NCBI RefSeq assembly: GCF_024809975.1
Contig: NZ_JANUDY010000001.1
Span: forward strand, 310,001 to 374,000
Origin: Comamonas sp. BIGb0152
GTDB lineage: Bacteria > Pseudomonadota > Gammaproteobacteria > Burkholderiales > Burkholderiaceae_C
Direction: 5' to 3'
DNA length: 64,000 bases
Program-made: the position numbers and the translations under genes
The notes under the pieces: model-generated
What the model was told of the DNA's origin: nothing
The model's input: only the letters and a program-made list of their open reading frames with translations
Databases searched by the model: none
Shown here: piece after piece, positions 1-64,000 of the stretch
Position numbering within the stretch: position 1 is the first letter of the stretch
Layout of the letters: every line of letters starts with the position of its first letter

Positions 1-1061
1 TGCAGCGCGCGCGTCACGCCCTCTTGGCCGTAGGCGCCCAGGCCGTACAAAAAGCTGCGACCAATCAAGGTGCCCTGGGCGCCCAGCGCACGGGCCTTGA
101 GGACATCCTGGCCACTGCGGATGCCGCTGTCCAGCCAGACCTCGATGTCTTTGCCGGCAGCCTGCGCGATCGACGGCAGCGCATCGATGGTCGCGGGCGC
201 GCCATCCAGCTGGCGGCCGCCATGGTTGCTGACGATCAGCGCATCGGCGCCGGTCTGTGCCGCCAGCCGGGCATCGTCGGCCTCCATCACGCCCTTGAGG
301 ATGAGCTTGCCACCCCAGCGCTTCTTGATCCATTCCACATCGCCCCAGTTCAGGCAGGGGTCAAACTGGTCAGCCGTCCAGGACGACAGCGAGCTCACAT
401 CGCCGACGCCATCGACATGGCCGACGATATTGCCAAACGTGCGTCGCTTGGTGCCCAGCATGCCCATGCACCAGCGCGGCTTGGTCGCCAGGTTGATGAG
501 GTTTCTGAGGGTCGGCTTGGGCGGTGTGGACAGCCCGTTCTTGATGTCCTTGTGGCGCTGCCCGAGTATTTGCAGATCCAGGGTGAGCTGCAAGGCCGAG
601 CAGTTCGCCGCCTTGGCCCGGTCGATCAGGCGCTCCATAAAGCCCCGGTCGCGCATCACATACAGCTGGAACCAGAACGGATGGCGGCCGGTGTGCTCGG
701 CCACATCTTCGAGCGAGCAGATGCTCATCGTCGACAAGGTGAACGGGATGCCAAAGGCCTTGGCCGCGCGGGCCGCCAGGATTTCGCCATCGGCATGCTG
801 CATGCCTGTCAGGCCCGTCGGCGCAATGGCCACGGGCATGCTCACCTCCTGGCCCACCATGGTGCTGCGCGTGCTGCGGCCTTCCATATTCACCGCCACG
901 CGCTGGCGCAGCTTGATTTTGTGGAATGCCGCCTCGTTGTCGCGGTAGGTGCCCTGGGTGTAGGAGCCCGAGTCCGCATAGTCATAAAACATCCGCGGCA
1001 CCCGCTTCTCGGCCACGACGCGCAAATCTTCAATACATGTGATCTTGGATAAATCAGCCAC
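1..1061 (-). CDS. lldD: FMN-dependent L-lactate dehydrogenase (partial, C-terminus off window)
   Basis: Alpha-hydroxy-acid oxidase/dehydrogenase family: oxidises L-lactate to pyruvate with FMN and passes electrons to the membrane quinone pool. The translated minus strand begins at a GTG at 1061 (AGGAAG ribosome site just upstream) and gives the family's N-terminus with a YADSGSYT segment, then APTGLTG, and near the C-terminus SNHGGRQLD, which holds the catalytic histidine, followed by DSGIRSG and GTLIGRSFLYG of the FMN-phosphate pocket. About 30 residues are missing beyond base 1. It is divergent from a lactate permease, which favours lactate over other 2-hydroxy acids. Glycolate or mandelate dehydrogenases share these motifs, so substrate is inferred from context. 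Confidence 0.85.
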   Translation of the reverse strand, partial: MADLSKITCIEDLRVVAEKRVPRMFYDYADSGSYTQGTYRDNEAAFHKIKLRQRVAVNMEGRSTRSTMVGQEVSMPVAIAPTGLTGMQHADGEILAARAAKAFGIPFTLSTMSICSLEDVAEHTGRHPFWFQLYVMRDRGFMERLIDRAKAANCSALQLTLDLQILGQRHKDIKNGLSTPPKPTLRNLINLATKPRWCMGMLGTKRRTFGNIVGHVDGVGDVSSLSSWTADQFDPCLNWGDVEWIKKRWGGKLILKGVMEADDARLAAQTGADALIVSNHGGRQLDGAPATIDALPSIAQAAGKDIEVWLDSGIRSGQDVLKARALGAQGTLIGRSFLYGLGAYGQEGVTRAL

Positions 1062-1325
1062 AAATCTTCCTTGTTATCAAGCCACTGCAGCGGCGCTGGC
1101 GGCCAGACCCTATGTGTAACGTGCTGTGAGCGGCGTCCTTGTCACGCAGGTGGCAGACCCAACACCATCTCGTTACAAGGTCTAGGGGTTTTACAGGACT
1201 GCGGGCCACCAGCTAGGCCGACATTATGTCGATGTTCTATCCATCCAGGTGTTTTTGTAATAACAGCAGCTAATGGCACGGCTCCCGGCCGCGCACCTGC
1301 GCTGCACTACAACGAGGAGTCAGGC

Positions 1326-2987
1326 ATGGTTTGGCAACAGATCTACAACCCGGTGGGCAATATGGTGCTCTCCACCTTGCTGGCGGCGCTGCCGGTGGTG
1401 GTAATGCTGGTGGGGCTGGGTTTTCTCCACCTCAAGGCGCATATTGCGGCCGGCGCAGGCCTGGTCTGCGCACTGCTCATTGCCATCCTGGTCTATGGCA
1501 TGCCGGCCGATATGGCGGGCCGCGCGGCGGTCTTTGGCGGCCTCACCGGCCTGCTGCCCATTGGCTGGATCGTGCTCAACATCATCTTTTTGCACCAGCT
1601 GACGGAGCACAACGGCAGCTTCAAGATCCTGCAGGACTCGATTGCCGGCATCACCGAGGACCGGCGTATCCAGCTGCTGCTGATCGCCTTTGCCTTTGGC
1701 GCCTTCTTTGAAGGGGCGGCAGGCTTTGGCACGCCGGTGGCGGTCACGGCGGCCATCCTGATCGGCCTGGGCTTTTCGCCGCTGGCGGCCTCAGGCCTGT
1801 CGCTGATTGCCAATACCGCGCCCGTCGCCTTTGGCGCACTGGGCACGCCGGTGATCACCCTGGCCAAGGTCCATGGCTATGACCTGATGGAGGTCACCGC
1901 CATGGTCGGCCGCCAGCTGCCCTTCTTCTCGGTGCTGGTGCCCTTCTGGCTGATCTGGGCCTTTGCCGGCCGCAAGGCGATGGTGGAGATCTGGCCGGCC
2001 ATCCTGGTCACCGGCCTGTCGTTTGCGATTCCGCAGTATCTCGTCTCCAACTTCATCGGCCCGGAGCTGGTCGACATCATTGCCGCGATCGTCTCCATGG
2101 GCTGCCTGATCGGCTTTCTGCGCGTGTGGCAGCCCAAGACCATCTGGCGCAGCACCTCGCTCAAGAGCCGCGACACCAGCGAAGACACTACGGCCAAGCC
2201 ACGTGCCGTGGTGGCGCATGCCCGCGCCGATGTGATCCGCGCCTGGACGCCCTGGGCTATCCTGACGGTGTTTGTGTTTATCTGGGGTCTGCCCTCGGTC
2301 AAGAGCGCGCTCAACGGCTTGTTTGCGCCGTCCTTCCCGATGACGGGGCTGCACAACCTGATCGAGAAGGTGCCGCCCGTCGTGCCCCAGCCCACCAAGG
2401 AAGGCGCGGTCTATGTGCTCAACCTGCTGTCGGCCACCGGCACCGGCATTCTGCTGTCGGCCATCGTCGGCGGTCTGGTGATGAAGTACAGCCCACTGGC
2501 CCTCATCAAGCAGTTCTTCAAAACCATCTGGCTGGTGCGCTTTTCGCTGCTGACCATCGTGCTGATGCTGGCGCTGGGCACCCTCACCCGCTACTCCGGC
2601 ACCGACACCACCTTGGGTCTGGCCTTTGCCAACACCGGCGTGTTCTACCCGTTCTTTGGCACGATGATGGGCTGGCTGGGCGTGGCGCTGACGGGTTCGG
2701 ACACGGCCTCCAACGTGCTGTTTGGCGGCATGCAAAAGGTCGCTGCCGAGCAGCTGGGCCTGTCGCCCAACCTGATGGGCGCGGCCAACAGCTCGGGCGG
2801 CGTGATGGGCAAGATGATCGATGCGCAGTCCATCGTTGTGGCTTCCACCGCCACGCGCTGGTTCAACCATGAGGGCGACATCCTGCGCTATGTGTTCTTC
2901 CACTCGGTGGCCCTGGCTACTTTGGTGGGCATCTTTGTCAGCTTGCAGGCCTATGTCTACCCCTTCACCTTGATGGTGGTGAAGTAA
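1326..2987 (+). CDS. lctP: L-lactate permease (LctP family)
   Basis: Inner-membrane lactate/glycolate:proton symporter of about 553 residues, the usual family length, with 12-14 hydrophobic segments. The ATG at 1326 follows a GAGGAG ribosome site; the open frame extends upstream to 1071 but that part has no family character. Recognisable family blocks include FFEGAAGFGTPVAVTA, NTAPVAFGALGTP and the C-terminal GSDTASNVLFG and AANSSGGVMGKMI. It is divergent from the FMN-dependent lactate dehydrogenase and together they form a lactate uptake-and-oxidation locus. No LldR-type regulator gene lies nearby. A hairpin just after the stop can end transcription. Confidence 0.93.
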   Translation: MVWQQIYNPVGNMVLSTLLAALPVVVMLVGLGFLHLKAHIAAGAGLVCALLIAILVYGMPADMAGRAAVFGGLTGLLPIGWIVLNIIFLHQLTEHNGSFKILQDSIAGITEDRRIQLLLIAFAFGAFFEGAAGFGTPVAVTAAILIGLGFSPLAASGLSLIANTAPVAFGALGTPVITLAKVHGYDLMEVTAMVGRQLPFFSVLVPFWLIWAFAGRKAMVEIWPAILVTGLSFAIPQYLVSNFIGPELVDIIAAIVSMGCLIGFLRVWQPKTIWRSTSLKSRDTSEDTTAKPRAVVAHARADVIRAWTPWAILTVFVFIWGLPSVKSALNGLFAPSFPMTGLHNLIEKVPPVVPQPTKEGAVYVLNLLSATGTGILLSAIVGGLVMKYSPLALIKQFFKTIWLVRFSLLTIVLMLALGTLTRYSGTDTTLGLAFANTGVFYPFFGTMMGWLGVALTGSDTASNVLFGGMQKVAAEQLGLSPNLMGAANSSGGVMGKMIDAQSIVVASTATRWFNHEGDILRYVFFHSVALATLVGIFVSLQAYVYPFTLMVVK

Positions 2988-2991
2988 GCAA

Positions 2992-3017
2992 AACGGGGCT
3001 CACCGAGGAGCCCCGTT
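2992..3017. terminator. Hairpin between lactate permease and PEBP gene
   Basis: Perfect 10-bp stem (2992-3001 with 3008-3017) and 6-base loop, GC-rich, located 5 bases after the lctP stop and 17 bases before the end of the convergent PEBP gene. There is almost no U-run, so efficiency is uncertain; it could serve both directions. Confidence 0.55.
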
Positions 3018-3033
3018 CACCGCATCCCGTGTG

Positions 3034-3669
3034 TTAAACGGCAGGGACCGCAGGGTTCAGGCTGTACAAGCCGGTGATGCGGGCCTGGCCCAGCACCGGA
3101 GCCTGGGCCAGCGCGGCACGCACATTCGCACCGGTCAGTGCACCGTCGACTGCCAAGCTTGGCGTGGCCAGCGCATACACCGTGAACACATAGTGGTGCA
3201 GCAGGCTGTCGTTCCAGGGTGGGCAAGGGCCGTCGTAGCCGTAGTAATCGCCCTGCATCTGCGCATCAGCGGCAAACCAGGCGCTGTAGTCATTGATGCC
3301 ATGGCGCAGGCCCTGGGGCGCAGCCGGGCCGGGCTTGCCATGGGCGGTGATGCCGTCCGACTGCGCGCCGGCGGCGATCTCGGTGGTGCTCGCCGGAATA
3401 TCGAGCAGCAGCCAGTGGAAGAAGTCGACCCGGGGCAGATCGGCCGGCACCGTGCGGCCTTCCTGGTTCACATCATCGCCCCGGCTGGGCACATCGGGGT
3501 CATGGCAGACGATGACAAAGGACTGGGTGCCGGCGGGCACATCGCGCCAGGCCAGGTGCGGATTGCGGTTGGACGACAGCAAGACATGGGCTGTCGCATC
3601 GGGCACGGCAAAAGCGAATTCGCCAGGAATGGCCTGGCCGTCTTGAAAGCTGTGGCTGCTGAGCTGCAT
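3034..3669 (-). CDS. YbhB/YbcL-type PEBP (phosphatidylethanolamine-binding) family protein
   Basis: A 211-residue soluble protein of the Raf-kinase-inhibitor-like/PEBP family. The conserved ligand-pocket segments are present: NPHLAWRDVP, the CHDPDVPSR motif, FFHWLLLDIP, and a late HYVFTVYAL strand. There is no signal peptide, so it is probably cytoplasmic like E. coli YbhB. The bacterial family's role is not established. It lies downstream of the AzgA gene on the same strand, but a strong terminator separates the two, so they are probably expressed separately. Confidence 0.85.
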   Translation of the reverse strand: MQLSSHSFQDGQAIPGEFAFAVPDATAHVLLSSNRNPHLAWRDVPAGTQSFVIVCHDPDVPSRGDDVNQEGRTVPADLPRVDFFHWLLLDIPASTTEIAAGAQSDGITAHGKPGPAAPQGLRHGINDYSAWFAADAQMQGDYYGYDGPCPPWNDSLLHHYVFTVYALATPSLAVDGALTGANVRAALAQAPVLGQARITGLYSLNPAVPAV

Positions 3670-3690
3670 CTGATAAATCCTTTGCGGGAA

Positions 3691-3733
3691 AGAAAAAAGC
3701 CAAAGGGCCTCGACCGGGGTCGGGGCACTTTGG
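3691..3733 (-). terminator. Rho-independent terminator of the purine permease gene
   Basis: On the minus strand a long imperfect hairpin (outer arms 3728-3733 and 3700-3705, CCAAAG/CTTTGG, with a nearly continuous inner stem) is followed by a T-rich run at 3698-3691. It is downstream of the AzgA-type permease stop and just upstream of the PEBP start. Confidence 0.8.
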
Positions 3734-3809
3734 CAAATTTTAGGCGCAGCAGCACCGCCGACTGTCGCCCAGGCTCAGCGGACTGGCAGCCCGGCAGCTA
3801 CCAGCCCCC

Positions 3810-5111
3810 TCAATGCCCGCCGATATAGGCGAACTTGAACAGGAACAGCGCCGCAATGATCCAGACCATCCAGTGCACCTCGCGGGCGCGGCCGGTGCAC
3901 AGCTTGATGGCCGCGTACGAGATAAAACCAAAGGCCAGGCCGTTGGCGATGGAGTAGGTAAAGGGCATCATCACGGCGGTGATGGCGGCGGGAATGGCCT
4001 CGGTCGTGTCCGCCCAGTCCACCTCGGTCAGCTCCTTGAGCATCAGGCAGGCGACAAACAGCAGCGCGGGCGCGGTGGCGTACGCAGGCACCGAGCCGGC
4101 CAAAGGCGCAATGAACAAGCAGGCCAGGAACAGCACGGCAACCGTCACGGCGGTCAGGCCTGTGCGGCCACCGGCCTGTACGCCCGAGGCGCTTTCGACA
4201 TAGGCCGTCGCGCTAGAGGTGCCCAGCAGCGAACCGGCAAAGATCGCGCCACTGTCGGCCAGCAGCGAGCGGTGAAAGCGCTCCATCTTGCCGGGCACCA
4301 AGAGGCCGGCGCGCTTGGCCACGCCCATCAAGGTGCCGGTGGCATCAAACAGCTCCACCAGAAAGAACACCAGCACCACGTTCAAGAAACCGCTGGACAG
4401 CGCCGTCTTGATATCGAGCTGCAAGAAGGTGGGCGCAATCGACGGCGGTGCCGAGAACACACCCTGGAACTGGTTGCCGCCAAAGATGAAGGAGGCCACC
4501 GTCACGGCCAGAATGCCGATCAGGATGGCACCGGGCACACGCAGGCGGTCCAGCACCACGATCAGCAAAAAGCCCAGGCCGAACAGAATTACCGAGGGCG
4601 AATGCAGATCACCCAGGGTCACCAAGGTGGCCTTGGATTCCACCACCACGCCGGCGCTCTTGAGCGCAATCAGCGCCAAAAAGAGCCCGATGCCAACGGT
4701 GATGGCCACGCGGATGGAGGCCGGTATGCCATTGATGATCTGGTCGCGTATGCGAAAGATGGTGACCAGCAAAAACAGGCAGCCCGAGACAAACACCGCC
4801 CCCAGCGCCGCCTGCCAGGTGTAGCCCATGCCCAGCACCACCACATAGGCAAAATAGGCATTCAGTCCCATGCCCGGTGCCACCGCAATCGGGTAGTTGG
4901 CATACAGCCCCATGAGTACCGAGCCCAGCGCCGCAATCAGGCAGGTGGCCACAAACACCGAGCCCTTGGGCATGCCCGCATCCCCCAGGATCGAGGGGTT
5001 GACGAACATGATGTAGGCCATCGTCAAAAAGGTGGTGATCCCCGCCAGCACCTCGGTTCGCACCGTGGTGCCATGCTCTCCAAGCTTGAAATATTTGTCC
5101 AGCGCACTCAT
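3810..5111 (-). CDS. NCS2-type purine permease, AzgA/GhxP subfamily
   Basis: A 433-residue, roughly 13-helix inner-membrane proton symporter for purine bases (hypoxanthine, guanine or adenine). Family markers: an N-terminal FKLGEHGTTVRTEVLAG start, TFLTMAYIMFVNPSIL, the substrate-helix motif APGMGLNAYFAY, LVELFDATGT, and the GTSSATAYVESASG block that separates the AzgA group from UraA/XanQ members. A strong AAGGAG ribosome site precedes the ATG. It lies 98 bases after xdhB on the same strand, so it probably supplies hypoxanthine or xanthine to the xanthine dehydrogenase. The exact base specificity cannot be read from sequence. Confidence 0.9.
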   Translation of the reverse strand: MSALDKYFKLGEHGTTVRTEVLAGITTFLTMAYIMFVNPSILGDAGMPKGSVFVATCLIAALGSVLMGLYANYPIAVAPGMGLNAYFAYVVVLGMGYTWQAALGAVFVSGCLFLLVTIFRIRDQIINGIPASIRVAITVGIGLFLALIALKSAGVVVESKATLVTLGDLHSPSVILFGLGFLLIVVLDRLRVPGAILIGILAVTVASFIFGGNQFQGVFSAPPSIAPTFLQLDIKTALSSGFLNVVLVFFLVELFDATGTLMGVAKRAGLLVPGKMERFHRSLLADSGAIFAGSLLGTSSATAYVESASGVQAGGRTGLTAVTVAVLFLACLFIAPLAGSVPAYATAPALLFVACLMLKELTEVDWADTTEAIPAAITAVMMPFTYSIANGLAFGFISYAAIKLCTGRAREVHWMVWIIAALFLFKFAYIGGH

Positions 5112-5209
5112 GGCTGCTCCTTCTGGTTATTCATCGTTTAAAGGGAAGCTGATTCGTATCGAAGGCGGCGAGTATCGCAGCTGCCCGTGCAGGCTGCCGG
5201 CTCGCAGCG

Positions 5210-7633
5210 TCAAAGCCCTGTCTGCACGGCCGCGATGGCGTCGAGCACCGCCTCGGCCGTGGCCGGTGCGCGCAGCGGCGGGCAGCAGCCCGGCGCGCCG
5301 GTCGCAGCCACCGCATCGCGTATCGCAAAGAACACCGAGAACGGCAGCAGCAGTGGCGGCTCGCCCACCGCCTTGCTGCGGTGGATGCTGTCATGCGGGT
5401 TGGCGCCGTCGAACAGCTGCACATTCAGCACCGGCGGGCAGTCGTTGGCGGTCGGTATCTTGTAGGTGCTGGGGGCATGGGTCATCAAGGCCCCTGTCTT
5501 GGGGTGCCAGACCAGCTGCTCCATCGTGAGCCAGCCCATGCCCTGGATAAAGGCGCCCTCGACCTGGCCAATATCGACGGCCGGGTTCAGCGACTGGCCC
5601 ACGTCGTGGAGCACATCGGCGCGCAGCAGCTTGCTCTCGCCGGTCAGGGTATCGACCACTACCTCGCTCACAGCCGCGCCGTAGGCAAAGTAAAAGAAAG
5701 GCCGGCCGCGCATCGCCGCCCCATCCCAAGACAGGCCGGGCGTCGCATAAAAACCATCGGACCAGAGCTGCACCCGCGCCAGATAGGCCTGCTTGACCAG
5801 GGCCGCAAAGCCCAGCGTTTGGCCCGCGCAATGCACTTCGTCATTCACAAAGCGCACCGTGGCCGGGTCGGCCCCAAGCGGGGCGGCCATGCAAGCGGCC
5901 AGGCGCTCGCGGATCTGGCGCGCCGCATCTTGCGCCGCCTTGCCGTTCAAATCGGTGCCGGTCGATGCTGCGGTGGCGGAGGTGTTGGCCACCTTGGTCG
6001 TGTCGGTGGCGGTCACCCGCACCCGCTCAAAGGCCACGCCCAGCTCATGCGCCACCACCTGGGCCACCTTGGTGTTCAGGCCCTGGCCCATCTCGGTGCC
6101 GCCATGGTTGACGAGGATGGAGCCATCGTTGTAGACATGGACCAGGGCGCCCGCCTGGTTGAAGTGCTTGACGTTGAAGGAGATACCGAACTTGACGGGG
6201 GTCAGCGCCAGACCGCGCTTGAGCACCGGGCTGGTGGCATTGAAGGCATCGACCTGGGCGCGCCGCGCCCGGTAGTCGCTGCGTGCCTCCAGCTGCGCCA
6301 CCAGCTCGTCGATGATGTTGTCGTCCACCTCCTGGCCATAAGGCGTGCACTGGCCGCTGTCCTTGGCATAGAAGTTCGCACGCCGCACATCGAGCGCATC
6401 CTTGCCCAGCTGCCGCGCGATGGAGTCCATGATGTTCTCCATCACGATCGCGCCCTGCGGCCCGCCAAAGCCGCGAAAGGCGGTATTGCTCTGGGTATTG
6501 GTCTTGCCCATAAAGCCGCGCATGCGCACATTGGGCAGCCAGTAGGCATTGTCGAAGTGGCAGAGCGCGCGGGTCATCACCGGCGCCGACAGATCGGCCG
6601 AATGCCCGGCGCGCGAGACCATGGTCACCTCGGCGCCGAGGATGCGGCCGCTGTCGTCATAGCCAATGTCGTACTCGTACCAGAAGCAATGGCGGCGGCC
6701 GGTGATCATAAAGTCATCGTCACGATCGAGCCGCAGCTTGACGGGCCGGCCCAGCTTGCGCGCCGCCACCGCCGCCACGCAGGCAAACAGGGCTGATTGG
6801 GATTCCTTGCCGCCAAAACCGCCGCCCATGCGCCGGCATTCCACATGCACTGCATGGGCCTGCACCCCCAACGCATGCGCCACCAGGTGCTGCATCTCGC
6901 TGGGGTGCTGGGTGGAGCACAGCACATGCATGGCGCCCCCTTCCTTGGGGATGGCGTAGCTGATCTGGCCTTCCAGGTAAAACTGCTCCTGGCCGCCCAC
7001 CTCCCAGCTGCCCTGCAGGCGGCGCGGGGCCTGGGCAATGGCCTGGGAGGCGCCGCCGGCATCGGTCTCGCGCAGCAGCTGCATCGGCGGCACCACATAC
7101 TGGCCCAGCGCATGGGCCTGCTGCGGGGTCAGCACCGGCTCGGCCTCTTCCACCTTGGCCAGCTTGCGCGCCAGTGCCGCCACGCGCCGTGCGGTTTGCC
7201 GGTCGCCGGCCAGTACCGCGAACATCGGCTGGCCCAGGTAGCGTATTTCGCCATCGCAGAGGATGGGGTCGTCATGGACGATGGATCCGCAGTCATTGAC
7301 GCCGGGGATATCGGCCGCCGTCAGCACCGCTACCACGCCAGGCTCGGCGCGCAGTGCGTCCACATCCAGCGACAGCAGGCGGCCATGGGCAATGGGCGAC
7401 AGGCCCAGCGCGCAATGCAGGCTGCCGGCCAGCTCGGGCAGGTCGTCGATATAGGTGGCTTCACCGGCCACATGCAAGGGGGCGGACTCATGGGGGCGGC
7501 TGATGCCCACCTGGTGGCCTTGCTGCTGCGCCCGGGCCTCTTGCGCCACATCGATGCGCGCCTTTTGGTTGTCGCGGTAATCGGCAAAGGCCTCAGCGCC
7601 GGCCAGCAGATGTTTGGGAATAGACGTGTTCAT
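5210..7633 (-). CDS. xdhB: Xanthine dehydrogenase, molybdopterin-binding subunit
   Basis: Large catalytic subunit (about 807 residues) oxidising hypoxanthine to xanthine and xanthine to urate. Molybdenum-site segments are visible: GQEQFYLEGQ, GGGFGGKES, the substrate arginine in NTAFRGFGGPQG, GTEMGQGLNTK, and the catalytic glutamate in KAVGEPPLL near the C-terminus. I chose the ATG at 7633 (GGGAG upstream) over the in-frame codon at 7657, because 7633 lies one base after the xdhA stop and so fits coupled translation. No xdhC (cofactor-insertion chaperone) is present in this window, although it often completes the operon; it must be elsewhere. Confidence 0.95.
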   Translation of the reverse strand: MNTSIPKHLLAGAEAFADYRDNQKARIDVAQEARAQQQGHQVGISRPHESAPLHVAGEATYIDDLPELAGSLHCALGLSPIAHGRLLSLDVDALRAEPGVVAVLTAADIPGVNDCGSIVHDDPILCDGEIRYLGQPMFAVLAGDRQTARRVAALARKLAKVEEAEPVLTPQQAHALGQYVVPPMQLLRETDAGGASQAIAQAPRRLQGSWEVGGQEQFYLEGQISYAIPKEGGAMHVLCSTQHPSEMQHLVAHALGVQAHAVHVECRRMGGGFGGKESQSALFACVAAVAARKLGRPVKLRLDRDDDFMITGRRHCFWYEYDIGYDDSGRILGAEVTMVSRAGHSADLSAPVMTRALCHFDNAYWLPNVRMRGFMGKTNTQSNTAFRGFGGPQGAIVMENIMDSIARQLGKDALDVRRANFYAKDSGQCTPYGQEVDDNIIDELVAQLEARSDYRARRAQVDAFNATSPVLKRGLALTPVKFGISFNVKHFNQAGALVHVYNDGSILVNHGGTEMGQGLNTKVAQVVAHELGVAFERVRVTATDTTKVANTSATAASTGTDLNGKAAQDAARQIRERLAACMAAPLGADPATVRFVNDEVHCAGQTLGFAALVKQAYLARVQLWSDGFYATPGLSWDGAAMRGRPFFYFAYGAAVSEVVVDTLTGESKLLRADVLHDVGQSLNPAVDIGQVEGAFIQGMGWLTMEQLVWHPKTGALMTHAPSTYKIPTANDCPPVLNVQLFDGANPHDSIHRSKAVGEPPLLLPFSVFFAIRDAVAATGAPGCCPPLRAPATAEAVLDAIAAVQTGL

Positions 7634-7634
7634 A

Positions 7635-9236
7635 TCAGGCTCCCGGTGCAACAGCATGGTTGGCCTGGGCAGTGCTCACCAAATGCGGCATGGCGGCCCA
7701 GACGGTGGTGGCCTCTGGCGCCAACGGGGCATCGGCCCGGGTCTCCAGCCACAGGCGCTGCAGCAGGTTTTGCGCCACCTTCAGGCGGTAGGCCGCGCTG
7801 GCCCGCATATCGGTCATTGGTTGAAAATCCTCGGCCAGCGCCGCCTGGGCGCGCTGCACGGCTTGCGCCGTCCAGGCCTGGCCCAGCAGGGCTGCTTCGG
7901 CCTTGGCGGCACGCCGTACAGTGGCCGACATACCGCCAAAGGCCAGGCGCACGGTCTCCACCTGGCCCTGGGCACCCAACTGCAGCGAAAAGCCCGCGCA
8001 CAGCGCCGAGATATCGCAGTCAAAACGCTTGCTGATCTTGTAGGCCCGCACCTGGCGTGCCTGCACCGCCAGCGGCACCCGCAGGCCCTGCACCCACTCA
8101 CCGGGCTCCAGCTGGTTCTTCATGTAGTCCAGGTAAAACTCGGTCAGCGGCATGCGCCGCAGGCGATCGCCCAGGCGCAGCTCGATCTCGGCATCCAGCG
8201 CCATCAGCACCGGTGGGGCATCGCCAATCGGCGAGCCATTGGCCACATTGCCGCCCATGGTGCCGGCATGGCGCACGGGGGGCGATGCAAAGCGCAGCCA
8301 CACTTCGGTGAGCGACGGAAAACGCTGGGCCAGTGCGCCCCAAGCGGCCTCCAGCGAAGCGCCTGCGCCAATGCAGAGCATGCCATCGCGCTCCTCGATG
8401 CGGCGCAGCTCAGCCACCCGCCCCACGGCAATCAAATCACCCAGCGGCCGAAACTGCTTGTTGATCCACAAAGCCACATCGGTGGTGCCCCCAATCAAAC
8501 GGGCATCGGGCAGCGCGGCGCGCAGCTGGGCCAGGCTGGCGATGCTGGCCGGCGCGTGGAAATGCTGGGGCTGGCCGCAGCTGGGGGTATAGGCATAGCT
8601 CCAGTCGGCATCGCTGCGCAGCGCCTGCAAGGCGGCTACCACGGGCGCTGCATCCAACTGGCGGGCAGGCAGGTCCAGCATCTGCTGGCCGGCATCCAGA
8701 ATGGGCCGGTAGCCGGTGCAGCGGCAGAGGTTGCCCGACAGCGCATCGGCCAGCTGCTGGCGCGTGGGCGCAGCGCCCTGGCGGGCCTGCTGCTGCTCGT
8801 AGACGGACCACAGCGACATGACAAAACCGGGCGTGCAAAAGCCGCATTGCGAGCCGTGGCAGTCCACCATGGCCTGCTGCACCGGGTGCAGCGCGTTGCA
8901 AGCCTGGCCGCCCTCTTTGGGCCGGCAGCTGGTCTTCATGTCTTCGACGGTGAACAGCGCCTTGCCATGCAGGCTGGGCAGCAGCTGGATGCAGGCATTG
9001 ACGGTCTGCAGCTTGAGGCCTTGCACGGCCTGCGGGTCGCCGGGTTCGGCCAGCTCAGCGAGCATCACCGTGCAGGCGCCGCAATCGCCTTCATTGCAGC
9101 CCTCCTTGGTGCCTGTGCAGTGCGCGTCCTCGCGCAGCCAGTCCAGCACACTGCGTGTGGGGGCCAGGCCTTGCACGTCGGTGATACGGCCTTGGTGGTA
9201 GAAACGGATGGCTTGTGGGGCGGTCATGGGGCTCAT
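7635..9236 (-). CDS. xdhA: Xanthine dehydrogenase, iron-sulfur/FAD subunit
   Basis: Small subunit (533 residues) that carries electrons from the molybdenum centre to NAD+. Order of domains: plant-type [2Fe-2S] domain with C-x4-C-x2-C at residues 47-55 (GCNEGDCGAC), the second [2Fe-2S] domain with CGFCTPGFVMSLW and CRCTGYRPI around residues 135-180, then the FAD-binding domain (LIGGTTDVALWINK; GGNVANGSPIGDAPP) and a CO-dehydrogenase-flavoprotein C-terminal domain. It precedes xdhB by one base. Starts at 9236 or at the next ATG (9227) are both possible. Confidence 0.95.
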   Translation of the reverse strand: MSPMTAPQAIRFYHQGRITDVQGLAPTRSVLDWLREDAHCTGTKEGCNEGDCGACTVMLAELAEPGDPQAVQGLKLQTVNACIQLLPSLHGKALFTVEDMKTSCRPKEGGQACNALHPVQQAMVDCHGSQCGFCTPGFVMSLWSVYEQQQARQGAAPTRQQLADALSGNLCRCTGYRPILDAGQQMLDLPARQLDAAPVVAALQALRSDADWSYAYTPSCGQPQHFHAPASIASLAQLRAALPDARLIGGTTDVALWINKQFRPLGDLIAVGRVAELRRIEERDGMLCIGAGASLEAAWGALAQRFPSLTEVWLRFASPPVRHAGTMGGNVANGSPIGDAPPVLMALDAEIELRLGDRLRRMPLTEFYLDYMKNQLEPGEWVQGLRVPLAVQARQVRAYKISKRFDCDISALCAGFSLQLGAQGQVETVRLAFGGMSATVRRAAKAEAALLGQAWTAQAVQRAQAALAEDFQPMTDMRASAAYRLKVAQNLLQRLWLETRADAPLAPEATTVWAAMPHLVSTAQANHAVAPGA

Positions 9237-9359
9237 GGTGGGGCTCGGTCTGGCATGCTGCCTTGCCGGTCTGCAAAACTGTGTACTAGCGTAGTGTGCC
9301 GCGCAGCGCCAGCCATAACAAGCCAGCCATAGGCGCTATGGTGCAACCTGTATATTTTT

Positions 9360-9422
9360 GGGTTTACCCGTATCTTTCGGGGCTGCAAAAACGTAAGCAA
9401 TGGTCGTGTCCCCGGGTTTACC
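9360..9422. repeat. Direct repeat GGGTTTACC upstream of xdhA
   Basis: Two exact 9-base copies at 9360-9368 and 9414-9422, 54 bases apart (about five helical turns), in the 223-base gap between the divergent xdhA and the transglycosylase gene. The spacing would suit two sites on one DNA face for a regulator of xdh. The function is inferred. Confidence 0.35.
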
Positions 9423-9459
9423 AGGGCTGCGGCCGGGGCAAGCAGGTATATTGCCAGGC

Positions 9460-10710
9460 ATGATGTTCCGCCGCCCCCTCCCCGCGATGCGCCAGCTCGC
9501 CACCGCCGCCAGCCTGGGCCTTGCCGCCTGCGCCGTTTTTGCCCAAACCAGCGCGCCGCAAGAGGCGCCCAACCTGAGCGAGGCCGAGTTCCAGTCCTGC
9601 CTGAGCGAGCTGCGCGCCAGCAAGGCCTTTGCCGCCATCACGCCCGCCACCTTCAGCCAGTACACCGGCCAGCTCCAGCCCGATGCGACGGTGCTGCCCC
9701 TGCTCAACCGCCAGCCGGAGTTCACGATGCCCGTCTGGGATTACATCGCCGTGCTGGTGGACGAGCAGCGTGTGGCCGAGGGCCGCGCCGCCTATGCCAA
9801 GTGGAAAAGCACCTTGGACAAGATCGAACAGAGCACCGGCGTATCCCCCCAGATCGTCATTGGCGTTTGGGGCGTGGAGAGCAACTTCGGCCAGAACCTG
9901 GGCGGCCGCTCCCTGGTGCAGTCACTGGGCACCTTGTCGTGCTTTGGCCGCCGCCAGGCCTATTTCCGGGGTGAGTTCGCCAGCGCGCTGCGCATCTTGC
10001 AAGAAGGCCATATCGCCGAATCCAAATTGGTGGGCTCCTGGGCGGGCGCCTTTGGGCAGACGCAGTTTATGCCCTCGACCTTTTTCCGCAGCGCTGTCGA
10101 CTTTGACGGCGATGGCCGCCGCGACATCGTCGACAGCGTGCCCGATGCGCTGGCCTCCACCGCCACCTTCTTGAAGAACGCCGGCTACCGCCCGGGCCAG
10201 CCCTGGGGCTTTGAGGTCAAGCTGCCCAGCGGTTTCAGCACCGCCGATGCCAGTCGCAAAAACAAAAAGCCGCTGGCTTTCTGGCGCTCGGCCGGTGTCA
10301 CCCTGGTCAACGGTGATCCGTTGCCGGAGTCCCTGCCATCGGCTGGCCTGATGATTCCAGCAGCGGGCGGCCCCGCCTTCCTGGTCGGCCGCAATTTTGA
10401 TGCGCTCTACAGCTACAACGCCTCGGAAAACTATGGCTTGGCGATTGCCCAGCTGTCCAACCTGGTAGCAGACACCCGCCAGAGCCAAACCAGCTTTGTC
10501 ACGCCCTGGCCCACCGATGACCTGGGCCTGTCACGCGCGCAAAACAAGGCGCTGCAGCAGGCGCTGCTGACCCGAGGCTACGCCATTGGCGAGCCCGATG
10601 GAATGATTGGCGCCAAGACGCGCGAAGCCATCAAGGCCGAGCAAAACCGCCTGGGCATGAAGGCCGACGGCCGCGCCGGCCAAAAGCTGCTGCGCGCACT
10701 CGCCAACTGA
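9460..10710 (+). CDS. Lytic murein transglycosylase B family with peptidoglycan-binding domain
   Basis: Cleaves the MurNAc-GlcNAc bond in peptidoglycan to leave 1,6-anhydro ends. About 416 residues: a signal sequence with a possible lipobox (LAAC, Cys24 from the 9460 start), an SLT_2/MltB catalytic domain with the catalytic glutamate at residue 140 in VWGVESNFG, and the GQTQFMPSTF and DFDGDGRRD blocks, then a C-terminal PG_binding_1 domain (last ~60 residues, ending KLLRALAN). If the lipobox is used it is an outer-membrane lipoprotein; a type-I cleavage site (VFA-QT) is the alternative. The ATG at 9460 (or 9463) directly precedes the signal sequence. Confidence 0.9.
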   Translation: MMFRRPLPAMRQLATAASLGLAACAVFAQTSAPQEAPNLSEAEFQSCLSELRASKAFAAITPATFSQYTGQLQPDATVLPLLNRQPEFTMPVWDYIAVLVDEQRVAEGRAAYAKWKSTLDKIEQSTGVSPQIVIGVWGVESNFGQNLGGRSLVQSLGTLSCFGRRQAYFRGEFASALRILQEGHIAESKLVGSWAGAFGQTQFMPSTFFRSAVDFDGDGRRDIVDSVPDALASTATFLKNAGYRPGQPWGFEVKLPSGFSTADASRKNKKPLAFWRSAGVTLVNGDPLPESLPSAGLMIPAAGGPAFLVGRNFDALYSYNASENYGLAIAQLSNLVADTRQSQTSFVTPWPTDDLGLSRAQNKALQQALLTRGYAIGEPDGMIGAKTREAIKAEQNRLGMKADGRAGQKLLRALAN

Positions 10711-10728
10711 TACCGCTGGAGCCACACC

Positions 10729-11049
10729 ATGATCGTGACCACCACCCCCAGCATCGAAGGCAAGCGCATCAGCCGCTACTGCGGCATCGTCAATGGCGAA
10801 GCGATCCTGGGTGCCAACTTTTTCAAGGACTGGTTTGCCGGCATCCGCGACATCGTCGGCGGGCGCTCGGGCACCTACGAAAAAGAGCTGCAAAAGGCCA
10901 GAGATATTGCACTCAATGAGTTGCAGGAACGCGCCAAGGCGCTGGGCGCGAATGCCGTCGTCGGCATCGACCTGGACTATGAAGTGCTGGGCAAGGACAA
11001 CGGCATGCTGATGGTCTCCGCCAGCGGCACTGCCGTGGTGGTCGATTAA
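10729..11049 (+). CDS. YbjQ/UPF0145 family protein
   Basis: A 106-residue protein matching the YbjQ (DUF74) family, a small protein that assembles into rings in solved homologues and is sometimes called a heavy-metal-binding domain; its role is unknown. Visible family blocks are the N-terminal [11 protein letters not shown] strand, [24 protein letters not shown] and the C-terminal [15 protein letters not shown]. It begins 18 bases after the transglycosylase stop and is probably cotranscribed. Confidence 0.88.
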
Positions 11050-11066
11050 GCGCCTCTGTCAGCGCT

Positions 11067-11095
11067 GCAGCAGCCCCCTTGCGGGTGGCTGCTGC
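11067..11095. terminator. Hairpin between convergent YbjQ and pbpC genes
   Basis: Stem 11067-11075 (GCAGCAGCC) with 11087-11095 (GGCTGCTGC), with a further CCC/GGG pair inside. It lies between the YbjQ stop and the end of pbpC. No clear U-run in either direction, so termination is only likely. Confidence 0.45.
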
Positions 11096-11100
11096 CAGCT

Positions 11101-13374
11101 TTAGCGCTTGGAGTGCTTGACCCCGGCGCCGCGCACTTCCAGCCGAATGCTGTCCAGCACCTCGCCCTGGGCATTGACCAGCTCCACCTGGTGGCGGCCC
11201 GGCCAGGGCAGCCAGGCCCAGCGTGCGCCGCGCGCGACATCCTTGCCATCAATGCGCCAGCGGGCAGAGGCCGAATCGGCGACAAACTGCAGGCGCTGGC
11301 GGTCGGGCGGAATGTCCGGATCCACCGCCACAATCGTGCCGTTGGCGGGGGCCAGAATGCGCACGGCAGGCGGTGCTGCCGAGCTAGTGCTGTCGGCGGA
11401 TCGCCCGGCTACGCTGCGCCCACCCACCATTTCATCGACCCCGGTGGCCTGGCCATCGAGCGCAAAGCGCGGCTGCGCGGTGCCGGCCAGAAACCATTCC
11501 TCGCGCCGGGCTTCCAGCGCAAAACCGGCACCTGATTGCCCAGCCGGCGCCGGTCCAAAATCCACCCACTGCGCGCGCAGATCTGCCGGTGGCTTGGGCG
11601 CGCGGCTGGGCTGGCCCTGGTGCAAAAAGGCCATGATGCTGGCCCAGACGGGCGCCGCACCACTGGTGCCACTGACCGAATGCATGGCCTCGCCGCTGGC
11701 ATTGCCCACCCAGACACCGACCGTGTAGCGGTCCGACCAGCCCACGGCCCAGTTGTCGCGCATGTCCTTGCTGGTGCCGGTTTTCACCGCCGCCCAGCTG
11801 CGCGTGCCCAGCACGCTGTCCATTCCAAAGGTGCGCACGCGGGCATTGGTATCGGCCAGCATATCGCCCACCACATAGGCGGCGCCGGCATCCATGGCCT
11901 GGCGGAACGCGGGCTTGCCGCCGCGCGTATAGGCCACCGGGCTGTAGCGCCCGCCATTGGCCAGCGCGCGGTAGGCATTGGTCAGCTGCACCAGCGGAAT
12001 ATCGGGGCTGCCCAGCGCCAGGCTGTAGCCAAAATAGCTGCCGCTCTCGCGCATGGGCATGCCCAGGCGCACCAGCTGGTCAAAGAAATCGTCCACACCG
12101 ACCATCACCAAGGTGCGCACCGCCGGCACATTGAGCGACGCGCCCAGCGCCGTGCGCACCGACACCCAGCCCTTGAAGCTGCGGTCATAGTTCTGCGGAA
12201 TATAGAGGCCGCTGGCCGTGGGAATGCGGGCGGGCGAGTCCTCGATCAGCGAGGCGGCAGTCAGCTTGTGCTCGGCAATCGCCTGGCCGTAGAGAAAGGG
12301 CTTGAGGGTGGAGCCCGGCTGGCGCGGCGCCAGCACCGCATCCACCGCCTGCGCCTGGCTCAGTGCGCCCGATGAGCCCACCCAGGCGAGCACCTCGCCG
12401 CTGGCGTTGTCCAGCACCAGCACCGCGCCATCTTGCACATTGCTGCTGCGCAGCGCCTGCAAATGCTGGTCCAGGCTGTCCACCGCAAAGCGCTGCAGCG
12501 GCGCGCTCAAGGTGGTGCGCAGGCTGGCGGCTGCAGGCGGCTTGTTCGCCGTACCAGACGACGTGGCTTGGCGCGCCTCGCGCAGCGCGATGCGGCTGAA
12601 ATGCGGGGCAATGCCTTCGCTGGCGTCAAAGGCGCGCTTTTTCAGCGCCACTTCGGTGAAAAACACCACCGCCTCGCAATCCACTTTCGGGTCGCGCCGC
12701 ATCTCTTTGAGCACGCCGCAGGCGCGCTGGCCCACTTGCACAGCCCGCGCATTGGGGGCGCGCACCAGGGCGGCAGCCACCGCCGCCTCGCGGTCGTCCA
12801 GGCCATGCGGGGCCTTGTCAAACAAAGTGCGCGACAGCGCATCGATGCCCACCAGCTCGCCCCGGAACGGCACCAGGTTCAGGTAGGCCTCCAGGATCTG
12901 GGTTTTCTGCCAGCGCCGGTCCAGCACCTGGGCGGCCACCGTCTGCCCCACCTTTTGCACCACCGAGCGGCCACCGCTGCTGCGGCGCCAGTCGCCATCG
13001 AGCAGGCCCGCCAGCTGCATGCTGATGGTGCTGGCCCCGCGCGTGCGCTGGTTCCAGAGGTTGCCCCAGGCGGCCGATGTGACGGCGGCCCAGTCCACAC
13101 CGGCATGTTCGTAAAAGCGCTTGTCCTCGCTCAGCAGCATGGCGGTGCGCAGCGCAGCCGATACATCGCCCAGGGCCACCCAGTCGCCCCGGCGCACCGT
13201 GCTGTCAGTGCGCACCCTCTGCAGCAGTTCGCCTTCGCGCGACAGCACCCGCGTCTCCGACGAGCTGAAATCCTGCCGCACCTCGCCAAAGCTGGGCACG
13301 GCCTGGGCCAGCGGTGCCTGCACCAGGCAGACCAGGGCCAGCGCCCGCCAGCGGGCTATGCGCCGCAGCCTCAT
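11101..13374 (-). CDS. pbpC: Penicillin-binding protein 1C
   Basis: Bifunctional class A-type enzyme of 757 residues. After an N-terminal membrane/signal segment comes the GT51 transglycosylase domain with its catalytic glutamate at residue 83 (SEDKRFYEH) and RGASTISMQL, then the transpeptidase domain with SxxK at 355-358 (PGSTLKPF), SLN at 413-415 and KTG at 531-533, and a C-terminal BiPBP_C-like domain. Its ATG overlaps the stop of the upstream alpha-2-macroglobulin gene by four bases (ATGA), indicating coupled translation. In E. coli pbpC and yfhM are likewise adjacent, and the macroglobulin is thought to guard the periplasm while PBP1C repairs the wall. Confidence 0.95.
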   Translation of the reverse strand: MRLRRIARWRALALVCLVQAPLAQAVPSFGEVRQDFSSSETRVLSREGELLQRVRTDSTVRRGDWVALGDVSAALRTAMLLSEDKRFYEHAGVDWAAVTSAAWGNLWNQRTRGASTISMQLAGLLDGDWRRSSGGRSVVQKVGQTVAAQVLDRRWQKTQILEAYLNLVPFRGELVGIDALSRTLFDKAPHGLDDREAAVAAALVRAPNARAVQVGQRACGVLKEMRRDPKVDCEAVVFFTEVALKKRAFDASEGIAPHFSRIALREARQATSSGTANKPPAAASLRTTLSAPLQRFAVDSLDQHLQALRSSNVQDGAVLVLDNASGEVLAWVGSSGALSQAQAVDAVLAPRQPGSTLKPFLYGQAIAEHKLTAASLIEDSPARIPTASGLYIPQNYDRSFKGWVSVRTALGASLNVPAVRTLVMVGVDDFFDQLVRLGMPMRESGSYFGYSLALGSPDIPLVQLTNAYRALANGGRYSPVAYTRGGKPAFRQAMDAGAAYVVGDMLADTNARVRTFGMDSVLGTRSWAAVKTGTSKDMRDNWAVGWSDRYTVGVWVGNASGEAMHSVSGTSGAAPVWASIMAFLHQGQPSRAPKPPADLRAQWVDFGPAPAGQSGAGFALEARREEWFLAGTAQPRFALDGQATGVDEMVGGRSVAGRSADSTSSAAPPAVRILAPANGTIVAVDPDIPPDRQRLQFVADSASARWRIDGKDVARGARWAWLPWPGRHQVELVNAQGEVLDSIRLEVRGAGVKHSKR

Positions 13375-16300
13375 GGCGCGACGGGCACAACCGTCACCTT
13401 GGGGTTGGGTGCCATGCCAAACATCTCGGGCGCATACAGTGCCTCGACGCGGGTCGATGGCAATGCAAACTCACCCGTGTTGTTGACCCGGTAGCTGTAC
13501 TGCAGGCTGAGCTTGCCCTGCGGCAGGTAGCCGTAGTAGGCGCGGTAGCTCTCGAAAGACCGCTCCTCAAAAGCCTTCCAGCCCCAGCCGGTCGATTTCT
13601 CGCCCGCGGTGGACAGCGCCGAGTCCCGGCCCAGGCCGCTGCCCAGGATGGTGGCACCGCCCGGGATCGGGTCGGTGATCGCCACCCAGGTCATGTTGGC
13701 GCTGGCATTCACCTCCAGGGTCACGCGCAGCACATCGCCGCGTGTGTACTGGCCGGCGGGCAGGTTCTTGTTGGCCTGCTCCACCGCCACCACCGTCTTG
13801 CTGATGGTGTAACCCGCCGACAGCGACTGCTTGAGCGGCACGGCCGCCTGCGACTGCACCGTCAGCCAGGGCTTGCCGGTGCCCTTTTGCTGCACCTTGA
13901 GGCTCTGGTTGCCAGGGGCCCAGGGCAGGTCGATCGTGTTGTTCAGCCATTGCGCCACCTGCTCGGTCGGGCCGGGCGTGTGCTTGGCGCCTTGTGCCAG
14001 CAGCTCGATGGCGTCCTGCGCCTTGGTCACGCGGCTCCAGTCCACCGTGCCGGACTTGCCGGCCATGCTGGCCTCGGTGGTGCCGGTCACCGGGATCGAC
14101 TCATAGGTGCGCGAGAAGCGCTCCAGCGCCAGCGCGCCCCAGAGGTTGGCCGTGGTGGTCATCCAGGCACCGCTCTTTTGGCGGCTGATGAAGCTGCTGG
14201 CCAGGCGCGGCATGTCGTCCTTCCAGGCCGGGTCATCCATCACCACCAGCAGGAAGCGCGCCAGGGTGGTATCGCCGTTTTGCATCAGCCACCACCAGTA
14301 GTCGTTGTTCTCATTGGCGAACAGCACCTTGGTGCCCTGGTAGCTCAGGCGCGCACGCAGGATCTGGTTGGCCTCTTCCATCAGCTTGCTGCGGTTGGGC
14401 GCATCCTTCATGTGGCCCAGGATGGACAGCCAGTCCACCACGGTCTGGGTGGGCCAGTCGTTGGGCGAAATCTGGATGCTGGTCAGCATGCGTGGCTGCG
14501 CCTTGCCATACAGCGCCAAAGCGTTGATGGCGGCCAGCTTGCGCACCTCCAGGTCAGAGCGCGGGCTCCAGAACTTGCGCTCGATGCGGCCATCGATAAA
14601 GCGGGCCAGCGCGTCTTGCATGCGGCCCAGCGGCGCTGCGGGGATCGCAAAGGCCGGGTCGATGCGCTTCATCTCGAAAGCGGCCTGCAGCAGGTGGGCG
14701 GTCAGCGCATCGCTGCCGGTGTTGCTGCTGCCCGCTTGCGGCGGGAAGTAGTTGGCCAGGCCATCGCCATCCAGGTAGGTGGGCAGGCGCTCCATCGTGC
14801 TCTTCCACAGCGCTGCATCCTGCATGCCGATGGATTTGCTGGTGGTCTGCTCCAGGCAAGCATACGGGTAGGCACGCCACCAGTCACGCACACCCGGCAG
14901 GCCTTCGGCCAGGCGCGGCACCAGCGACAGCTTCAAACCGCCCCGGCCGGGCAAGGCATCGGCCGGTGCGCTCACGGGCATGTCCAGGCTGCCGTCCAGC
15001 TGCACCAGGGTGGCCTGCAAGGTCTCCACCGCCACAGCGGGCACCACGCGCTGGCTCACCTTGAGCGCATCGGCCGCGTCGCCCTGCTTGTCCTTGGCGC
15101 TGATCTCCCAGAGCAGCTCGCCCTGGCGGCTTTGCGACATGTCGACTGGCGCCGTCACGCTCCAGCTCACGGTGCGGGCCTCATTGGCCGCCACTTCCAC
15201 GGTCTGCGGCTCCAGCTGCAGCAAGGTGGCCTTGGGGGTCACCAGCACCTGCATGGGCTTGCTGGTGGTGTTGCGCAGGGTAACCTGGGCGTCATAGCGG
15301 TCGCCATCGCGCACTAGCGGCGGCAGGCCGCTGATGATCTGCAGCTCCTGCGAGGTGCGGATCTGCGTGCTGCCGGTGCCAAACAGCTCCAGCCCGCTCT
15401 CGGCCACGGCCACGATCTTGAAGCTGGTCAGCGCATCGTTGAGCGGCACATCCACCTCGGCGCGGCCATTCGCATCCAGCACCACATTGGGCTGCCACAG
15501 CAGCAAGGTGTCGAGCAGCTCGCGGGTCTGGCCATTGCCGCCGCCGCCGCCCGCTGCCACCGCCTTGCGGCCGTAGTGGCGCCGGCCAATGATCTCCATC
15601 TGCGCGGTGGAGGTTTCCACCCCCCAGGACCGCTTTTGGTACATGGCTTCGAGCAGCGCCCAGGTGTCATTGCTCTTGAGCTCCAGCAAGGCCTGGTCCA
15701 CGGCGGCCACCGACACGGCCGCGCCCGCTGCCGGCTTGCCATTGGGCAGCTTGGCTTCGATGGTGACCTTGGCGGTATTGCGGATGCGGTAGCTTTCCTT
15801 GTCGCTCTTGACGGTCACCGCCAGCTGGCGGTCGGCAATACCCACGCGTATTTCGGCCGCGCCCAGGCGGTAGGCGGGCTTGGACAGGTCGACCAAGGCG
15901 GTGGGTGCCACGTATTCTTTGCCCTCGTACCAGAACGAGGTCCACCATTCACGCGGTGACTTGAAGCCCCAGGTGAAGAAGCTGTACCAAGGCACCTCGC
16001 GCAGGCGGCCACGCAGGGCCATCACGCTGACATAGACATTCGGGCCCCAGCCCTCTTGCACCTTCAGATGGACGGTAGGGTCATCGCCGCGCAAGGTAAT
16101 GACCTGGCTGTACAGCACGCCTTCGCGCTCCACCGTCACCAAGGCCGTGGCCTCGCGGAAGGGCATGCGCACCTGGAAGCGGGCGGTATCCCCCGCCTTG
16201 TAGGATTTTTTCTCCGGCAGCAGGTCCATGCGGTCGTTATCCTCGCCGCCAAACCACAGCTCGCCTTGCTTGGTCACCCAGACCGAGGTCGCCGCCTTGG

Positions 16301-19300
16301 CGCTGCGGTTCTTGTCGTCGGTGGCTTCGGCAATCAACTCGGTCTCGCCGCCTTCGCTCAGCTGGGTGCTGCAGGCGAGCAAGCCCTTGGCATCGCTCTT
16401 GCCGCTGCAGACCACCCCCAGGTCCTTGTAGCTCTCATGGTTCTCGTAGCTGTAAAAGCCGCCCACCATTCGCTTGCGCGTGGAGGTAACGATACGCGCC
16501 ACGGCCCGCACCTGCAGCTTGACGCCCGAGGCCGGCTTGCCCGAAGGCGTGAGCGACAGCGCCTGGAAGCTGAGTTTTTTATCGGTAGAAGCCCAGTTCT
16601 CGGCCTTGATGCCGGCGACCACCGAGGCGGGCCAGATCACGCTGTGGTTGCTGATGGTCTGTACCTCGCCATTCGGGTCGGAGAAGCTCGCTTCCAGCAG
16701 CAGATCCTGCGGCGCCACCGAGGTGGGCACCTGGTCGATCACCACCTTGCCCACGCCATTGGCGTCCAGGGTCAGGGCCAGCTTGTCGGCAATCACGCGG
16801 CGGTCATTGCTGTAGTCTTCGCCGTCGTTGCCTGCACCGGGCAGCTTGCGGCTGAGGTAGGGCCGGCCGAAGGAGAAGGTGTCGTAGTCCTCAAAGCTCA
16901 CCGCATGCGACTGGATCGCCGCCGACACCTTGACCGCCTCCTTGGCCGCTGCGCCACCGGACAGGTAAGACAGCTGCACCTGGGCGCCCAGTTTCTCGGG
17001 CTGCACAATCGGTGCAGGCAGGTCGGGCGTCACACTGCCTTTGAACACCGGCAAGCGGTACTCTTCCACCCGGAACGAGGTGGTCTGCATCTCGGCAGTG
17101 CCCCATTTGCCTTTGCCGCCTTTGAGGGTGACGCTGTAGGTGCCCAGCTTGGCGGATTTGGGAATCTTGAACTCCGAGACCGCCGACAGGCCCTGGCCCG
17201 GACGGCTCCAGCTGATGGGCAGCACAAATTCATCGTTGCTGCCTTGGTGGGTGACCAGCACCTGGTCGGGCAGCTGCTCTTTCGTGGGCAGCCCCAGGCC
17301 GCCCATGGTCTGGGCGCGGATCAGATGCTTCATCGACACCGTCTCGCCTGCGCGCAGCAAGCTGCGGTCCAGCACCGTGTGGGCCACCAAGTCCTGCTGC
17401 GGGCTGCTGTCGGTCTCCAGGTTGAAGCGCCAGCTCTCGATGCCCCGCTGCCAGTCACTCCAGACAAAGGCCATGTCAGCCTTGCCATCGACCGTGGCGC
17501 GGGCACTGACAAAGTAGGCCGCGCTTGTGTCGCTCTCAACGCTTGAATTGCAGCGCACCGATGTCTGGGTGTCCAGCTTGTCAAAGCGCGCAACCCCTTC
17601 CTTGTCGGTGGTGGCCTGCACCAGGGTCTTGCCATCGCAGGTGGAGACACGCACCTGCGCATTGGCCACCGGCTTGCCCTTGTCCAGGCTGGTCACCCAG
17701 GCCATGGCGTTTTCACGCCCGAGCTTGAAATGCACGGCCAGATTGGTCACCAGCGCGGAGCTGCGCACATACATCACCCGGCGGCTGCTGTCGTAGTCGG
17801 CGTTGAGCAGTGCATCGCCCAGCATCGGCGAGGCGATCTCCACCACATGGAAGCCGGTCTCTAGCGGAATGCCCACCACCTCGAAGGGGCGCGGGTCCTT
17901 GCTGTCGGTCTTGGGCAGGGCGAGCTTCTTGCCGTTGGCCTGGCCTTCGAGCAGCGAGAGCATGCGCGTCTCGACATGGTGCTTGTCGCCATCGGGCAGC
18001 ACATTGGGCAGCGGGCTCTTGCTGTCCAGCGCGGCCTGCTTGCGGCTGACCTGCCAGTTGTCATAGCGCTGCAGCTTGCGGTACCAGCGGATGATGTCGG
18101 CATCGCTTTGCAGCTGCAAGGTGGAGACGGTGCCCTTGTCTTCGATCGCCAGGCCGCTGATCTGCAGGTCGTGCTCCACATTGCGCAAGGTCACCGGGAA
18201 CATGGCCGGGCCCTTGTCGCCTTCGGCAAAACGCTCCACCACGCCAAACGGCGCGGCAGCAAACTTGGCCAGCGGCGGCATCAGGCCCGCCTGCACCTGG
18301 AGTGGAAACAGGTTGGCATTGGCCAGGGGCCGGTCGGCCTCATCCTTGAAGCCCGCCGGCAACACAATGCGCATGGCCTCTTTCTCAGCAAATGGCGGCG
18401 CAAACTGCAGCCGGCTGACTTCGCTGGCCTCGCCATCATCGGGGAAGCTGGGTTTGAGCTTGCCCTTGGCGGTCTCCAGGATGATGGTCTCGGCCAGCTT
18501 GCGGTCCACCGGTGCGCTGAAGAACAGGTTCAGCGGGCGAATCGGCAGGCAACCGGCCTGCGCATTGGCGCGCTCGCAGCTGAACTCCGCCGTGAACGGC
18601 GGGCGCACCTGGAAGTCAAAGCGGCGTTCACGGCTTTGCTTGACGCCGTTGTCCGTGCTCACCCCGGCCCCTACCACCAGGCTCATCTGCGCGCCTTCGG
18701 GCAAGGCCCGCTGGCACTGCAAGGCCACATGGCGGCGCGGCTTTTGCTGCAGCGCATCGGGGCCAAACTGGCTTTGCATGAAGCCGTCCGATTCCGAGGC
18801 GCTCAAAATGCGCACCGGAATGCGCTCGCCAATGCCCTTGACCGTGCACCAGGTGCTGTCCTGCACCGTGGAGCTCACCACATCGGCATTGAACTGCAGG
18901 CCAAAGAACTGGCGGCTGTCGAGTTCTTCGTAGCTGCTGGGTGCCATGCGCGTCACCGACGGCCCGCCAGTGCCAAAGCGGTACTGGGCAGCGCCTTTGA
19001 CTGGCTCGCCGGCCGCATCCTTGAGGCTGGCAAGCTTGTCGACCGTGCAACGCACACCGGGTGGCAGGTCATCGGCCAGGTCAAAGACCCATTCCCGGGG
19101 CCCCGTCCAGCGGCCCGTGCCCTGGCCCAAGGCCTGTTTGTTGTCGCAGTCCACCTTGACGGGGGCGGGCGCACGCAGGTCGCCCATCGGCACCACGGCC
19201 GCATCGAACTTGACCACGATTTGCCGTACCCGGGCCACCTCGCCCTGCGGTGACACCGATGTGATGGATGTGGCATGGGCCGACAGGCCGAGCGCAGCCC

Positions 19301-19340
19301 AGCCTGCGCCGACCAGCCAGCGTTGTAATGTTGTATTCAC
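13371..19340 (-). CDS. Bacterial alpha-2-macroglobulin, thioester type (YfhM-like)
   Basis: Very large periplasmic protein (1989 residues; E. coli YfhM is about 1650). It has a signal peptide ending near AHA-TS, many macroglobulin-type beta domains, a bait-region/MG7-like middle, and the intact thioester motif CLEQ with Cys1495 in a YACLEQTTSKSIG context. In this family protease cleavage of the bait region exposes the thioester, which traps the attacker covalently. Unlike YfhM there is no cysteine at the signal cleavage site, so it is probably soluble in the periplasm and not a lipoprotein. The last four bases overlap pbpC. Confidence 0.93.
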   Translation of the reverse strand: MNTTLQRWLVGAGWAALGLSAHATSITSVSPQGEVARVRQIVVKFDAAVVPMGDLRAPAPVKVDCDNKQALGQGTGRWTGPREWVFDLADDLPPGVRCTVDKLASLKDAAGEPVKGAAQYRFGTGGPSVTRMAPSSYEELDSRQFFGLQFNADVVSSTVQDSTWCTVKGIGERIPVRILSASESDGFMQSQFGPDALQQKPRRHVALQCQRALPEGAQMSLVVGAGVSTDNGVKQSRERRFDFQVRPPFTAEFSCERANAQAGCLPIRPLNLFFSAPVDRKLAETIILETAKGKLKPSFPDDGEASEVSRLQFAPPFAEKEAMRIVLPAGFKDEADRPLANANLFPLQVQAGLMPPLAKFAAAPFGVVERFAEGDKGPAMFPVTLRNVEHDLQISGLAIEDKGTVSTLQLQSDADIIRWYRKLQRYDNWQVSRKQAALDSKSPLPNVLPDGDKHHVETRMLSLLEGQANGKKLALPKTDSKDPRPFEVVGIPLETGFHVVEIASPMLGDALLNADYDSSRRVMYVRSSALVTNLAVHFKLGRENAMAWVTSLDKGKPVANAQVRVSTCDGKTLVQATTDKEGVARFDKLDTQTSVRCNSSVESDTSAAYFVSARATVDGKADMAFVWSDWQRGIESWRFNLETDSSPQQDLVAHTVLDRSLLRAGETVSMKHLIRAQTMGGLGLPTKEQLPDQVLVTHQGSNDEFVLPISWSRPGQGLSAVSEFKIPKSAKLGTYSVTLKGGKGKWGTAEMQTTSFRVEEYRLPVFKGSVTPDLPAPIVQPEKLGAQVQLSYLSGGAAAKEAVKVSAAIQSHAVSFEDYDTFSFGRPYLSRKLPGAGNDGEDYSNDRRVIADKLALTLDANGVGKVVIDQVPTSVAPQDLLLEASFSDPNGEVQTISNHSVIWPASVVAGIKAENWASTDKKLSFQALSLTPSGKPASGVKLQVRAVARIVTSTRKRMVGGFYSYENHESYKDLGVVCSGKSDAKGLLACSTQLSEGGETELIAEATDDKNRSAKAATSVWVTKQGELWFGGEDNDRMDLLPEKKSYKAGDTARFQVRMPFREATALVTVEREGVLYSQVITLRGDDPTVHLKVQEGWGPNVYVSVMALRGRLREVPWYSFFTWGFKSPREWWTSFWYEGKEYVAPTALVDLSKPAYRLGAAEIRVGIADRQLAVTVKSDKESYRIRNTAKVTIEAKLPNGKPAAGAAVSVAAVDQALLELKSNDTWALLEAMYQKRSWGVETSTAQMEIIGRRHYGRKAVAAGGGGGNGQTRELLDTLLLWQPNVVLDANGRAEVDVPLNDALTSFKIVAVAESGLELFGTGSTQIRTSQELQIISGLPPLVRDGDRYDAQVTLRNTTSKPMQVLVTPKATLLQLEPQTVEVAANEARTVSWSVTAPVDMSQSRQGELLWEISAKDKQGDAADALKVSQRVVPAVAVETLQATLVQLDGSLDMPVSAPADALPGRGGLKLSLVPRLAEGLPGVRDWWRAYPYACLEQTTSKSIGMQDAALWKSTMERLPTYLDGDGLANYFPPQAGSSNTGSDALTAHLLQAAFEMKRIDPAFAIPAAPLGRMQDALARFIDGRIERKFWSPRSDLEVRKLAAINALALYGKAQPRMLTSIQISPNDWPTQTVVDWLSILGHMKDAPNRSKLMEEANQILRARLSYQGTKVLFANENNDYWWWLMQNGDTTLARFLLVVMDDPAWKDDMPRLASSFISRQKSGAWMTTTANLWGALALERFSRTYESIPVTGTTEASMAGKSGTVDWSRVTKAQDAIELLAQGAKHTPGPTEQVAQWLNNTIDLPWAPGNQSLKVQQKGTGKPWLTVQSQAAVPLKQSLSAGYTISKTVVAVEQANKNLPAGQYTRGDVLRVTLEVNASANMTWVAITDPIPGGATILGSGLGRDSALSTAGEKSTGWGWKAFEERSFESYRAYYGYLPQGKLSLQYSYRVNNTGEFALPSTRVEALYAPEMFGMAPNPKVTVVPVAP

Positions 19341-19517
19341 GGAGCTCTCCCCTAGGATGGTGAGAGCGTACCAAAATTAGCCTGCGCCAGTGTTGGCTGG
19401 CTGCCTAGGGCAGCCGGGTGTTTCATTTGGCAACAAGATGAGCCTATTTATTGGGCTTGTGGCTTGCCAGGGCTAGGTGCAGGGGTCTGCACTGCTATCG
19501 GCACGCCGCCCAGGCCC

Positions 19518-20504
19518 TCATTGGGGCTGGAAGCCGCTGTCGCGAATGATGCGGCTCCAGACGGCCGAGTAGGCACGCTCGCGTGCCAGCAATTGCTCGG
19601 CGGTCATATAGCCCACGCTCAGGCCCATGCCCACCAGCTGCGCATGCACATCAGGGGCGGCCACCGCCTTGGCCACGGCCTGCGATACCGCCTGCACCAT
19701 CTCGGGTGGCGTGCTAGCGGCGGCATACATGCCGTAGTACGGCATATCTTCCAGACCGGGCAGGCCCAGCTCACTGAAGGTGGGCACATCGGGCAAGGCC
19801 TGCTGGCGCTTGCCGCCCAGCACCGCCAGCACCCGGATCTTGCCGGCCTTGTGGCTTTCGATGAAATCCTGCACCGAGCCAATGCCCGCTGGGATCTGGT
19901 TGCCCATCATGTCGGCCAGCATGGGCGCGCTGCCCCGGTAGGGCACGGCGACCAAATCGGTCTTGAAGCGCTGGTTGAGCACGCGCACCAGAAACTCCGG
20001 GGTCGATGCCGGCGCCGGAATGCCGACTGCGCTTTTGCCGCCCTGCTTTTTGATCCACTGCAGATAGGCCTCGAAGCTGCGCACGCCCAGGCCTTCGGAG
20101 ACCGCCAGCGCATTGACAAAGCTGGCAAAACCGGCGACCGGCACAAAGTCCGCATGCGGGTCAAACCCCGGGTTTTTGACAACCTGGGGCAGGATGGAGA
20201 TGGTGTGGTCGTGGGTGACAAAAAAGGTGGCGCCATCGGCCGGCGAGGCCTTGAGGATCTGGGCCGCAATCTGGCCGCCCGCGCCAGGCTTGTTCTCCAC
20301 CACCACCGAGGTGCCCAGGCTGTCCTTCATCTTCTCGGCCAGCAGACGCGCGATCACGTCGGTGCCGCCGCCCGGCGGAAAGCCCACCAGCAGCCGCACC
20401 GGCTTGCCCTTGTTGTAGCCCGCCGCCCAGCTAGGCGCTGCCAGGCTCCCGGCCGCAGCGGCGGCCAGCAGTTGTTGGGAGAAATGGCGGCGGCGCAAGG
20501 ACAT
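19518..20504 (-). CDS. Tripartite tricarboxylate transporter receptor (Bug/TctC family), orphan
   Basis: A 328-residue periplasmic solute receptor of the Bug family. It has an N-terminal RRRHFSQ twin-arginine-like signal sequence ending near WAA, then the family motifs VRLLVGFPPGGGTDVIARLL, VENKPGAGG, VPYRGSAPML and DVPTFSELG. Bug proteins bind carboxylates, amino acids or related ligands. No TctA/TctB membrane genes are adjacent, as is usual for the many orphan Bug genes of Burkholderiales, so the ligand and the membrane partner cannot be inferred. Confidence 0.9.
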   Translation of the reverse strand: MSLRRRHFSQQLLAAAAAGSLAAPSWAAGYNKGKPVRLLVGFPPGGGTDVIARLLAEKMKDSLGTSVVVENKPGAGGQIAAQILKASPADGATFFVTHDHTISILPQVVKNPGFDPHADFVPVAGFASFVNALAVSEGLGVRSFEAYLQWIKKQGGKSAVGIPAPASTPEFLVRVLNQRFKTDLVAVPYRGSAPMLADMMGNQIPAGIGSVQDFIESHKAGKIRVLAVLGGKRQQALPDVPTFSELGLPGLEDMPYYGMYAAASTPPEMVQAVSQAVAKAVAAPDVHAQLVGMGLSVGYMTAEQLLARERAYSAVWSRIIRDSGFQPQ

Positions 20505-20545
20505 GCTTAGCTTTCAGGAATCAAGAAGAACCGTTCAAGCAAGGC

Positions 20546-22003
20546 TTATGCCAGACGCACGCGGTGCTTGGCCAGCTGGGCCCGCACCTGCGCGGGCGCC
20601 GTGCCGCCCAGGGTATTGCGCGCATTGAGCGAGCCTTCCAGGCTCAGCGCCTCGAACACATCGGCTTCGATGTTCGGGTTGAAGGCCTGCAGCTCGGCCA
20701 GGGGCAGCTCGGTCAGGTCCACACCCTTTTGTGTGGCCAGCTTGACGGCATGGGCCACGGTCTCGTGCGCATCGCGGAAAGGCAGGCCCTTCTTGACCAG
20801 GTAGTCGGCCAGATCGGTGGCGGTGGCGTAGCCCTTGAGCGCAGCGGCGCGCATATTGTCGGCATTGACGGTGATGCCGCCTTCCTTGGCACCGGTCGCT
20901 GGGTTGACCTGGCCGCCCATCATCTCGGCGAAGATGCGCAAGGTGTCCTTCAGGGTATCGACGGTGTCGAACAGCGGCTCTTTGTCTTCCTGGTTGTCCT
21001 TGTTGTAGGCCAGGGGTTGGCCCTTCATCAAGGTGATCAGGCCCATCAGGTGGCCCACCACACGGCCGGTCTTGCCGCGCGCCAGCTCGGGCACATCGGG
21101 GTTCTTCTTCTGCGGCATGATCGACGAGCCGGTGGTGAAGCGGTCGGCAATGCGCACAAAGCCAAAGTTCTGGCTCATCCAGATGATCAGCTCTTCGGAC
21201 AGGCGGCTGATGTGCACCATGCACAGCGAAGCCGCTGCGGTGAATTCAATGGCAAAGTCGCGGTCGCTAACGCCGTCCAGCGAGTTCTGCGAAACACCCT
21301 CCATGCCCAGGGTCTGGGCCACACGCTCGCGGTCCAGCGGGTAGGTGGTGCCGGCCAGGGCGGCAGAGCCCAGGGGCAGCACATTGACGCGCTTGCGCAC
21401 ATCCAGCATGCGCTCGGCATCGCGCTTGAACATTTCCACATAGGCCAGCAGATGGTGGGCAAAGCTCACCGGCTGGGCCACCTGCAGGTGGGTAAAGCCC
21501 GGCAGGATCACCTCCACGTTCTTTTCGGCCACTTCGACCAGCGACCGCTGCAGCTCGCCCAGCAGGCCTTCGATCAGGTCGATCTCAGCGCGCAGCCACA
21601 GGCGCACATCGGTGGCGACCTGGTCATTGCGGCTGCGGCCGGTGTGCAGGCGCTTGCCGGCATCGCCCACCAGCTGGGTCAGGCGCGCTTCGATGTTCAG
21701 GTGCACGTCTTCCAGGTCCAGCTTCCATTCAAAGCTGCCCGCTTCAATCTCTGAGGTGATCTGCGCCATGCCTTGCTCGATGGAGGCCAGGTCCTGCGCG
21801 CCGATGATCTTCTGGGCGCAGAGCATTTGTGCATGGGCCAGGCTGCCCTGGATGTCGGCCTGCCACAGGCGCTTGTCAAAAAACACGCTGGAGGTGTAGC
21901 GCTTGACCAGATCGCTCATGGGTTCGGAGAACAGCGCCGACCAGGCTTCGGACTTGGAATCGAGCTGGTTGTGCGAAGGAGACGAAGCTTGTGGTGTAGA
22001 CAT
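20546..22003 (-). CDS. argH: Argininosuccinate lyase
   Basis: Last step of arginine synthesis: splits argininosuccinate into arginine and fumarate. About 485 residues from the ATG at 22003 (MSTPQASS); the open frame reaches 22141, but the extra residues do not resemble the family. Visible: the fumarase-superfamily signature with the catalytic serine loop, [12 protein letters not shown], plus [17 protein letters not shown] and [13 protein letters not shown]. It is divergent from an AlgZ/AlgR pair, the same arrangement as in Pseudomonas (argH–fimS–algR). Confidence 0.96.
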
Positions 22004-22125
22004 GAAGGTCGCAATATTCGGGTTAAGCTGCCAGTTGCGCTGCGGAAACACAGCCCCCGGTGCTGTGCCTGTGGCCCGCCGAAGCCCTGGGCGAAAAACC
22101 AGGATTTTATCGACCCTGCACGACC

Positions 22126-23160
22126 ATGCCAGCAACATCAACTAATCCTGCCCCGCGCGAAGCCATCGTCGGCACGGCCTATGTGTTCGATGCCTGCACG
22201 GCCAGCGTGATCGGCCGCACGGTGGCCTTGGTCGAGACGGTGGTGGCCATTGCCGCCGCTTTTGGCGCCAGCAGCGCGGTGGATTGGTTTTTCCGGCTGG
22301 CCCTGCTCACCGCCGTGGTGCTGCCCGCCAGCCTGTTATGGCTGGTGCTGGCCTGCCAGCAGAAAAAGCTGCTGCAGCGCTGCAGCACCCGCGTGCAGTA
22401 CCTGGCGGGTGCGGCACTGGGCATCGTCTGCGGCCTGCTGGCCGCCTTGCTCTACCAATGGACCACGATGGCGGCCGAGACCGCCTGGCTGGCCAGCGCC
22501 GCGGCCGGCGGCTTTTTGGCTGCCATGGTGGTGGTAGGCCTGCAGTGGCGTGCCCAGGCCCGCACGCCTGCGGCCACCACCGCACGCCTGGCCGAGCTGC
22601 AAGCGCGCATCCGGCCGCATTTTCTGTTCAACGCGCTCAACAGTGCCATCGCGCTGGTGCAGGACCATCCGCAAAAAGCCGAGGCCATGCTCGAAGACCT
22701 GAGCGATCTGTTCCGCCATGCGCTGACCGAAAAGCGCGAGGCCTCCACCCTGGCCGAAGAGGTGATGCTGGCACGGCGCTACCTGTCGATCGAGCAGATC
22801 CGCTTTGACGACCGCATGGCGGTGCGCTGGAACCTGGATTCGCGCGCCGATGACGCCACCGTGCCGCCCTTGTTCTTGCAGCCGCTGGTGGAGAACGCCG
22901 TCAAGCACGGCATCGAGCCCAGCCACGGCCATGGCCGCATCAGCATTGCCACGCGGCGCCGGGGCAAGATGGTGCAGATCCAGATCATCAACACCACGCC
23001 GCGCCCTTTCAGCACCCCGCAGCCCGAGCGCCGCGCAGGCACGGGCACCGCGATCCTGAATGTGAAAAAGCGCCTGCGCCTGCTCTACGACCTGGAGTAC
23101 GACTTCAAGGCCAGCAGCAAGGACGGCATTTACATGGTGCGCATCAGCATTCCGGCTTGA
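22126..23160 (+). CDS. Sensor histidine kinase, LytS/AlgZ (FimS) type
   Basis: A 344-residue membrane kinase: four hydrophobic segments within residues 30-140 with almost no periplasmic domain, then a His_kinase domain with the phosphoacceptor His165 in [11 protein letters not shown], and an HATPase domain ([12 protein letters not shown] as N-box, [13 protein letters not shown]). The ATG at 22126 was chosen because the part upstream overlaps the argH promoter region and lacks family character. It is followed after 65 bases by its LytTR response regulator. In Pseudomonas the homologous pair controls alginate, type IV pili and virulence; here the targets are unknown. Confidence 0.88.
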
Positions 23161-23225
23161 GCGGGCGCAAATACACGACGGCCGGTGTTGGCAGGCAGCC
23201 CCCGGCTCCGCTAGCATAGTCGCCC

Positions 23226-24017
23226 ATGCGAGTATTGATTGTGGATGATGAAGCCTTGGCCAGAAGCCGCCTGCGGCGCCTGCTCGTCGAGATGACGCCA
23301 GCGCCTGAGGCGGTGCAAGAGGCCGCCAATGTGCCGGAGGCGCTGCACGCCCTGGCCAGCGCGGCGGCGCTGGGCCAGGCCTTTGATGTGCTGCTGCTGG
23401 ATATCCACATGCCCGGCCCCAGTGGCATGGATTTGGCGCGCCAGCTACAAACCTTGCCCCCCGCCGGCCCGGCTGTGGTGTTTGTCACCGCCCACCCCGA
23501 GCATGCGCTGAGCGCCTTCGAAGTCAATGCCGCTGACTACCTGACCAAGCCCGTGCGGCGCGAGCGGCTGGCCGCAGCGCTGCACAAGGTGCGCTTGGTG
23601 GCCCATGCCCGTGCCTTGCAAAGCGCTCCCAGCCCGGCTGAGGCAGACCCTGATGCCGACACCTTGCTGATCACCGACCGGGGCCGTACCGAGCGGGTGC
23701 GCCTGGCCGAGGTGCTGTATTTCAAATCCGAGCTGAAATATGTGACGGTGCGCACCGCCACGCATGAATACCTGTGGTCCGGCAGCCTCAACGACCTGGA
23801 GGCGCGCTTTGCCAAGCGCTACCTGCGCGTTCACCGCAATGCACTGGTGGCGCCGGCGGCCATACGCTGCCTGGAAAAAGCCTACGACATCGACGACAGC
23901 GACGGCTGGCAGCTGCGCCTGTTTGGTATCGGGGATGTGCTGCTGGTATCGCGCCGCCAGCTGCCCGTGGTGCGGGCCTTGCTGGCCAACAAGAACGGCC
24001 TGCGCGCCGGCGATTGA
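23226..24017 (+). CDS. Response regulator with LytTR DNA-binding domain, AlgR type
   Basis: A 263-residue regulator: receiver domain (residues 1-120) with acidic DDE at 7-9, phosphoacceptor Asp59 in LLLDIHMPGPSG, and the switch lysine in ADYLTKPVRRERL; then a C-terminal LytTR domain with KSELKYVTVRT and FAKRYLRVHRNALV. It sits directly behind its kinase gene. In Pseudomonas hemC follows algR, but here the next gene is a convergent ZIP transporter, so that part of the synteny is broken. Confidence 0.9.
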   Translation: MRVLIVDDEALARSRLRRLLVEMTPAPEAVQEAANVPEALHALASAAALGQAFDVLLLDIHMPGPSGMDLARQLQTLPPAGPAVVFVTAHPEHALSAFEVNAADYLTKPVRRERLAAALHKVRLVAHARALQSAPSPAEADPDADTLLITDRGRTERVRLAEVLYFKSELKYVTVRTATHEYLWSGSLNDLEARFAKRYLRVHRNALVAPAAIRCLEKAYDIDDSDGWQLRLFGIGDVLLVSRRQLPVVRALLANKNGLRAGD

Positions 24018-24053
24018 CTAGGCACTGCGGCAGGCCTGGCACCCCTCGCCCGC

Positions 24054-24980
24054 TCAGTGCTTGTGGCCGTCGTGGTCCCCATGGGGTTCATGGGCTTCAT
24101 GCTGCTCAGTGCCTTCATGGGCATGGCCATGCTCATGGTCGCCATGTGCCCAGGTGCTGACGGCACTGACCACGATCATGCCCACCGCCAGCCAAACCAC
24201 CTGCTGCACGGTTTGCCTGGCCGTCAGCTGGCGCTGCAGCTGCGGGATCAGATCGGCCAGCGCCACATAGATAAAGCTGCTCGATGCAATGGCCAGAAAA
24301 TACGGCAGAAAATCGGCCAGCGAGCTGACCAGAAAATAGCCCACCACGCCGCCTAGCGCGGTGACTGCGCCTGCCAGCGATAGCTTGAGCAGCGCGATCT
24401 TGCTTTGGCTGCTGCTGCCATTGCCTGACAGCACCACCAGGTCACCCATGTGGTGGGGCACCTCATGGGCCAGCACCGATATCGCCGCCACAATGCCCAG
24501 CCACATATCGGCCATGAAGGCCGAAGCAATCAGGATGCCGTCGCCAAAGCAGTGCACGCTGTCACCGGTCAGCAGCGACCAGCGGCCTGCGCTGTTGTTG
24601 TGGGCATGGTGGTGGTCGTGCCCATGGCCATGCGCCGCATCGGCATGGCCGTCATGCGCGTGGCCGCGCTCTTCGGGCAAAGCGTGGCGGTGCTCATGGC
24701 CGTGGTGCCAAAGCTCGGCCTTGTCCAGCAAAAAGAAGAACACCAAGCCCAGCAGCAGCACCACAAACAGCGCCTTGGGGTTGATGTGGCTCTCAAAAGC
24801 CTCGGGCAGCAAATGCACAAAGGCCGTGGCCAGCAGCGCGCCAGCGGCCAGGCTGAGCAGGTGCTGCGCACCAAAACGGCTGCCCTGGCTGCCAATGCCC
24901 GTGCGCATCAGCACGGCGGCCACCCACACGCTGCCCAAACCAGCGGCCAAGGTCGCCAGCACAATCGCTATCAAAGTCAT
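24054..24980 (-). CDS. ZIP-family divalent metal (zinc) transporter with histidine-rich loops
   Basis: A 308-residue inner-membrane permease with about eight helices. The metal-path motifs of ZIP helices IV and V are visible as HCFGDGILIASAF and ISVLAHEVPHHMGDL. The cytoplasmic loop (about residues 90-135) and the C-terminal tail are rich in His-Gly/His-Asp pairs, probable metal-binding sinks. Zinc is the most likely substrate; iron or manganese is possible. A promoter with a 15-bp palindromic operator sits about 130 bases upstream, fitting zinc-responsive repression. Confidence 0.9.
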   Translation of the reverse strand: MTLIAIVLATLAAGLGSVWVAAVLMRTGIGSQGSRFGAQHLLSLAAGALLATAFVHLLPEAFESHINPKALFVVLLLGLVFFFLLDKAELWHHGHEHRHALPEERGHAHDGHADAAHGHGHDHHHAHNNSAGRWSLLTGDSVHCFGDGILIASAFMADMWLGIVAAISVLAHEVPHHMGDLVVLSGNGSSSQSKIALLKLSLAGAVTALGGVVGYFLVSSLADFLPYFLAIASSSFIYVALADLIPQLQRQLTARQTVQQVVWLAVGMIVVSAVSTWAHGDHEHGHAHEGTEQHEAHEPHGDHDGHKH

Positions 24981-25095
24981 GAAACCATCCTTCAGCAGGG
25001 GCCAGGCTTAACCGATACGCCTGCTTCCACACGGGCCTGCGTACTGCAGATCTACGCAGCCGCCGGGCACCGCTGCCCCCTCAAACATGCCGCGC

Positions 25096-25124
25096 ATAGT
25101 AGCACTTGTTGCAACGCAGTTGCA
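25096..25124 (-). promoter_or_regulatory. Candidate promoter and palindromic operator of the ZIP gene
   Basis: Palindrome TGCAAC-GCA-GTTGCA at 25110-25124 in the polA–ZIP gap. On the minus strand a TACTAT -10 box with a TG extension (25104-25096) lies such that the palindrome covers the spacer and -35 position, where a repressor would block polymerase. Because the downstream gene is a ZIP transporter, a Fur-family zinc sensor (Zur) is the likeliest binder; that part is inference. Confidence 0.55.
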
Positions 25125-25172
25125 TTAACTGCCCCAAATCCTGTGGGCGCTGCAGGGCTTGGGGCGTCGGCG

Positions 25173-27980
25173 TCAGTGGGCTTTTTCCCAGTTGGGGCCA
25201 AAGCCGATTTCTGCCAGCAAAGGCACCTTCAGATCGGCCACCCCAGCCATGATGGCGGGGATCTCGCTGCGCACCCAGTCTTGCTCGGCAGCGGGCAGCT
25301 CGAACACCAGTTCATCGTGCACCTGCATGATGACCAGCACATCAGGATTGTCCGCGTCGAGCTTGGCCTGCACGGCGACCATGGCCTTTTTGATCAGGTC
25401 CGCCGCGGTGCCCTGCATCGGCGCGTTGATGGCGGCGCGCTCGGCCGCTTTCTTGCGCGGGCCGTTGCCGCCATTGATCTCGGGCAGCACCAGGCGCCGG
25501 CCAAACACGGTCTCGACATAGCCCTGCGTATGGGCCAGCTCCACGGTCTGCTCCATGTAGCGCTTGACGCCGGGGTAGCGCTGGAAGTACTTGTCGATGT
25601 AAGCCGCCGCTGCCTTGGTCTCAATGCCCAGGTTCTTGGCCAGGCCAAAGCTGCTCATGCCGTAGATCAGACCAAAGTTGATGACCTTGGCATAGCGGCG
25701 CTGCTCGCTGCTGACCTGGTCCACGGTCACGCCAAACACCTCGGCGGCGGTGGCGCGGTGCACATCCAGCCCATCGCGGAAGGCGTTGAGCAGCGCCTCG
25801 TCGCCTGACAGGTGGGCCATGATGCGCAGCTCGATCTGCGAATAGTCTGCGCTGGCAATCAGCTTGCCCTCGGGCGCGACAAAGGCTTCGCGGATGCGCC
25901 GGCCTTCGGCGGTGCGCACGGGAATGTTCTGCAGGTTGGGGTCGTTGCTGGACAAGCGGCCGGTGACGGCCACCGCCTGCGCATAGTGGGTGTGCACGCG
26001 GCCATCGCTGGGCAGGGCCATCTGCGCGAGCTTGTCGGTGTAGGTGCCTTTGAGCTTGGACAGCGAGCGGTGCTCCAGGATCTTGGCCGGCAGCGGGTAG
26101 TCTTCGGCCAGTTTTTCCAGCACTTCTTCATCGGTACTGCGCGCACCGGTGGCGGTTTTCTTCACCACCGGCAGGCCCAGCTTGTCAAAAAATATCTCGC
26201 CCAGCTGCTTGGGGCTGCTCAGGTTGAACTGCTGACCAGCGATCTCATAGGCCTCGGCCTCCAGCGCCAGAATGCGCCGGCCCAGGTCATTGCTCTGGCG
26301 CGCCAGCTCGGGCGCATCTATGCGCACGCCGTTGCGCTCGATGCGGAACAGTGCTTCGCTGGTCTGCATCTCCAGCGCATAGATGTGCGCCAGGCCAGCG
26401 TTGGCCTCGATGCGCGGCCACAGCACGCGGTGTACGTCCAGGGTCTGATCGGAATCCTCACAGCTGTACGCTGCCGCCTTGTCCACCGGCACCTGGGCAA
26501 ACGGGATCTGGCCCTTGCCCTTGCCGCAGAGGTCTTCGTAGCTGATGCCCGTGCGGCCGGTGTGGCGCAGCGCCAGGCTGCCCAGGTTGTGGGGGCGGTC
26601 GGCTTCGAGCACATAGGACTGCAGCATGGTGTCATGCGCATAGCCTTGCACGCGGATGCCGTGGTTGGCCAGCACATGCTGGTCGTATTTGACGTGTTGG
26701 CCCAGCTTCTTTTTGCTGGCGTCTTCCAGCCAAGGCCTGAGCTTGGCCAGCACCAGGTCCAGCGGCAGTTGCTCGGGCACATCCAGGCCTTCATGGCGCA
26801 GCGGCACATACGCGGCCTCGCCCACTTGCACGCTGAAAGAGATACCGACGATGCGGGCCTGCATTTCATCGAGCGAATCGGTTTCGGTGTCCAGCGCCGT
26901 CAGCTCGGCTGCCTGGAGCTTGAGCAGCCAGGCGTCAAGCTCGGCCTCGGTCAGGATGGTGTGGTAGACCACATCGCGCTGCTGGGCCACGATGGCGACT
27001 TCGGTCGCCGCTGCATCGTCGCTGTCAAACAGGCCCGCCTGGCCGGCCGGGCTGGCGGCTGCTGCCTTGCTGGCCGCAGGGGCTGCCGCCGCCGATCCCA
27101 GCGACCGGGCCAAGCCCTTGAAGCCATATTGCTCATAAAACGGCACCAAGCCCGTGGCATCGGGCTCGCCCAAGGCCACGGCGTCCAGCGCTGGCAAGCC
27201 TTGGATGTAGTCGTCCAGCGCGCAGTCGGTCTTCATGGTCACCAGCTGGCGGCTGAGCGCCAACTGGCCGCTGGCGATGGCATCGCGCAGGTTCTGGCCG
27301 GCAACGCCCTTGATCGTATCGGCTTTGGCGATCAACTGGTCGAGCGAGCCGTGCTCCTCCAGCCACTTGGCAGCGGTCTTGGGGCCTACCTTGCTGACGC
27401 CGGGCACGTTGTCCACCGTATCGCCCACAAGGGCCTGGTACTCCACCATCTGCGACGGCGGCACGCCAAACTCGGCCGTGACCCCGGCGACATCGCGGCG
27501 CTTGCCGTTCATGGTGTCGATGATGGTCACATGCTCATTGACCAGCTGGCTCAAATCCTTGTCGCCGCTGGAGACGATGACCTGGATGCCCTGTGCGGCA
27601 GCCATCTGCGCCAGGGTGGCGATCACGTCGTCGGCCTCGACGCCGGGCACGGCCAGAATCTTCCAGCCCAGCAGCTGTACCACCTCGTGGATGGGGGCGA
27701 TCTGCGAGCGCAGGTCGTCGGGCATCGGCGAACGGGTGGCCTTGTATTCGGTGTAGAGCGTGTCGCGGAAAGTCGGGCCGCTGGCATCAAACACACAGAC
27801 CGCGTACTCGGCCTGTATGTCTTTACGCAACGCCTGCATCATGTTGATCATGCCCCGGATGGCCCCGGTGGCCGGGCTGGCAGCATCGCCGGGGACCGCA
27901 CGAAGATCGGGCATGGCATGGTAGGCACGGTACAGATAGCTGGAACCGTCCACCAGCACTAAAGTAGGAGGATTACGCAT
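25173..27980 (-). CDS. polA: DNA polymerase I
   Basis: Repair and Okazaki-fragment polymerase, 935 residues from the ATG at 27980. N-terminal 5'-3' exonuclease (LVDGSSYLYRAYHA, VSSGDKDLSQLV, GVSKVGPKTAAKWL), then a 3'-5' proofreading domain whose acidic residues are intact (LDTETDSLD, HVKYDQHVLANHG, YSCEDSDQTLDVH), then the polymerase domain with SADYSQIELRIMAHLSGD and VMQVHDELVFELP. All three activities should therefore be present. The frame is open to 28004, but the start used here gives the family's usual N-terminus; no clear ribosome site separates the two choices. Divergent from the DUF2782 gene. Confidence 0.96.
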   Translation of the reverse strand: MRNPPTLVLVDGSSYLYRAYHAMPDLRAVPGDAASPATGAIRGMINMMQALRKDIQAEYAVCVFDASGPTFRDTLYTEYKATRSPMPDDLRSQIAPIHEVVQLLGWKILAVPGVEADDVIATLAQMAAAQGIQVIVSSGDKDLSQLVNEHVTIIDTMNGKRRDVAGVTAEFGVPPSQMVEYQALVGDTVDNVPGVSKVGPKTAAKWLEEHGSLDQLIAKADTIKGVAGQNLRDAIASGQLALSRQLVTMKTDCALDDYIQGLPALDAVALGEPDATGLVPFYEQYGFKGLARSLGSAAAAPAASKAAAASPAGQAGLFDSDDAAATEVAIVAQQRDVVYHTILTEAELDAWLLKLQAAELTALDTETDSLDEMQARIVGISFSVQVGEAAYVPLRHEGLDVPEQLPLDLVLAKLRPWLEDASKKKLGQHVKYDQHVLANHGIRVQGYAHDTMLQSYVLEADRPHNLGSLALRHTGRTGISYEDLCGKGKGQIPFAQVPVDKAAAYSCEDSDQTLDVHRVLWPRIEANAGLAHIYALEMQTSEALFRIERNGVRIDAPELARQSNDLGRRILALEAEAYEIAGQQFNLSSPKQLGEIFFDKLGLPVVKKTATGARSTDEEVLEKLAEDYPLPAKILEHRSLSKLKGTYTDKLAQMALPSDGRVHTHYAQAVAVTGRLSSNDPNLQNIPVRTAEGRRIREAFVAPEGKLIASADYSQIELRIMAHLSGDEALLNAFRDGLDVHRATAAEVFGVTVDQVSSEQRRYAKVINFGLIYGMSSFGLAKNLGIETKAAAAYIDKYFQRYPGVKRYMEQTVELAHTQGYVETVFGRRLVLPEINGGNGPRKKAAERAAINAPMQGTAADLIKKAMVAVQAKLDADNPDVLVIMQVHDELVFELPAAEQDWVRSEIPAIMAGVADLKVPLLAEIGFGPNWEKAH

Positions 27981-28032
27981 ATTGACATTGTGCCCGGTAC
28001 GCAAACACCGGGCGACAACTTACAATTGAGTC

Positions 28033-28395
28033 ATGCGCGCAATCACCACTTCTTTTATCGCCCAGGCCTTGGCCCTGGTGCTGGCAGCCCCTGCGCTGGC
28101 CCAGCAACCCGCAGCCCCGGCTGAGCAACCCGCCGCCCAGCCTGCGGCCCCTGCCGATGCAGCCCCGGCGACGGACAAGTACAACCAGAAGGCCGAATAC
28201 ATCCGGGTGGAAGATTCGGGCAGCCGCATCGACGAGGTACGCATTGGCGGCCAGACCCAGAGCATCCATGTGCAGCCCAAGATGGGCAATATGCCAGCCT
28301 ATGAGGTCAAGCCCACCGATGGCGCACGCAGCCGCCCCGATGGTTTTGGCGAGACCCAGAACAAGAAGCGCGTCTGGAACATCGGCAATTTCTGA
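28033..28395 (+). CDS. DUF2782-type secreted small protein
   Basis: A 120-residue protein with a signal peptide (cleavage near ALA-QQ), a 45-residue Ala/Pro-rich linker, and a C-terminal domain with EYIRVEDSGSRIDEVRIGGQT and a GFGETQNKKRVWNIGNF end. Family assignment to DUF2782 rests on this domain and on its place between polA and thrB, the same as in Pseudomonas. Function unknown; probably periplasmic. Confidence 0.75.
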   Translation: MRAITTSFIAQALALVLAAPALAQQPAAPAEQPAAQPAAPADAAPATDKYNQKAEYIRVEDSGSRIDEVRIGGQTQSIHVQPKMGNMPAYEVKPTDGARSRPDGFGETQNKKRVWNIGNF

Positions 28396-28434
28396 TCCAG
28401 ATACCACAGCAATTAGCCTGTACTCACGCAGGCT

Positions 28435-28443
28435 TGCGATAAT
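28435..28443 (+). promoter_or_regulatory. Candidate extended -10 promoter for thrB
   Basis: TGC followed by GATAAT (28438-28443) forms an extended -10 element; the -35 region is weak. It lies directly ahead of a hairpin pair that ends in a U-run, giving a short leader to thrB. Confidence 0.45.
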
Positions 28444-28455
28444 CGCGTCTTTGCT

Positions 28456-28503
28456 CCCGCCAGCATGCGGGCCAGGCCAGCCACCGAGGCTGGCCTTGTT
28501 TTT
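28456..28503 (+). terminator. Terminator or attenuator just upstream of thrB
   Basis: A small hairpin (28456-28460 with 28467-28471) is followed by a strong one: AGGCCAGCC (28474-28482), loop ACCGA, GGCTGGCCT (28488-28496), then TGTTTTT. It may end the DUF2782 transcript, but it is only 20 bases before the thrB ATG and lies after a possible promoter, so attenuation of thrB is a real alternative. Confidence 0.7.
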
Positions 28504-28522
28504 GTAGTGACGATATACACCC

Positions 28523-29479
28523 ATGGCTGTTTTCACCGAAGTTTCCGACAAGGCTGCCAAGGCCTTGCTCAAACGCGTCCCGCTGGGCGATTTCGTCTCC
28601 TTGCGCGGTATTGAAGGCGGTATTGAAAACACCAACTACTTTCTGACCACCAGCCAGGGCGAGTATGTATTGACCCTGTTCGAGCGCCTGCGCGCCGACC
28701 AACTGCCGTTCTACCTGTACCTGATGAAGCACCTGGCCAAGGCCGGCGTGCCCGTGCCCGAGCCCCAGGCCGATGGCAAGACCGGCGACATCCTGCTGCA
28801 GGTGGAGGGCAAGCCAGCCGCCATCGTCGGCAAGCTGCCCGGCAAGAGCCAGCTGGCGCCCCAGGCGGCGCATTGCCAATCGCTGGGCGAAGTACTGGCC
28901 AAGATGCACCAGGCCGCGCTCGACTACCCGCGCCAGCAACCCAACCTGCGTGGCCTGCCCTGGTGGAACGAGACGGTGCCGGTGGTACTGCCCTACCTGG
29001 ATACCGCCACTGCCGAGCTGCTGCGCAGCGAGCTGGCCTACCAGAACCATGTGGCACAAAGCTCGGCCTATACCGCGCTGCCGCGTGGCCCCGTGCATGC
29101 CGACCTGTTCCGCGACAACGCCATGTTCGAGGGCGAAACCCTGACGGGCATCTTCGACTTCTATTTCGCCGGAGTCGATACCTGGCTGTTCGACATTGCC
29201 GTGGTCGTCAATGACTGGTGCATCGACCTGGCCACGGGTGCCATCGACAAGCCCCGCGCCGATGCGCTGCTGGCCGCCTACCAGGTCGTGCGCCCGCTGC
29301 AGGCCTGCGAGCGCGAGCTGCTCAACGCCATGCTGCGCGCAGGCGCGCTGCGCTTTTGGATCTCGCGCCTGTGGGATTTCTACCTGCCGCGCGAAGCCTC
29401 GCTGCTCAAGCCCCACGACCCCACCCATTTCGAGCGGGTGCTGCGCGAGCGCCTGGCCACGCCCTACCAGCTGCGCTGA
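28523..29479 (+). CDS. thrB: Homoserine kinase, APH-fold type
   Basis: Phosphorylates homoserine on the way to threonine. The 318-residue protein is of the aminoglycoside-phosphotransferase fold (TIGR00938 type), not the GHMP type of enterobacteria. Visible: [13 protein letters not shown] near the N-terminus (nucleotide loop), the catalytic loop [12 protein letters not shown] and the metal site [24 protein letters not shown]. No good ribosome-binding sequence precedes the ATG at 28523. The polA–DUF2782–thrB order matches Pseudomonas. Confidence 0.95.
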
Positions 29480-29612
29480 AGCGGCAGGCAAAGGCGGCGG
29501 CTGCCGGCCAGACCATGCCCACATAGGCGCCTGCCCCATGGGCGCATGGGTTACAGTGCGCCATCCCCTTTGATTTTTTATCGCTGCAGCCCGCGCTGCA
29601 GCGCGCTGGTGC

Positions 29613-30410
29613 ATGAAACTTCGTATCGCCACTGCCCGCCAGGGTGTTGCCTGGGTGCAAGACGGCTTCAAAACCTTCAAGACACAGGCCCTGGCCCTGA
29701 CCTCGCTGTTCTTTTTGTCGATGATGGTGATGTCCCTGATCGGGGCCATTCCGATTGCAGGCACCTTCATTGCGCTGGCCTTGCTGCCAGTCTCCACCTT
29801 GTGCATGATGATTGGCGCCGCCTTGGCCACCCAAGGCACGCGCCCCAGCCTGCCGGTGGTGCTGGCCGCCTTGCGCATGGACAAGGAGCGCCGCAACGCC
29901 TTCATCGTGCTCGGTGTGTTCTATGCGCTGTCCTTTTTGCTGGTGCTGGGCTTTTCCGCGCTGTTTGACGGCGGCCAGTTCGCGCGGCTGAACCTGATGG
30001 GCGGCGAGATCACGCGCGAGATCGTCGAGCAGCCCGCCTTTCAGCAGGCCATGTTTGCCACCATGCTGCTGTACATTCCGCTGTCCTTGCTGTTTTGGCA
30101 TGCACCCGGCCTGATTTACTGGCATCGCGTGCCTGCCATCAAGGCCGTGTTCTTCAGCCTGATTGCCTGCAGCCGCAATATCGGCGCCTTCACCATGTTT
30201 GGCCTGGCCTGGATGGCCGTGGGCATTGGCTTTGGCATTGCCATGGCGCTGTTGTCAGCCTTGCTGGGCACGCTGCTCGGTGCCTGGGCGGCAGGGGCCA
30301 TCGCCATTGCCGGCTCGCTGATGCTGGCCGCCATGTTTCTGACCTCGGTGGTGTTCAGCTTTCGCGACTGCTTTGAGGCACCCGAGCAGAGCGACAGCGT
30401 CGCGCTCTGA
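29613..30410 (+). CDS. BPSS1780-family integral membrane protein
   Basis: A 265-residue membrane protein with about five or six hydrophobic helices. The N-terminus (ATARQGVAWVQDGFKTFKTQ) and a later FWHAPGLIYWHRVPAIKAVFFS segment resemble the BPSS1780 family described in Burkholderiales. Role unknown. It is followed by a good terminator. Confidence 0.8.
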   Translation: MKLRIATARQGVAWVQDGFKTFKTQALALTSLFFLSMMVMSLIGAIPIAGTFIALALLPVSTLCMMIGAALATQGTRPSLPVVLAALRMDKERRNAFIVLGVFYALSFLLVLGFSALFDGGQFARLNLMGGEITREIVEQPAFQQAMFATMLLYIPLSLLFWHAPGLIYWHRVPAIKAVFFSLIACSRNIGAFTMFGLAWMAVGIGFGIAMALLSALLGTLLGAWAAGAIAIAGSLMLAAMFLTSVVFSFRDCFEAPEQSDSVAL

Positions 30411-30427
30411 ACCTCACCGCATCCCGC

Positions 30428-30462
30428 AAGCCCGGCCTGTTCCACACAGCCCGGGCTTTTTT
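30428..30462 (+). terminator. Rho-independent terminator after the BPSS1780-type gene
   Basis: AAGCCCGG (30428-30435) pairs with CCGGGCTT (30451-30458) and is followed by a run of six T. Confidence 0.85.
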
Positions 30463-30500
30463 ATGCCTGCCACTTGGCCCGCTACTGCGGGCGCTGGCCT

Positions 30501-32951
30501 TTACACCACCGTCAGCTTGGCCACCGACAGCGCCAGCCACTTGGTGCCGTGGCGCGGAAAGTTGACCTGGGCGCGGGCATCGTCGCCGCTGCCTTCAACG
30601 GCCAGCACCTTGCCCTCGCCGAACTTGTTGTGGAAGACATTGGCGCCCTTTTTGATGCCATGCGCAGGCTCGGCCTTTTGCGCCGGCACGGGGGTCTTGC
30701 CCCACATGCTGGGGGCCGCATCGCCATAACCGCCGCCGCTGGACGAACGGCCACCGCCGCCGCCATAAGCCAGACTGCCCATGCCGCTGCCAAAGCCCGA
30801 ATGCTTGGGTGACAGCCACTTGAGCGCCTCTTCGGGCAGCTCATCAAGAAAGCGGCTGCGCACGTTGTAGCGCGTGGTGCCATGGAGCATGCGGGTCTGC
30901 GAGGTACTCAGGTACAGGCGGTTGCGCGCCCGGGTGATGGCGACATACATCAGGCGGCGCTCTTCTTCGAGCCCGCCGGTGTCGGTCATCGCGTTCTCGT
31001 GCGGGAACAGGCCTTCTTCCAGCCCGCCGATAAACACCACATCAAATTCCAGCCCCTTGCTGGCGTGCACCGTCATCAGCTGTACGGCATCCTGGCCGGC
31101 TTGCGCCTGGTTGTCGCCAGCCTCCAGCGCGGCATGGGTCAGGAAGGCCACTAGCGGCGACAAGGTCTCGCCGGTATCGGGGTTCACCATGGCCGGATTG
31201 GCGGCATCGGGCAGCTGGATATCGAGCGCTGGCGCATCCGGGTCCAGCCCCTGGCTGACGGGGCTTTGCCCGCTGCCTGGCACGCCCATGGCCTGCTGCT
31301 CATCCAAGGGGATGGCCACGGCATCCTTGCCAAAGCCCTCCTGGGTGACAAAGCTCTCTGCCGCCGTGACCAGTTCACCCAGGTTGTCAATGCGGTCCGC
31401 GCCTTCTTTTTCACTCTGGTAGTGCTCGATCAGGCCGCTCACCACCAGCATGCGCTCGATGGTCTCGCGCAAGGTCTTGCCCTGGGTTTCCTCACGCAGC
31501 ACATCCACCATCGCGACAAAGGACTGCAGCTTGGTGCCTGCCTTGCCAGCTACGGCGGTCACTGCGTCGTACAAGGAGCAGCCGGCGGCCTGCGCCCCTT
31601 CTTGCAACTGCTCGGTGGTGCGGGCGCCAATGCCGCGCGGCGGAAAGTTCACCACCCGCATAAAGCTGGTGTCGTCGTGCGGGTTCTCCAGCAAGCGCAG
31701 ATAGGCCAGCGCATGCTTGATTTCCGCCCGCTCGAAAAAGCGCAGCCCGCCGTACACGCGGTAGGCCACGCCGGCATTGAACAGGCTGGTTTCCAGAATC
31801 CGGCTCTGGGCATTGCTGCGGTAAAGCACGGCGATCTCGCTGCGCGCCACGCCATCGCTTTTGACCAGCGACTTGATCTCCTCGACCATCCACTGCGCCT
31901 CGGCCATGTCGGTCGCGCTCTCGGACACGCGCACCGGCTCGCCCGGGCCCTGGTCGGTGCGCAGGTTCTTGCCCAGGCGGTTGCTGTTGTGGCTGATCAG
32001 CGCATTGGCGCTGTCAAGAATATTGCTGTAGCTGCGGTAGTTCTGCTCCAGCTTGATCTGCTGGCGCACATCGAACTCACGCACAAAATCCTGCATATTG
32101 CCCACGCGCGCACCCCGGAAGGCGTAGATGCTCTGGTCGTCATCGCCCACCGCAATCACGCTGCTGTGCGACTGGAACTGGCCACCCACCATGTCGCCGG
32201 CCAGCTGCTTGAGCCAGAGGTACTGCAGGCGGTTGGTGTCCTGGAACTCGTCGACCATCATGTGGCGAAAACGGTGCTGGTAGTGCTGGCGGATGGGGAG
32301 GTTGTCGCGCAGCAGCTCGTAGGAGCGCAGCATCAGCTCGCCAAAATCCACCACGCCCTCGCGCAGGCATTGCTCTTCATAGAGCTGGTACAGCTCCACC
32401 TTCTTGCGCTCGGCCATGTCGCGCGCCTGCACATCCGAGGGGCGTAGGCCCTCTTCCTTGCAGCCGCTGATGAAATACTGCAGCTGCTTGGGCGGCAGCG
32501 CTTCTTCGTCCACCTGGAACTGCTTGCACAGGCGCTTGACCGCCGAGAGCTGGTCTTGCGTGTCCAGGATCTGGAAGGCCTGGGGCAGGTTGGCCGATTT
32601 GTAATGCGCCCGCAGCATGCGGTTGCACAGACCGTGGAAGGTGCCAATCCACATGCCGCGCACATTGATGGGCAGCATGGTCGACAGGCGGGTGAGCATC
32701 TCTTTGGCGGCCTTGTTGGTGAAGGTCACCGCCAAGATGCCGCCAGGCGTGGCGCGGCCGGTCTGCAGCAACCAGGCAATGCGCGTGGTCAGCACCCGGG
32801 TCTTGCCCGAGCCGGCGCCGGCCAGAATCAAGGCATGGCCACCCTCCAAGGTGGCAGCGGCCAGCTGCTCGTCGTTAAGGCCATTGAGAAGCGGCAATTG
32901 CCCCGTGCTACCCGCGCCAGACGGCAGCGCAAACAAATCATTCGAATCCAT
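30501..32951 (-). CDS. uvrD: UvrD/Rep/PcrA-type DNA helicase
   Basis: Superfamily 1A 3'-5' helicase of 816 residues for excision and mismatch repair and for clearing proteins from DNA. Visible motifs: GLNDEQLAAA (Q motif), Walker A GAGSGKTRVLTTRIAWL, FTNKAAKEM, GTFHGLCNRMLR, DEFQDTNRLQYLW, VGDDDQSIYAFRGA, LEQNYRS, and MTVHASKGLEFDVVFIGGLEEGLFPHE with VAITRARNRLYL near the C-terminus. After these comes a Gly/Ser-rich linker and a C-terminal HNKFGEGKVL domain typical of UvrD/PcrA. PcrA and UvrD cannot be separated by eye. Confidence 0.93.
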   Translation of the reverse strand: MDSNDLFALPSGAGSTGQLPLLNGLNDEQLAAATLEGGHALILAGAGSGKTRVLTTRIAWLLQTGRATPGGILAVTFTNKAAKEMLTRLSTMLPINVRGMWIGTFHGLCNRMLRAHYKSANLPQAFQILDTQDQLSAVKRLCKQFQVDEEALPPKQLQYFISGCKEEGLRPSDVQARDMAERKKVELYQLYEEQCLREGVVDFGELMLRSYELLRDNLPIRQHYQHRFRHMMVDEFQDTNRLQYLWLKQLAGDMVGGQFQSHSSVIAVGDDDQSIYAFRGARVGNMQDFVREFDVRQQIKLEQNYRSYSNILDSANALISHNSNRLGKNLRTDQGPGEPVRVSESATDMAEAQWMVEEIKSLVKSDGVARSEIAVLYRSNAQSRILETSLFNAGVAYRVYGGLRFFERAEIKHALAYLRLLENPHDDTSFMRVVNFPPRGIGARTTEQLQEGAQAAGCSLYDAVTAVAGKAGTKLQSFVAMVDVLREETQGKTLRETIERMLVVSGLIEHYQSEKEGADRIDNLGELVTAAESFVTQEGFGKDAVAIPLDEQQAMGVPGSGQSPVSQGLDPDAPALDIQLPDAANPAMVNPDTGETLSPLVAFLTHAALEAGDNQAQAGQDAVQLMTVHASKGLEFDVVFIGGLEEGLFPHENAMTDTGGLEEERRLMYVAITRARNRLYLSTSQTRMLHGTTRYNVRSRFLDELPEEALKWLSPKHSGFGSGMGSLAYGGGGGRSSSGGGYGDAAPSMWGKTPVPAQKAEPAHGIKKGANVFHNKFGEGKVLAVEGSGDDARAQVNFPRHGTKWLALSVAKLTVV

Positions 32952-33029
32952 GCCGCCATTGTAGGGAGATCAGCCAGGGCCAGCATGCCCGCGCGGCGCT
33001 GACGCATACTGCAGCGGCTGCCAAGGCTT

Positions 33030-33057
33030 TTGCAAAGCCGGCGCATGCTGCTAGAAT
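33030..33057 (+). promoter_or_regulatory. Promoter of guaC
   Basis: TTGCAA (33030-33035), 16-base spacer, TAGAAT (33052-33057), with TG at 33049-33050 making an extended -10. This predicts a start near 33064, right at the base of a terminator-like hairpin. Confidence 0.65.
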
Positions 33058-33062
33058 CAGTC

Positions 33063-33097
33063 ACCGGGCCCAAGTTTCTTGTGACCCGGTTTTTTTG
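33063..33097 (+). terminator. Terminator-like hairpin at the start of the guaC leader (candidate attenuator)
   Basis: ACCGGG (33063-33068) pairs with CCCGGT (33085-33090); inside, CAAG/CTTG makes a second stem, and a run of eight T follows. No gene on the plus strand upstream needs a terminator here, so regulation of guaC is the likely purpose. TCAC (33061-33064) and GTGA (33081-33084) can form a competing helix. Confidence 0.6.
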
Positions 33098-33157
33098 CGC
33101 CTGCAACAGCGCAATCCAGGACCTTCCGATGCGAAGTGCTCCCCCAAAAAGCCGGTC

Positions 33158-33217
33158 TCCAAGCCAAGCGCCCCATCACCGCGAAATAGTTTGCGGTGAC
33201 CTTTCATGGAGCTTGGA
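33158..33217 (+). promoter_or_regulatory. Structured 5' leader of guaC with ribosome-site pairing
   Basis: TCCAAGC (33158-33164) can pair with GCTTGGA (33211-33217), which overlaps the ribosome-binding region before the ATG at 33223. Enclosed is a second perfect stem, TCACCGC/GCGGTGA (33176-33182 with 33193-33199). This resembles a switchable, translation-controlling leader. I do not recognise a known riboswitch class. Confidence 0.45.
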
Positions 33218-33222
33218 ATCAA

Positions 33223-34200
33223 ATGGAAATCTTCGACTACGACAACATTCTTTTGCTGCCCCGCAAGTGCCGCGTGGAAAGCCGCTCGGAATGTGACGCC
33301 AGCGTCGTGCTCGGCAACCGCACCTTCCGCCTGCCGGTGGTGCCTGCCAACATGAAGACGGTGCTGGACGAGAAGATCTGCAAGTTTTTGGCGCAACACG
33401 GCTACTTCTATGTGATGCACCGCTTTGACATCGACAACCTGGCCTTCACCAAGGCCATGCAGTCGCAAGGCCTGTTCGCCTCCATCTCGCTGGGCGTCAA
33501 GCAAGCAGACTACGAGGTAGTCGACCGCTTTGTGGCCGACGACATCTGCCCCGAATACATCACCATCGACATTGCCCACGGCCATGCCGACAGCGTGAAG
33601 AACATGATCGGCTACCTCAAAGAAAAGCTGCCCGAGGCCTTTGTGATCGCCGGCAACGTGGCCACCCCCGAGGCCGTGATCGACCTGGAAAACTGGGGCG
33701 CCGATGCCACCAAGGTGGGCGTGGGCCCGGGCAAAGTCTGCATCACCAAGCTCAAGACGGGTTTTGGCACCGGCGGCTGGCAGCTGTCGGCGCTCAAGTG
33801 GTGCGCGCGCGTGGCGACCAAGCCCATCATTGCCGACGGCGGTATCCGCAGCCATGGCGACATCGCCAAGAGCATCCGCTTTGGCGCCACCATGGTGATG
33901 ATCGGCTCGCTGTTTGCCGGCCATGAAGAGTCGCCCGGCAAGACGGTCGAGCTCGACGGCGAGCTGTTCAAAGAGTACTACGGCTCGGCCAGTGACTTCA
34001 ACAAGGGCGAGTACAAGCACGTCGAAGGCAAGCGCATCCTCGAACCCATCAAGGGCAAGCTGCAAGACACCTTGATCGAGATGGAGCAGGATGTGCAGTC
34101 TTCCATCAGCTATGCAGGCGGCAAGCAGCTGATGGACATCCGCAAGGTGAACTATGTGATCCTGGGCGGCGACAATGCCGGCGAACATCTGCTGATGTAA
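33223..34200 (+). CDS. guaC: GMP reductase
   Basis: Converts GMP to IMP with NADPH and release of ammonia, returning guanine nucleotides to the adenine branch. The 325-residue protein has no CBS domains and carries the catalytic Cys173 in [11 protein letters not shown], followed by [12 protein letters not shown] dehydrogenases have a different sequence after the cysteine. [15 protein letters not shown] supplies the phosphate site. The ATG at 33223 was chosen because residues [13 protein letters not shown] open the family; the upstream start at 33196 lies inside the leader structure. Confidence 0.94.
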
Positions 34201-34224
34201 GACTTGCCTGGGGCAAGCGCAGAC

Positions 34225-34251
34225 GGCCCGGCAGTGTCCGGGCCATTTTTT
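34225..34251 (+). terminator. Rho-independent terminator of guaC
   Basis: GGCCCGG (34225-34231), loop CAGTGT, CCGGGCC (34238-34244), then A and six T. Confidence 0.9.
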
Positions 34252-34374
34252 GTCTCCAGCACTGCGGGCCTGCCGGAAAAAACCAGCATTGATATCGGTA
34301 TTTTTCCGAGCAAGCGTAAAAATTAGTGCATAATACAAGGCTTGCTGCAGCGCACTGCTGACAGCAAAATATGT

Positions 34375-34450
34375 GGGCTCTTAGCTCAGTTGGTAGAGCA
34401 GCGGACTCTTAATCCGTTGGTCGAGTGTTCGAATCACTCAGGGCCCACCA
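34375..34450 (+). tRNA. tRNA-Lys (anticodon CUU), copy 1
   Basis: 76-base cloverleaf with encoded CCA. Acceptor GGGCTCT pairs with AGGGCCC (one G-U), D-arm TAGCTCAGTTGGTAGAGCA, anticodon loop CTCTTAA with CTT, and T-loop TTCGAAT. Identical to the copy 143 bases downstream. Confidence 0.97.
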
Positions 34451-34517
34451 CATATCCTGGCTTGCGATTGAAAACGCAAACCGCCGAAACAAAAGCACTC
34501 CAAGGTGCAAGCGTTTC

Positions 34518-34593
34518 GGGCTCTTAGCTCAGTTGGTAGAGCAGCGGACTCTTAATCCGTTGGTCGAGTGTTCGAATCACTCAGGGCCCACCA
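34518..34593 (+). tRNA. tRNA-Lys (anticodon CUU), copy 2
   Basis: Identical to copy 1 over all 76 bases including the CCA end. The 67-base spacer differs from the flanks of copy 1. It is followed by a strong terminator, so both are probably one transcript. Confidence 0.97.
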
Positions 34594-34600
34594 AGATCGA

Positions 34601-34630
34601 CGGCCTAGGCAAACGCCTAGGCCGTTTTTT
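34601..34630 (+). terminator. Terminator of the tRNA-Lys pair
   Basis: Perfect 10-bp stem CGGCCTAGGC/GCCTAGGCCG (34601-34610, 34615-34624), AAAC loop, then six T. Confidence 0.95.
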
Positions 34631-34745
34631 ATTTCCCTCTTCCATTCGCGCAACCCGCAGTCTCCTGTGTGAAGGGCTGCCATGGAACTGCGCTTGTAGA
34701 ATGCAGGCATCGACCTTCCTCTGACACTTTTCTACCCTCCACGCC

Positions 34746-35231
34746 ATGCGCCCCCTGCTCCCCTCCTTGCTCGCCGCCCTCGCCTTTGCAACGGCATCCA
34801 GTGCTTATGCGCATGTCACGGTCAGCAATCCCTGGGCGCGTGCCACCGTCGCGCAGCAGCAGGCCTCCGGCGTGTTCATGGATTTGCGCTCCGCGCATGA
34901 CAACGCCCAGCTGCTGAGCGTGACCACCGATGCCGCCAGCACCGCCGAGGTGCATGAGATGCGCATGGAAGACAATGTGATGAAGATGCGCGCCGTTCCC
35001 AGCGTCAGCCTGCCCAGCGGCCAGACGGTAAGCCTCAAGCCGGGCGGCTACCACATCATGCTCATGGGCCTGAAAAAGCCTTTGGCGGCAGGCGACAACA
35101 TCGATCTGACCTTGGAAGTGCTGCACGAGGATGGCGCCAAAGAACGCATTGCCGTGCGCGCACCGGTGCGCGCACTGGCGCCCGCAGCGGCGGCTGGCCA
35201 TCAACCGCACTCCGGTGCGCACCAGCACTGA
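34746..35231 (+). CDS. Periplasmic copper(I) chaperone, PCu(A)C family
   Basis: A 161-residue secreted protein: signal peptide (cleavage near AYA-HV) and a DUF461 cupredoxin-like domain. The family copper motif H-x10-M-x21-H-x-M is complete: His70, Met81, His103, Met105. The C-terminus is histidine-rich (PHSGAHQH), a second possible copper site. Homologues deliver Cu(I) to the CuA centre of cytochrome c oxidase, usually with an SCO protein; none is adjacent here. Confidence 0.92.
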   Translation: MRPLLPSLLAALAFATASSAYAHVTVSNPWARATVAQQQASGVFMDLRSAHDNAQLLSVTTDAASTAEVHEMRMEDNVMKMRAVPSVSLPSGQTVSLKPGGYHIMLMGLKKPLAAGDNIDLTLEVLHEDGAKERIAVRAPVRALAPAAAAGHQPHSGAHQH

Positions 35232-35244
35232 ATGACTCCAACAC

Positions 35245-35267
35245 CAGGGCCAAGAGCCCTGTTGTTT
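35245..35267 (+). terminator. Terminator of the copper chaperone gene
   Basis: CAGGGC (35245-35250), loop CAAGA, GCCCTG (35256-35261), followed by the T-rich TTGTTTATTT. Confidence 0.75.
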
Positions 35268-35397
35268 ATTTGATTACTAGATAAGCCTTTGTATACATCT
35301 GGGATGTGGACCTGCGGCTTCACCACATCGTAGCCAAGAAAGGTAGTTACACTTTTCAGGCGCCAGCACTTAGACTGGCATAGAGATCAAACTATAG

Positions 35398-35501
35398 TTG
35401 CCATTCATCAATTATTTGATATTAATATATCCAATATATTGACATATTATTACAAGCTTTGAAAATGGAACAACCAGCATGCGGGGCCCCGGAGCCCGCA
35501 T
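35398..35501 (+). promoter_or_regulatory. AT-rich promoter region with palindromic operator ahead of the winged-helix/GTPase unit
   Basis: In a 322-base gap, about 35385-35465 is strikingly AT-rich against the GC-rich surroundings. It holds a perfect -35 TTGACA (35439-35444) with GAAAAT 16 bases on (35461-35466), and a second candidate, TTGCCA-16-TATTAA (35398-35425). A perfect 7-3-7 palindrome AATATAT-CCA-ATATATT (35424-35440) overlaps the first -35 box. Between promoter and gene a hairpin (35479-35485 with 35495-35501) falls in the leader. The rest of the gap (35268-35397) shows nothing recognisable. Confidence 0.55.
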
Positions 35502-35553
35502 CTGACGGCCATTTTCGCAGCGCTTGACGGTGAATGTGCTAGGGAGAGTTGTT

Positions 35554-36450
35554 ATGTCCGAGTTGATCCTGCATGCCGCCCACTTGAGTGAAGCCCATCA
35601 ACTACGCTTCAGCTATTTGTTTGAAGTCGCGGCCAAGCACTGGCGCGACAAGCAGCCTGCGCAGGCCGCCAAGCCTGCCACCGAGCTGTGGGTGATCGAT
35701 GCCCAGAGCGCGCCTGACGCCATCCGCAACCGCTCCAACAGCTCCTTCGTGCTGCTGATTGCCACCGACGACCAGGCCCAGGCCTTGCGTGCCCAGTGGC
35801 CTGACCAGATCGATGCCCAGTTGCCACCTGACTACAGCGTGGGGCGCTTGACCCAGTTGCTGGAGCACATCAGCGTACAAGCCCATGGCAAGCGCCTGCG
35901 CGAGACGCTGAAAAACCGCCGCCAGCACAGCATGACCCTGGCCCATGACGTCCAGCTCAAGAATGCCGATGCCGCCTTCCTCAAGGCCACCGACCTGACC
36001 CAACCGGTATTAGCAGTGGCCGAGCCAGCCATCGAGCCGCCAGCCGTGGCCACCCCTGCTGCCGCAGCGGTGGTAGCCGTTGGCAGCGAACCTGCCGCTG
36101 GCACCCGCTTTCGCATCAAGCGCTGGACCCAGCTGACGGGCAGCATGGCGGACCAGACCCACCGCCAATTGCTCGCCGCAATGATCTCCGCCGATCGCAG
36201 CATCGAAGAGTTGGGCGAGCGCACCCAGCTGCAGCGCAGCGAAATCCTGCGCGTGCTGCAAGTGTTGCGCGGCAAAGGCGTGCTGCTGGAAACCGCGCCT
36301 CCGGCGGCCGCTGCCGCTGCGCTTGAATCTCTCGCAAGCCCCGCCCCTTCGGCTGCCTTGCCGGCTTCCGCCACAGGCAAGACCCGAGGCCTTTTTCGAC
36401 AACTGAGTCGCTGGATCGGCCAAAACCGGGCTGGCGACAACCCCACCTGA
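35554..36450 (+). CDS. Uncharacterised protein with C-terminal winged-helix-like domain, partner of the GTPase
   Basis: 298 residues, not recognised as a named family. The ATG at 35554 has a good AGGGAGA site. Residues about 40-115 (ELWVIDAQSAPDAI, SFVLLIATDD) look like an alpha/beta, receiver-like fold but lack a receiver's acidic pocket. Residues 145-180 are an Ala/Pro/Val-rich linker. Residues about 185-245 (FRIKRWTQLTG, RSIEELGERTQLQRSEILRVLQVLRGKGVLLE) read as a helix-turn-helix/winged helix. A second Ala/Pro-rich linker leads to a basic tail (LFRQLSRWIGQNR). It is followed after 12 bases by a COG2229-type GTPase, so it may be its effector or DNA-binding output. Inference only. Confidence 0.7.
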   Translation: MSELILHAAHLSEAHQLRFSYLFEVAAKHWRDKQPAQAAKPATELWVIDAQSAPDAIRNRSNSSFVLLIATDDQAQALRAQWPDQIDAQLPPDYSVGRLTQLLEHISVQAHGKRLRETLKNRRQHSMTLAHDVQLKNADAAFLKATDLTQPVLAVAEPAIEPPAVATPAAAAVVAVGSEPAAGTRFRIKRWTQLTGSMADQTHRQLLAAMISADRSIEELGERTQLQRSEILRVLQVLRGKGVLLETAPPAAAAAALESLASPAPSAALPASATGKTRGLFRQLSRWIGQNRAGDNPT

Positions 36451-36462
36451 CGGGAGGACGGC

Positions 36463-37005
36463 ATGCACCACCCCATCAAACGCATCGTGCTGCTGGGCCC
36501 TATGGGCATTGGCAAAACAACGGCCATTCGCAGCCTTTGCGGCAGCCTGGCCATTGAATGCGATGTCCCCAATCTCGACAAGCAAGCCCACGCCAAGGAG
36601 ACGACCACGGTGGGGCTGGATTTTGGGGAGATCAAGCTCGATGACGAGGACACGCTGCAAGTCTATGGTTGCCCGGGCCAGGATCGCTACGATTTTGTCC
36701 GTGAATGGGCGCTGTCGCTGGCTTTCGGGGCCGTGGTCATGGTCGACATCCATGACCCCCAGGCCATGGAGCAAACCATCGACCTGATTCAGCAGTGCCA
36801 CGCCGCACCCAATATCCAGGCCATCGTCGTGCTGATCGCCCGCCCTGCCTCGGCAACGCAGCAGGAGATGTTCACGGTACGGCTTTCTGCACATGCGCAA
36901 TGCGCGGTTCCCGTGCTCAGCGCCGATCCGCGCAACCCCTCTCAAATGCTCGATACGCTGGACATCATTGCGGCCATGCTGCCAGACGAAATCCAGCAGC
37001 CCTGA
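36463..37005 (+). CDS. Small Ras-like GTPase of the COG2229/CvnD type
   Basis: 180 residues. G1/Walker A GPMGIGKTT at 12-20; a G2-like TTTVGLDFGEI at 47-57; a G3-like GCPGQDR at 69-75, where the usual Asp of DxxG is replaced, as in conservon (CvnD) and related COG2229 GTPases. No NKxD (G4) motif is seen; the expected strand reads VLIARPAS. In actinobacterial conservons such GTPases work with a histidine kinase, a roadblock protein and a winged-helix DUF742 protein. Here only a winged-helix-like partner is adjacent, and no roadblock or kinase gene is. Family call is good; role unknown. Confidence 0.8.
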   Translation: MHHPIKRIVLLGPMGIGKTTAIRSLCGSLAIECDVPNLDKQAHAKETTTVGLDFGEIKLDDEDTLQVYGCPGQDRYDFVREWALSLAFGAVVMVDIHDPQAMEQTIDLIQQCHAAPNIQAIVVLIARPASATQQEMFTVRLSAHAQCAVPVLSADPRNPSQMLDTLDIIAAMLPDEIQQP

Positions 37006-37188
37006 CACAGCAGGGCCCAGCCCAGCCGGGCCCAGCGCGCCGCATACCGCAGCGACTGCAGATACCCGGGGCTTGAGGTAAGCTCGGCGCCTGCCGCTGC
37101 GCACCGGGCCAAGCCCAGGCTGCACCGGCCCCCTCCCTTCACCACTTTGACGACGCCACCGGCCATCCCCGCCAGTGGCGCGCTGGCC

Positions 37189-38430
37189 ATGAACCAACCA
37201 CGCCCCCCAGATGCTGGATCCACCCAGCCCACACCCCAATGGATTCTGGCGGTCATGCTGGCCTTGCTGGGCATGCTCGGGCCCTTCTCGATCGATACCT
37301 ACCTGCCCGCCTTTGATGGCATTGCGGCCTCGCTCCAGGCCTCGCCGCTGCAGATGCAGCAAACGCTGTCGGCCTATCTGTTCGGCTTTGCCTTCATGAA
37401 CCTGTTCCACGGCGCGCTGTCGGACAGCTTTGGCCGCCGCCCCGTCGTACTGTGGGGGCTAGCCACCTTTGCGCTGACATCGGCCGGCTGTGCGCTGGCC
37501 CAGACGCCCGAGCAGCTGATCTTGTTCCGCGCGCTGCAAGGCTGCACCACCGGGGCAGGCATTGTAGTGTCGCGGGCGGTGGTGCGTGATCTTTTCCCGC
37601 CAGCCCAGGCCCAGCGGATGATGAGCCAGATCACCATCTATTTCGGCATTGCACCGGCCATTGCACCGATGATTGGCGGCATCTTCATCGCCTACGCCAG
37701 CTGGCAGTCCATCTTCTGGCTGCTCACCGCCATTGGCGCCCTGCTGTGGGCCTACAACTGGCGTCTGCTGCCCGAGAGCCTGCCGCCCGAAAAACGCCAG
37801 GCCTTTGATGTGCGCAACCTCATGCGCGGCTACTGGCAGCTGTGCAGCAGCCCGCGCTTTTTGCTGCTGGCTGCTGCCAGTGGCGTGCCGTTCAACGGCA
37901 TGTTCATCTACATCCTGTCAGCGCCCACCTTCCTGGGCACCCATATGCACATGCAGCCCACCCAGTTCTTCTGGTTCTTTATCTGCACCATCGGCGGCAT
38001 CATGCTGGGCGCCTGGGTCAGCGGCAGGCTGGCGGGCAAGATTCCGCCCAAGCGCCAGGTGCGCCACGGCTTCTTGATCATGTTCCTGACCTCCTGCGTC
38101 TACCTGGTGATGAACCTGGTGCTGCCGCCGCACCCGGCCTGGGCGCTGCTGCCGATGGGCATTTACTCGTTTGGCTGGGCCTTGATGACGCCGGTGGTCA
38201 CCCTGCTGGTGCTCGATCTGCACCCCGAGCGCCGAGGCCTGGCCTCCTCATTGCAAGCGGTAGTCAGCTCAGTGGCCAACGGCCTGGTGGCCGGTGTGCT
38301 GGCACCCTTGGTGATGCATTCCACGGTGGCGCTGGCCATCGCATCGATGGGCCTGATGCTGACCGGCCTGCTCAGCTGGATCTATTTCCACCACCGCTGG
38401 CCGGATATTGGCCGCAACAACGCAGTCTGA
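37189..38430 (+). CDS. Bcr/CflA family drug-resistance MFS exporter
   Basis: A 413-residue, 12-helix major-facilitator proton antiporter. Visible family blocks: LGMLGPFSIDTYLPAF in helix 1, HGALSDSFGRRPVVLWG (MFS loop 2-3 motif), FRALQGCTTGAGIVVSRAVVRDLFP (motif C region), and GGIFIAYASWQSIFWLL. Homologues export bicyclomycin, chloramphenicol, sulfonamides or cysteine. The ATG at 37189 is used; the frame is open upstream from a TTG at 37147. It is separated from the GTPase gene by 183 bases and is probably independent. Confidence 0.9.
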   Translation: MNQPRPPDAGSTQPTPQWILAVMLALLGMLGPFSIDTYLPAFDGIAASLQASPLQMQQTLSAYLFGFAFMNLFHGALSDSFGRRPVVLWGLATFALTSAGCALAQTPEQLILFRALQGCTTGAGIVVSRAVVRDLFPPAQAQRMMSQITIYFGIAPAIAPMIGGIFIAYASWQSIFWLLTAIGALLWAYNWRLLPESLPPEKRQAFDVRNLMRGYWQLCSSPRFLLLAAASGVPFNGMFIYILSAPTFLGTHMHMQPTQFFWFFICTIGGIMLGAWVSGRLAGKIPPKRQVRHGFLIMFLTSCVYLVMNLVLPPHPAWALLPMGIYSFGWALMTPVVTLLVLDLHPERRGLASSLQAVVSSVANGLVAGVLAPLVMHSTVALAIASMGLMLTGLLSWIYFHHRWPDIGRNNAV

Positions 38431-38478
38431 GCCCGACACACCCTTCCGCCGCACGAGGTCAGCGCCTTTCAGGCACAA

Positions 38479-38506
38479 AAAAGAGCTTCCCGTGGGAAGC
38501 TCTTTT
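38479..38506. terminator. Bidirectional terminator between the Bcr/CflA exporter and the RNA helicase
   Basis: A 12-bp stem AAAAGAGCTTCC/GGAAGCTCTTTT around a CGTG loop, with A-run on the left and T-run on the right, so it can work for both convergent genes. Confidence 0.9.
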
Positions 38507-38558
38507 GCATGGCCTGGGCGCTGCGGCACATCAGATGCCGCTGTACCCTCTGCCTGGA

Positions 38559-40649
38559 TTAACGGCTGCGTTCGGTGCGCTTGCGGTCACCACCGGCTGG
38601 TGCGTAAGGACGGCCGCCGCGATCGCCACCGAAGCGGCTCTCACCGCTGGGACGGCGCTGGGCGAAATCGCCACCAGCGGCATGGCGTGGGCCTGCGCTG
38701 CGGGGTGCGCGGCTGTCAGCACCACGGGTGTCAGCGGCAAAACGGTCTGGGCGGTCTGCACGGCGCTCAGGAGCGCGGTCAAAGCTGCGGCCTTCGGGGC
38801 GTGGAGCGCGGTCCTGGAAACGGTCTGCACCACGGTCCTGGAAGCGGTCACCGCCACGCTCAGCGCCGCGGTCCTGGAAGCGATCGCCACCACGCTCAGC
38901 ACGTTGCTCAAAGCGTGGAGCGCCATCACGCTGCTCGAAACGAGGACGGCTGTCGCCGCCACGTGGCGCACCACCAAAACCAGCGTTCTCGCCAAAGCCA
39001 GGCTTGCGGCCATAGCCTTCGCCATCACGGCGGGCACCAAAGCCACCACGGTCAGCACCGAAACCACCACCGCCACGGCGATCACCGCCACGGCCAGCGC
39101 CAGCACCTGGGCGACCACGGTCACCACCACGGCCAGCACCAGCGCCACGCGAGCCTTCGCTGCGGGCAGGGAAGCGTTGCTGAGGCTCCAGACCTGGAAT
39201 CACTTCCGGCTTGAACTGCTGCTTGGTGTAGGCCTCGATATCGAACACACGGCGGCGGTCACGGAACTCGGCGAAGGTGATCGCCAGACCCGAGCGGCCA
39301 GCACGGCCGGTACGGCCAATGCGGTGGGTGTAGTCTTCGGCCTTCATCGGCAGGCCGTAGTTGAACACGTGGGTAATGGTGGGCACGTCGATACCGCGTG
39401 CAGCCACATCGGTAGCCACCAGAATCTGTACCTGGCCACTGCGCAGTGCCATCAGGCGGCGGTTACGCAAGCCTTGGCTCAGGGCGCCGTGCAGTGCAAC
39501 GGCGGAGAAGCCTTCTTGCTGCAGGTCATTGGCCAGACCGTCACATTCCACTTGGGTGGATGCAAACACGATGGCCTGGTTGATCGACGCGTCGCGCAGC
39601 CAGTGGTCCAGCAACTTGCGCTTGTGCTGCGAGTTGTCAGCCCAGAACAGCACTTGCTTGATGTTGGCATGCTTTTCTTGGGGCGAGTCGATGGTGATCT
39701 TCTGCACGCCCGAGCCGTTGTCGTGCATCACACGCATGGCCAGCTGTTGAATGCGCGGCGCGAACGTGGCGCTGAACATCATGGTTTGCTTGCGCTGTGC
39801 GGTCAGCTGGTTGACTTCGGCCAGATCGTCCGAGAAGCCCAGGTCCAGCATGCGGTCGGCTTCATCAACCACCAGGAACTGCACCTTGTCGAGCTTGATC
39901 TGCATCGAGCGCTGCAGGTCGAGCAGACGGCCAGGCGTGGCCACCACCAGATCGGCGTTTTGCAGCTTGGCGATTTGCAGCTGGTAAGGCATGCCACCCA
40001 CGATATTGGCCACACGCAGGCCCTTGCAATGGCGCACCAGTTCGATGGCGTCATGCGCCACCTGCTGGGCCAGTTCACGGGTCGGGCACAGAATCAGGGC
40101 GCCAGGTTGGGCGGCCTTGAAGTTGCGCGGGCTCAGTGGGTTCTTGCGCTTGGCGCGCTTGGGCGCTTGCTCGCCACGGGCCACGGCCTCGGCCGCCATA
40201 CGCTCGTACTCGGCGCGCTCTTCGGCTTCCGCCTGGCCTTGCTGCTGGATCAGGGTGTGCAGCACGGGCAGCAAGAATGCCGCCGTCTTGCCGGAACCGG
40301 TTTGGCTGGACACCATCAGGTCGGTGAAGTGCTGGCTGTCACCAGTTTCATCCAACATGGCCAGCGGGATGGCGCGCAGCTGCACGGCGGTAGGTTGGGT
40401 GTAGCCCAGATCCTTGACGGCCTGAACCAGCTCAGGCGCCAGGCCCAGCTCGACAAAGCCATTCGGGCCTTCTGGCACCACTTCGGCTTCGGTTTCCACC
40501 TCGGCGTCAGCCACCAGCGCGGTGTTGTCTTCTTGCGAAGCGTCTACGGCTTCAGCGGACAGGGAAGGGGTATTGACGATCTCTTGGATAGCGTCAACAG
40601 AATTTTGCACAGGCGCGGCTTCGCCCTGCAGATGGAGGTCTTGCGTCAT
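38559..40649 (-). CDS. DEAD-box RNA helicase (RhlE-like) with long RGG-type tail
   Basis: 696 residues. A ~55-residue acidic N-terminus precedes the core: Q motif region GYTQPTAVQLRAIP, Walker A SSQTGSGKTAAF, PTRELAQQV, VVDEADRMLDLGF (DEAD), FSATF, and HRIGRTGRAG. Between motifs I and Ia sits a ~45-residue charged insertion. The last ~190 residues are low-complexity Gly/Arg/Asp repeats, including three near-copies of GGDRFQDRG, typical of RNA-binding and condensate-forming tails. Likely works in ribosome assembly or RNA decay, often cold-induced. The ATG at 40649 is chosen because the upstream 26 residues do not resemble the family. Confidence 0.9.
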   Translation of the reverse strand: MTQDLHLQGEAAPVQNSVDAIQEIVNTPSLSAEAVDASQEDNTALVADAEVETEAEVVPEGPNGFVELGLAPELVQAVKDLGYTQPTAVQLRAIPLAMLDETGDSQHFTDLMVSSQTGSGKTAAFLLPVLHTLIQQQGQAEAEERAEYERMAAEAVARGEQAPKRAKRKNPLSPRNFKAAQPGALILCPTRELAQQVAHDAIELVRHCKGLRVANIVGGMPYQLQIAKLQNADLVVATPGRLLDLQRSMQIKLDKVQFLVVDEADRMLDLGFSDDLAEVNQLTAQRKQTMMFSATFAPRIQQLAMRVMHDNGSGVQKITIDSPQEKHANIKQVLFWADNSQHKRKLLDHWLRDASINQAIVFASTQVECDGLANDLQQEGFSAVALHGALSQGLRNRRLMALRSGQVQILVATDVAARGIDVPTITHVFNYGLPMKAEDYTHRIGRTGRAGRSGLAITFAEFRDRRRVFDIEAYTKQQFKPEVIPGLEPQQRFPARSEGSRGAGAGRGGDRGRPGAGAGRGGDRRGGGGFGADRGGFGARRDGEGYGRKPGFGENAGFGGAPRGGDSRPRFEQRDGAPRFEQRAERGGDRFQDRGAERGGDRFQDRGADRFQDRAPRPEGRSFDRAPERRADRPDRFAADTRGADSRAPRSAGPRHAAGGDFAQRRPSGESRFGGDRGGRPYAPAGGDRKRTERSR
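38760..38900 (-). repeat. Tandem imperfect repeats in the helicase tail
   Basis: The coding DNA repeats a unit for (E)RGGDRFQDRGA at least three times in a row, with shorter PRFEQR copies next to it. Such repeats are prone to length change by slippage. Confidence 0.6.
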
Positions 40650-40959
40650 TTTTGAACAATAGCAATAGGTCGGCCACTGCGCGTTTCGCGACGCAGTTCC
40701 GTACCGTTCATGGTTTAAAAACATCAACCATCAAACGGTAACGGCCATACAGATTGCCGCGGGCTTGTTCAAATCGGCCATGCTGCGAATTGCATGGCCT
40801 GGACGCCCAAAGAATGAAGGGAGATGTACGTATCAACCGCCTGTTTGGCGGGGAAGCCAGCATTATCGCACGATCTGGGGTTTTCCCGCAGGCACAAGGG
40901 TCAATAGCCCGAAAAAACCACGCTTTCGCATCGCACGCCAGCGCGGCCAGTGCCCCGTA
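40650..40959 (-). promoter_or_regulatory. Long 5' region of the RNA helicase gene
   Basis: 310 bases without a gene. On the minus strand an extended -10 (TGC-GATAAT, 40870-40862) predicts a start near 40855 and a leader of about 205 bases before the helicase ATG at 40649. Cold-shock and RNA-helicase genes often carry such long regulatory leaders. I see no further gene in it. Confidence 0.4.
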
Positions 40960-41580
40960 TCACTCTGCCGCTGTCTCTGTGGCCGCCGGCAGTTGGAGGA
41001 AATGCTGGCGGTAGTACAGCATCTCGTCGATTGACTCATGCACATCGGCCAGCGCCGTGTGCTTTTGCGCCTTCTTGAAGCCGGCAATCAGCTCGGGGCG
41101 CCAGCGCCGCGCCAACTCCTTGAGGGTGCTGACATCGACATTGCGGTAGTGGAAATAGGCTTCCAGATCGGGCATGTAGCGCGCCAGAAAGCGCCGGTCC
41201 TGGCCAATGCTGTTGCCGCACATGGGCACCTTGGCCTTGGGCACATGGCGCTTGAGGAAAGCCAGCACCTCGGCCTGTGCGGCCGCCTCGTCCGTGGCCG
41301 AGGCCTTCACGCGCTCGGTCAGGCCGCTGCGGCCATGGGTGTTGCGGTTCCAGGCATCCATCTTGGCCAGCTCTTCATCACTTTGGTGGATGGCAATCAC
41401 CGGGCCTTCAACGCGCAGGCTCAAGTCGGCATTGGTGACCACCAGCGCGATCTCGATCACGCGGTGCTCTTGCGGGTTCAAACCGGTCATTTCACAGTCC
41501 AGCCAGACCAGGTTCAGGTCGGACTTGGCCAGCGTCGGTGCTGGCGTCAACGCCGTGTCCAGGGTGTTCTTGTTTTGCAT
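40960..41580 (-). CDS. orn: Oligoribonuclease
   Basis: Essential 3'-5' exonuclease that finishes RNA decay by degrading two- to five-base RNAs and pGpG. The 206-residue protein has the DEDDh residues: Asp28 and Glu30 in WLDCEMTGL, the [15 protein letters not shown] segment, and [11 protein letters not shown] with the last His and Asp. The first ~20 residues are an extension compared with E. coli Orn. Divergent from the M48 protease gene. Confidence 0.95.
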
Positions 41581-41640
41581 GGGGGCGATTGTCGCCTATG
41601 CCCTACACTGTCCGGTATTTGCCAACCAACACCCCCACTT

Positions 41641-42930
41641 GTGACTCTATCGCTGCTGTTCACCCTGATCTTTGCCGTCGCGCTGGCTGCCAGCGTGCTC
41701 ACCAAACTCTGGCTGGCCAGCCGCCAGATGCGCCATGTGGCAGCCCACCGTGATGCGGTGCCTGCCCTGTTTGCTGACCGCATCAGCCTGGCCGCCCACC
41801 ACAAGGCCGCCGACTACACCATTGCCAAGACCCGCTTTGGTTTGCTGGAGCTGGCCATTGGCAGCGTGGCCCTGCTGGGCTGGACCTTGTTGGGCGGACT
41901 CGACCTGCTCAATGCCAGCTTGCTGGGCGCCCTGGGTGGCGGCATATGGCAGCAGCTCGCGCTGGTGGCGGCCTTTGCGCTTATCAGCGGCCTCATCGAT
42001 CTGCCCGGCAGCTACTACCAGACCTTTGTGCTGGAGCAGCGTTTTGGCTTCAACAAGATGACCTTGGGCCTGTGGCTGGGCGATTTGCTCAAAGGCACTG
42101 TCATGGGCGCACTCATCGGCCTGCCGATTCTGGCGGTCATCCTGTGGTTGATGGGCTCGGCCGGCCCATGGTGGTGGCTCTGGGCCTGGGCGTTCTGGGT
42201 GGGCTTCAACCTGCTGCTGATGGTTATCTACCCGGCCTTTATCGCGCCGCTGTTCAACAAGTTCCAGCCGCTGGAGGACGAGAGCCTCAAAGCCCGCGTG
42301 CAGGCGCTGATGCAGCGCTGCGGCTTTGCCGCCAAGGGCCTGTTTGTGATGGATGGCAGCCGCCGCAGTGCGCATGCCAATGCCTATTTCACCGGCTTTG
42401 GCGCCAGCAAGCGCGTGGTGTTTTTCGATACCCTGCTGCAAAAACTGAGCGGCGACGAGGTCGAAGCCGTGCTGGCCCATGAGCTGGGCCATTTCAAGCA
42501 CAAGCACATCATCAAGCGCATGCTGGGCCTGTTTGGCCTGACCTTGCTGGGCTTTGCGCTGCTGGGCTGGCTGTCGCAGCAGGCCTGGTTCTACACCGGT
42601 CTGGGCGTGACGCCCAACTTCAACATCCCCGGCGTGCCCGGCTCCAGCCCCAACGATGCGCTGGCCCTGCTGCTGTTCATGCTGGCCGTGCCGGTGTTCA
42701 GCAGCTTTGTCTCGCCGCTGATGGCGCATTCGTCGCGCAAGCACGAGTTCGAGGCCGATGCCTATGCCGTCAAGCAAACGCGGGCGGCCGATCTGCAATC
42801 GGCCCTGCTCAAACTCTACGAGGACAATGCCTCGACCCTGACGCCCGATCCGGTCTATGTGCGCTACTACTATTCGCACCCGCCGGCCGTCGAGCGTATT
42901 CGCCACATGCAACAATTGGCCCATGACTGA
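41641..42930 (+). CDS. M48-family membrane metalloprotease (Ste24/CAAX-protease-like)
   Basis: A 429-residue integral membrane zinc protease. The N-terminal multi-helix domain (M48_N; ending in PGSYYQTFVLEQRFGFNKM) is followed by the zinc motif HELGH at 280-284 and the distal glutamate in HEFEADAYAV. A GTG at 41641 is the likely start, because upstream codons would run into orn on the other strand. The stop overlaps the next gene by eight bases. Substrates in bacteria are unknown. Confidence 0.88.
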   Translation: MTLSLLFTLIFAVALAASVLTKLWLASRQMRHVAAHRDAVPALFADRISLAAHHKAADYTIAKTRFGLLELAIGSVALLGWTLLGGLDLLNASLLGALGGGIWQQLALVAAFALISGLIDLPGSYYQTFVLEQRFGFNKMTLGLWLGDLLKGTVMGALIGLPILAVILWLMGSAGPWWWLWAWAFWVGFNLLLMVIYPAFIAPLFNKFQPLEDESLKARVQALMQRCGFAAKGLFVMDGSRRSAHANAYFTGFGASKRVVFFDTLLQKLSGDEVEAVLAHELGHFKHKHIIKRMLGLFGLTLLGFALLGWLSQQAWFYTGLGVTPNFNIPGVPGSSPNDALALLLFMLAVPVFSSFVSPLMAHSSRKHEFEADAYAVKQTRAADLQSALLKLYEDNASTLTPDPVYVRYYYSHPPAVERIRHMQQLAHD

Positions 42931-43267
42931 TACCCACCTGCCCAAACAAGACTGGTCCACCCAGGCCCGCCGTGCGCTGTCCGCCTCCGAGGTGGTGACA
43001 CAGCTGAGCCCACTGAGCGGCTGGGTGCTGAGCGGTGATGGCGCCGATGTGGCCATCGAGAAGACGTTCCGCTTTGCCAACTACTACGAGACCATGGCCT
43101 TTGTGAATGGCGTGGCCTTGGTGGCCCATACCCAGGACCACCACCCCGACCTGTCGGTGCACTACAACCGCTGCGTGGTGCGCTTCAACACCCATGATGT
43201 GCATGGGCTGTCGCTGACCGATTTCGAATGCGCGCGCCGCATCGAAGCCCTGCTGCAGCTGGCCTGA
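42923..43267 (+). CDS. phhB: 4a-hydroxytetrahydrobiopterin dehydratase
   Basis: Pterin-4a-carbinolamine dehydratase, 114 residues, which recycles the pterin cofactor of aromatic hydroxylases. Typical motif: the histidine pair and neighbours in HTQDHHPDLSVHYNRCVVRF, preceded by FANYYETMAFVN and followed by GLSLTDFECARRI. Its ATG lies inside the last codons of the protease gene (eight-base overlap). No phenylalanine hydroxylase gene is in the window. Confidence 0.93.
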   Translation: MTDTHLPKQDWSTQARRALSASEVVTQLSPLSGWVLSGDGADVAIEKTFRFANYYETMAFVNGVALVAHTQDHHPDLSVHYNRCVVRFNTHDVHGLSLTDFECARRIEALLQLA

Positions 43268-43272
43268 CCTCC

Positions 43273-44256
43273 ATGGCAAAACCTGCAAGACGCCCCGGCA
43301 ACAACAACCTCAGCGCGACCCAGACCGGCCTCGTCGTGGCCAGCTACGGCCGCCACTGCATTGTGGAGACGCCGGACGGCGTGCGCCGCATCTGCCACCC
43401 TCGGGGCAAGAAAAGCCAGGCCGTCGTCGGCGACCATGTGCGCTGGCTGGCCCCCCCTGCGGGCCAGGGCGACGAAGGCACGATCGAGAAGGTGCTGGAG
43501 CGGCGCAATGTGTTCTACCGCCAAGATGACATCCGCACCAAGACCTTTGCTGCCAACCTGGACCAGTTGCTGATCCTGATTGCCGCCGAGCCGGTGTTCA
43601 GTGAAGTGCAGCTGGCCCGCGCGCTGATTGCGGCCGAAGCTGCCCATATCACGCCCATCATTGCGCTCAACAAGATGGACCTGGGCGAACCCTTTTTGCG
43701 CGCCTGGGAAAGGCTGGAGCCCTACCGCAACATGCGCGACCAGGTGGAAGACCCGCCGCACTACACTGTGCTGCCCTGCACCCTCGCCGATGCAGACGAC
43801 GAAGACCGCGACGCCATCTACGGCCTGCTCGAAGGCAAGACCACCTTGGTGCTGGGCCCTTCTGGCGTGGGCAAAAGCACCTTGATCAACCTGCTGATTC
43901 CGGGCGCCAATGTGGCCACCAACGAGATATCCCAGGCCTTGAACACCGGCAAGCACACCACGACCAGCACCACCTTGTATTGGATCGACGAGGTCCGCAA
44001 GACGGCGCTGATCGACTCGCCTGGCTTCCAGGAATTTGGTCTGTACCACATTGCGCCCACCCAGCTGGCCGCCTGCATGCCCGACATCGGTGCCCATGCC
44101 AAGGCCTGCAAGTTCTACAACTGCACGCATTTGCATGAGCCCGGCTGCGGCGTGATCGAGGCGGTCAAAAACGGCCATGCCGCGTTGCCCATCAGCGAGA
44201 ACCGCTACCGCATCTACGGCGAGCTGTTCGACGAGCTGAACCTGAGCGCTTACTAA
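43273..44256 (+). CDS. rsgA: Ribosome small-subunit GTPase RsgA
   Basis: Late 30S assembly factor, 327 residues. N-terminal OB fold, then a circularly permuted GTPase with G4 NKMD (133-136) ahead of G1 GPSGVGKS (195-202) and G3 DSPG (248-251), then a C-terminal zinc domain with C-x4-C-x-H-x5-C (CKFYNCTHLHEPGC). Starts five bases after phhB, so part of the M48–phhB–rsgA operon. Confidence 0.95.
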   Translation: MAKPARRPGNNNLSATQTGLVVASYGRHCIVETPDGVRRICHPRGKKSQAVVGDHVRWLAPPAGQGDEGTIEKVLERRNVFYRQDDIRTKTFAANLDQLLILIAAEPVFSEVQLARALIAAEAAHITPIIALNKMDLGEPFLRAWERLEPYRNMRDQVEDPPHYTVLPCTLADADDEDRDAIYGLLEGKTTLVLGPSGVGKSTLINLLIPGANVATNEISQALNTGKHTTTSTTLYWIDEVRKTALIDSPGFQEFGLYHIAPTQLAACMPDIGAHAKACKFYNCTHLHEPGCGVIEAVKNGHAALPISENRYRIYGELFDELNLSAY

Positions 44257-44272
44257 ACCGGTTGACCAGACC

Positions 44273-44572
44273 TTAGAACCTGTTCAAAGTCTCTACGCAG
44301 CCGCGTTGGAGTGCAATCGGGATGAGTTCGAAGGGCTGGTCCGCAGCTTGCACCGGGGTGCAAGCAAGGGCCAGCGCGCAGAAATCGCCCGATTTCACTC
44401 CAACCCGTAGGGACAGTGGCTTTGCGGGTGCCCGACTAGGGGCGGTCTGCGTCGTTGCAAATCCTCGCAATAGCTGGGCTATTGCTGCGGTGTTGCGCGG
44501 CTAGGCGCCCCCCTCGCATCCCATCTCGCAAAGACACTGTCGCGGCGCGAGGAGACTTTGAACAGGTTCTTA
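44273..44572. mobile_element. MITE-like element with 18-bp terminal inverted repeats
   Basis: Perfect inverted ends GAACCTGTTCAAAGTCTC (44276-44293) and its complement (44552-44569) bound a 294-base element with no open gene. It is flanked by TTA on both sides (44273-44275, 44570-44572), fitting a 3-base target duplication. Ends and target resemble IS5-family elements, so it may be moved by such a transposase. Inside is a perfect GCAATAGC/GCTATTGC hairpin. The right-hand TTA is also the stop codon (TAA) of the adjoining LysR gene. Confidence 0.75.
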
Positions 44573-45550
44573 GCCCCGGCACCACTCTTTGGGCAAGGTT
44601 TCGGCATGGCCCAGATCGACATGGGCCTTCAAAAAATCGAGCACCGCCCGGGTGCGTGAGGGCAGGCGCTCGGGCTTGCCCAGGTAGACCGCATGGATGG
44701 GCTCCAGCACGCCGGTGTTGTAGGCCTCCAGCACCACCTGCAGCCGACCTGCGGCAATATCGTTCCAGGCATGGAACAGCGACAGCCGCGCCAGGCCTAC
44801 CCCCGCCACCGCCAGGTTGCGCATCACATCGCCATCGTTGACGCGCAGCAGCTCCCCAATGCCCACCCCCACCTCTTGCCCCGCCACCCGAAACGGCCAG
44901 TGCGGCACCGTGCGCTGGTAGTTCCAGCCGATGCGCACATGCTCGGCCAGCAGGTCGGGGTGCGTGGGCACGCCATGGGCATCCAGATACGCGGGTGCGG
45001 CCACGATGATCTGGCGGGTATGGCCCAAGAGGCGCGCCACCATGTCCGAGGCGGGCAGCTTGCCCCAGCGGATCGCAATGTCGGCCTGCGCCTCCATCAG
45101 GTCCACCACCTCGTCGGTAAAGCTCAGATCCAGCACCAGGCCAGGGTACTGCTGCATCAGCTGGGCAACCAGGGGCACCAGCAGCGCCTGGCCCGTCGAT
45201 GAACTGGAGTTGATGCGCACGACGCCCTTGGGCGCGCTGCGCAACGAGGCGGCCGCCTCCGCCTCCTGCAGATCGGCCAGCACCCGCTGGCCACGCTCGT
45301 AGAACTGGCGGCCCTCGGGGGTGAGCTGCACCCGGCGCGTACTGCGCAGCAGCAGCTGTGCGCCCAGCCGCGCCTCCATACGCGCGACGATCTTGCTGGT
45401 GGCCGAGGGTGAGACACCCAGATGGCGGGCTGCGGCCGAGAAACTGCCGTGCTCTGCGACCTGTACAAACACCTCCAGCTCGCCGGAGCGGTTGGTCTCG
45501 AATGTGGGGCTGGCGGGAAAAGCAGGGTTGCGCATGGTCAATGGCGTCAT
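44570..45550 (-). CDS. LysR-type transcriptional regulator
   Basis: About 326 residues: N-terminal winged helix-turn-helix (LEVFVQVAEHGSFSAAARHLGVSPSATSKIVARMEARLG) and a LysR substrate-binding domain (GVVRINSSSSTGQALLVPLV, PGLVLDLSFTDEVVDLM). It is divergent from an MFS transporter gene and is its likely regulator. ATG codons at 45550 and 45535 are both possible and neither has a clear ribosome site. Its stop codon coincides with the target duplication of the MITE-like element, so the native C-terminus may have been altered slightly. Confidence 0.88.
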   Translation of the reverse strand: MTPLTMRNPAFPASPTFETNRSGELEVFVQVAEHGSFSAAARHLGVSPSATSKIVARMEARLGAQLLLRSTRRVQLTPEGRQFYERGQRVLADLQEAEAAASLRSAPKGVVRINSSSSTGQALLVPLVAQLMQQYPGLVLDLSFTDEVVDLMEAQADIAIRWGKLPASDMVARLLGHTRQIIVAAPAYLDAHGVPTHPDLLAEHVRIGWNYQRTVPHWPFRVAGQEVGVGIGELLRVNDGDVMRNLAVAGVGLARLSLFHAWNDIAAGRLQVVLEAYNTGVLEPIHAVYLGKPERLPSRTRAVLDFLKAHVDLGHAETLPKEWCRG

Positions 45551-45710
45551 AGCGACAGATGGTGATGGCAAATTCTGCGCTTATTTATTCCATATGGGAA
45601 CAAATACCTTTCCGTTGTTCCATCTACACAAAAATCAGACCGCCCTTCACAATCCAGTCCCTGGGTGAAAGCCGTCGGCCTTCGCCTCTCTACATACAAG
45701 GAATCCTCTC

Positions 45711-46877
45711 ATGCCTGTCTCATTGCTGGCGCTCGCCGCCGGTGCCTTTGGCATCGGCACCACCGAATTCATCATCATGGGCCTGCTCACCCAGGTCAGC
45801 CAGGACCTGGGCATCAGCATCCCCACGGCCGGCACCCTCATATCCGGCTATGCCTTTGGCGTAGCGATTGGTGCGCCCGTGCTGACGCTGGCCACCCGCC
45901 GCTGGCCGCGCAAATGGCTGCTGCTGGGCCTGATGATGATCTTTATCGCAGGCAATATCGCCGCTGCCCTGGCCCCTACCTACGGCTGGCTGATGCTGGC
46001 ACGCATGCTCACCTCGCTGACCCACGGCACCTTCTTTGGCGTCGGGGCCGTGGTGGCCACCGGCCTGGTCGCCAAGGACAAGCAGGCCTCGGCCATTGCG
46101 CTGATGTTCTCCGGCCTGACCCTGGCGACCTTGCTGGGCGTGCCTGCCGGCACCTGGATCGGCCAGCATTTTGGCTGGCGCATGGCCTTTGCCGCCGTGG
46201 CGGTGATCGGGGTCGTGGCGCTGGGTATTTTGGCTGCGTTTGTGCCCAGCAAGCTGCAGCAGGCGGCGCCGGCCGCTTTGCGCGACGAGCTGTCCATCCT
46301 GTCAAGCACGCCCTTGTGGCTGGGCCTGGGCATGACGGTGTTTGGCTTTGGCGGTGTGTTTGCGCTCTACACCTATGTGGAGCCACTGCTCTCGCAGATC
46401 ACCCAGATGGGCAACACCGGCGTGGCCGTGAGCCTGCTGCTGTTTGGCGCCGGCTCGGCCGTGGGCAATATTGCCGGCGGCAAGCTGGCCGACCGGGGCG
46501 TGGTGCGCGCGCTGTGGATCACGCTGAGCGCCTTGGTGCTGGTGCTGTTGGCAGGTCGCTGGGCCTTTGGCATCTCGGCGACGGTGGCCATGGCCTATGT
46601 CACGGTGCTGGGTGTCGTCGCCTTTGCCACCGTGGCCCCCATGCAGATGCGGGTGATGCAGGGCGTGGGCAGCCAGGGTGCCACCTTGGCCTCCAGCCTC
46701 AATATTGCGGCCTTCAACCTGGGCAATGCGCTGGGCGCCTGGGTGGGCGGCAGCCTGATTGCCGGTGCCGGGCTCCTATCGATCATCTGGGGAGCGGCAG
46801 CGCTGTCGGCCATCGGCCTGGTGCTGGTAGCCATGGGCCAGCGCCGCAGTCCAGCCGCTGCGCTGCGCACGGCCTGA
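45711..46877 (+). CDS. DHA1-type MFS efflux transporter (AraJ/YdhP-like)
   Basis: A 388-residue, 12-helix exporter. Family signs are the opening LAAGAFGIGTTEFIIMGLL, the loop motif region TLATRRWPRKWLL, HGTFFGVGAVVATGLV, and GVPAGTWIGQHFGWRMAF. Related proteins export sugars, nucleosides or drugs; the substrate is not readable. It is divergent from a LysR gene, which suggests inducible expression. Confidence 0.88.
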   Translation: MPVSLLALAAGAFGIGTTEFIIMGLLTQVSQDLGISIPTAGTLISGYAFGVAIGAPVLTLATRRWPRKWLLLGLMMIFIAGNIAAALAPTYGWLMLARMLTSLTHGTFFGVGAVVATGLVAKDKQASAIALMFSGLTLATLLGVPAGTWIGQHFGWRMAFAAVAVIGVVALGILAAFVPSKLQQAAPAALRDELSILSSTPLWLGLGMTVFGFGGVFALYTYVEPLLSQITQMGNTGVAVSLLLFGAGSAVGNIAGGKLADRGVVRALWITLSALVLVLLAGRWAFGISATVAMAYVTVLGVVAFATVAPMQMRVMQGVGSQGATLASSLNIAAFNLGNALGAWVGGSLIAGAGLLSIIWGAAALSAIGLVLVAMGQRRSPAAALRTA

Positions 46878-46938
46878 CACGCAATAAGCGCTGCCTGGCC
46901 CAGAGGGTAACGCTGCCTCGCTCAGGCTAGCGCAGCCA

Positions 46939-47916
46939 TCAGCCCAGCAATCGCGCCAGGGTCAGCAGCGCCAGCAGCAGCATCCAGACCACTACCGAGC
47001 GCCACACCAGGCCCACCACGCTGCGCAGGTGGGCCACTTCCGGGTCACGGCCCGGGGTGGTGGCGCCGTCCCCTTGGATCTGCAAGGGCGCGGCGGCATC
47101 GGCATCACCGCTGCGGGCACGCAAGGCCACACCGCCCAGGCGGATGTCAATGGCACCGGCCGTGGCAGCCAAGATCACGCCATCGTTGTCATTGGGAAAA
47201 TGCTGGGTCTGAAAGCGCCAGCCATCAATGGCTTCTTCAAAGTTACCCACGACGGCAAAGCTCAGCGCCGTCAGCCGGGACGGCAGCCAGTCCACCACCA
47301 TCCAGGCCTTGGCGGCCACGGTCTCGAAAGCGCCTTGCACCAGGGGGGCAGCCTGGGCAGAGGGGCGTGCAAAGCGCGAGGCGTATTCGGCCATGCGAAA
47401 AAACACCGCCCCGGCGGGGCCCAGGCCCAGCGCCGATCCGATGGAGTAACAGGCCAGCACGCCAAACACATGGCGGTGGGCGGCCAACACCGAGTACTCG
47501 ATCACATGGCGCACAATCTCGCGGCGCGGCAGGTCATCGGCATCGACCTGCTGCCAATCGGCCAGGTACTGGCGGGCCTGGTCCTCATCACCCGATTCCA
47601 GCGCGTGGCGAATCCGCGTGAAATGGTGGCTGAACTGGCGGAACCCCAGGGTCACATAAAGCACCAGCACATGCCAGGCCATGGCCAGGGGCCAGCCCAC
47701 CAGGGCCACCAGCAGCCAATGCATGCCCATGGCCAAGGCGGTGGGCAGCAGCACGGCCACACTCCAGGCCAGCCAGCCATGGCGCTGCTCGCCGGCATCC
47801 AGGTTGCGGCTAAGCCATTGCACCCAGGCACGCACGCCGGCATACACCGGGTTGTCACGAGACAGGGATTTGGCCTGCTCCAGCAGCAAGGCCATCAGCG
47901 TAGCGAAAAAACTCAT
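46939..47916 (-). CDS. CobD/CbiB-family membrane protein
   Basis: A 325-residue membrane protein of the CobD/CbiB (and AmpE-related) superfamily. Signs are LSRNLDAGEQRHGWLAW, FRQFSHHFTRIRHALESGDEDQAR, the DWLPSRLTALSFAVVGNFEEA segment that is conserved in CbiB, and a C-terminal hydrophobic helix. True CbiB attaches aminopropanol to cobyric acid, but no cobalamin gene is nearby, so a different role is plausible. It overlaps nothing and is followed by convergent genes. Confidence 0.82.
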   Translation of the reverse strand: MSFFATLMALLLEQAKSLSRDNPVYAGVRAWVQWLSRNLDAGEQRHGWLAWSVAVLLPTALAMGMHWLLVALVGWPLAMAWHVLVLYVTLGFRQFSHHFTRIRHALESGDEDQARQYLADWQQVDADDLPRREIVRHVIEYSVLAAHRHVFGVLACYSIGSALGLGPAGAVFFRMAEYASRFARPSAQAAPLVQGAFETVAAKAWMVVDWLPSRLTALSFAVVGNFEEAIDGWRFQTQHFPNDNDGVILAATAGAIDIRLGGVALRARSGDADAAAPLQIQGDGATTPGRDPEVAHLRSVVGLVWRSVVVWMLLLALLTLARLLG

Positions 47917-47963
47917 GGACGGTGATCATACCGGCTGTGGTGTAACACACAAGCCGTTACAAA

Positions 47964-48710
47964 CTAGGAAGCGGGTGGAAAAGCCAAAAACCGGTACAGA
48001 TTGCGCAGCATGCTGGCCGTAGCCCCCCAGATGAAGCGGTGCTGGCCCGATTCTGGGTCGTCATAGGGCATCGACAGCCAACGCCGACTGATCTCGGGCG
48101 TGTCCAGCTGCTGCCAGCGGTGGTGCGCCGGGTTCATCAAGAACGACAGCGGCACCTCGAAAACCTCGTCCACCTCGCCGGGGTTGGCCTGCAGGCTGAA
48201 GGGCGGCTGCACCAGCCCGACGATGGGCGTCACCTCAAAGCCCGAGCCGGTCGCGTACTCGGGCAGGCGGCCAATCACCTCTACCCGTTCGCGCGCCAGC
48301 CCCACCTCCTCCCAGGCCTCGCGCAATGCGGTGTCGTTGACATCGCGGTCTTCCGGGTCCTGGCGACCACCGGGAAAGGCAATCTGCCCCGAGTGGTTGG
48401 ACAGGCCAGCGCTGCGCTGCGTCAGCAGCACATGCATCTCCTGGCGCTGCACCAGGGCCACCAGCACGGCAGCCTTCGCAGGCGGGCGGTCCGTCCACAT
48501 GCGCTCGCGAAATATCTCGGGCTCGCCGCCTTGCGGGTGTGCCACAAAGGCCTGGCGCAGGTAATCGGCCCGCAAATGGCTGGGTGCCACCGCAGGCAGG
48601 GCCGAATCGACCTGCACCACCAGCGCACGGCGCGGGTCGGTAATGGCGGCGCGCAGCCGGGGCGCAATCGCGGGGGCTGAGGGATGCGGGGGAGAGGAAT
48701 GTTTATGCAT
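47964..48710 (-). CDS. Nudix hydrolase, CoA pyrophosphatase type
   Basis: 248 residues from the ATG at 48710. The Nudix box is complete: GGRQDPEDRDVNDTALREAW and then EEVGL, preceded by HSGQIAFPGG, the pattern of CoA/acyl-CoA diphosphatases (NudL/YeaB). The open frame extends to 48902, but that part crosses the rplS terminator, so the shorter start is preferred. Splits CoA to phosphopantetheine and 3',5'-ADP in characterised relatives. Confidence 0.88.
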   Translation of the reverse strand: MHKHSSPPHPSAPAIAPRLRAAITDPRRALVVQVDSALPAVAPSHLRADYLRQAFVAHPQGGEPEIFRERMWTDRPPAKAAVLVALVQRQEMHVLLTQRSAGLSNHSGQIAFPGGRQDPEDRDVNDTALREAWEEVGLARERVEVIGRLPEYATGSGFEVTPIVGLVQPPFSLQANPGEVDEVFEVPLSFLMNPAHHRWQQLDTPEISRRWLSMPYDDPESGQHRFIWGATASMLRNLYRFLAFPPAS

Positions 48711-48733
48711 AGACAGCACGCGGTGACCCATGT

Positions 48734-48769
48734 AAAAAAAGCCGCCACAGCTTGCACTGTAGCGGCTTT
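48734..48769 (-). terminator. Terminator of rplS
   Basis: A 13-bp stem (48757-48769 with 48738-48750, one G-U) followed on the minus strand by a run of seven T (48740-48734). Confidence 0.92.
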
Positions 48770-48795
48770 CAGCACTGGGCTCTGGTGCAGCGCTA

Positions 48796-49179
48796 TTACG
48801 CAGCTGCCACAGGTGCTGCCTTGCGTGCTGGCAGCTTTTCCTTGATACGAGCCGACTTGCCGCTGCGTTCACGCAGGTAGTACAGCTTGGCACGGCGCAC
48901 ATCGCCGCGGCGCTTGACTTCGATACCGGCGATCATAGGGCTGTAGGTTTGGAACGTACGTTCCACGCCTTCGCCGCTGGAGATCTTGCGCACGGTGAAG
49001 CCGCTGTTCAGACCGCGATTGCGCTTGGCAATCACCACGCCTTCATAAGCCTGCACGCGCTTGCGCGTACCTTCGACCACGTTCACGCTTACGATCACGG
49101 TGTCGCCAGGGGCAAATTCAGGAATGGTCTTGTTCAGGCGAGCAATTTCTTCTTGCTCGAGAATCTGGATCAGGTTCAT
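48796..49179 (-). CDS. rplS: 50S ribosomal protein L19
   Basis: 127 residues from the ATG at 49179 ([12 protein letters not shown]); the longer open frame to 49233 is not family-like. Contains [26 protein letters not shown] and the conserved [26 protein letters not shown] end, with a short Ala-rich tail. Last gene of the rpsP–rimM–trmD–rplS cluster, with its own promoter in the end of trmD. Confidence 0.97.
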
Positions 49180-49311
49180 GGTTTCATCCAACGATCGTAC
49201 GCGCGCCATGAATTTGGCAGCCGCGCCAAGCACGGTGTGCTGGGCATTTGCGGCGTATTGCTTCTCTCACCATTGAAAAAAGCGGCCGTGTAGAGGATCG
49301 TAAAACCGGCA

Positions 49312-49339
49312 ATTATAGCGGTTTTGCCAAATTTACCAA
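49312..49339 (-). promoter_or_regulatory. rplS promoter embedded in the 3' end of trmD
   Basis: On the minus strand TTGGTA (49339-49334), 16-base spacer, TATAAT (49317-49312). The perfect -10 box contains the TAA stop of trmD. The same place can form a stem AAAACCG/CGGTTTT (49325-49302) with the -10 in its loop, a possible weak terminator for trmD. Confidence 0.7.
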
Positions 49340-50089
49340 ATCGGCGCTGGCCAGCAGCTGCTCATCCTTGCGGCTGAGCTGCTTGCGGCCCCGGGCCAGC
49401 TCCAGCAACTCGGGGCGGTTCATCGCCGTGTTGCGCAGGCTTTGCTCACGGCGCCAGCGCTCAATATTGGCGTGGTGGCCCGACAGCAGCGCGGCGGGCA
49501 CCGTCTCGCCTTCCCACACTTCGGGCCGGGTGTAGTGCGGGCAGTCGAGCAAACCGTCAAGGGCGGGGTTGAAGCTGTCGAACTGGTGGCTGCCCTCGTC
49601 ATGCAGCACCCCCGGCTGCAGCCGGGCCACGGCATCGAGCAAAGCCATTGCCGCAATCTCACCGCCCGAGAGCACAAAATCGCCCAGACTCAACTGCACA
49701 TCCACATGGCGGTCAATAAAGCGCTGGTCCACGCCCTCATAGCGGCCGCAGAGCAAGATGGCGCCCTGCGAATCGGACCAGCCCTGCACCTGGGCATGGT
49801 CAATGCGCTCGCCAATGGGCGAGAACAGCACCAGCGGCGCGGGCTGCGCCTCGGCACGTTCGGCGCGGATAGCGGCCAGGCAATCTGCCAGCGGCTGGGC
49901 CATCATCACCATGCCCGGGCCGCCGCCAAAGGGGCGGTCGTCCACCCGGCGGTAGTTGCCGGGGGCGTAATCGCGCGGGTTCCAGCACTGCACGGCGACC
50001 TGGCCGCTGCTATAGGCGCGGCGGGTAACACCCACTTCCACAAAGGGAGTGAACAGCTCGGGGAACAAAGTGATGATGTCAAAGCGCAT
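49313..50089 (-). CDS. trmD: tRNA (guanine37-N1)-methyltransferase
   Basis: 258-residue SPOUT-class enzyme that makes m1G37 and prevents +1 frameshifts. Visible: [12 protein letters not shown] start, [28 protein letters not shown] and the knot segment [14 protein letters not shown], then [22 protein letters not shown]. Followed by a 133-base gap to rplS. Confidence 0.97.
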
Positions 50090-50128
50090 AGAAATTCTCC
50101 CCCGAAGCCACGGGCTGGCCCGGCACGA

Positions 50129-50701
50129 TCAATAGTCCGGCTGCCAGTCGACCGTGATGCGTTTGTTGGGCAGCGATACCTCGTCGACAAAGGCGTCGAC
50201 AAAAGGAATCAGGCGCTCCTGCGCCTTGCCGTCTTCTTCATAGGTCAGCACCAGCACCGTCTGCGGACCGGAGGCCATCAGATCATGGACGGTACCCAGC
50301 GCCACGCCTTCGCGGTTGACCACGGCCAGACCCAGCAGGTCCACCCAGTAGTATTCGCCATCCTCGGTCTTGGGAAAATCGGCACGCGAGATGAACACCC
50401 GTGCGCCTCTGAGCTTTTCAGCCTGGTCGCGGTCATCCACGCCCTGGGCCCAGCCGACGATGCCATCGCCATGGAAGCGCGACTGGCGCATCTCTAGTTG
50501 GGCAACGCCCTGGAAATGGCGGCCACCCTTCTCAGGCGGCTGGATAAACCAGATTTTGGACTTGAGCAGGGCCTGCGGATCAGGGCTCAGTGCCACCACC
50601 TTGAACCAGCCCTTGACGCCCCAGGCATCGGCAATGCGCGCCACTTCAATGGCGTCATCGGGCAAGGTGGCGGGGCTTAACAACAACTCGGTAGCGGGCA
50701 T
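50129..50701 (-). CDS. rimM: 16S rRNA-processing factor RimM
   Basis: 190 residues; binds ribosomal protein S19 in late 30S assembly. N-terminal RimM domain (EVARIADAWGVKGWFKV) and a PRC-barrel C-terminal domain (EYYWVDLLGLAVVNREGVALGTVHDL). Lies between rpsP and trmD, but an internal terminator separates it from rpsP. Confidence 0.95.
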   Translation of the reverse strand: MPATELLLSPATLPDDAIEVARIADAWGVKGWFKVVALSPDPQALLKSKIWFIQPPEKGGRHFQGVAQLEMRQSRFHGDGIVGWAQGVDDRDQAEKLRGARVFISRADFPKTEDGEYYWVDLLGLAVVNREGVALGTVHDLMASGPQTVLVLTYEEDGKAQERLIPFVDAFVDEVSLPNKRITVDWQPDY

Positions 50702-50720
50702 GGCAGTTCAACAGGGCAAT

Positions 50721-50758
50721 AAAAAACGGGCCGCAGTGCTTATCGCAACAGCGGCCCG
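50721..50758 (-). terminator. Internal terminator between rpsP and rimM
   Basis: CGGGCCGC/GCGGCCCG (50758-50751 with 50734-50727) with a 16-base loop and six T on the minus strand. It is inside the cluster, so it probably lowers rimM/trmD transcription relative to rpsP. Confidence 0.8.
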
Positions 50759-50804
50759 CATGCACCAATGGTACCTAGGCACCATCGGTGATGAGAGAGG
50801 CAAA

Positions 50805-51059
50805 TTAAGCAGCAGCCTTAGCAGCAGCTTGCTTAGCCAGACGGTCCACGGTGGTGGAAGCCTGGGCACCCACGCTCTTCCAGTAAGCCACGCGGTCCAG
50901 TGCAATGCGCAGACCTTCAACACCGTCCTTGGCCAACGGGTTGTAGAAGCCCAGACGCTCGATGAACGAGCCATCGCGGCGCACGCGCTTGTCAGCAACG
51001 ACGATGTTGTAGAACGGACGGGCCTTGGAGCCGCCGCGGGACAGGCGAATTACGACCAT
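50805..51059 (-). CDS. rpsP: 30S ribosomal protein S16
   Basis: 84 residues from the ATG at 51059, which has an AAGGAA site; the longer open frame lies in the leader. [25 protein letters not shown] and [10 protein letters not shown] are typical; short Ala/Lys-rich tail. First gene of the ribosome cluster. Confidence 0.97.
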
Positions 51060-51070
51060 AATATTCCTTC

Positions 51071-51117
51071 GGGTGGTTAGTTTTCTTACCACGTTTGAGA
51101 CACGCAACTAGCCACCC
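51071..51117 (-). promoter_or_regulatory. rpsP leader hairpin
   Basis: GGGTGGCTAG (51117-51108) pairs with CTAACCACCC (51080-51071), ten positions with one C-A mismatch, ending 3-4 bases from the AAGGAA ribosome site of rpsP. Possible autoregulatory binding site for S16, or a stabilising 5' structure. Confidence 0.4.
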
Positions 51118-51144
51118 GGCCAGCGACACGCAGTAAAGCCGACC

Positions 51145-51173
51145 ATTATACAAACTTCTTCAGACCATGCCAA
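51145..51173 (-). promoter_or_regulatory. rpsP promoter, overlapping the start codon of the divergent GNAT gene
   Basis: Minus strand TTGGCA (51173-51168), 17-base spacer, perfect TATAAT (51150-51145). The -35 overlaps the ATG (51167) of the divergent acetyltransferase, so the strong ribosomal promoter and that gene's start share bases. Confidence 0.8.
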
Positions 51174-51694
51174 GTGTTCGTTTTAGCAGCCCCGAAGACA
51201 TCCCCGCCATCACCCGCATTTACGCCCACCACGTACGCCATGGAACGGGCAGCTTCGAGACCGATGCCCCCAGCGAAGACGAAATGGCACGCCGGCGTGA
51301 AGAGGTGCTGTCGCGCCAATTGCCCTACCTGGTGGCAGAAGATGCAGATGGCCAGGTGATCGGCTATGCCTATGCCAACTGGTTCAAGGCCCGGCCCGCG
51401 TACCGCTTCTCGGCAGAAGACTCCATCTATGTGGCCGACGGCCAACACGGCCGGGGGCTGGGGCGGCTGTTGATGAACGCCTTGATCGCGCATTGCGAGG
51501 CTGCAGGCGTGCGCAAACTCATTGCCGTCATTGGCGATTCCAGCAACGCTGGCTCGGTCGGCGTGCATACGGCTGCGGGCTTTACGCCCGTGGGCACCAT
51601 GCGCTCGGTGGGCTGGAAATTTGGCCGCTGGCTGGACATTGTGATGATGGAAAAAACCCTGGGCGATGGCGACGCTACCGCTCCCACCCCATGA
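51167..51694 (+). CDS. GNAT N-acetyltransferase (Pat/MnaT-like)
   Basis: 175 residues of the phosphinothricin/methionine-derivative acetyltransferase subgroup: opening SSPEDIPAITRIYAHHVRHGTGSFE, YAYANWFKARPAYRFSAEDSIYV, acetyl-CoA loop QHGRGLGRLLM, and GFTPVGTMRSVGWKFGRWLDIVMMEK. Known members detoxify amino-acid analogues such as phosphinothricin or methionine sulfoximine. The stop overlaps the next ATG (ATGA). Confidence 0.9.
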   Translation: MPSVRFSSPEDIPAITRIYAHHVRHGTGSFETDAPSEDEMARRREEVLSRQLPYLVAEDADGQVIGYAYANWFKARPAYRFSAEDSIYVADGQHGRGLGRLLMNALIAHCEAAGVRKLIAVIGDSSNAGSVGVHTAAGFTPVGTMRSVGWKFGRWLDIVMMEKTLGDGDATAPTP

Positions 51695-52158
51695 CCCGCA
51701 CCATGCGCCGCACCAAGAACAAGACCCTCGCCACCTGGCTGGCCTTTCTGGGCGGCCCGCTGGGCCTGCACCGCTTCTACCTGCATGGCCTGGGCGACAT
51801 GCTGGGCTGGATGCTGCCCATTCCCACGGCGCTGGGCCTTTATGGCATGGAGCGCATTGCCAGCAATGGCATTGATGACCCCGTCAGCTGGTTGCTGGTG
51901 CCGCTGCTGGGTTTTACCATTGCCGCCTGCGCGCTGGTGGCCATCATCTACGGCCTGATGGCACCCGAGAAATGGAACGCACGCCACAACCCCCAGCTGG
52001 CTCCGGACGCCCTGCCCGGCCGCACCCAGTGGATGACGATCTTCGGCATTGTGGCATCGCTGCTGATCGGCACCACCATCCTGATGGCCAGCCTGGCCTA
52101 TAGCTTTGAGCACTATTTCCAGTACCAGATTGAAGAGGCGCGCAAGATTTCGCAATAG
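51691..52158 (+). CDS. TM2-domain membrane protein
   Basis: 155 residues. Residues 10-30 (LATWLAFLGGPLGLHRFYLHG) match the TM2 domain, followed by three more hydrophobic segments and a charged C-terminus. Starts inside the stop of the acetyltransferase gene (four-base overlap), so they are cotranslated. Function unknown. Confidence 0.8.
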   Translation: MTRTMRRTKNKTLATWLAFLGGPLGLHRFYLHGLGDMLGWMLPIPTALGLYGMERIASNGIDDPVSWLLVPLLGFTIAACALVAIIYGLMAPEKWNARHNPQLAPDALPGRTQWMTIFGIVASLLIGTTILMASLAYSFEHYFQYQIEEARKISQ

Positions 52159-52188
52159 CGACAAGTCTGGGCTGGTGATGGCAGCCGC

Positions 52189-53103
52189 TCAGCGCGCTTG
52201 CAGGTGCTGGCGGAGGAACCCAAACACCTGCGTCTCATAAGCCGCTTGCGCAAACTGGTACAGATCCACATGGGCGGCGCCCGGCACCAGCCATAGCTGG
52301 TGGGGCGCATCTGTCGCAGCCTCGGCCATCTGCCGGGTCTCGGCCTCGGGGGTGAAGCGGTCTTCGCTGCCACCGGCCACCAGCAAAGGCATGCCCATGC
52401 CTTTCAAACGCGCGATAGGCCGCAAGCGCTCGGGATCAATGCCCAGCCGCAGCGGCATCTGCCACAGCAACAGCGGTGTGGCCATGCGCGCCAACGGTGC
52501 CAGCGGGCCCAGCAGCGCGCGCACCCGGTTGTCCACTGCGGCTTGCATGGTGGGGAACACGCCCTCCAGCACCACGGCATCGGGCGACTGCGGCAGCTCG
52601 GCCATCAGCAGGCTGGCACCACCCAGCGATACACCAATCACCGCCACTTTTTCGGTCGGCTGCTGCGCCTGCAGCCAGCCCAGTGCCTGGGCGATGCCCA
52701 GCCCTTCGCGGGGGCCGAAGGACAGCATCTCGCCATCGCTCTCACCGTGCGCGGGCAAATCAATCAGCAGCACGCCATAGCCCCGACCGTGCAGGGCCAG
52801 CGCCCGGGGCAACATCGCGCGCCGGTCGGCACGCACGCCGTGCAGCAGCAGCACGGCACCCTGGCCGGGCTCGCCGGGGGCATACCAGCCCCGCACCACG
52901 CCGGGTGCCGATGCGATCTCTACCGCCACCGCGCCCAGCTCTGCGGGCGCTGCACCGATGGGCTGGCGGAAGGGCTGCGCCAGCCAACCTGCCAGCAACC
53001 AGGCCAAGGCCAGCGCCACCAGCAAAAGCACCGCCAGCACAGCAGCCACCCAGGCGAGTGGATGCAGCGGGAAAAACGAGGGGGTCAGCGGTGAATCGCT
53101 CAT
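52189..53103 (-). CDS. Membrane-anchored alpha/beta hydrolase
   Basis: 304 residues: an N-terminal membrane helix (about residues 18-42), then an alpha/beta-hydrolase domain with oxyanion segment LLLHGVRADRR, LIDLPAHGESDG, and nucleophile Ser159 in GVSLGG. The catalytic Asp and His are likely in GGSEDRFTP and GAAHVDLYQ. Substrate unknown (esterase or peptidase-like). Confidence 0.85.
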   Translation of the reverse strand: MSDSPLTPSFFPLHPLAWVAAVLAVLLLVALALAWLLAGWLAQPFRQPIGAAPAELGAVAVEIASAPGVVRGWYAPGEPGQGAVLLLHGVRADRRAMLPRALALHGRGYGVLLIDLPAHGESDGEMLSFGPREGLGIAQALGWLQAQQPTEKVAVIGVSLGGASLLMAELPQSPDAVVLEGVFPTMQAAVDNRVRALLGPLAPLARMATPLLLWQMPLRLGIDPERLRPIARLKGMGMPLLVAGGSEDRFTPEAETRQMAEAATDAPHQLWLVPGAAHVDLYQFAQAAYETQVFGFLRQHLQAR

Positions 53104-53111
53104 GTCGGTCC

Positions 53112-53150
53112 AAAAAAAAGCGGCTGGCAGATCATATCCGCCAGCCGCCT
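53112..53150. terminator. Terminator of the pit transcript
   Basis: GCGGCTGGC/GCCAGCCGC (53120-53128 with 53140-53148) and, on the minus strand, a run of eight T (53119-53112). It lies downstream of pit and just before the hydrolase start. Confidence 0.88.
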
Positions 53151-53172
53151 TTTGGCTATCGATTTGCTAACA

Positions 53173-54183
53173 TCAATAGATCTGCAAGCTGACCCAGTAG
53201 GCAAAGGCTGCCACAAAGGCGCTGGCCGGAATGGTCAGCACCCAGGCCCAGACGATATTGCCCGCCACCCCCCAGCGCACCGCGCTCATGCGCTGGGTGG
53301 AGCCCACGCCTACGATGGCGCCGGTGATGGTGTGGGTGGTGGAGACCGGCACGCCCAGGGCGGTGGCGATGAACAGGGTCATCGCGCCACCGGTTTCGGC
53401 GCAGAAGCCGCCCACCGGCTTGAGCTTGGTGATCTTCTGGCCCATGGTCTTGACGATGCGCCAGCCACCAAACATAGTGCCCAGGCCAATGGCTGCGTAG
53501 CACGAGACAATGACCCAGGTAGGCGGGCTGGCATCGCTGGCCGAGACATAGCCGGTGGACAGCAGCAGCAGCCAGATGATGCCGATGGTCTTTTGCGCAT
53601 CATTGCCACCGTGGCCCAGGCTGTAGGCACCGGCAGACACCAGCTGCAAGCGGCGGAACCACTTGTCGACCCGCCCCGGCGTGGTTCGGCGGAACAGCCA
53701 GGCCACCGCCACCATCATGATCGAGCCCAGCAAAAAGCCGAGCACGGGTGACACGAAGATGAAGGCGATGGTCTTCCAGATGCCGCTGGCGATCAGCGAA
53801 CCCGCACCGGCCTTGGCAATCACCGCGCCCACGATGCCGCCAATCAGCGCATGCGAGGAGCTGGACGGAATGCCGTAGTACCAGGTGATCAGGTTCCAGA
53901 CGATGGCGCCCACCAGCGCGCCAAAGATCACATGCGTATCGACAATGCCCGGTTGGACAATGCCTTTGCCGATCGTCGCTGCCACGCTGAGGTGGAAGAC
54001 AAAGATCGCCACAAAGTTGAAAAATGCCGCAAACACCACCGCTTGGGTGGGCTTGAGCACGCCGGTCGAGACAACGGTCGCAATCGAGTTGGCCGCGTCA
54101 TGAAACCCGTTCATGAAGTCGAACAAGATGGCCAGCGCCACCAGCACGACAATCACCCACAGGGCTGTTTGCATCGGTTCCAT
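53173..54183 (-). CDS. pit: Low-affinity phosphate transporter, PiT family
   Basis: 336-residue inner-membrane symporter for metal-phosphate. Both family repeats are seen: FDFMNGFHDAANSIATVVSTGVL and, in the second half, SLGHGGNDAQKTIGI; also SSSHALIGGIVGAV and VSTTHTITGAIVG. About 31 bases separate it from the upstream DUF47 gene, and the pair is the usual regulator–transporter unit. Confidence 0.95.
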   Translation of the reverse strand: MEPMQTALWVIVVLVALAILFDFMNGFHDAANSIATVVSTGVLKPTQAVVFAAFFNFVAIFVFHLSVAATIGKGIVQPGIVDTHVIFGALVGAIVWNLITWYYGIPSSSSHALIGGIVGAVIAKAGAGSLIASGIWKTIAFIFVSPVLGFLLGSIMMVAVAWLFRRTTPGRVDKWFRRLQLVSAGAYSLGHGGNDAQKTIGIIWLLLLSTGYVSASDASPPTWVIVSCYAAIGLGTMFGGWRIVKTMGQKITKLKPVGGFCAETGGAMTLFIATALGVPVSTTHTITGAIVGVGSTQRMSAVRWGVAGNIVWAWVLTIPASAFVAAFAYWVSLQIY

Positions 54184-54214
54184 GGAAGTTCAGTCTCCTG
54201 CTTGCTGCAACGGA

Positions 54215-54862
54215 TCAGGAGTTTTCCAGGATGATGCCTTCGATGTGGTTGGCCACATCTTCGCACTTGTCGGTAATGGTCTCGAGCAGCTCGTAGATGG
54301 CCTTGAGCTTGATCACCTCGCGCACATCGGGCTCTTCGCGGAACAGCTTGCTCATCGCCGCGCGCATCACGCGGTCGGCATCGCTCTCCAGGCGGTCGAT
54401 CTCTTCGCAGGTCTTGATGGCGGCCTCGGTGGTCGCAGGATCGGCAATGCGGTCGAGCATCTTGACGGCATCGCGCACGCGCTCGCAGCACTTGACGCTC
54501 AGGTCCGTCAGGCGGGTGATTTCTTCAGTCATATGGCGCACGTCATAGAGCGCCATGGTCTCGGCCGAGTCCTGGATCAGGTCGGCCACATCGTCCATGG
54601 TGTTGATCAGCGAGTGGATCTGCTCACGGTCGATGGGGGTGATGAAGGTCTTGTGCAGGGTGCGGTTGACCTCATGGGTCACCCGGTCGGCTGCGCGCTC
54701 TGCGTTGTCGACATCCTGGTTGTATTTCTCACGCAGATGGGGATCGTTGTAATTGGCCACCAGCTGGGAGAACGCATGGGCCGCTTCAACGATGCGGTCG
54801 GCGTGCTGGTTGAACAATTCGAAGAAATTACCTTCGCGCGGCAAGAGTTTGCCAAAGAGCAT
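54215..54862 (-). CDS. DUF47 / PhoU-like protein, Pit accessory
   Basis: 215 residues of predicted long helices (TIGR00153/DUF47). Family blocks: LLPREGNFFELFNQHADRIVEAA, NRTLHKTFITPIDREQIHSLINTMDDVADLI, and LESDADRVMRAAMSKLF. The acidic E/D-rich helices resemble the metal sites of PhoU. Homologues associate with Pit and are thought to adjust phosphate uptake. First gene of the two-gene unit. Confidence 0.92.
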   Translation of the reverse strand: MLFGKLLPREGNFFELFNQHADRIVEAAHAFSQLVANYNDPHLREKYNQDVDNAERAADRVTHEVNRTLHKTFITPIDREQIHSLINTMDDVADLIQDSAETMALYDVRHMTEEITRLTDLSVKCCERVRDAVKMLDRIADPATTEAAIKTCEEIDRLESDADRVMRAAMSKLFREEPDVREVIKLKAIYELLETITDKCEDVANHIEGIILENS

Positions 54863-55267
54863 GGGGGCACCTATTCGGTTTCAATGCAAAAAAGGGAAAA
54901 AACCTGCGCACACCCGGCCGGATACGGGCGTATCCCTGCTGGGCCAACAGGCCCCATCGCCACCCTGCAACTCCTTGAATTGCCAGCGGTGTCAGCGGTT
55001 TGCCGTGCGCAAAATCTGTCATTCACGGCGCATTGCTGCACTGCAAAATTCACCAATTTTAAATGCAATTGTCATTTCTTTGTCGCATTTGAGGCCGCCG
55101 CGCCTAAAACAGCGCAGCCGCCACCCTGTCCGCCGCAGCCGCTACAGAGGGAGAGAGGCACCGCTGGGCCTGTCTCCAAAAGCGCGCAAGCATTTTCTTG
55201 CCGCCATCGCATTCAGTGCGGCTTTTGCTGTGCGATCGCTTGGAAGCGCTGACCCCCAAAGACAGCC
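54863..55267. other. Intergenic region upstream of DUF47-pit, no gene seen
   Basis: No gene or clear family feature. It holds a perfect GGATAC/GTATCC hairpin (54920-54935), an AT-rich patch (about 55040-55085), and TTGTCATTTCTTTGTCGC at 55069-55086, which resembles a Pho box but points away from DUF47-pit. The promoter of the pit unit should be here but I could not fix it. Confidence 0.4.
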
Positions 55268-55295
55268 ATAAAAAAAGCACTGCCAGGCAGTGCTT
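55268..55295 (-). terminator. Terminator of the liv operon
   Basis: AAGCACTGC/GCAGTGCTT stem (55275-55295) followed on the minus strand by a T-run (55276-55268). Confidence 0.9.
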
Positions 55296-55316
55296 GGGGC
55301 GGAATGCGCGCGGCCG

Positions 55317-56048
55317 CTACTCGCCCAGGTAGGCGGCACGCACCTTGGGGTCGGCCAGCAGCTGCTGGCCCGGGCCGGTCATGGTGATAATGCCGGACTC
55401 CATCACATAGCCCCGGTCGGCAATCGCCAGCGCGCGGCTGGCGTTCTGCTCGACCAGCACGATGGTCACGCCCATCGCATAGACATCGCGCACCACCTCG
55501 AAGATCTTGTCCACCATGATGGGCGACAGGCCCATCGACGGCTCGTCGAGCAGCAGCACCTTGGGCTGCGCCATCAGCGCGCGCGCCATGGCCAGCATCT
55601 GCTGCTCGCCGCCGGACATGGTGCCGGCCAGCTGGTCCTTGCGCTCACGCAGGCGCGGAAAGATGCTGAACATCTTCTCGATGTCGGCCAGGATGCCCGC
55701 CTTGTCCTTGCGCAGGTAGGCGCCCAGCATCAGGTTGTCGGTAATGGTCTGGCGCGTGAACACACCCCGGCCCTCGGGCACCATCACCAGGCCCTTGGCC
55801 ACCAGGTCCCAGGCGCCCCGGCCCTTGAGGTTCTCGCCCAAAAACTCGATCTGCCCGTCATTGATGGCCTGGGTGGCCGTCACTGCCTTCATGGTCGTGG
55901 TCTTGCCTGCACCGTTCGAGCCAATCAACGAAACCAGCTCGCTCTCATGCACCTCAAAATCGACGCCCTTGACTGCCTGAATGCCGCCATAGGCCACTTT
56001 CAGCCCGCGTACCTTCAGCAGTACGGGGTTGGATGTCTTGTCAACCAT
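55317..56048 (-). CDS. livF: Branched-chain amino-acid-type ABC transporter ATPase LivF
   Basis: 243 residues. Walker A GSNGAGKTTTMKA, signature MSGGEQQMLAMARALM, Walker B VLLLDEPSMGLSP, H-loop VEQNASRAL; short LivF type, without the C-terminal extension of LivG. Last gene of livHMGF; two-base gap to livG. Confidence 0.95.
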   Translation of the reverse strand: MVDKTSNPVLLKVRGLKVAYGGIQAVKGVDFEVHESELVSLIGSNGAGKTTTMKAVTATQAINDGQIEFLGENLKGRGAWDLVAKGLVMVPEGRGVFTRQTITDNLMLGAYLRKDKAGILADIEKMFSIFPRLRERKDQLAGTMSGGEQQMLAMARALMAQPKVLLLDEPSMGLSPIMVDKIFEVVRDVYAMGVTIVLVEQNASRALAIADRGYVMESGIITMTGPGQQLLADPKVRAAYLGE

Positions 56049-56050
56049 GC

Positions 56051-56836
56051 TCAGTGTCCTCCGGTGCCCAGATAGGCCTCAATCACTTTTTCGTCTTTCT
56101 GCACCTCGGCGGGCGAGCCCTCAGCCAGCCGCTTGCCGTAGTCGAGCACCGTCACCCGGTCGCACAGGCCCATCACCAGCTTCACATCATGCTCAATCAG
56201 CAAGATGGTGCGGTTGTCATTGCGTATGCGGTCAATCAGCTCACGCAGCTGCACCTTCTCGGTCGCATTCATGCCGGCGGCCGGCTCGTCGAGCGCAATC
56301 AGCTTGGGGTCGGTGGCCAGCGCGCGGGCAATCTCCAGGCGGCGCTGGTCGCCATAGGACAAGGTGCGCGCCTTGTAGTCGGCATAGCGCTCAATGCCCA
56401 CATAGGCCAGCAGCTCACGCGCCCGCTCGGTGATGGCCCGCTCCTCGGCCTTGAAGCCCGGTGTGCGAAAGATCGCCCCCAGCAGACCCGAATGGCTGCG
56501 CACATGCCGGCCCACCATCACGTTCTCCAGTGCCGTCATCTCGGAGAACAGCCGAATGTTCTGGAAGGTACGGGCAATGCCCGCCTTGGCCACCAGGTGC
56601 ACGGCCTTGGGCTCGTAGGCCTGGCCGGCCAGCTCAAAGCTGCCGCTGTCGGGTGTGTACAGACCGGTAATCACATTGAAGAACGTGGTCTTGCCCGCAC
56701 CATTGGGGCCAATCAGGCCATAGACCTGGCCGCGCTCAATGGTCAGCCCCACATCCGACAGGGCCTGCAAGCCCCCGAAGCGTTTGGAAATACCTGCCAC
56801 TTTCAGTGCAGGAGCCTGTGTATTCGTCATGCTCAT
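56051..56836 (-). CDS. livG: Branched-chain amino-acid-type ABC transporter ATPase LivG
   Basis: 261 residues. Walker A GPNGAGKTTFFNVITG, signature SYGDQRRLEIARALA, Walker B LIALDEPAAGMN, H-loop EHDVKLVMGLCDRV, and the C-terminal KDEKVIEAYLG typical of LivG. Starts at 56836 or at the next ATG, 56830. Ten-base gap after livM. Confidence 0.95.
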   Translation of the reverse strand: MSMTNTQAPALKVAGISKRFGGLQALSDVGLTIERGQVYGLIGPNGAGKTTFFNVITGLYTPDSGSFELAGQAYEPKAVHLVAKAGIARTFQNIRLFSEMTALENVMVGRHVRSHSGLLGAIFRTPGFKAEERAITERARELLAYVGIERYADYKARTLSYGDQRRLEIARALATDPKLIALDEPAAGMNATEKVQLRELIDRIRNDNRTILLIEHDVKLVMGLCDRVTVLDYGKRLAEGSPAEVQKDEKVIEAYLGTGGH

Positions 56837-56845
56837 CTCTCCTGC

Positions 56846-57922
56846 TCAGTCTTTCTGAATGGCACTCTTGCCATGCTCGGGTGCCGGCCACAGGCCGCGT
56901 GGGCGCAGCAGCATCACCACAATCATCGCCACCGCAATCAACAGCTGGCGCAGGATGGAGGCATCCAGGCGGCCATCGGTCAACTCCTGCAGTGGCCCGG
57001 CCACATAGCGCAGCACCTCGGGCAGGGCCGACAGCAGCACGGCACCCAGAATCACACCCGGTATATGGCCCAGCCCGCCCAGCACCACCATGGCGACGAT
57101 CATGATCGACTCCATCAGGCTGAACGATTCGGGCGAGACAAAGCCCTGGAAGCCCGCAAACATCGCGCCGGACACGCCGCCAAACGTGGCGCCCATGCCA
57201 AAGGCCATCAGCTTGAGGTTGCGGGTGTTGATGCCCATGGCCTTGGCAGCAATCTCATCTTCGCGGATGGCCATCCAGGCGCGGCCGATGCGCGAATCCT
57301 GCAGGCGGTAGCAGATCACGACACTGGCCACCACCAGCACCAGGAACAGGTAGTAGTACAAGGTCACCGACGAAATAGTATGGCCGGCAATCTCCAGCGG
57401 TTTGCCAAAGTCAAAGCCAAAGATCTTGATCGAGTCGATCTGGCCCAGGCCCTTGGGCCCATTGGTGATGTTGACCGGCTGGTCCAGGTTCAGCATGAAG
57501 ATGCGGATGATCTCGCCAAAGCCCAGGGTCACAATCGCCAGGTAGTCGCCCCGCAGCTTGAGCACCGGAAAGCCTAAGATCATCCCCGCGATCGCGGCGA
57601 GCAAGGCGGCCAGCGGTATCACCAGCCAGATGGAGGTGTGCAGGCCATTGGGGAACAGGGCCTTGAAGCCCTCAAAGGTCTCAGCCAGGTGGGGCGAGGC
57701 CATCAGGCCCAGCATGTAGGCGCCCACGGCATAGAAGGCCACATAGCCCAGGTCCAGCAGGCCGGCAAAGCCCACGACGATGTTCAGGCCCAGGGCCAGC
57801 AACACATACAGCAGTGCCAGGTCGGCAATGCGCACCCAGGCATTGCCAAAGGACTGCAGGATCAGCGGCAGCACCAGCAGCGCAATCGCGCCCACAATCC
57901 ATTGTGCTTTGTTGTTCTTCAT
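56846..57922 (-). CDS. livM: Branched-chain amino-acid-type ABC transporter permease LivM
   Basis: 358 residues, about ten helices. Typical LivM segments are LALGLNIVVGFAGLLDLGYVAFYAVGAY, LRGDYLAIVTLGFGEIIRI and ESIMIVAMVVLGGLGHIPGVILGA. Third gene of the unit counting from livF, 11 bases after livH. Confidence 0.94.
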   Translation of the reverse strand: MKNNKAQWIVGAIALLVLPLILQSFGNAWVRIADLALLYVLLALGLNIVVGFAGLLDLGYVAFYAVGAYMLGLMASPHLAETFEGFKALFPNGLHTSIWLVIPLAALLAAIAGMILGFPVLKLRGDYLAIVTLGFGEIIRIFMLNLDQPVNITNGPKGLGQIDSIKIFGFDFGKPLEIAGHTISSVTLYYYLFLVLVVASVVICYRLQDSRIGRAWMAIREDEIAAKAMGINTRNLKLMAFGMGATFGGVSGAMFAGFQGFVSPESFSLMESIMIVAMVVLGGLGHIPGVILGAVLLSALPEVLRYVAGPLQELTDGRLDASILRQLLIAVAMIVVMLLRPRGLWPAPEHGKSAIQKD

Positions 57923-57933
57923 GCTGTTCTCCC

Positions 57934-58863
57934 TTAAGCCCGGTCGGCCACCCGCTCGCCCAGCAAGCCCGAGGGACGCAGGGTCAGCACGATGATCAGC
58001 ACAATGAACGAGAAGATATCGACATACTGGCTGCCCAGCACGCCACCCGTGAGCTCGCCGATGTAGCCCGCGCCAATGGCTTCCACCAGGCCCAGAATCA
58101 TCGCCCCCACCACCGCGCCGGCCAGGTTGCCGATGCCGCCAAACACCGCCGCAATAAAGGCTTTGAGCCCCGGCAAAAAGCCCATGGTGTGCTGCGCCGT
58201 GCCGTAGTTCGAGGCCCAGAGCACACCGGCAATCGCCGCCAGCACCGCGCCGATCACAAAGGTGGCCGAGATCACCATGTCGGGCTTGATGCCCATCAGC
58301 GCCGCCACGCGGGGGTTCTCTGCCGTGGCCCGCATCGCGCGGCCCAGTCGCGTGTAGTTCACCAGGTACATCAATACCGCCAGCACCACCGCCGTCACGC
58401 CCAGCACCAAAATCTGGGTCGGCGTGATCACCGCGCCGGCCACATCAAAGGGCTCCATCGGCAGCAGGGTCGGATAAGGCTTGTAGTTGGGCTTCCAGAT
58501 GATCATCGCCAAGGTCTGCAGCAAGATCGACATGCCAATCGCGGTGATCAGCGGCGCCAAGCGCGGGCTGTTGCGCAAGGGCCGGTAGGCCAGCTTCTCG
58601 ATCGTGAAATTGAGCACCGCTGCCACCACGCAGGCGATCAGCGTCGCGATCAGCAAAATGATCCAGCCCGGCGTATTGGGCATCGCCTCCTGCATCGCAC
58701 CGATGATGCTCCAACTTGTCAGCACCCCGATCATCAGCACTTCGCCATGGGCAAAGTTAATCAATTGAATAATGCCGTACACCATGGTGTAGCCCAAGGC
58801 TATCAAAGCGTACATGCTGCCCAATACCAGACCATTAATGATCTGCTGCAGCAAAATATCCAT
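57934..58863 (-). CDS. livH: Branched-chain amino-acid-type ABC transporter permease LivH
   Basis: 309 residues, about eight helices, with LQQIINGLVLGSMYALIALGYTMVYGII, INFAHGEVLMIG and FGGIGNLAGAVVGAMILG. First gene of the operon. No periplasmic binding protein (LivJ/K) lies next to it, so the ligand cannot be fixed; such HMGF sets also carry urea, amides or aromatic acids. Confidence 0.94.
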   Translation of the reverse strand: MDILLQQIINGLVLGSMYALIALGYTMVYGIIQLINFAHGEVLMIGVLTSWSIIGAMQEAMPNTPGWIILLIATLIACVVAAVLNFTIEKLAYRPLRNSPRLAPLITAIGMSILLQTLAMIIWKPNYKPYPTLLPMEPFDVAGAVITPTQILVLGVTAVVLAVLMYLVNYTRLGRAMRATAENPRVAALMGIKPDMVISATFVIGAVLAAIAGVLWASNYGTAQHTMGFLPGLKAFIAAVFGGIGNLAGAVVGAMILGLVEAIGAGYIGELTGGVLGSQYVDIFSFIVLIIVLTLRPSGLLGERVADRA

Positions 58864-59250
58864 AAAACCAACCCTTCAGCAGTTGAACCACCACGGCAAA
58901 AACTGCATGAAACGGGGGTCTCCCGAAATGCAGCCGCCTCTAACCGCGATAACAGTTTTATGCGGATCGAAACAATTCTATAGACGCCCTCTGTACTTTT
59001 CGGGGATTGTCGCGCTAGCGCTTTCCCTAGTCACCCATGCGCAAAACGCATGAATGCAAGCGAGACCGCCGCCGCCACCTAGGGAATTTACTAGGTATAA
59101 ATTCAGTGGATAACACTGCTTTTTGCATGATTAATGCGAGAAACACAATAATCCGCCAACGCCAACGTCGCCCCCGTTAGACACTGGTAGAAATACCTAT
59201 CCCTGCTGGCGCTTGCCATCACCAGCAAAGCAGCCACACCGTTCAGGCAT
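58864..59250. other. Region upstream of livH, no gene seen
   Basis: A 433-base gap to etfA (its last part is the etf terminator). It holds the palindrome GCGCTAGCGC (59012-59021) and a hairpin CATGCG/CGCATG with CAAAA loop (59036-59052), plus AT-rich stretches that could carry the livH promoter. No gene or binding-protein remnant is seen. Confidence 0.4.
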
Positions 59251-59275
59251 AAAAAAACGCGGCCGGGGCCGCGTT
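59251..59275 (-). terminator. Terminator of etfA
   Basis: AACGCGGC/GCCGCGTT stem (59256-59275) with a CCCG loop and a seven-T run on the minus strand. Confidence 0.92.
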
Positions 59276-59296
59276 GGGTGCAAGGAGCGGAGACGC

Positions 59297-60229
59297 TCAG
59301 AGCTTGCTGGCCATCTCAGGCACGGCCTCAAACAGATCCGCCACCAGGCCATAGTCGGCCACGCTGAAGATCGGCGCTTCTTCGTCCTTGTTGATCGCCA
59401 CGATCACCTTGGAGTCCTTCATACCCGCCAAATGCTGGATGGCGCCCGAGATGCCCGCTGCCACATACAGCTGGGGCGCGACGATCTTGCCGGTCTGGCC
59501 CACTTGCAGGTCGTTGGGCGCGTAGCCCGCGTCCACCGCAGCGCGGCTCGCGCCAATGGCGGCGCCCAGCTTGTCGGCCAGCGGGGTCATCACTTCGTTG
59601 AACTTCTCGGCGCTGCCCAGCGCCCGGCCACCGGAGACGATGATCTTGGCGGCCGTCAGCTCGGGGCGGTCGTTCTTGGTCACTTCGCGGCCCACAAAGC
59701 TGCTTTTGCCGCTGTCTGCGGCGGCGGCGATGCTGTCGACGGCGGCCGAGCCACCGGTGGTAGCAGCGGCATCAAAGCCGGTGCCGCGCACGGTGATGAC
59801 CTTGGTGGCGTCGATCGATTGCACGGTGGCAATGGCGTTGCCCGCGTAGATGGGGCGCTCGAAGGTGTCGGCGCTGACCACCTTGGTGATGTCGCTGATC
59901 TGGGCGACATCGAGCTTGGCTGCTACGCGCGGGGCCACGTTTTTGCCGGATGCGGTAGCTGGCGCCAGGATGTGGCTGTAGTTGCCGGCAATGGCCAGCA
60001 CTTGCGCGGCCAGGTTCTCGGCCAGGCCATCTTTGAGTGAGGGGCCTTCGGCGAGGATGACTTTGGCAACGCCGGCGATCTGGGCTGCGGCTTGCGCTGC
60101 GGCTGCGGCACCAACGCCGGCCACCAGCACGTGCACATCACCACCGCAAGCCAGGGCTGCGGTGACGGTGTTGAGCGTGGCGGTCTTGATGCTTTGGTTG
60201 TCGTGTTCTGCAATAACGAGAGCGGTCAT
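59297..60229 (-). CDS. etfA: Electron transfer flavoprotein, alpha subunit
   Basis: 310 residues. Carries the FAD site: C-terminal signature around [50 protein letters not shown]. Takes electrons from acyl-CoA dehydrogenases and passes them to ETF:quinone oxidoreductase. Downstream of etfB with a repeat-filled gap. Confidence 0.95.
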
Positions 60230-60274
60230 GTCTATCGTCTTTCAATTCAAAGTGTCAGGTGTCGTTCGCGGCCT

Positions 60275-60378
60275 TCAAAACTGGCGCCCCCGTGCGGCGG
60301 GACGACTAGCAAGGGCCGCCCCCGCAGCGAGGTCGTCGTCCCCCTGGGGGGAAGGCGCCGCAGGCGACTCAGGGGGGT
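60275..60378. repeat. Palindromic GC-rich intergenic repeat between etfB and etfA
   Basis: About 100 bases of nested inverted repeats (for example CCCCC/GGGGG blocks at 60338-60351 and GGCGCC/GGCG pieces to 60368), ending in GACTCAGGGGGG. It resembles repeats seen widely in Comamonadaceae intergenic regions. It interrupts the otherwise tight etfBA pair and could affect transcript processing. Confidence 0.55.
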
Positions 60379-60383
60379 CAAGG

Positions 60384-61133
60384 TCAGATGACTTTGGCTT
60401 CGTTCTTGAGCTTGTCGATCAAGGTGGCCACATCGGGCACCTTCACGCCTGCGCCGCGCTTGGCGGGCTCTTGCACTTTCAAGGTCTTCAGGCGCGGGCT
60501 CACGTCCACGCCCAGCTCTTCTGGCTTCAACGTGTCGAGCTGCTTTTTCTTGGCCTTCATGATGTTGGGCAAGGTGACGTAGCGTGGCTCGTTCAGACGC
60601 AGGTCGGTGGTGATGACGGCGGGCATCGACAGCTGCAGGGTCTCCAGACCACCGTCCACTTCGCGCGTGACGCTGACTTTGTCGCCAGCGACTTCGACCT
60701 TGGAGGCGAAGGTGGCCTGGGGCAGGTCGGCGAGCGCGGCCAGCATCTGGCCGGTCTGGTTGGCGTCGTCGTCAATGGCTTGCTTGCCGCAGATCACGAG
60801 GCCCGGTTGCTCTTTGTCGACCAGGGCCTTCAAGAGCTTGGCCACGGCCAGGGGCTGCAGCTCTTCGGCGGTTTCGACCAGGATGGCGCGGTCGGCGCCA
60901 ATGGCCATGGCGGTGCGCAGGGTTTCCTGGCACTGGGTCACGCCGCAGCTCACGGCGATGATCTCGGTGACGATGCCCTTTTCCTTCAAACGCACGGCCT
61001 CTTCCACCGCGATCTCGTCGAAGGGGTTCATCGACATCTTCACGTTGGCAATGTCCACTCCCGAGCCATCGCTCTTGACGCGCACCTTGACGTTGTAGTC
61101 CACCACGCGTTTGACGGGTACCAGTACTTTCAT
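60384..61133 (-). CDS. etfB: Electron transfer flavoprotein, beta subunit
   Basis: 249 residues. Opens [18 protein letters not shown], with the AMP-binding region ([19 protein letters not shown]) and the recognition-loop signature ([37 protein letters not shown]). Forms the heterodimer with etfA. Upstream gene is the CaiB-type transferase. Confidence 0.96.
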
Positions 61134-61201
61134 AGTCTCAGCTTTCTAACAATAAACTCTGGGCCCGCTGCGGCGTCGTGCGCCAGCTGCGGGCCTCGGT
61201 A

Positions 61202-62428
61202 TCAATCGGGCAAGGTCAGCACGCCTTGCGCCTGGAGTGCTTGCAATTGCGAATCACTCAAACGCAGCAGATTTTGCAGCACTTCGCGTGTACCTTCACC
61301 CAGTGTGGGTGGTGCGCGGCGGATCGGCAGGCGTTCGCCATCCATGCGGATGGGCGGCGCCAGCACAGCGGTGTGGCCGGCCACCGGGTGGGGCATGTTC
61401 TGCACCAGGCCGGCTTGCTGCACCCGCTCGGAGGTCAGCGCCTCGTGCAGGCCTAGCACTTCGCCGCAGGGCACGCCGCAGGCCGTCAGGCGCTCGATCA
61501 GGACTGCGCGCGGAAAACTGCGAATCGTCTCGATCATCAAAGGCAGCAACAGCTTGCGGTCCTTGGCACGCTCCACATTGGTCGCGTACTTGGGGTTGTC
61601 GGCCAGGTCGGGGCGGTCGATCACATCGCGGCAGAAGCGCTCGAACTGCGAGTTATTACCCACCGCGATGATCAGCGGGCCATCGGCCGCCTCGAACATG
61701 CCATAGGGCACGATGGAGGGATGGGCATTGCCAAAGCGCTCCGGGTCCTTGCCCATGAACAGCGCATCCAAGCCGTAGTAGCCGGTGATGCTGATGCCGT
61801 TGTCAAACAGCGCCATGTCGATCTTGCGGCCCTGGCCAGTGCGCTCGCGGGCAAACAGCGCAGCCAGCACGGCCTGGGCGGCGCTCATGCCGGTCATCAA
61901 GTCCACGACGGCCACGCCAAACTTCAGCGGCGGCTGCGAGGCCTCGCCGTTCATCGCCATCAAGCCGGCCTCGCCTTGCACCAGAATGTCGTAACCCGGG
62001 CGGGCTGCTTCCTCGGTGTCGGTGGCATAACCCGTCACGCTGCAGTAGATGATGTCCTGCTTCAAGGCCTTGAGGGCCTCGTAACCCAGGCCCAGCTTGT
62101 CAGCGCCGCCATGCTTGAAGTTGTGGATCACCACATCGAACTGCGGCAGCAGCGCCAGAATCAGCGCCAGCCCTTCGGGCTTTTGCAGATCGACGGTGAT
62201 GGACCGCTTGTTGCGGTTCATGCTGTTGTAGTAAGTGGTCTCGGTCTTGCCAATGCGCAGGCCCCAGTCGCGGGTGTCATCACCGCGCTGGGGGTGCTCC
62301 ACCTTGATGACCTCGGCCCCCAGATCGCCCAGCACCTGGCCGCACAGCGGGCCAGCGAACACGCGGGACAGATCCAGAACCTTGACACCCGCCAGTGGCA
62401 AGGCCCCGGCTTTTTCTTCCTGATGCAT
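61202..62428 (-). CDS. Family III CoA-transferase (CaiB/BaiF)
   Basis: 408 residues. Moves CoA from one acyl-CoA to another acid. N-terminal VLDLSRVFAGPLCGQVLGDLGAEVIKVE, the catalytic aspartate in VAVVDLMTGMSAAQAVL, and a C-terminal RAPPTLGEGTREVL. Substrate not readable; with the acyl-CoA genes around it, activation of a carboxylic acid for beta-oxidation is likely. Confidence 0.92.
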   Translation of the reverse strand: MHQEEKAGALPLAGVKVLDLSRVFAGPLCGQVLGDLGAEVIKVEHPQRGDDTRDWGLRIGKTETTYYNSMNRNKRSITVDLQKPEGLALILALLPQFDVVIHNFKHGGADKLGLGYEALKALKQDIIYCSVTGYATDTEEAARPGYDILVQGEAGLMAMNGEASQPPLKFGVAVVDLMTGMSAAQAVLAALFARERTGQGRKIDMALFDNGISITGYYGLDALFMGKDPERFGNAHPSIVPYGMFEAADGPLIIAVGNNSQFERFCRDVIDRPDLADNPKYATNVERAKDRKLLLPLMIETIRSFPRAVLIERLTACGVPCGEVLGLHEALTSERVQQAGLVQNMPHPVAGHTAVLAPPIRMDGERLPIRRAPPTLGEGTREVLQNLLRLSDSQLQALQAQGVLTLPD

Positions 62429-62497
62429 ACATGTCTCCTCGGATCACCGGGCGTGCCGCAAAGCGGGCCAGCCCGGCGTCACTTTTTTCAATCCATC

Positions 62498-63307
62498 TCA
62501 GCGGCGCAGCTGCAGGTAGTTGGCGGGGCGCTTTTCCAAAAATGCCGCAATGCCTTCTGCCGACTCGGGCGTGCCCTGTGCCTGCACCATCAACTCGGCC
62601 TCCATGTCCAGCTGCTCTTCGAGCGTGTGGTCGTAGGCGGCGCGGCACAGCGACTTGATGCTGGCCATCGCCTGCAACGGGCCATCGGCCAGCTGCGCGG
62701 CCAGCGCCACCGCCTGTGCCAGCGCATCGCCCGGCTCAGCCAGGCGGTTGACCAGGCCCAACTGCTGCATGCGCTCGCCGCTCACCCGGTCGCCGCTCAG
62801 GCACAGCTCAGTCAGCAGCTGGCGCGACAGGTGCTCGGCCAAAAACGCGGTCGCTCCGCCATCAGGCGATAGTCCCACCTTCACATAGGCCACCGAAAAC
62901 GCGGCATTGCGCGCGGCCACCAACATGTCGCAGGCCAGCGCCAGCGACAGGCCCGCGCCTGCGGCTGCGCCCTCGACTGCGGCCACCACCGGCTTGGGGC
63001 AGTCGCGCAGCGCACGCACCAGGTCATGCAGGCCTTCGAGCAGCTCGCGGCGCTTTTCAGCGGGCTGGTCCCGGCGCGTGGCAATGCGGCGCAGATCGCC
63101 ACCCGAGCAGAAATGCCCGCCCGCACCGGTGAGCACAATGGCACCCACCGCGGGGTCGGTTGCAGCACCTTTGAGCGCTGCGGTCAGGCCCAGGTAAAAG
63201 TCGGGCGACAGCGCATTGCGCGCCGCCTCGTTGTTGTTGGTCAGCACCAGCACGCCGCCTTCGCGGCGCGCCAGCAGCGCGGGGTTTGCGTTGCTGGCGG
63301 TCGCCAT
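62498..63307 (-). CDS. Enoyl-CoA hydratase/isomerase, PaaG-like
   Basis: 269-residue crotonase-fold protein. Oxyanion-hole segments are present (HFCSGGDLR; VEGAAAGAGLSLALACD). In the second catalytic position it has GLSPDGGAT, like the PaaG isomerase Asp, and lacks the two glutamates of a hydratase, so an isomerase is more likely. Its ATG overlaps the upstream stop (TGATG). Confidence 0.88.
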   Translation of the reverse strand: MATASNANPALLARREGGVLVLTNNNEAARNALSPDFYLGLTAALKGAATDPAVGAIVLTGAGGHFCSGGDLRRIATRRDQPAEKRRELLEGLHDLVRALRDCPKPVVAAVEGAAAGAGLSLALACDMLVAARNAAFSVAYVKVGLSPDGGATAFLAEHLSRQLLTELCLSGDRVSGERMQQLGLVNRLAEPGDALAQAVALAAQLADGPLQAMASIKSLCRAAYDHTLEEQLDMEAELMVQAQGTPESAEGIAAFLEKRPANYLQLRR

Positions 63308-64000
63308 CAGGCGGCCTTCTGCGCAGCGCGTTCCTGCGCCTGCAGCGCCATGTAGCGCGCCAGGTGGTGGTCCATGTCGCCCAGCTGGTGGTCAATCATG
63401 ATGATGCGCTTGGCGTAGTGCGCCAGTGGCAGCTCCCAGGTCACGCCAATGCCGCCATGCATCTGGATCGCCTCTTCGGCCATCAAGGTGCCAATCTGGC
63501 CCACGCTGTACTTGGCCGCCGACAGTGCTTTTTCGCGCTCCAGGTAGTCGGGGTTGTCGATGGCCGCTGCCGCGTTGATGACAGCCGAGCGCGCCTGCTC
63601 GGCTTCGAGCAACAGATCGGCCATGCGGTGCTGCAGCGCCTGAAAGCTGCCAATCGGCACGCCGAACTGCTTGCGCGTGCGCAGGTATTCCAGGGTGTGG
63701 TTCTTGGCCACATCCATCGCGCCCAGCGCTTCGGCCGCCAGCGCCAGCAGGCCAAAGCCGCAGAGGCGTTCGAGCAGCGCATGGCCCTCGCCCAGCGTGC
63801 CCAGCAAGGCGTCGGCACCAACTTTCACATTGGCCAACACCAGCTCAGCGGCATGGCCACCATCGATGCGGCCATAGCCTCGGCTGCTGATGCCTGCAGC
63901 ATTGCCCGGCACCAGGAACAGCGAGATGCCGGCCTCATCACCCACGGCGCCTGCCGTGCGGGCGGAGACCAGCAGCAGCTGCGCCTGGTCGCCAAACAGC
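63307..64000 (-). CDS. Acyl-CoA dehydrogenase (partial, N-terminus off window)
   Basis: C-terminal ~230 residues of an FAD-dependent acyl-CoA dehydrogenase; the frame is open to the window edge. Visible: TLEYLRTRKQFGVPIGSFQALQHRMADL and MHGGIGVTWELPLAHYAKRI, the FAD-contact region of the family. Donates electrons to the ETF encoded downstream. Stop overlaps the start of the isomerase by one base. Confidence 0.92.
   Translation of the reverse strand, partial: LFGDQAQLLLVSARTAGAVGDEAGISLFLVPGNAAGISSRGYGRIDGGHAAELVLANVKVGADALLGTLGEGHALLERLCGFGLLALAAEALGAMDVAKNHTLEYLRTRKQFGVPIGSFQALQHRMADLLLEAEQARSAVINAAAAIDNPDYLEREKALSAAKYSVGQIGTLMAEEAIQMHGGIGVTWELPLAHYAKRIIMIDHQLGDMDHHLARYMALQAQERAAQKAA

Follow-up and report, generated by a model that had tools for sequence, protein, structure and literature searches.

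A candidate riboswitch-like leader of an undescribed class, with predicted ligand binding, precedes guaC in Comamonas sp. BIGb0152

We analysed a stretch of 64,000 nucleotides of the Comamonas sp. BIGb0152 genome (the window), in which a conserved leader lies directly upstream of guaC, the gene of GMP reductase. The gene was assigned by the protein models NF003966 (593 bits) and TIGR01306 (542.8 bits), both over cut-off, and the closest named GuaC proteins were those of Comamonas koreensis and Comamonas sp. JUb58 (99%). A helicase gene upstream of the leader is on the minus strand; thus, no plus-strand gene needs a terminator here, as a preliminary description of this DNA had stated. Two tandem tRNA genes with an equal Rfam score (72.7 bits each) were located just 3' of guaC, at 34375-34447 and 34518-34590. 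From the predicted transcript start onward, the guaC leader can be read as four strands, A, B, C and D, and the features used below were as follows.

30501-32951, minus: UvrD/Rep-type helicase gene, which scores under the uvrD equivalog cut-off
33030-33057, plus: promoter-like site, TTGCAA (33030-33035) and extended -10 TAGAAT (33052-33057); 9 of 12 matches in a promoter scan
33063-33074, plus: strand A, ACCGGGCCCAAG, with the predicted P1 5' side GGGC (33066-33069) and loop strand CCAA (33070-33073); conservation in 172 leaders
33063-33090, plus: terminator-like A:B hairpin, ACCGGG (33063-33068) with CCCGGT (33085-33090) and inner CAAG/CTTG; -13.3 kcal/mol
33078-33096, plus: strand B (CTTG..CCCGG), the 5' side of P2, and a T-run of 7 T (33090-33096); T-run counts and P2 covariation
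33146-33163, plus: 5' part of strand C, AAAAAGCCGGTCTCCAAG, the 3' side of P2, which rivals strand A for B; P2 permutation and swap tests
33158-33164, plus: TCCAAGC, complementary to GCTTGGA (33211-33217) over the ribosome site (C:D)
33164-33173, plus: C core, CCAAGCGCCC, with loop strand CAAGC (33165-33169) and the predicted P1 3' side GCCC (33170-33173); conservation in 172 leaders
33176-33199, plus: stem-loop P3, between C and D; nearest-relative swaps
33208-33217, plus: strand D, GGAGCTTGGA, Shine-Dalgarno GGAG (33208-33211) and anti-C sequence
33223-34200, plus: guaC, GMP reductase

The promoter scan placed a -35-like TTGCAA or TTTGCA within 33029-33035, and the extended -10 claimed earlier was present, with TG preceding TAGAAT. 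The distance from the -10 to ACCGG was exactly 5 nt in 117 of 117 leaders, those with at least 30 nt of upstream sequence. Judged from the -10 spacing, the transcript would start at about 33063-33064, and because this spacing is fixed at 5 nt, the predicted start is the first base of the hairpin. No start-site map of these bacteria was among the papers listed by a literature search. The preliminary description had also placed a terminator-like hairpin with eight T directly after the promoter; the hairpin was found there, and the T count was 7. A simple terminator scan of the window, which admits loops of 3-8 only, listed none. Compared with shuffled sequences, the window hairpin gave z -2.08 (5 of 200 shuffles equally good) and the whole window leader z -1.97 (9 of 200); the single-sequence folding case was marginal. 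The observation was settled by comparison, since the same elements recurred in 172 unique guaC leaders with a constant -10 spacing.

For this comparison, 232 distinct guaC upstream regions were assembled from the best GuaC matches and from chosen draws, which makes the sample non-random. Both conserved strands were present in 174 regions; the other 58, four of which came from other families, did not have both. Four loci (L214, L235, L242 and L280), in which the script detected no start codon, were left out. Statistics refer to 172 unique strand sets, or to 76 once near-copies were removed.

Strand A and the C core were near-invariant in the 172 unique leaders; both were located by patterns, which in itself accounts for some of their conservation. 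Strand A with its preceding base read CACCGGGCCCAAG in 147 leaders and CACCGGGCCCAAA in 14. Strand C has the form AAAAAGCCGG..CCAAGCGCCC, and its core was CCAAGCGC[CT]C in 139 of 172. The 5' arm of 23 leaders that carry the hairpin alone offered a more independent sign of A conservation: GGGCCCAA occurred in none of them, so the inner sequence of A was gone where C was gone.

These strands have several pairing options, A with B, C or D, and C with A, B or D. The B:C pairing is P2 and the A:C pairing is P1 (GRGC:GCYC), and together they enclose the conserved CCAA/CAAGC loop. This is the main feature added to the preliminary description: the arms of the hairpin are predicted to be able to leave each other for a strand further downstream, enclosing a conserved internal loop. 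The second position of P1 was never broken (G-C in 76, G-U in 90 and A-U in 6 of 172 leaders), the fourth was broken in two leaders and the first in one. The bases at the end of A and at the start of the C core (33074:33164) were G-C in 157 leaders and A-U in 15, with no mixed case. On a GuaC tree (75 rows, midpoint root), the deepest drawn split separated the A-type leaders (8) from the G-type leaders (43), which indicates that this change represents one or few events. With few changes to go by, P1 and the 33074:33164 pair are supported, if thinly. An extra conserved GCAG followed GCTC in 12 of the 15 A-type leaders, and six A-type leaders (L194, L195, L198, L199, L207 and L210) carried long hairpin-like inserts within the P2 loop; the inserts and the GCAG are perhaps another expression platform.

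The spacer between A and C was shortest in L216 (13 nt) and measured at least 108 nt in the longest case, L194; its ends pair to form P2. Permutation tests were run on 74 of the 76 non-redundant leaders, two with spacers below 26 nt being left out. The P2 strands paired better with their own partners (-15.8 kcal/mol) than with swapped ones (-13.3 kcal/mol); the permutation z was -9.9, with none of 20000 permutations as low, and a control with one strand reversed gave z -1.7 or -1.8. A z of -5.3 was obtained for P2 in 13 very divergent leaders. Strands were also swapped between nearest relatives, which lessens the effect of shared ancestry. Own P2 strands were better in 48 of 84 pairs, worse in 11 and tied in 25 (p 1.2e-6), and the control with a reversed strand gave 33 better, 28 worse and 23 tied. 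The second stem described earlier, P3, was confirmed with 7 perfect pairs and 3 more near the loop, and its swaps were better in 48 of 85 pairs, worse in 15 and tied in 22 (p 3.8e-5). The preliminary description had staked its proposal beforehand on covariation in the stems, and such covariation was present for both P2 and P3.

The A:B helix had at least 5 pairs in 167 of 172 leaders, and its own strands outperformed swapped ones with a permutation z of -5.6, a value obtained without a reversed control. A run of at least 5 T followed in 149 of the 172 core leaders and was missing in 23. The T-run is probably selected, yet dispensable; since it is missing in 23 leaders, a terminator cannot be the whole mechanism.

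The preliminary description had proposed a stem over the ribosome site. TCCAAGC and GCTTGGA are indeed complementary and overlap GGAG; what proved weak was the covariation of this predicted C:D pairing. Nearest-relative swaps for C:D gave 42 better, 25 worse and 17 tied (p 0.05; control 40, 29 and 15), and the permutation z was -4.4 (control -2.2). Strand D contained GCTTGG in 34 of 74 leaders and CTTG in 52. Complementarity between the C core and D exceeded that of shuffles at the 5% level in 43 of 74 leaders; the figure for A:D was 25 of 74, and that for the control B:D was 2 of 74. The longest-helix counts for C:D were set aside because the B:D control was equally high. The covariation test of A:D gave no signal (permutation z -0.2), which is expected if A, being near-invariant, cannot vary. 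Taken as predictions, the A:B and C:D pairings are supported, if thinly.

Folding energies were computed for eight leaders, and in all eight the forced core was less stable than the fold with a separate hairpin and the OFF pairing, by 3.9 to 14.6 kcal/mol. In the window the two folds were at -48.2 and -52.1 kcal/mol, a gap of 3.9, and the largest gap was that of L050. In an ON switch, the core should be a minority fold that the ligand stabilises. The larger modelled gaps would exceed the usual ligand payment and would be hard to pay for, so that help from the order of folding or from tertiary contacts would be needed. The unconstrained minimum-energy fold of the window (-53.3 kcal/mol) had P2 formed and A paired over the ribosome site; in the model this fold may be a further OFF-like state.

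Several relatives appeared to separate the parts of the leader. Three leaders (L057, L082 and L176) kept A, P2 and the C core and had neither a 5-pair A:B helix nor a T-run, and the predicted core is the part that they retained. The opposite was seen in 26 of the 58 regions that do not have both strands: the -10, an immediate hairpin and a run of at least 5 T were kept. In two of these 26, L270 and L285, the leader is long and a diverged C may be present. About 24 relatives had the start-site hairpin and T-run alone, without the A sequence. In the 23 hairpin-only leaders, own arms paired better than swapped arms (z -9.6); the reversed control shifted too (z -4.7), so part of this arm-pairing signal is composition. 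In one locus (L130, genome G042), strand A, the hairpin and the T-run were kept, C was lost and the start codon lay 15 nt past the T-run; it can be read as a natural deletion of the proposed switch. The hairpin-only leaders (L174, L180, L186-L188, L190, L192, L201, L203, L206, L208, L221-L223, L225, L226, L233, L234 and L236-L240) consisted of the -10, an immediate GC-rich hairpin, the T-run and an ATG 9-58 nt past the T-run.

We searched genomes with R1, a covariance model of the core with P1 as its sole structure. R1 matched the window at 61.4 bits, and the next match in the rest of the genome (4,999,318 bases, 22 contigs) reached 20.7 bits (E 0.16). At E 0.001, R1 matched 239 of 399 family genomes, once per genome; this is an undercount, since 15 of the 66 guaC regions inspected from genomes missed by R1 hold both strands in diverged form. 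By hand count, GuaC (E up to 1e-60) was found in 318 of the 399 genomes, and the motif in 237 of these 318; among the 81 that gave no such GuaC match, two fragmented assemblies (G110 and G321) had it. A scan of the order gave matches in 49 of 399 genomes at E 0.1; the 13 best all precede guaC, one of them from another family (G569). The order-scan loci fetched past the best 13 had no GuaC match, and the six weaker loci inspected (L132-L137) were judged by eye to be terminators or chance. The class scan found the motif in two of 185 genomes, each belonging to the own family. In the phylum scan, 5 of 150 genomes matched; three belonged to the own family, and the other two gave weak matches (29.6 and 27.7 bits) that by eye looked like chance or an ordinary terminator. 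Four GuaC genes of other families with 78-83% identity (L155, L156, L157 and L159) lacked the motif, and 16 pattern matches in viral contigs had no guaC. Across the own genome, the family, order, class and phylum scans and the viral contigs, no other gene was found under the motif. No conserved start codon of a leader peptide was apparent by eye.

A search of the window at gathering cut-offs against the 4227 families of Rfam 15 gave no match to the leader. At E up to 5, the guaC leader gave one chance match, to a human lncRNA family, and six other loci searched at E up to 1 gave two weak matches, outside the leader or far under cut-off. A microRNA model at positions 224-255 of L204, overlapping strand A there, was rejected (24.2 bits against a cut-off of 90), as was a weak 6S match outside the leader at positions 2505-2684 of L057. 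No guaC or GMP-reductase RNA motif was apparent among the papers listed by the literature searches, and the terms 'guaC' and 'GMP reductase' were absent from the main texts of PMC8632094, PMC11109978, PMC6429828, PMC2864571 and PMC7266159.

Intrinsic-terminator attenuators combine a GC-rich hairpin and a following T-run with an alternative pairing of a hairpin arm. The guaC leader resembles them in its stable hairpin, in the T-run that follows at once in 149 of 172 leaders and in the alternative pairing of the arms. Unlike theirs, its pairing partner C (from 33146) is transcribed after the T-run has ended at 33096, and because the competitor strand is made after the T-run, the classic order of antitermination is reversed; the 23 leaders that lack the T-run differ as well. 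The nearest known mechanism appears to be that of the HMP-PP riboswitch (thiS motif), whose aptamer lies almost wholly within the terminator stem (PMC6478431). As in that riboswitch, the terminator-like hairpin of the guaC leader, with its U-run, would share strands with a small aptamer fold, the two being mutually exclusive, and the terminator loop is unusually conserved. Unlike in the HMP-PP riboswitch, the guaC hairpin has its first base near +1, with its partner strand C 3' of the T-run; its output is more likely at the ribosome site, the gene and the conserved sequence differ, and Rfam gave no match. Membership in the HMP-PP class was rejected because the gene was guaC in the loci checked, not a thiamin-precursor gene, and by conserved sequence, gene and layout the guaC leader stands outside that class. 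Known purine-sensing riboswitches, listed in PMC9295807 and PMC8266621, include those for guanine/adenine, xanthine (NMT1) and 2'-dG. The guaC leader is like them in its leader position and purine-pathway target gene, and unlike them in having no covariance-model match to any Rfam family.

Sequence comparison establishes the conserved strands, the covariation of P2 and P3 and the attachment to guaC. Of the earlier reading, a regulatory leader acting as an attenuator or riboswitch, the part that stands is thus a conserved regulatory RNA leader on guaC. Two marks of a riboswitch are present: an mRNA leader whose core is conserved and structured, with helices that covary, and a consistent link to a gene of one pathway (the 13 best order matches, and GuaC in 237 of 239 family genomes with the motif). 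We favour, at somewhat better than even confidence, a cis-acting riboswitch-like guaC leader of a class not in Rfam 15, in which a ligand would drive the exchange of arms. The leader probably senses a small molecule, most likely a purine, and opens or closes the ribosome site. GuaC converts GMP to IMP, so excess guanine nucleotide should switch guaC on; since GMP is what GuaC consumes, a guanine compound, for instance GMP or guanine, is the probable ligand.

In the proposed mechanism, the A:B hairpin would form first, as the polymerase leaves the promoter. In the absence of ligand, C, enclosing P3, would pair with the ribosome site and guaC would be translated little (OFF); in leaders with a T-run, part of the transcripts may in addition end near +34. 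In the presence of ligand, A:B would be given up, P2 would form between B and C and P1 between the GRGC of A and the GCYC of C, and the CCAA/CAAGC loop would serve as the ligand pocket. With C so occupied, the ribosome site would be free (ON). We infer the ON/OFF direction, ligand binding and ligand identity. More tentatively, as a doubtful specific form, the leader may be a new guanine nucleotide or base riboswitch, GMP being the first guess, that turns guaC on by swapping both arms of a first-base terminator hairpin into a CCAA/CAAGC aptamer; several lineages would have dropped the aptamer and kept the start-site attenuator.

With the motif before one gene only, gene-specific control of another sort could operate. 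The two conserved strands are short enough to be a binding site, and a trans-acting factor, either an RNA-binding protein or a small RNA, might recognise the CCAAG/CAAGCGC strands and drive the switch with no metabolite bound. C:D and A:D complementarity would also serve such control, and the motif controls guaC alone in the genomes examined. We consider this unlikely, as the covarying P2 and the potential P1 hold the strands opposite each other in the manner of a folded pocket. Comparably improbable to us is that the start-site hairpin with its T-run is the working part, as a leaky terminator or a 5' stem that determines how much guaC mRNA there is or how long it lasts, and that the downstream strands tune translation without any ligand. 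Such a role agrees with the 26 of 58 regions that keep the -10, the hairpin and at least 5 T without both strands, with the mutual pairing of the arms in the 23 hairpin-only leaders (z -9.6) and with the frequency of the T-run (149 of 172). It leaves unexplained the near-invariance of A and the C core and the covariation of P2, and it meets the three leaders that keep the core without hairpin and T-run; moreover, the reversed control of the arm test shifted too (z -4.7).

Strand A, one of the best conserved stretches, overlaps the predicted start, as would a DNA operator for a transcription factor with the RNA pairings secondary. We regard such an operator as very improbable: the inner sequence of A is lost where C is lost and the hairpin kept, the other conserved block is some 90 bp distant in the window, a spacing that varies in other leaders, and the covariation of P2 and P3 is an RNA signature. 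If the ligand-driven exchange of arms is true, the guaC leader would join the orphan riboswitch candidates; its target, an enzyme that consumes GMP, is well defined, and the list of likely ligands is short. Its layout, in which both arms of a hairpin at the first transcribed base would go into the proposed ligand pocket, would be unusual. Relatives with only the hairpin, or without it, would serve as natural deletions for telling the role of the terminator from that of the core, and the control of guaC in these bacteria would become directly testable.

A different attenuator-like leader was observed 5' of GuaC homologues of 48-50% identity in L160, L163, L164 and L165 (family f28) and L168 (f5). 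A search of these leaders against Rfam gave none above cut-off and a sub-threshold match only, on the opposite strand of L163. Their layout was an upstream stem, a terminator-like hairpin GGGAGCC..GGCTCCCG or similar, a T-run and then ATT(T)GGGG.
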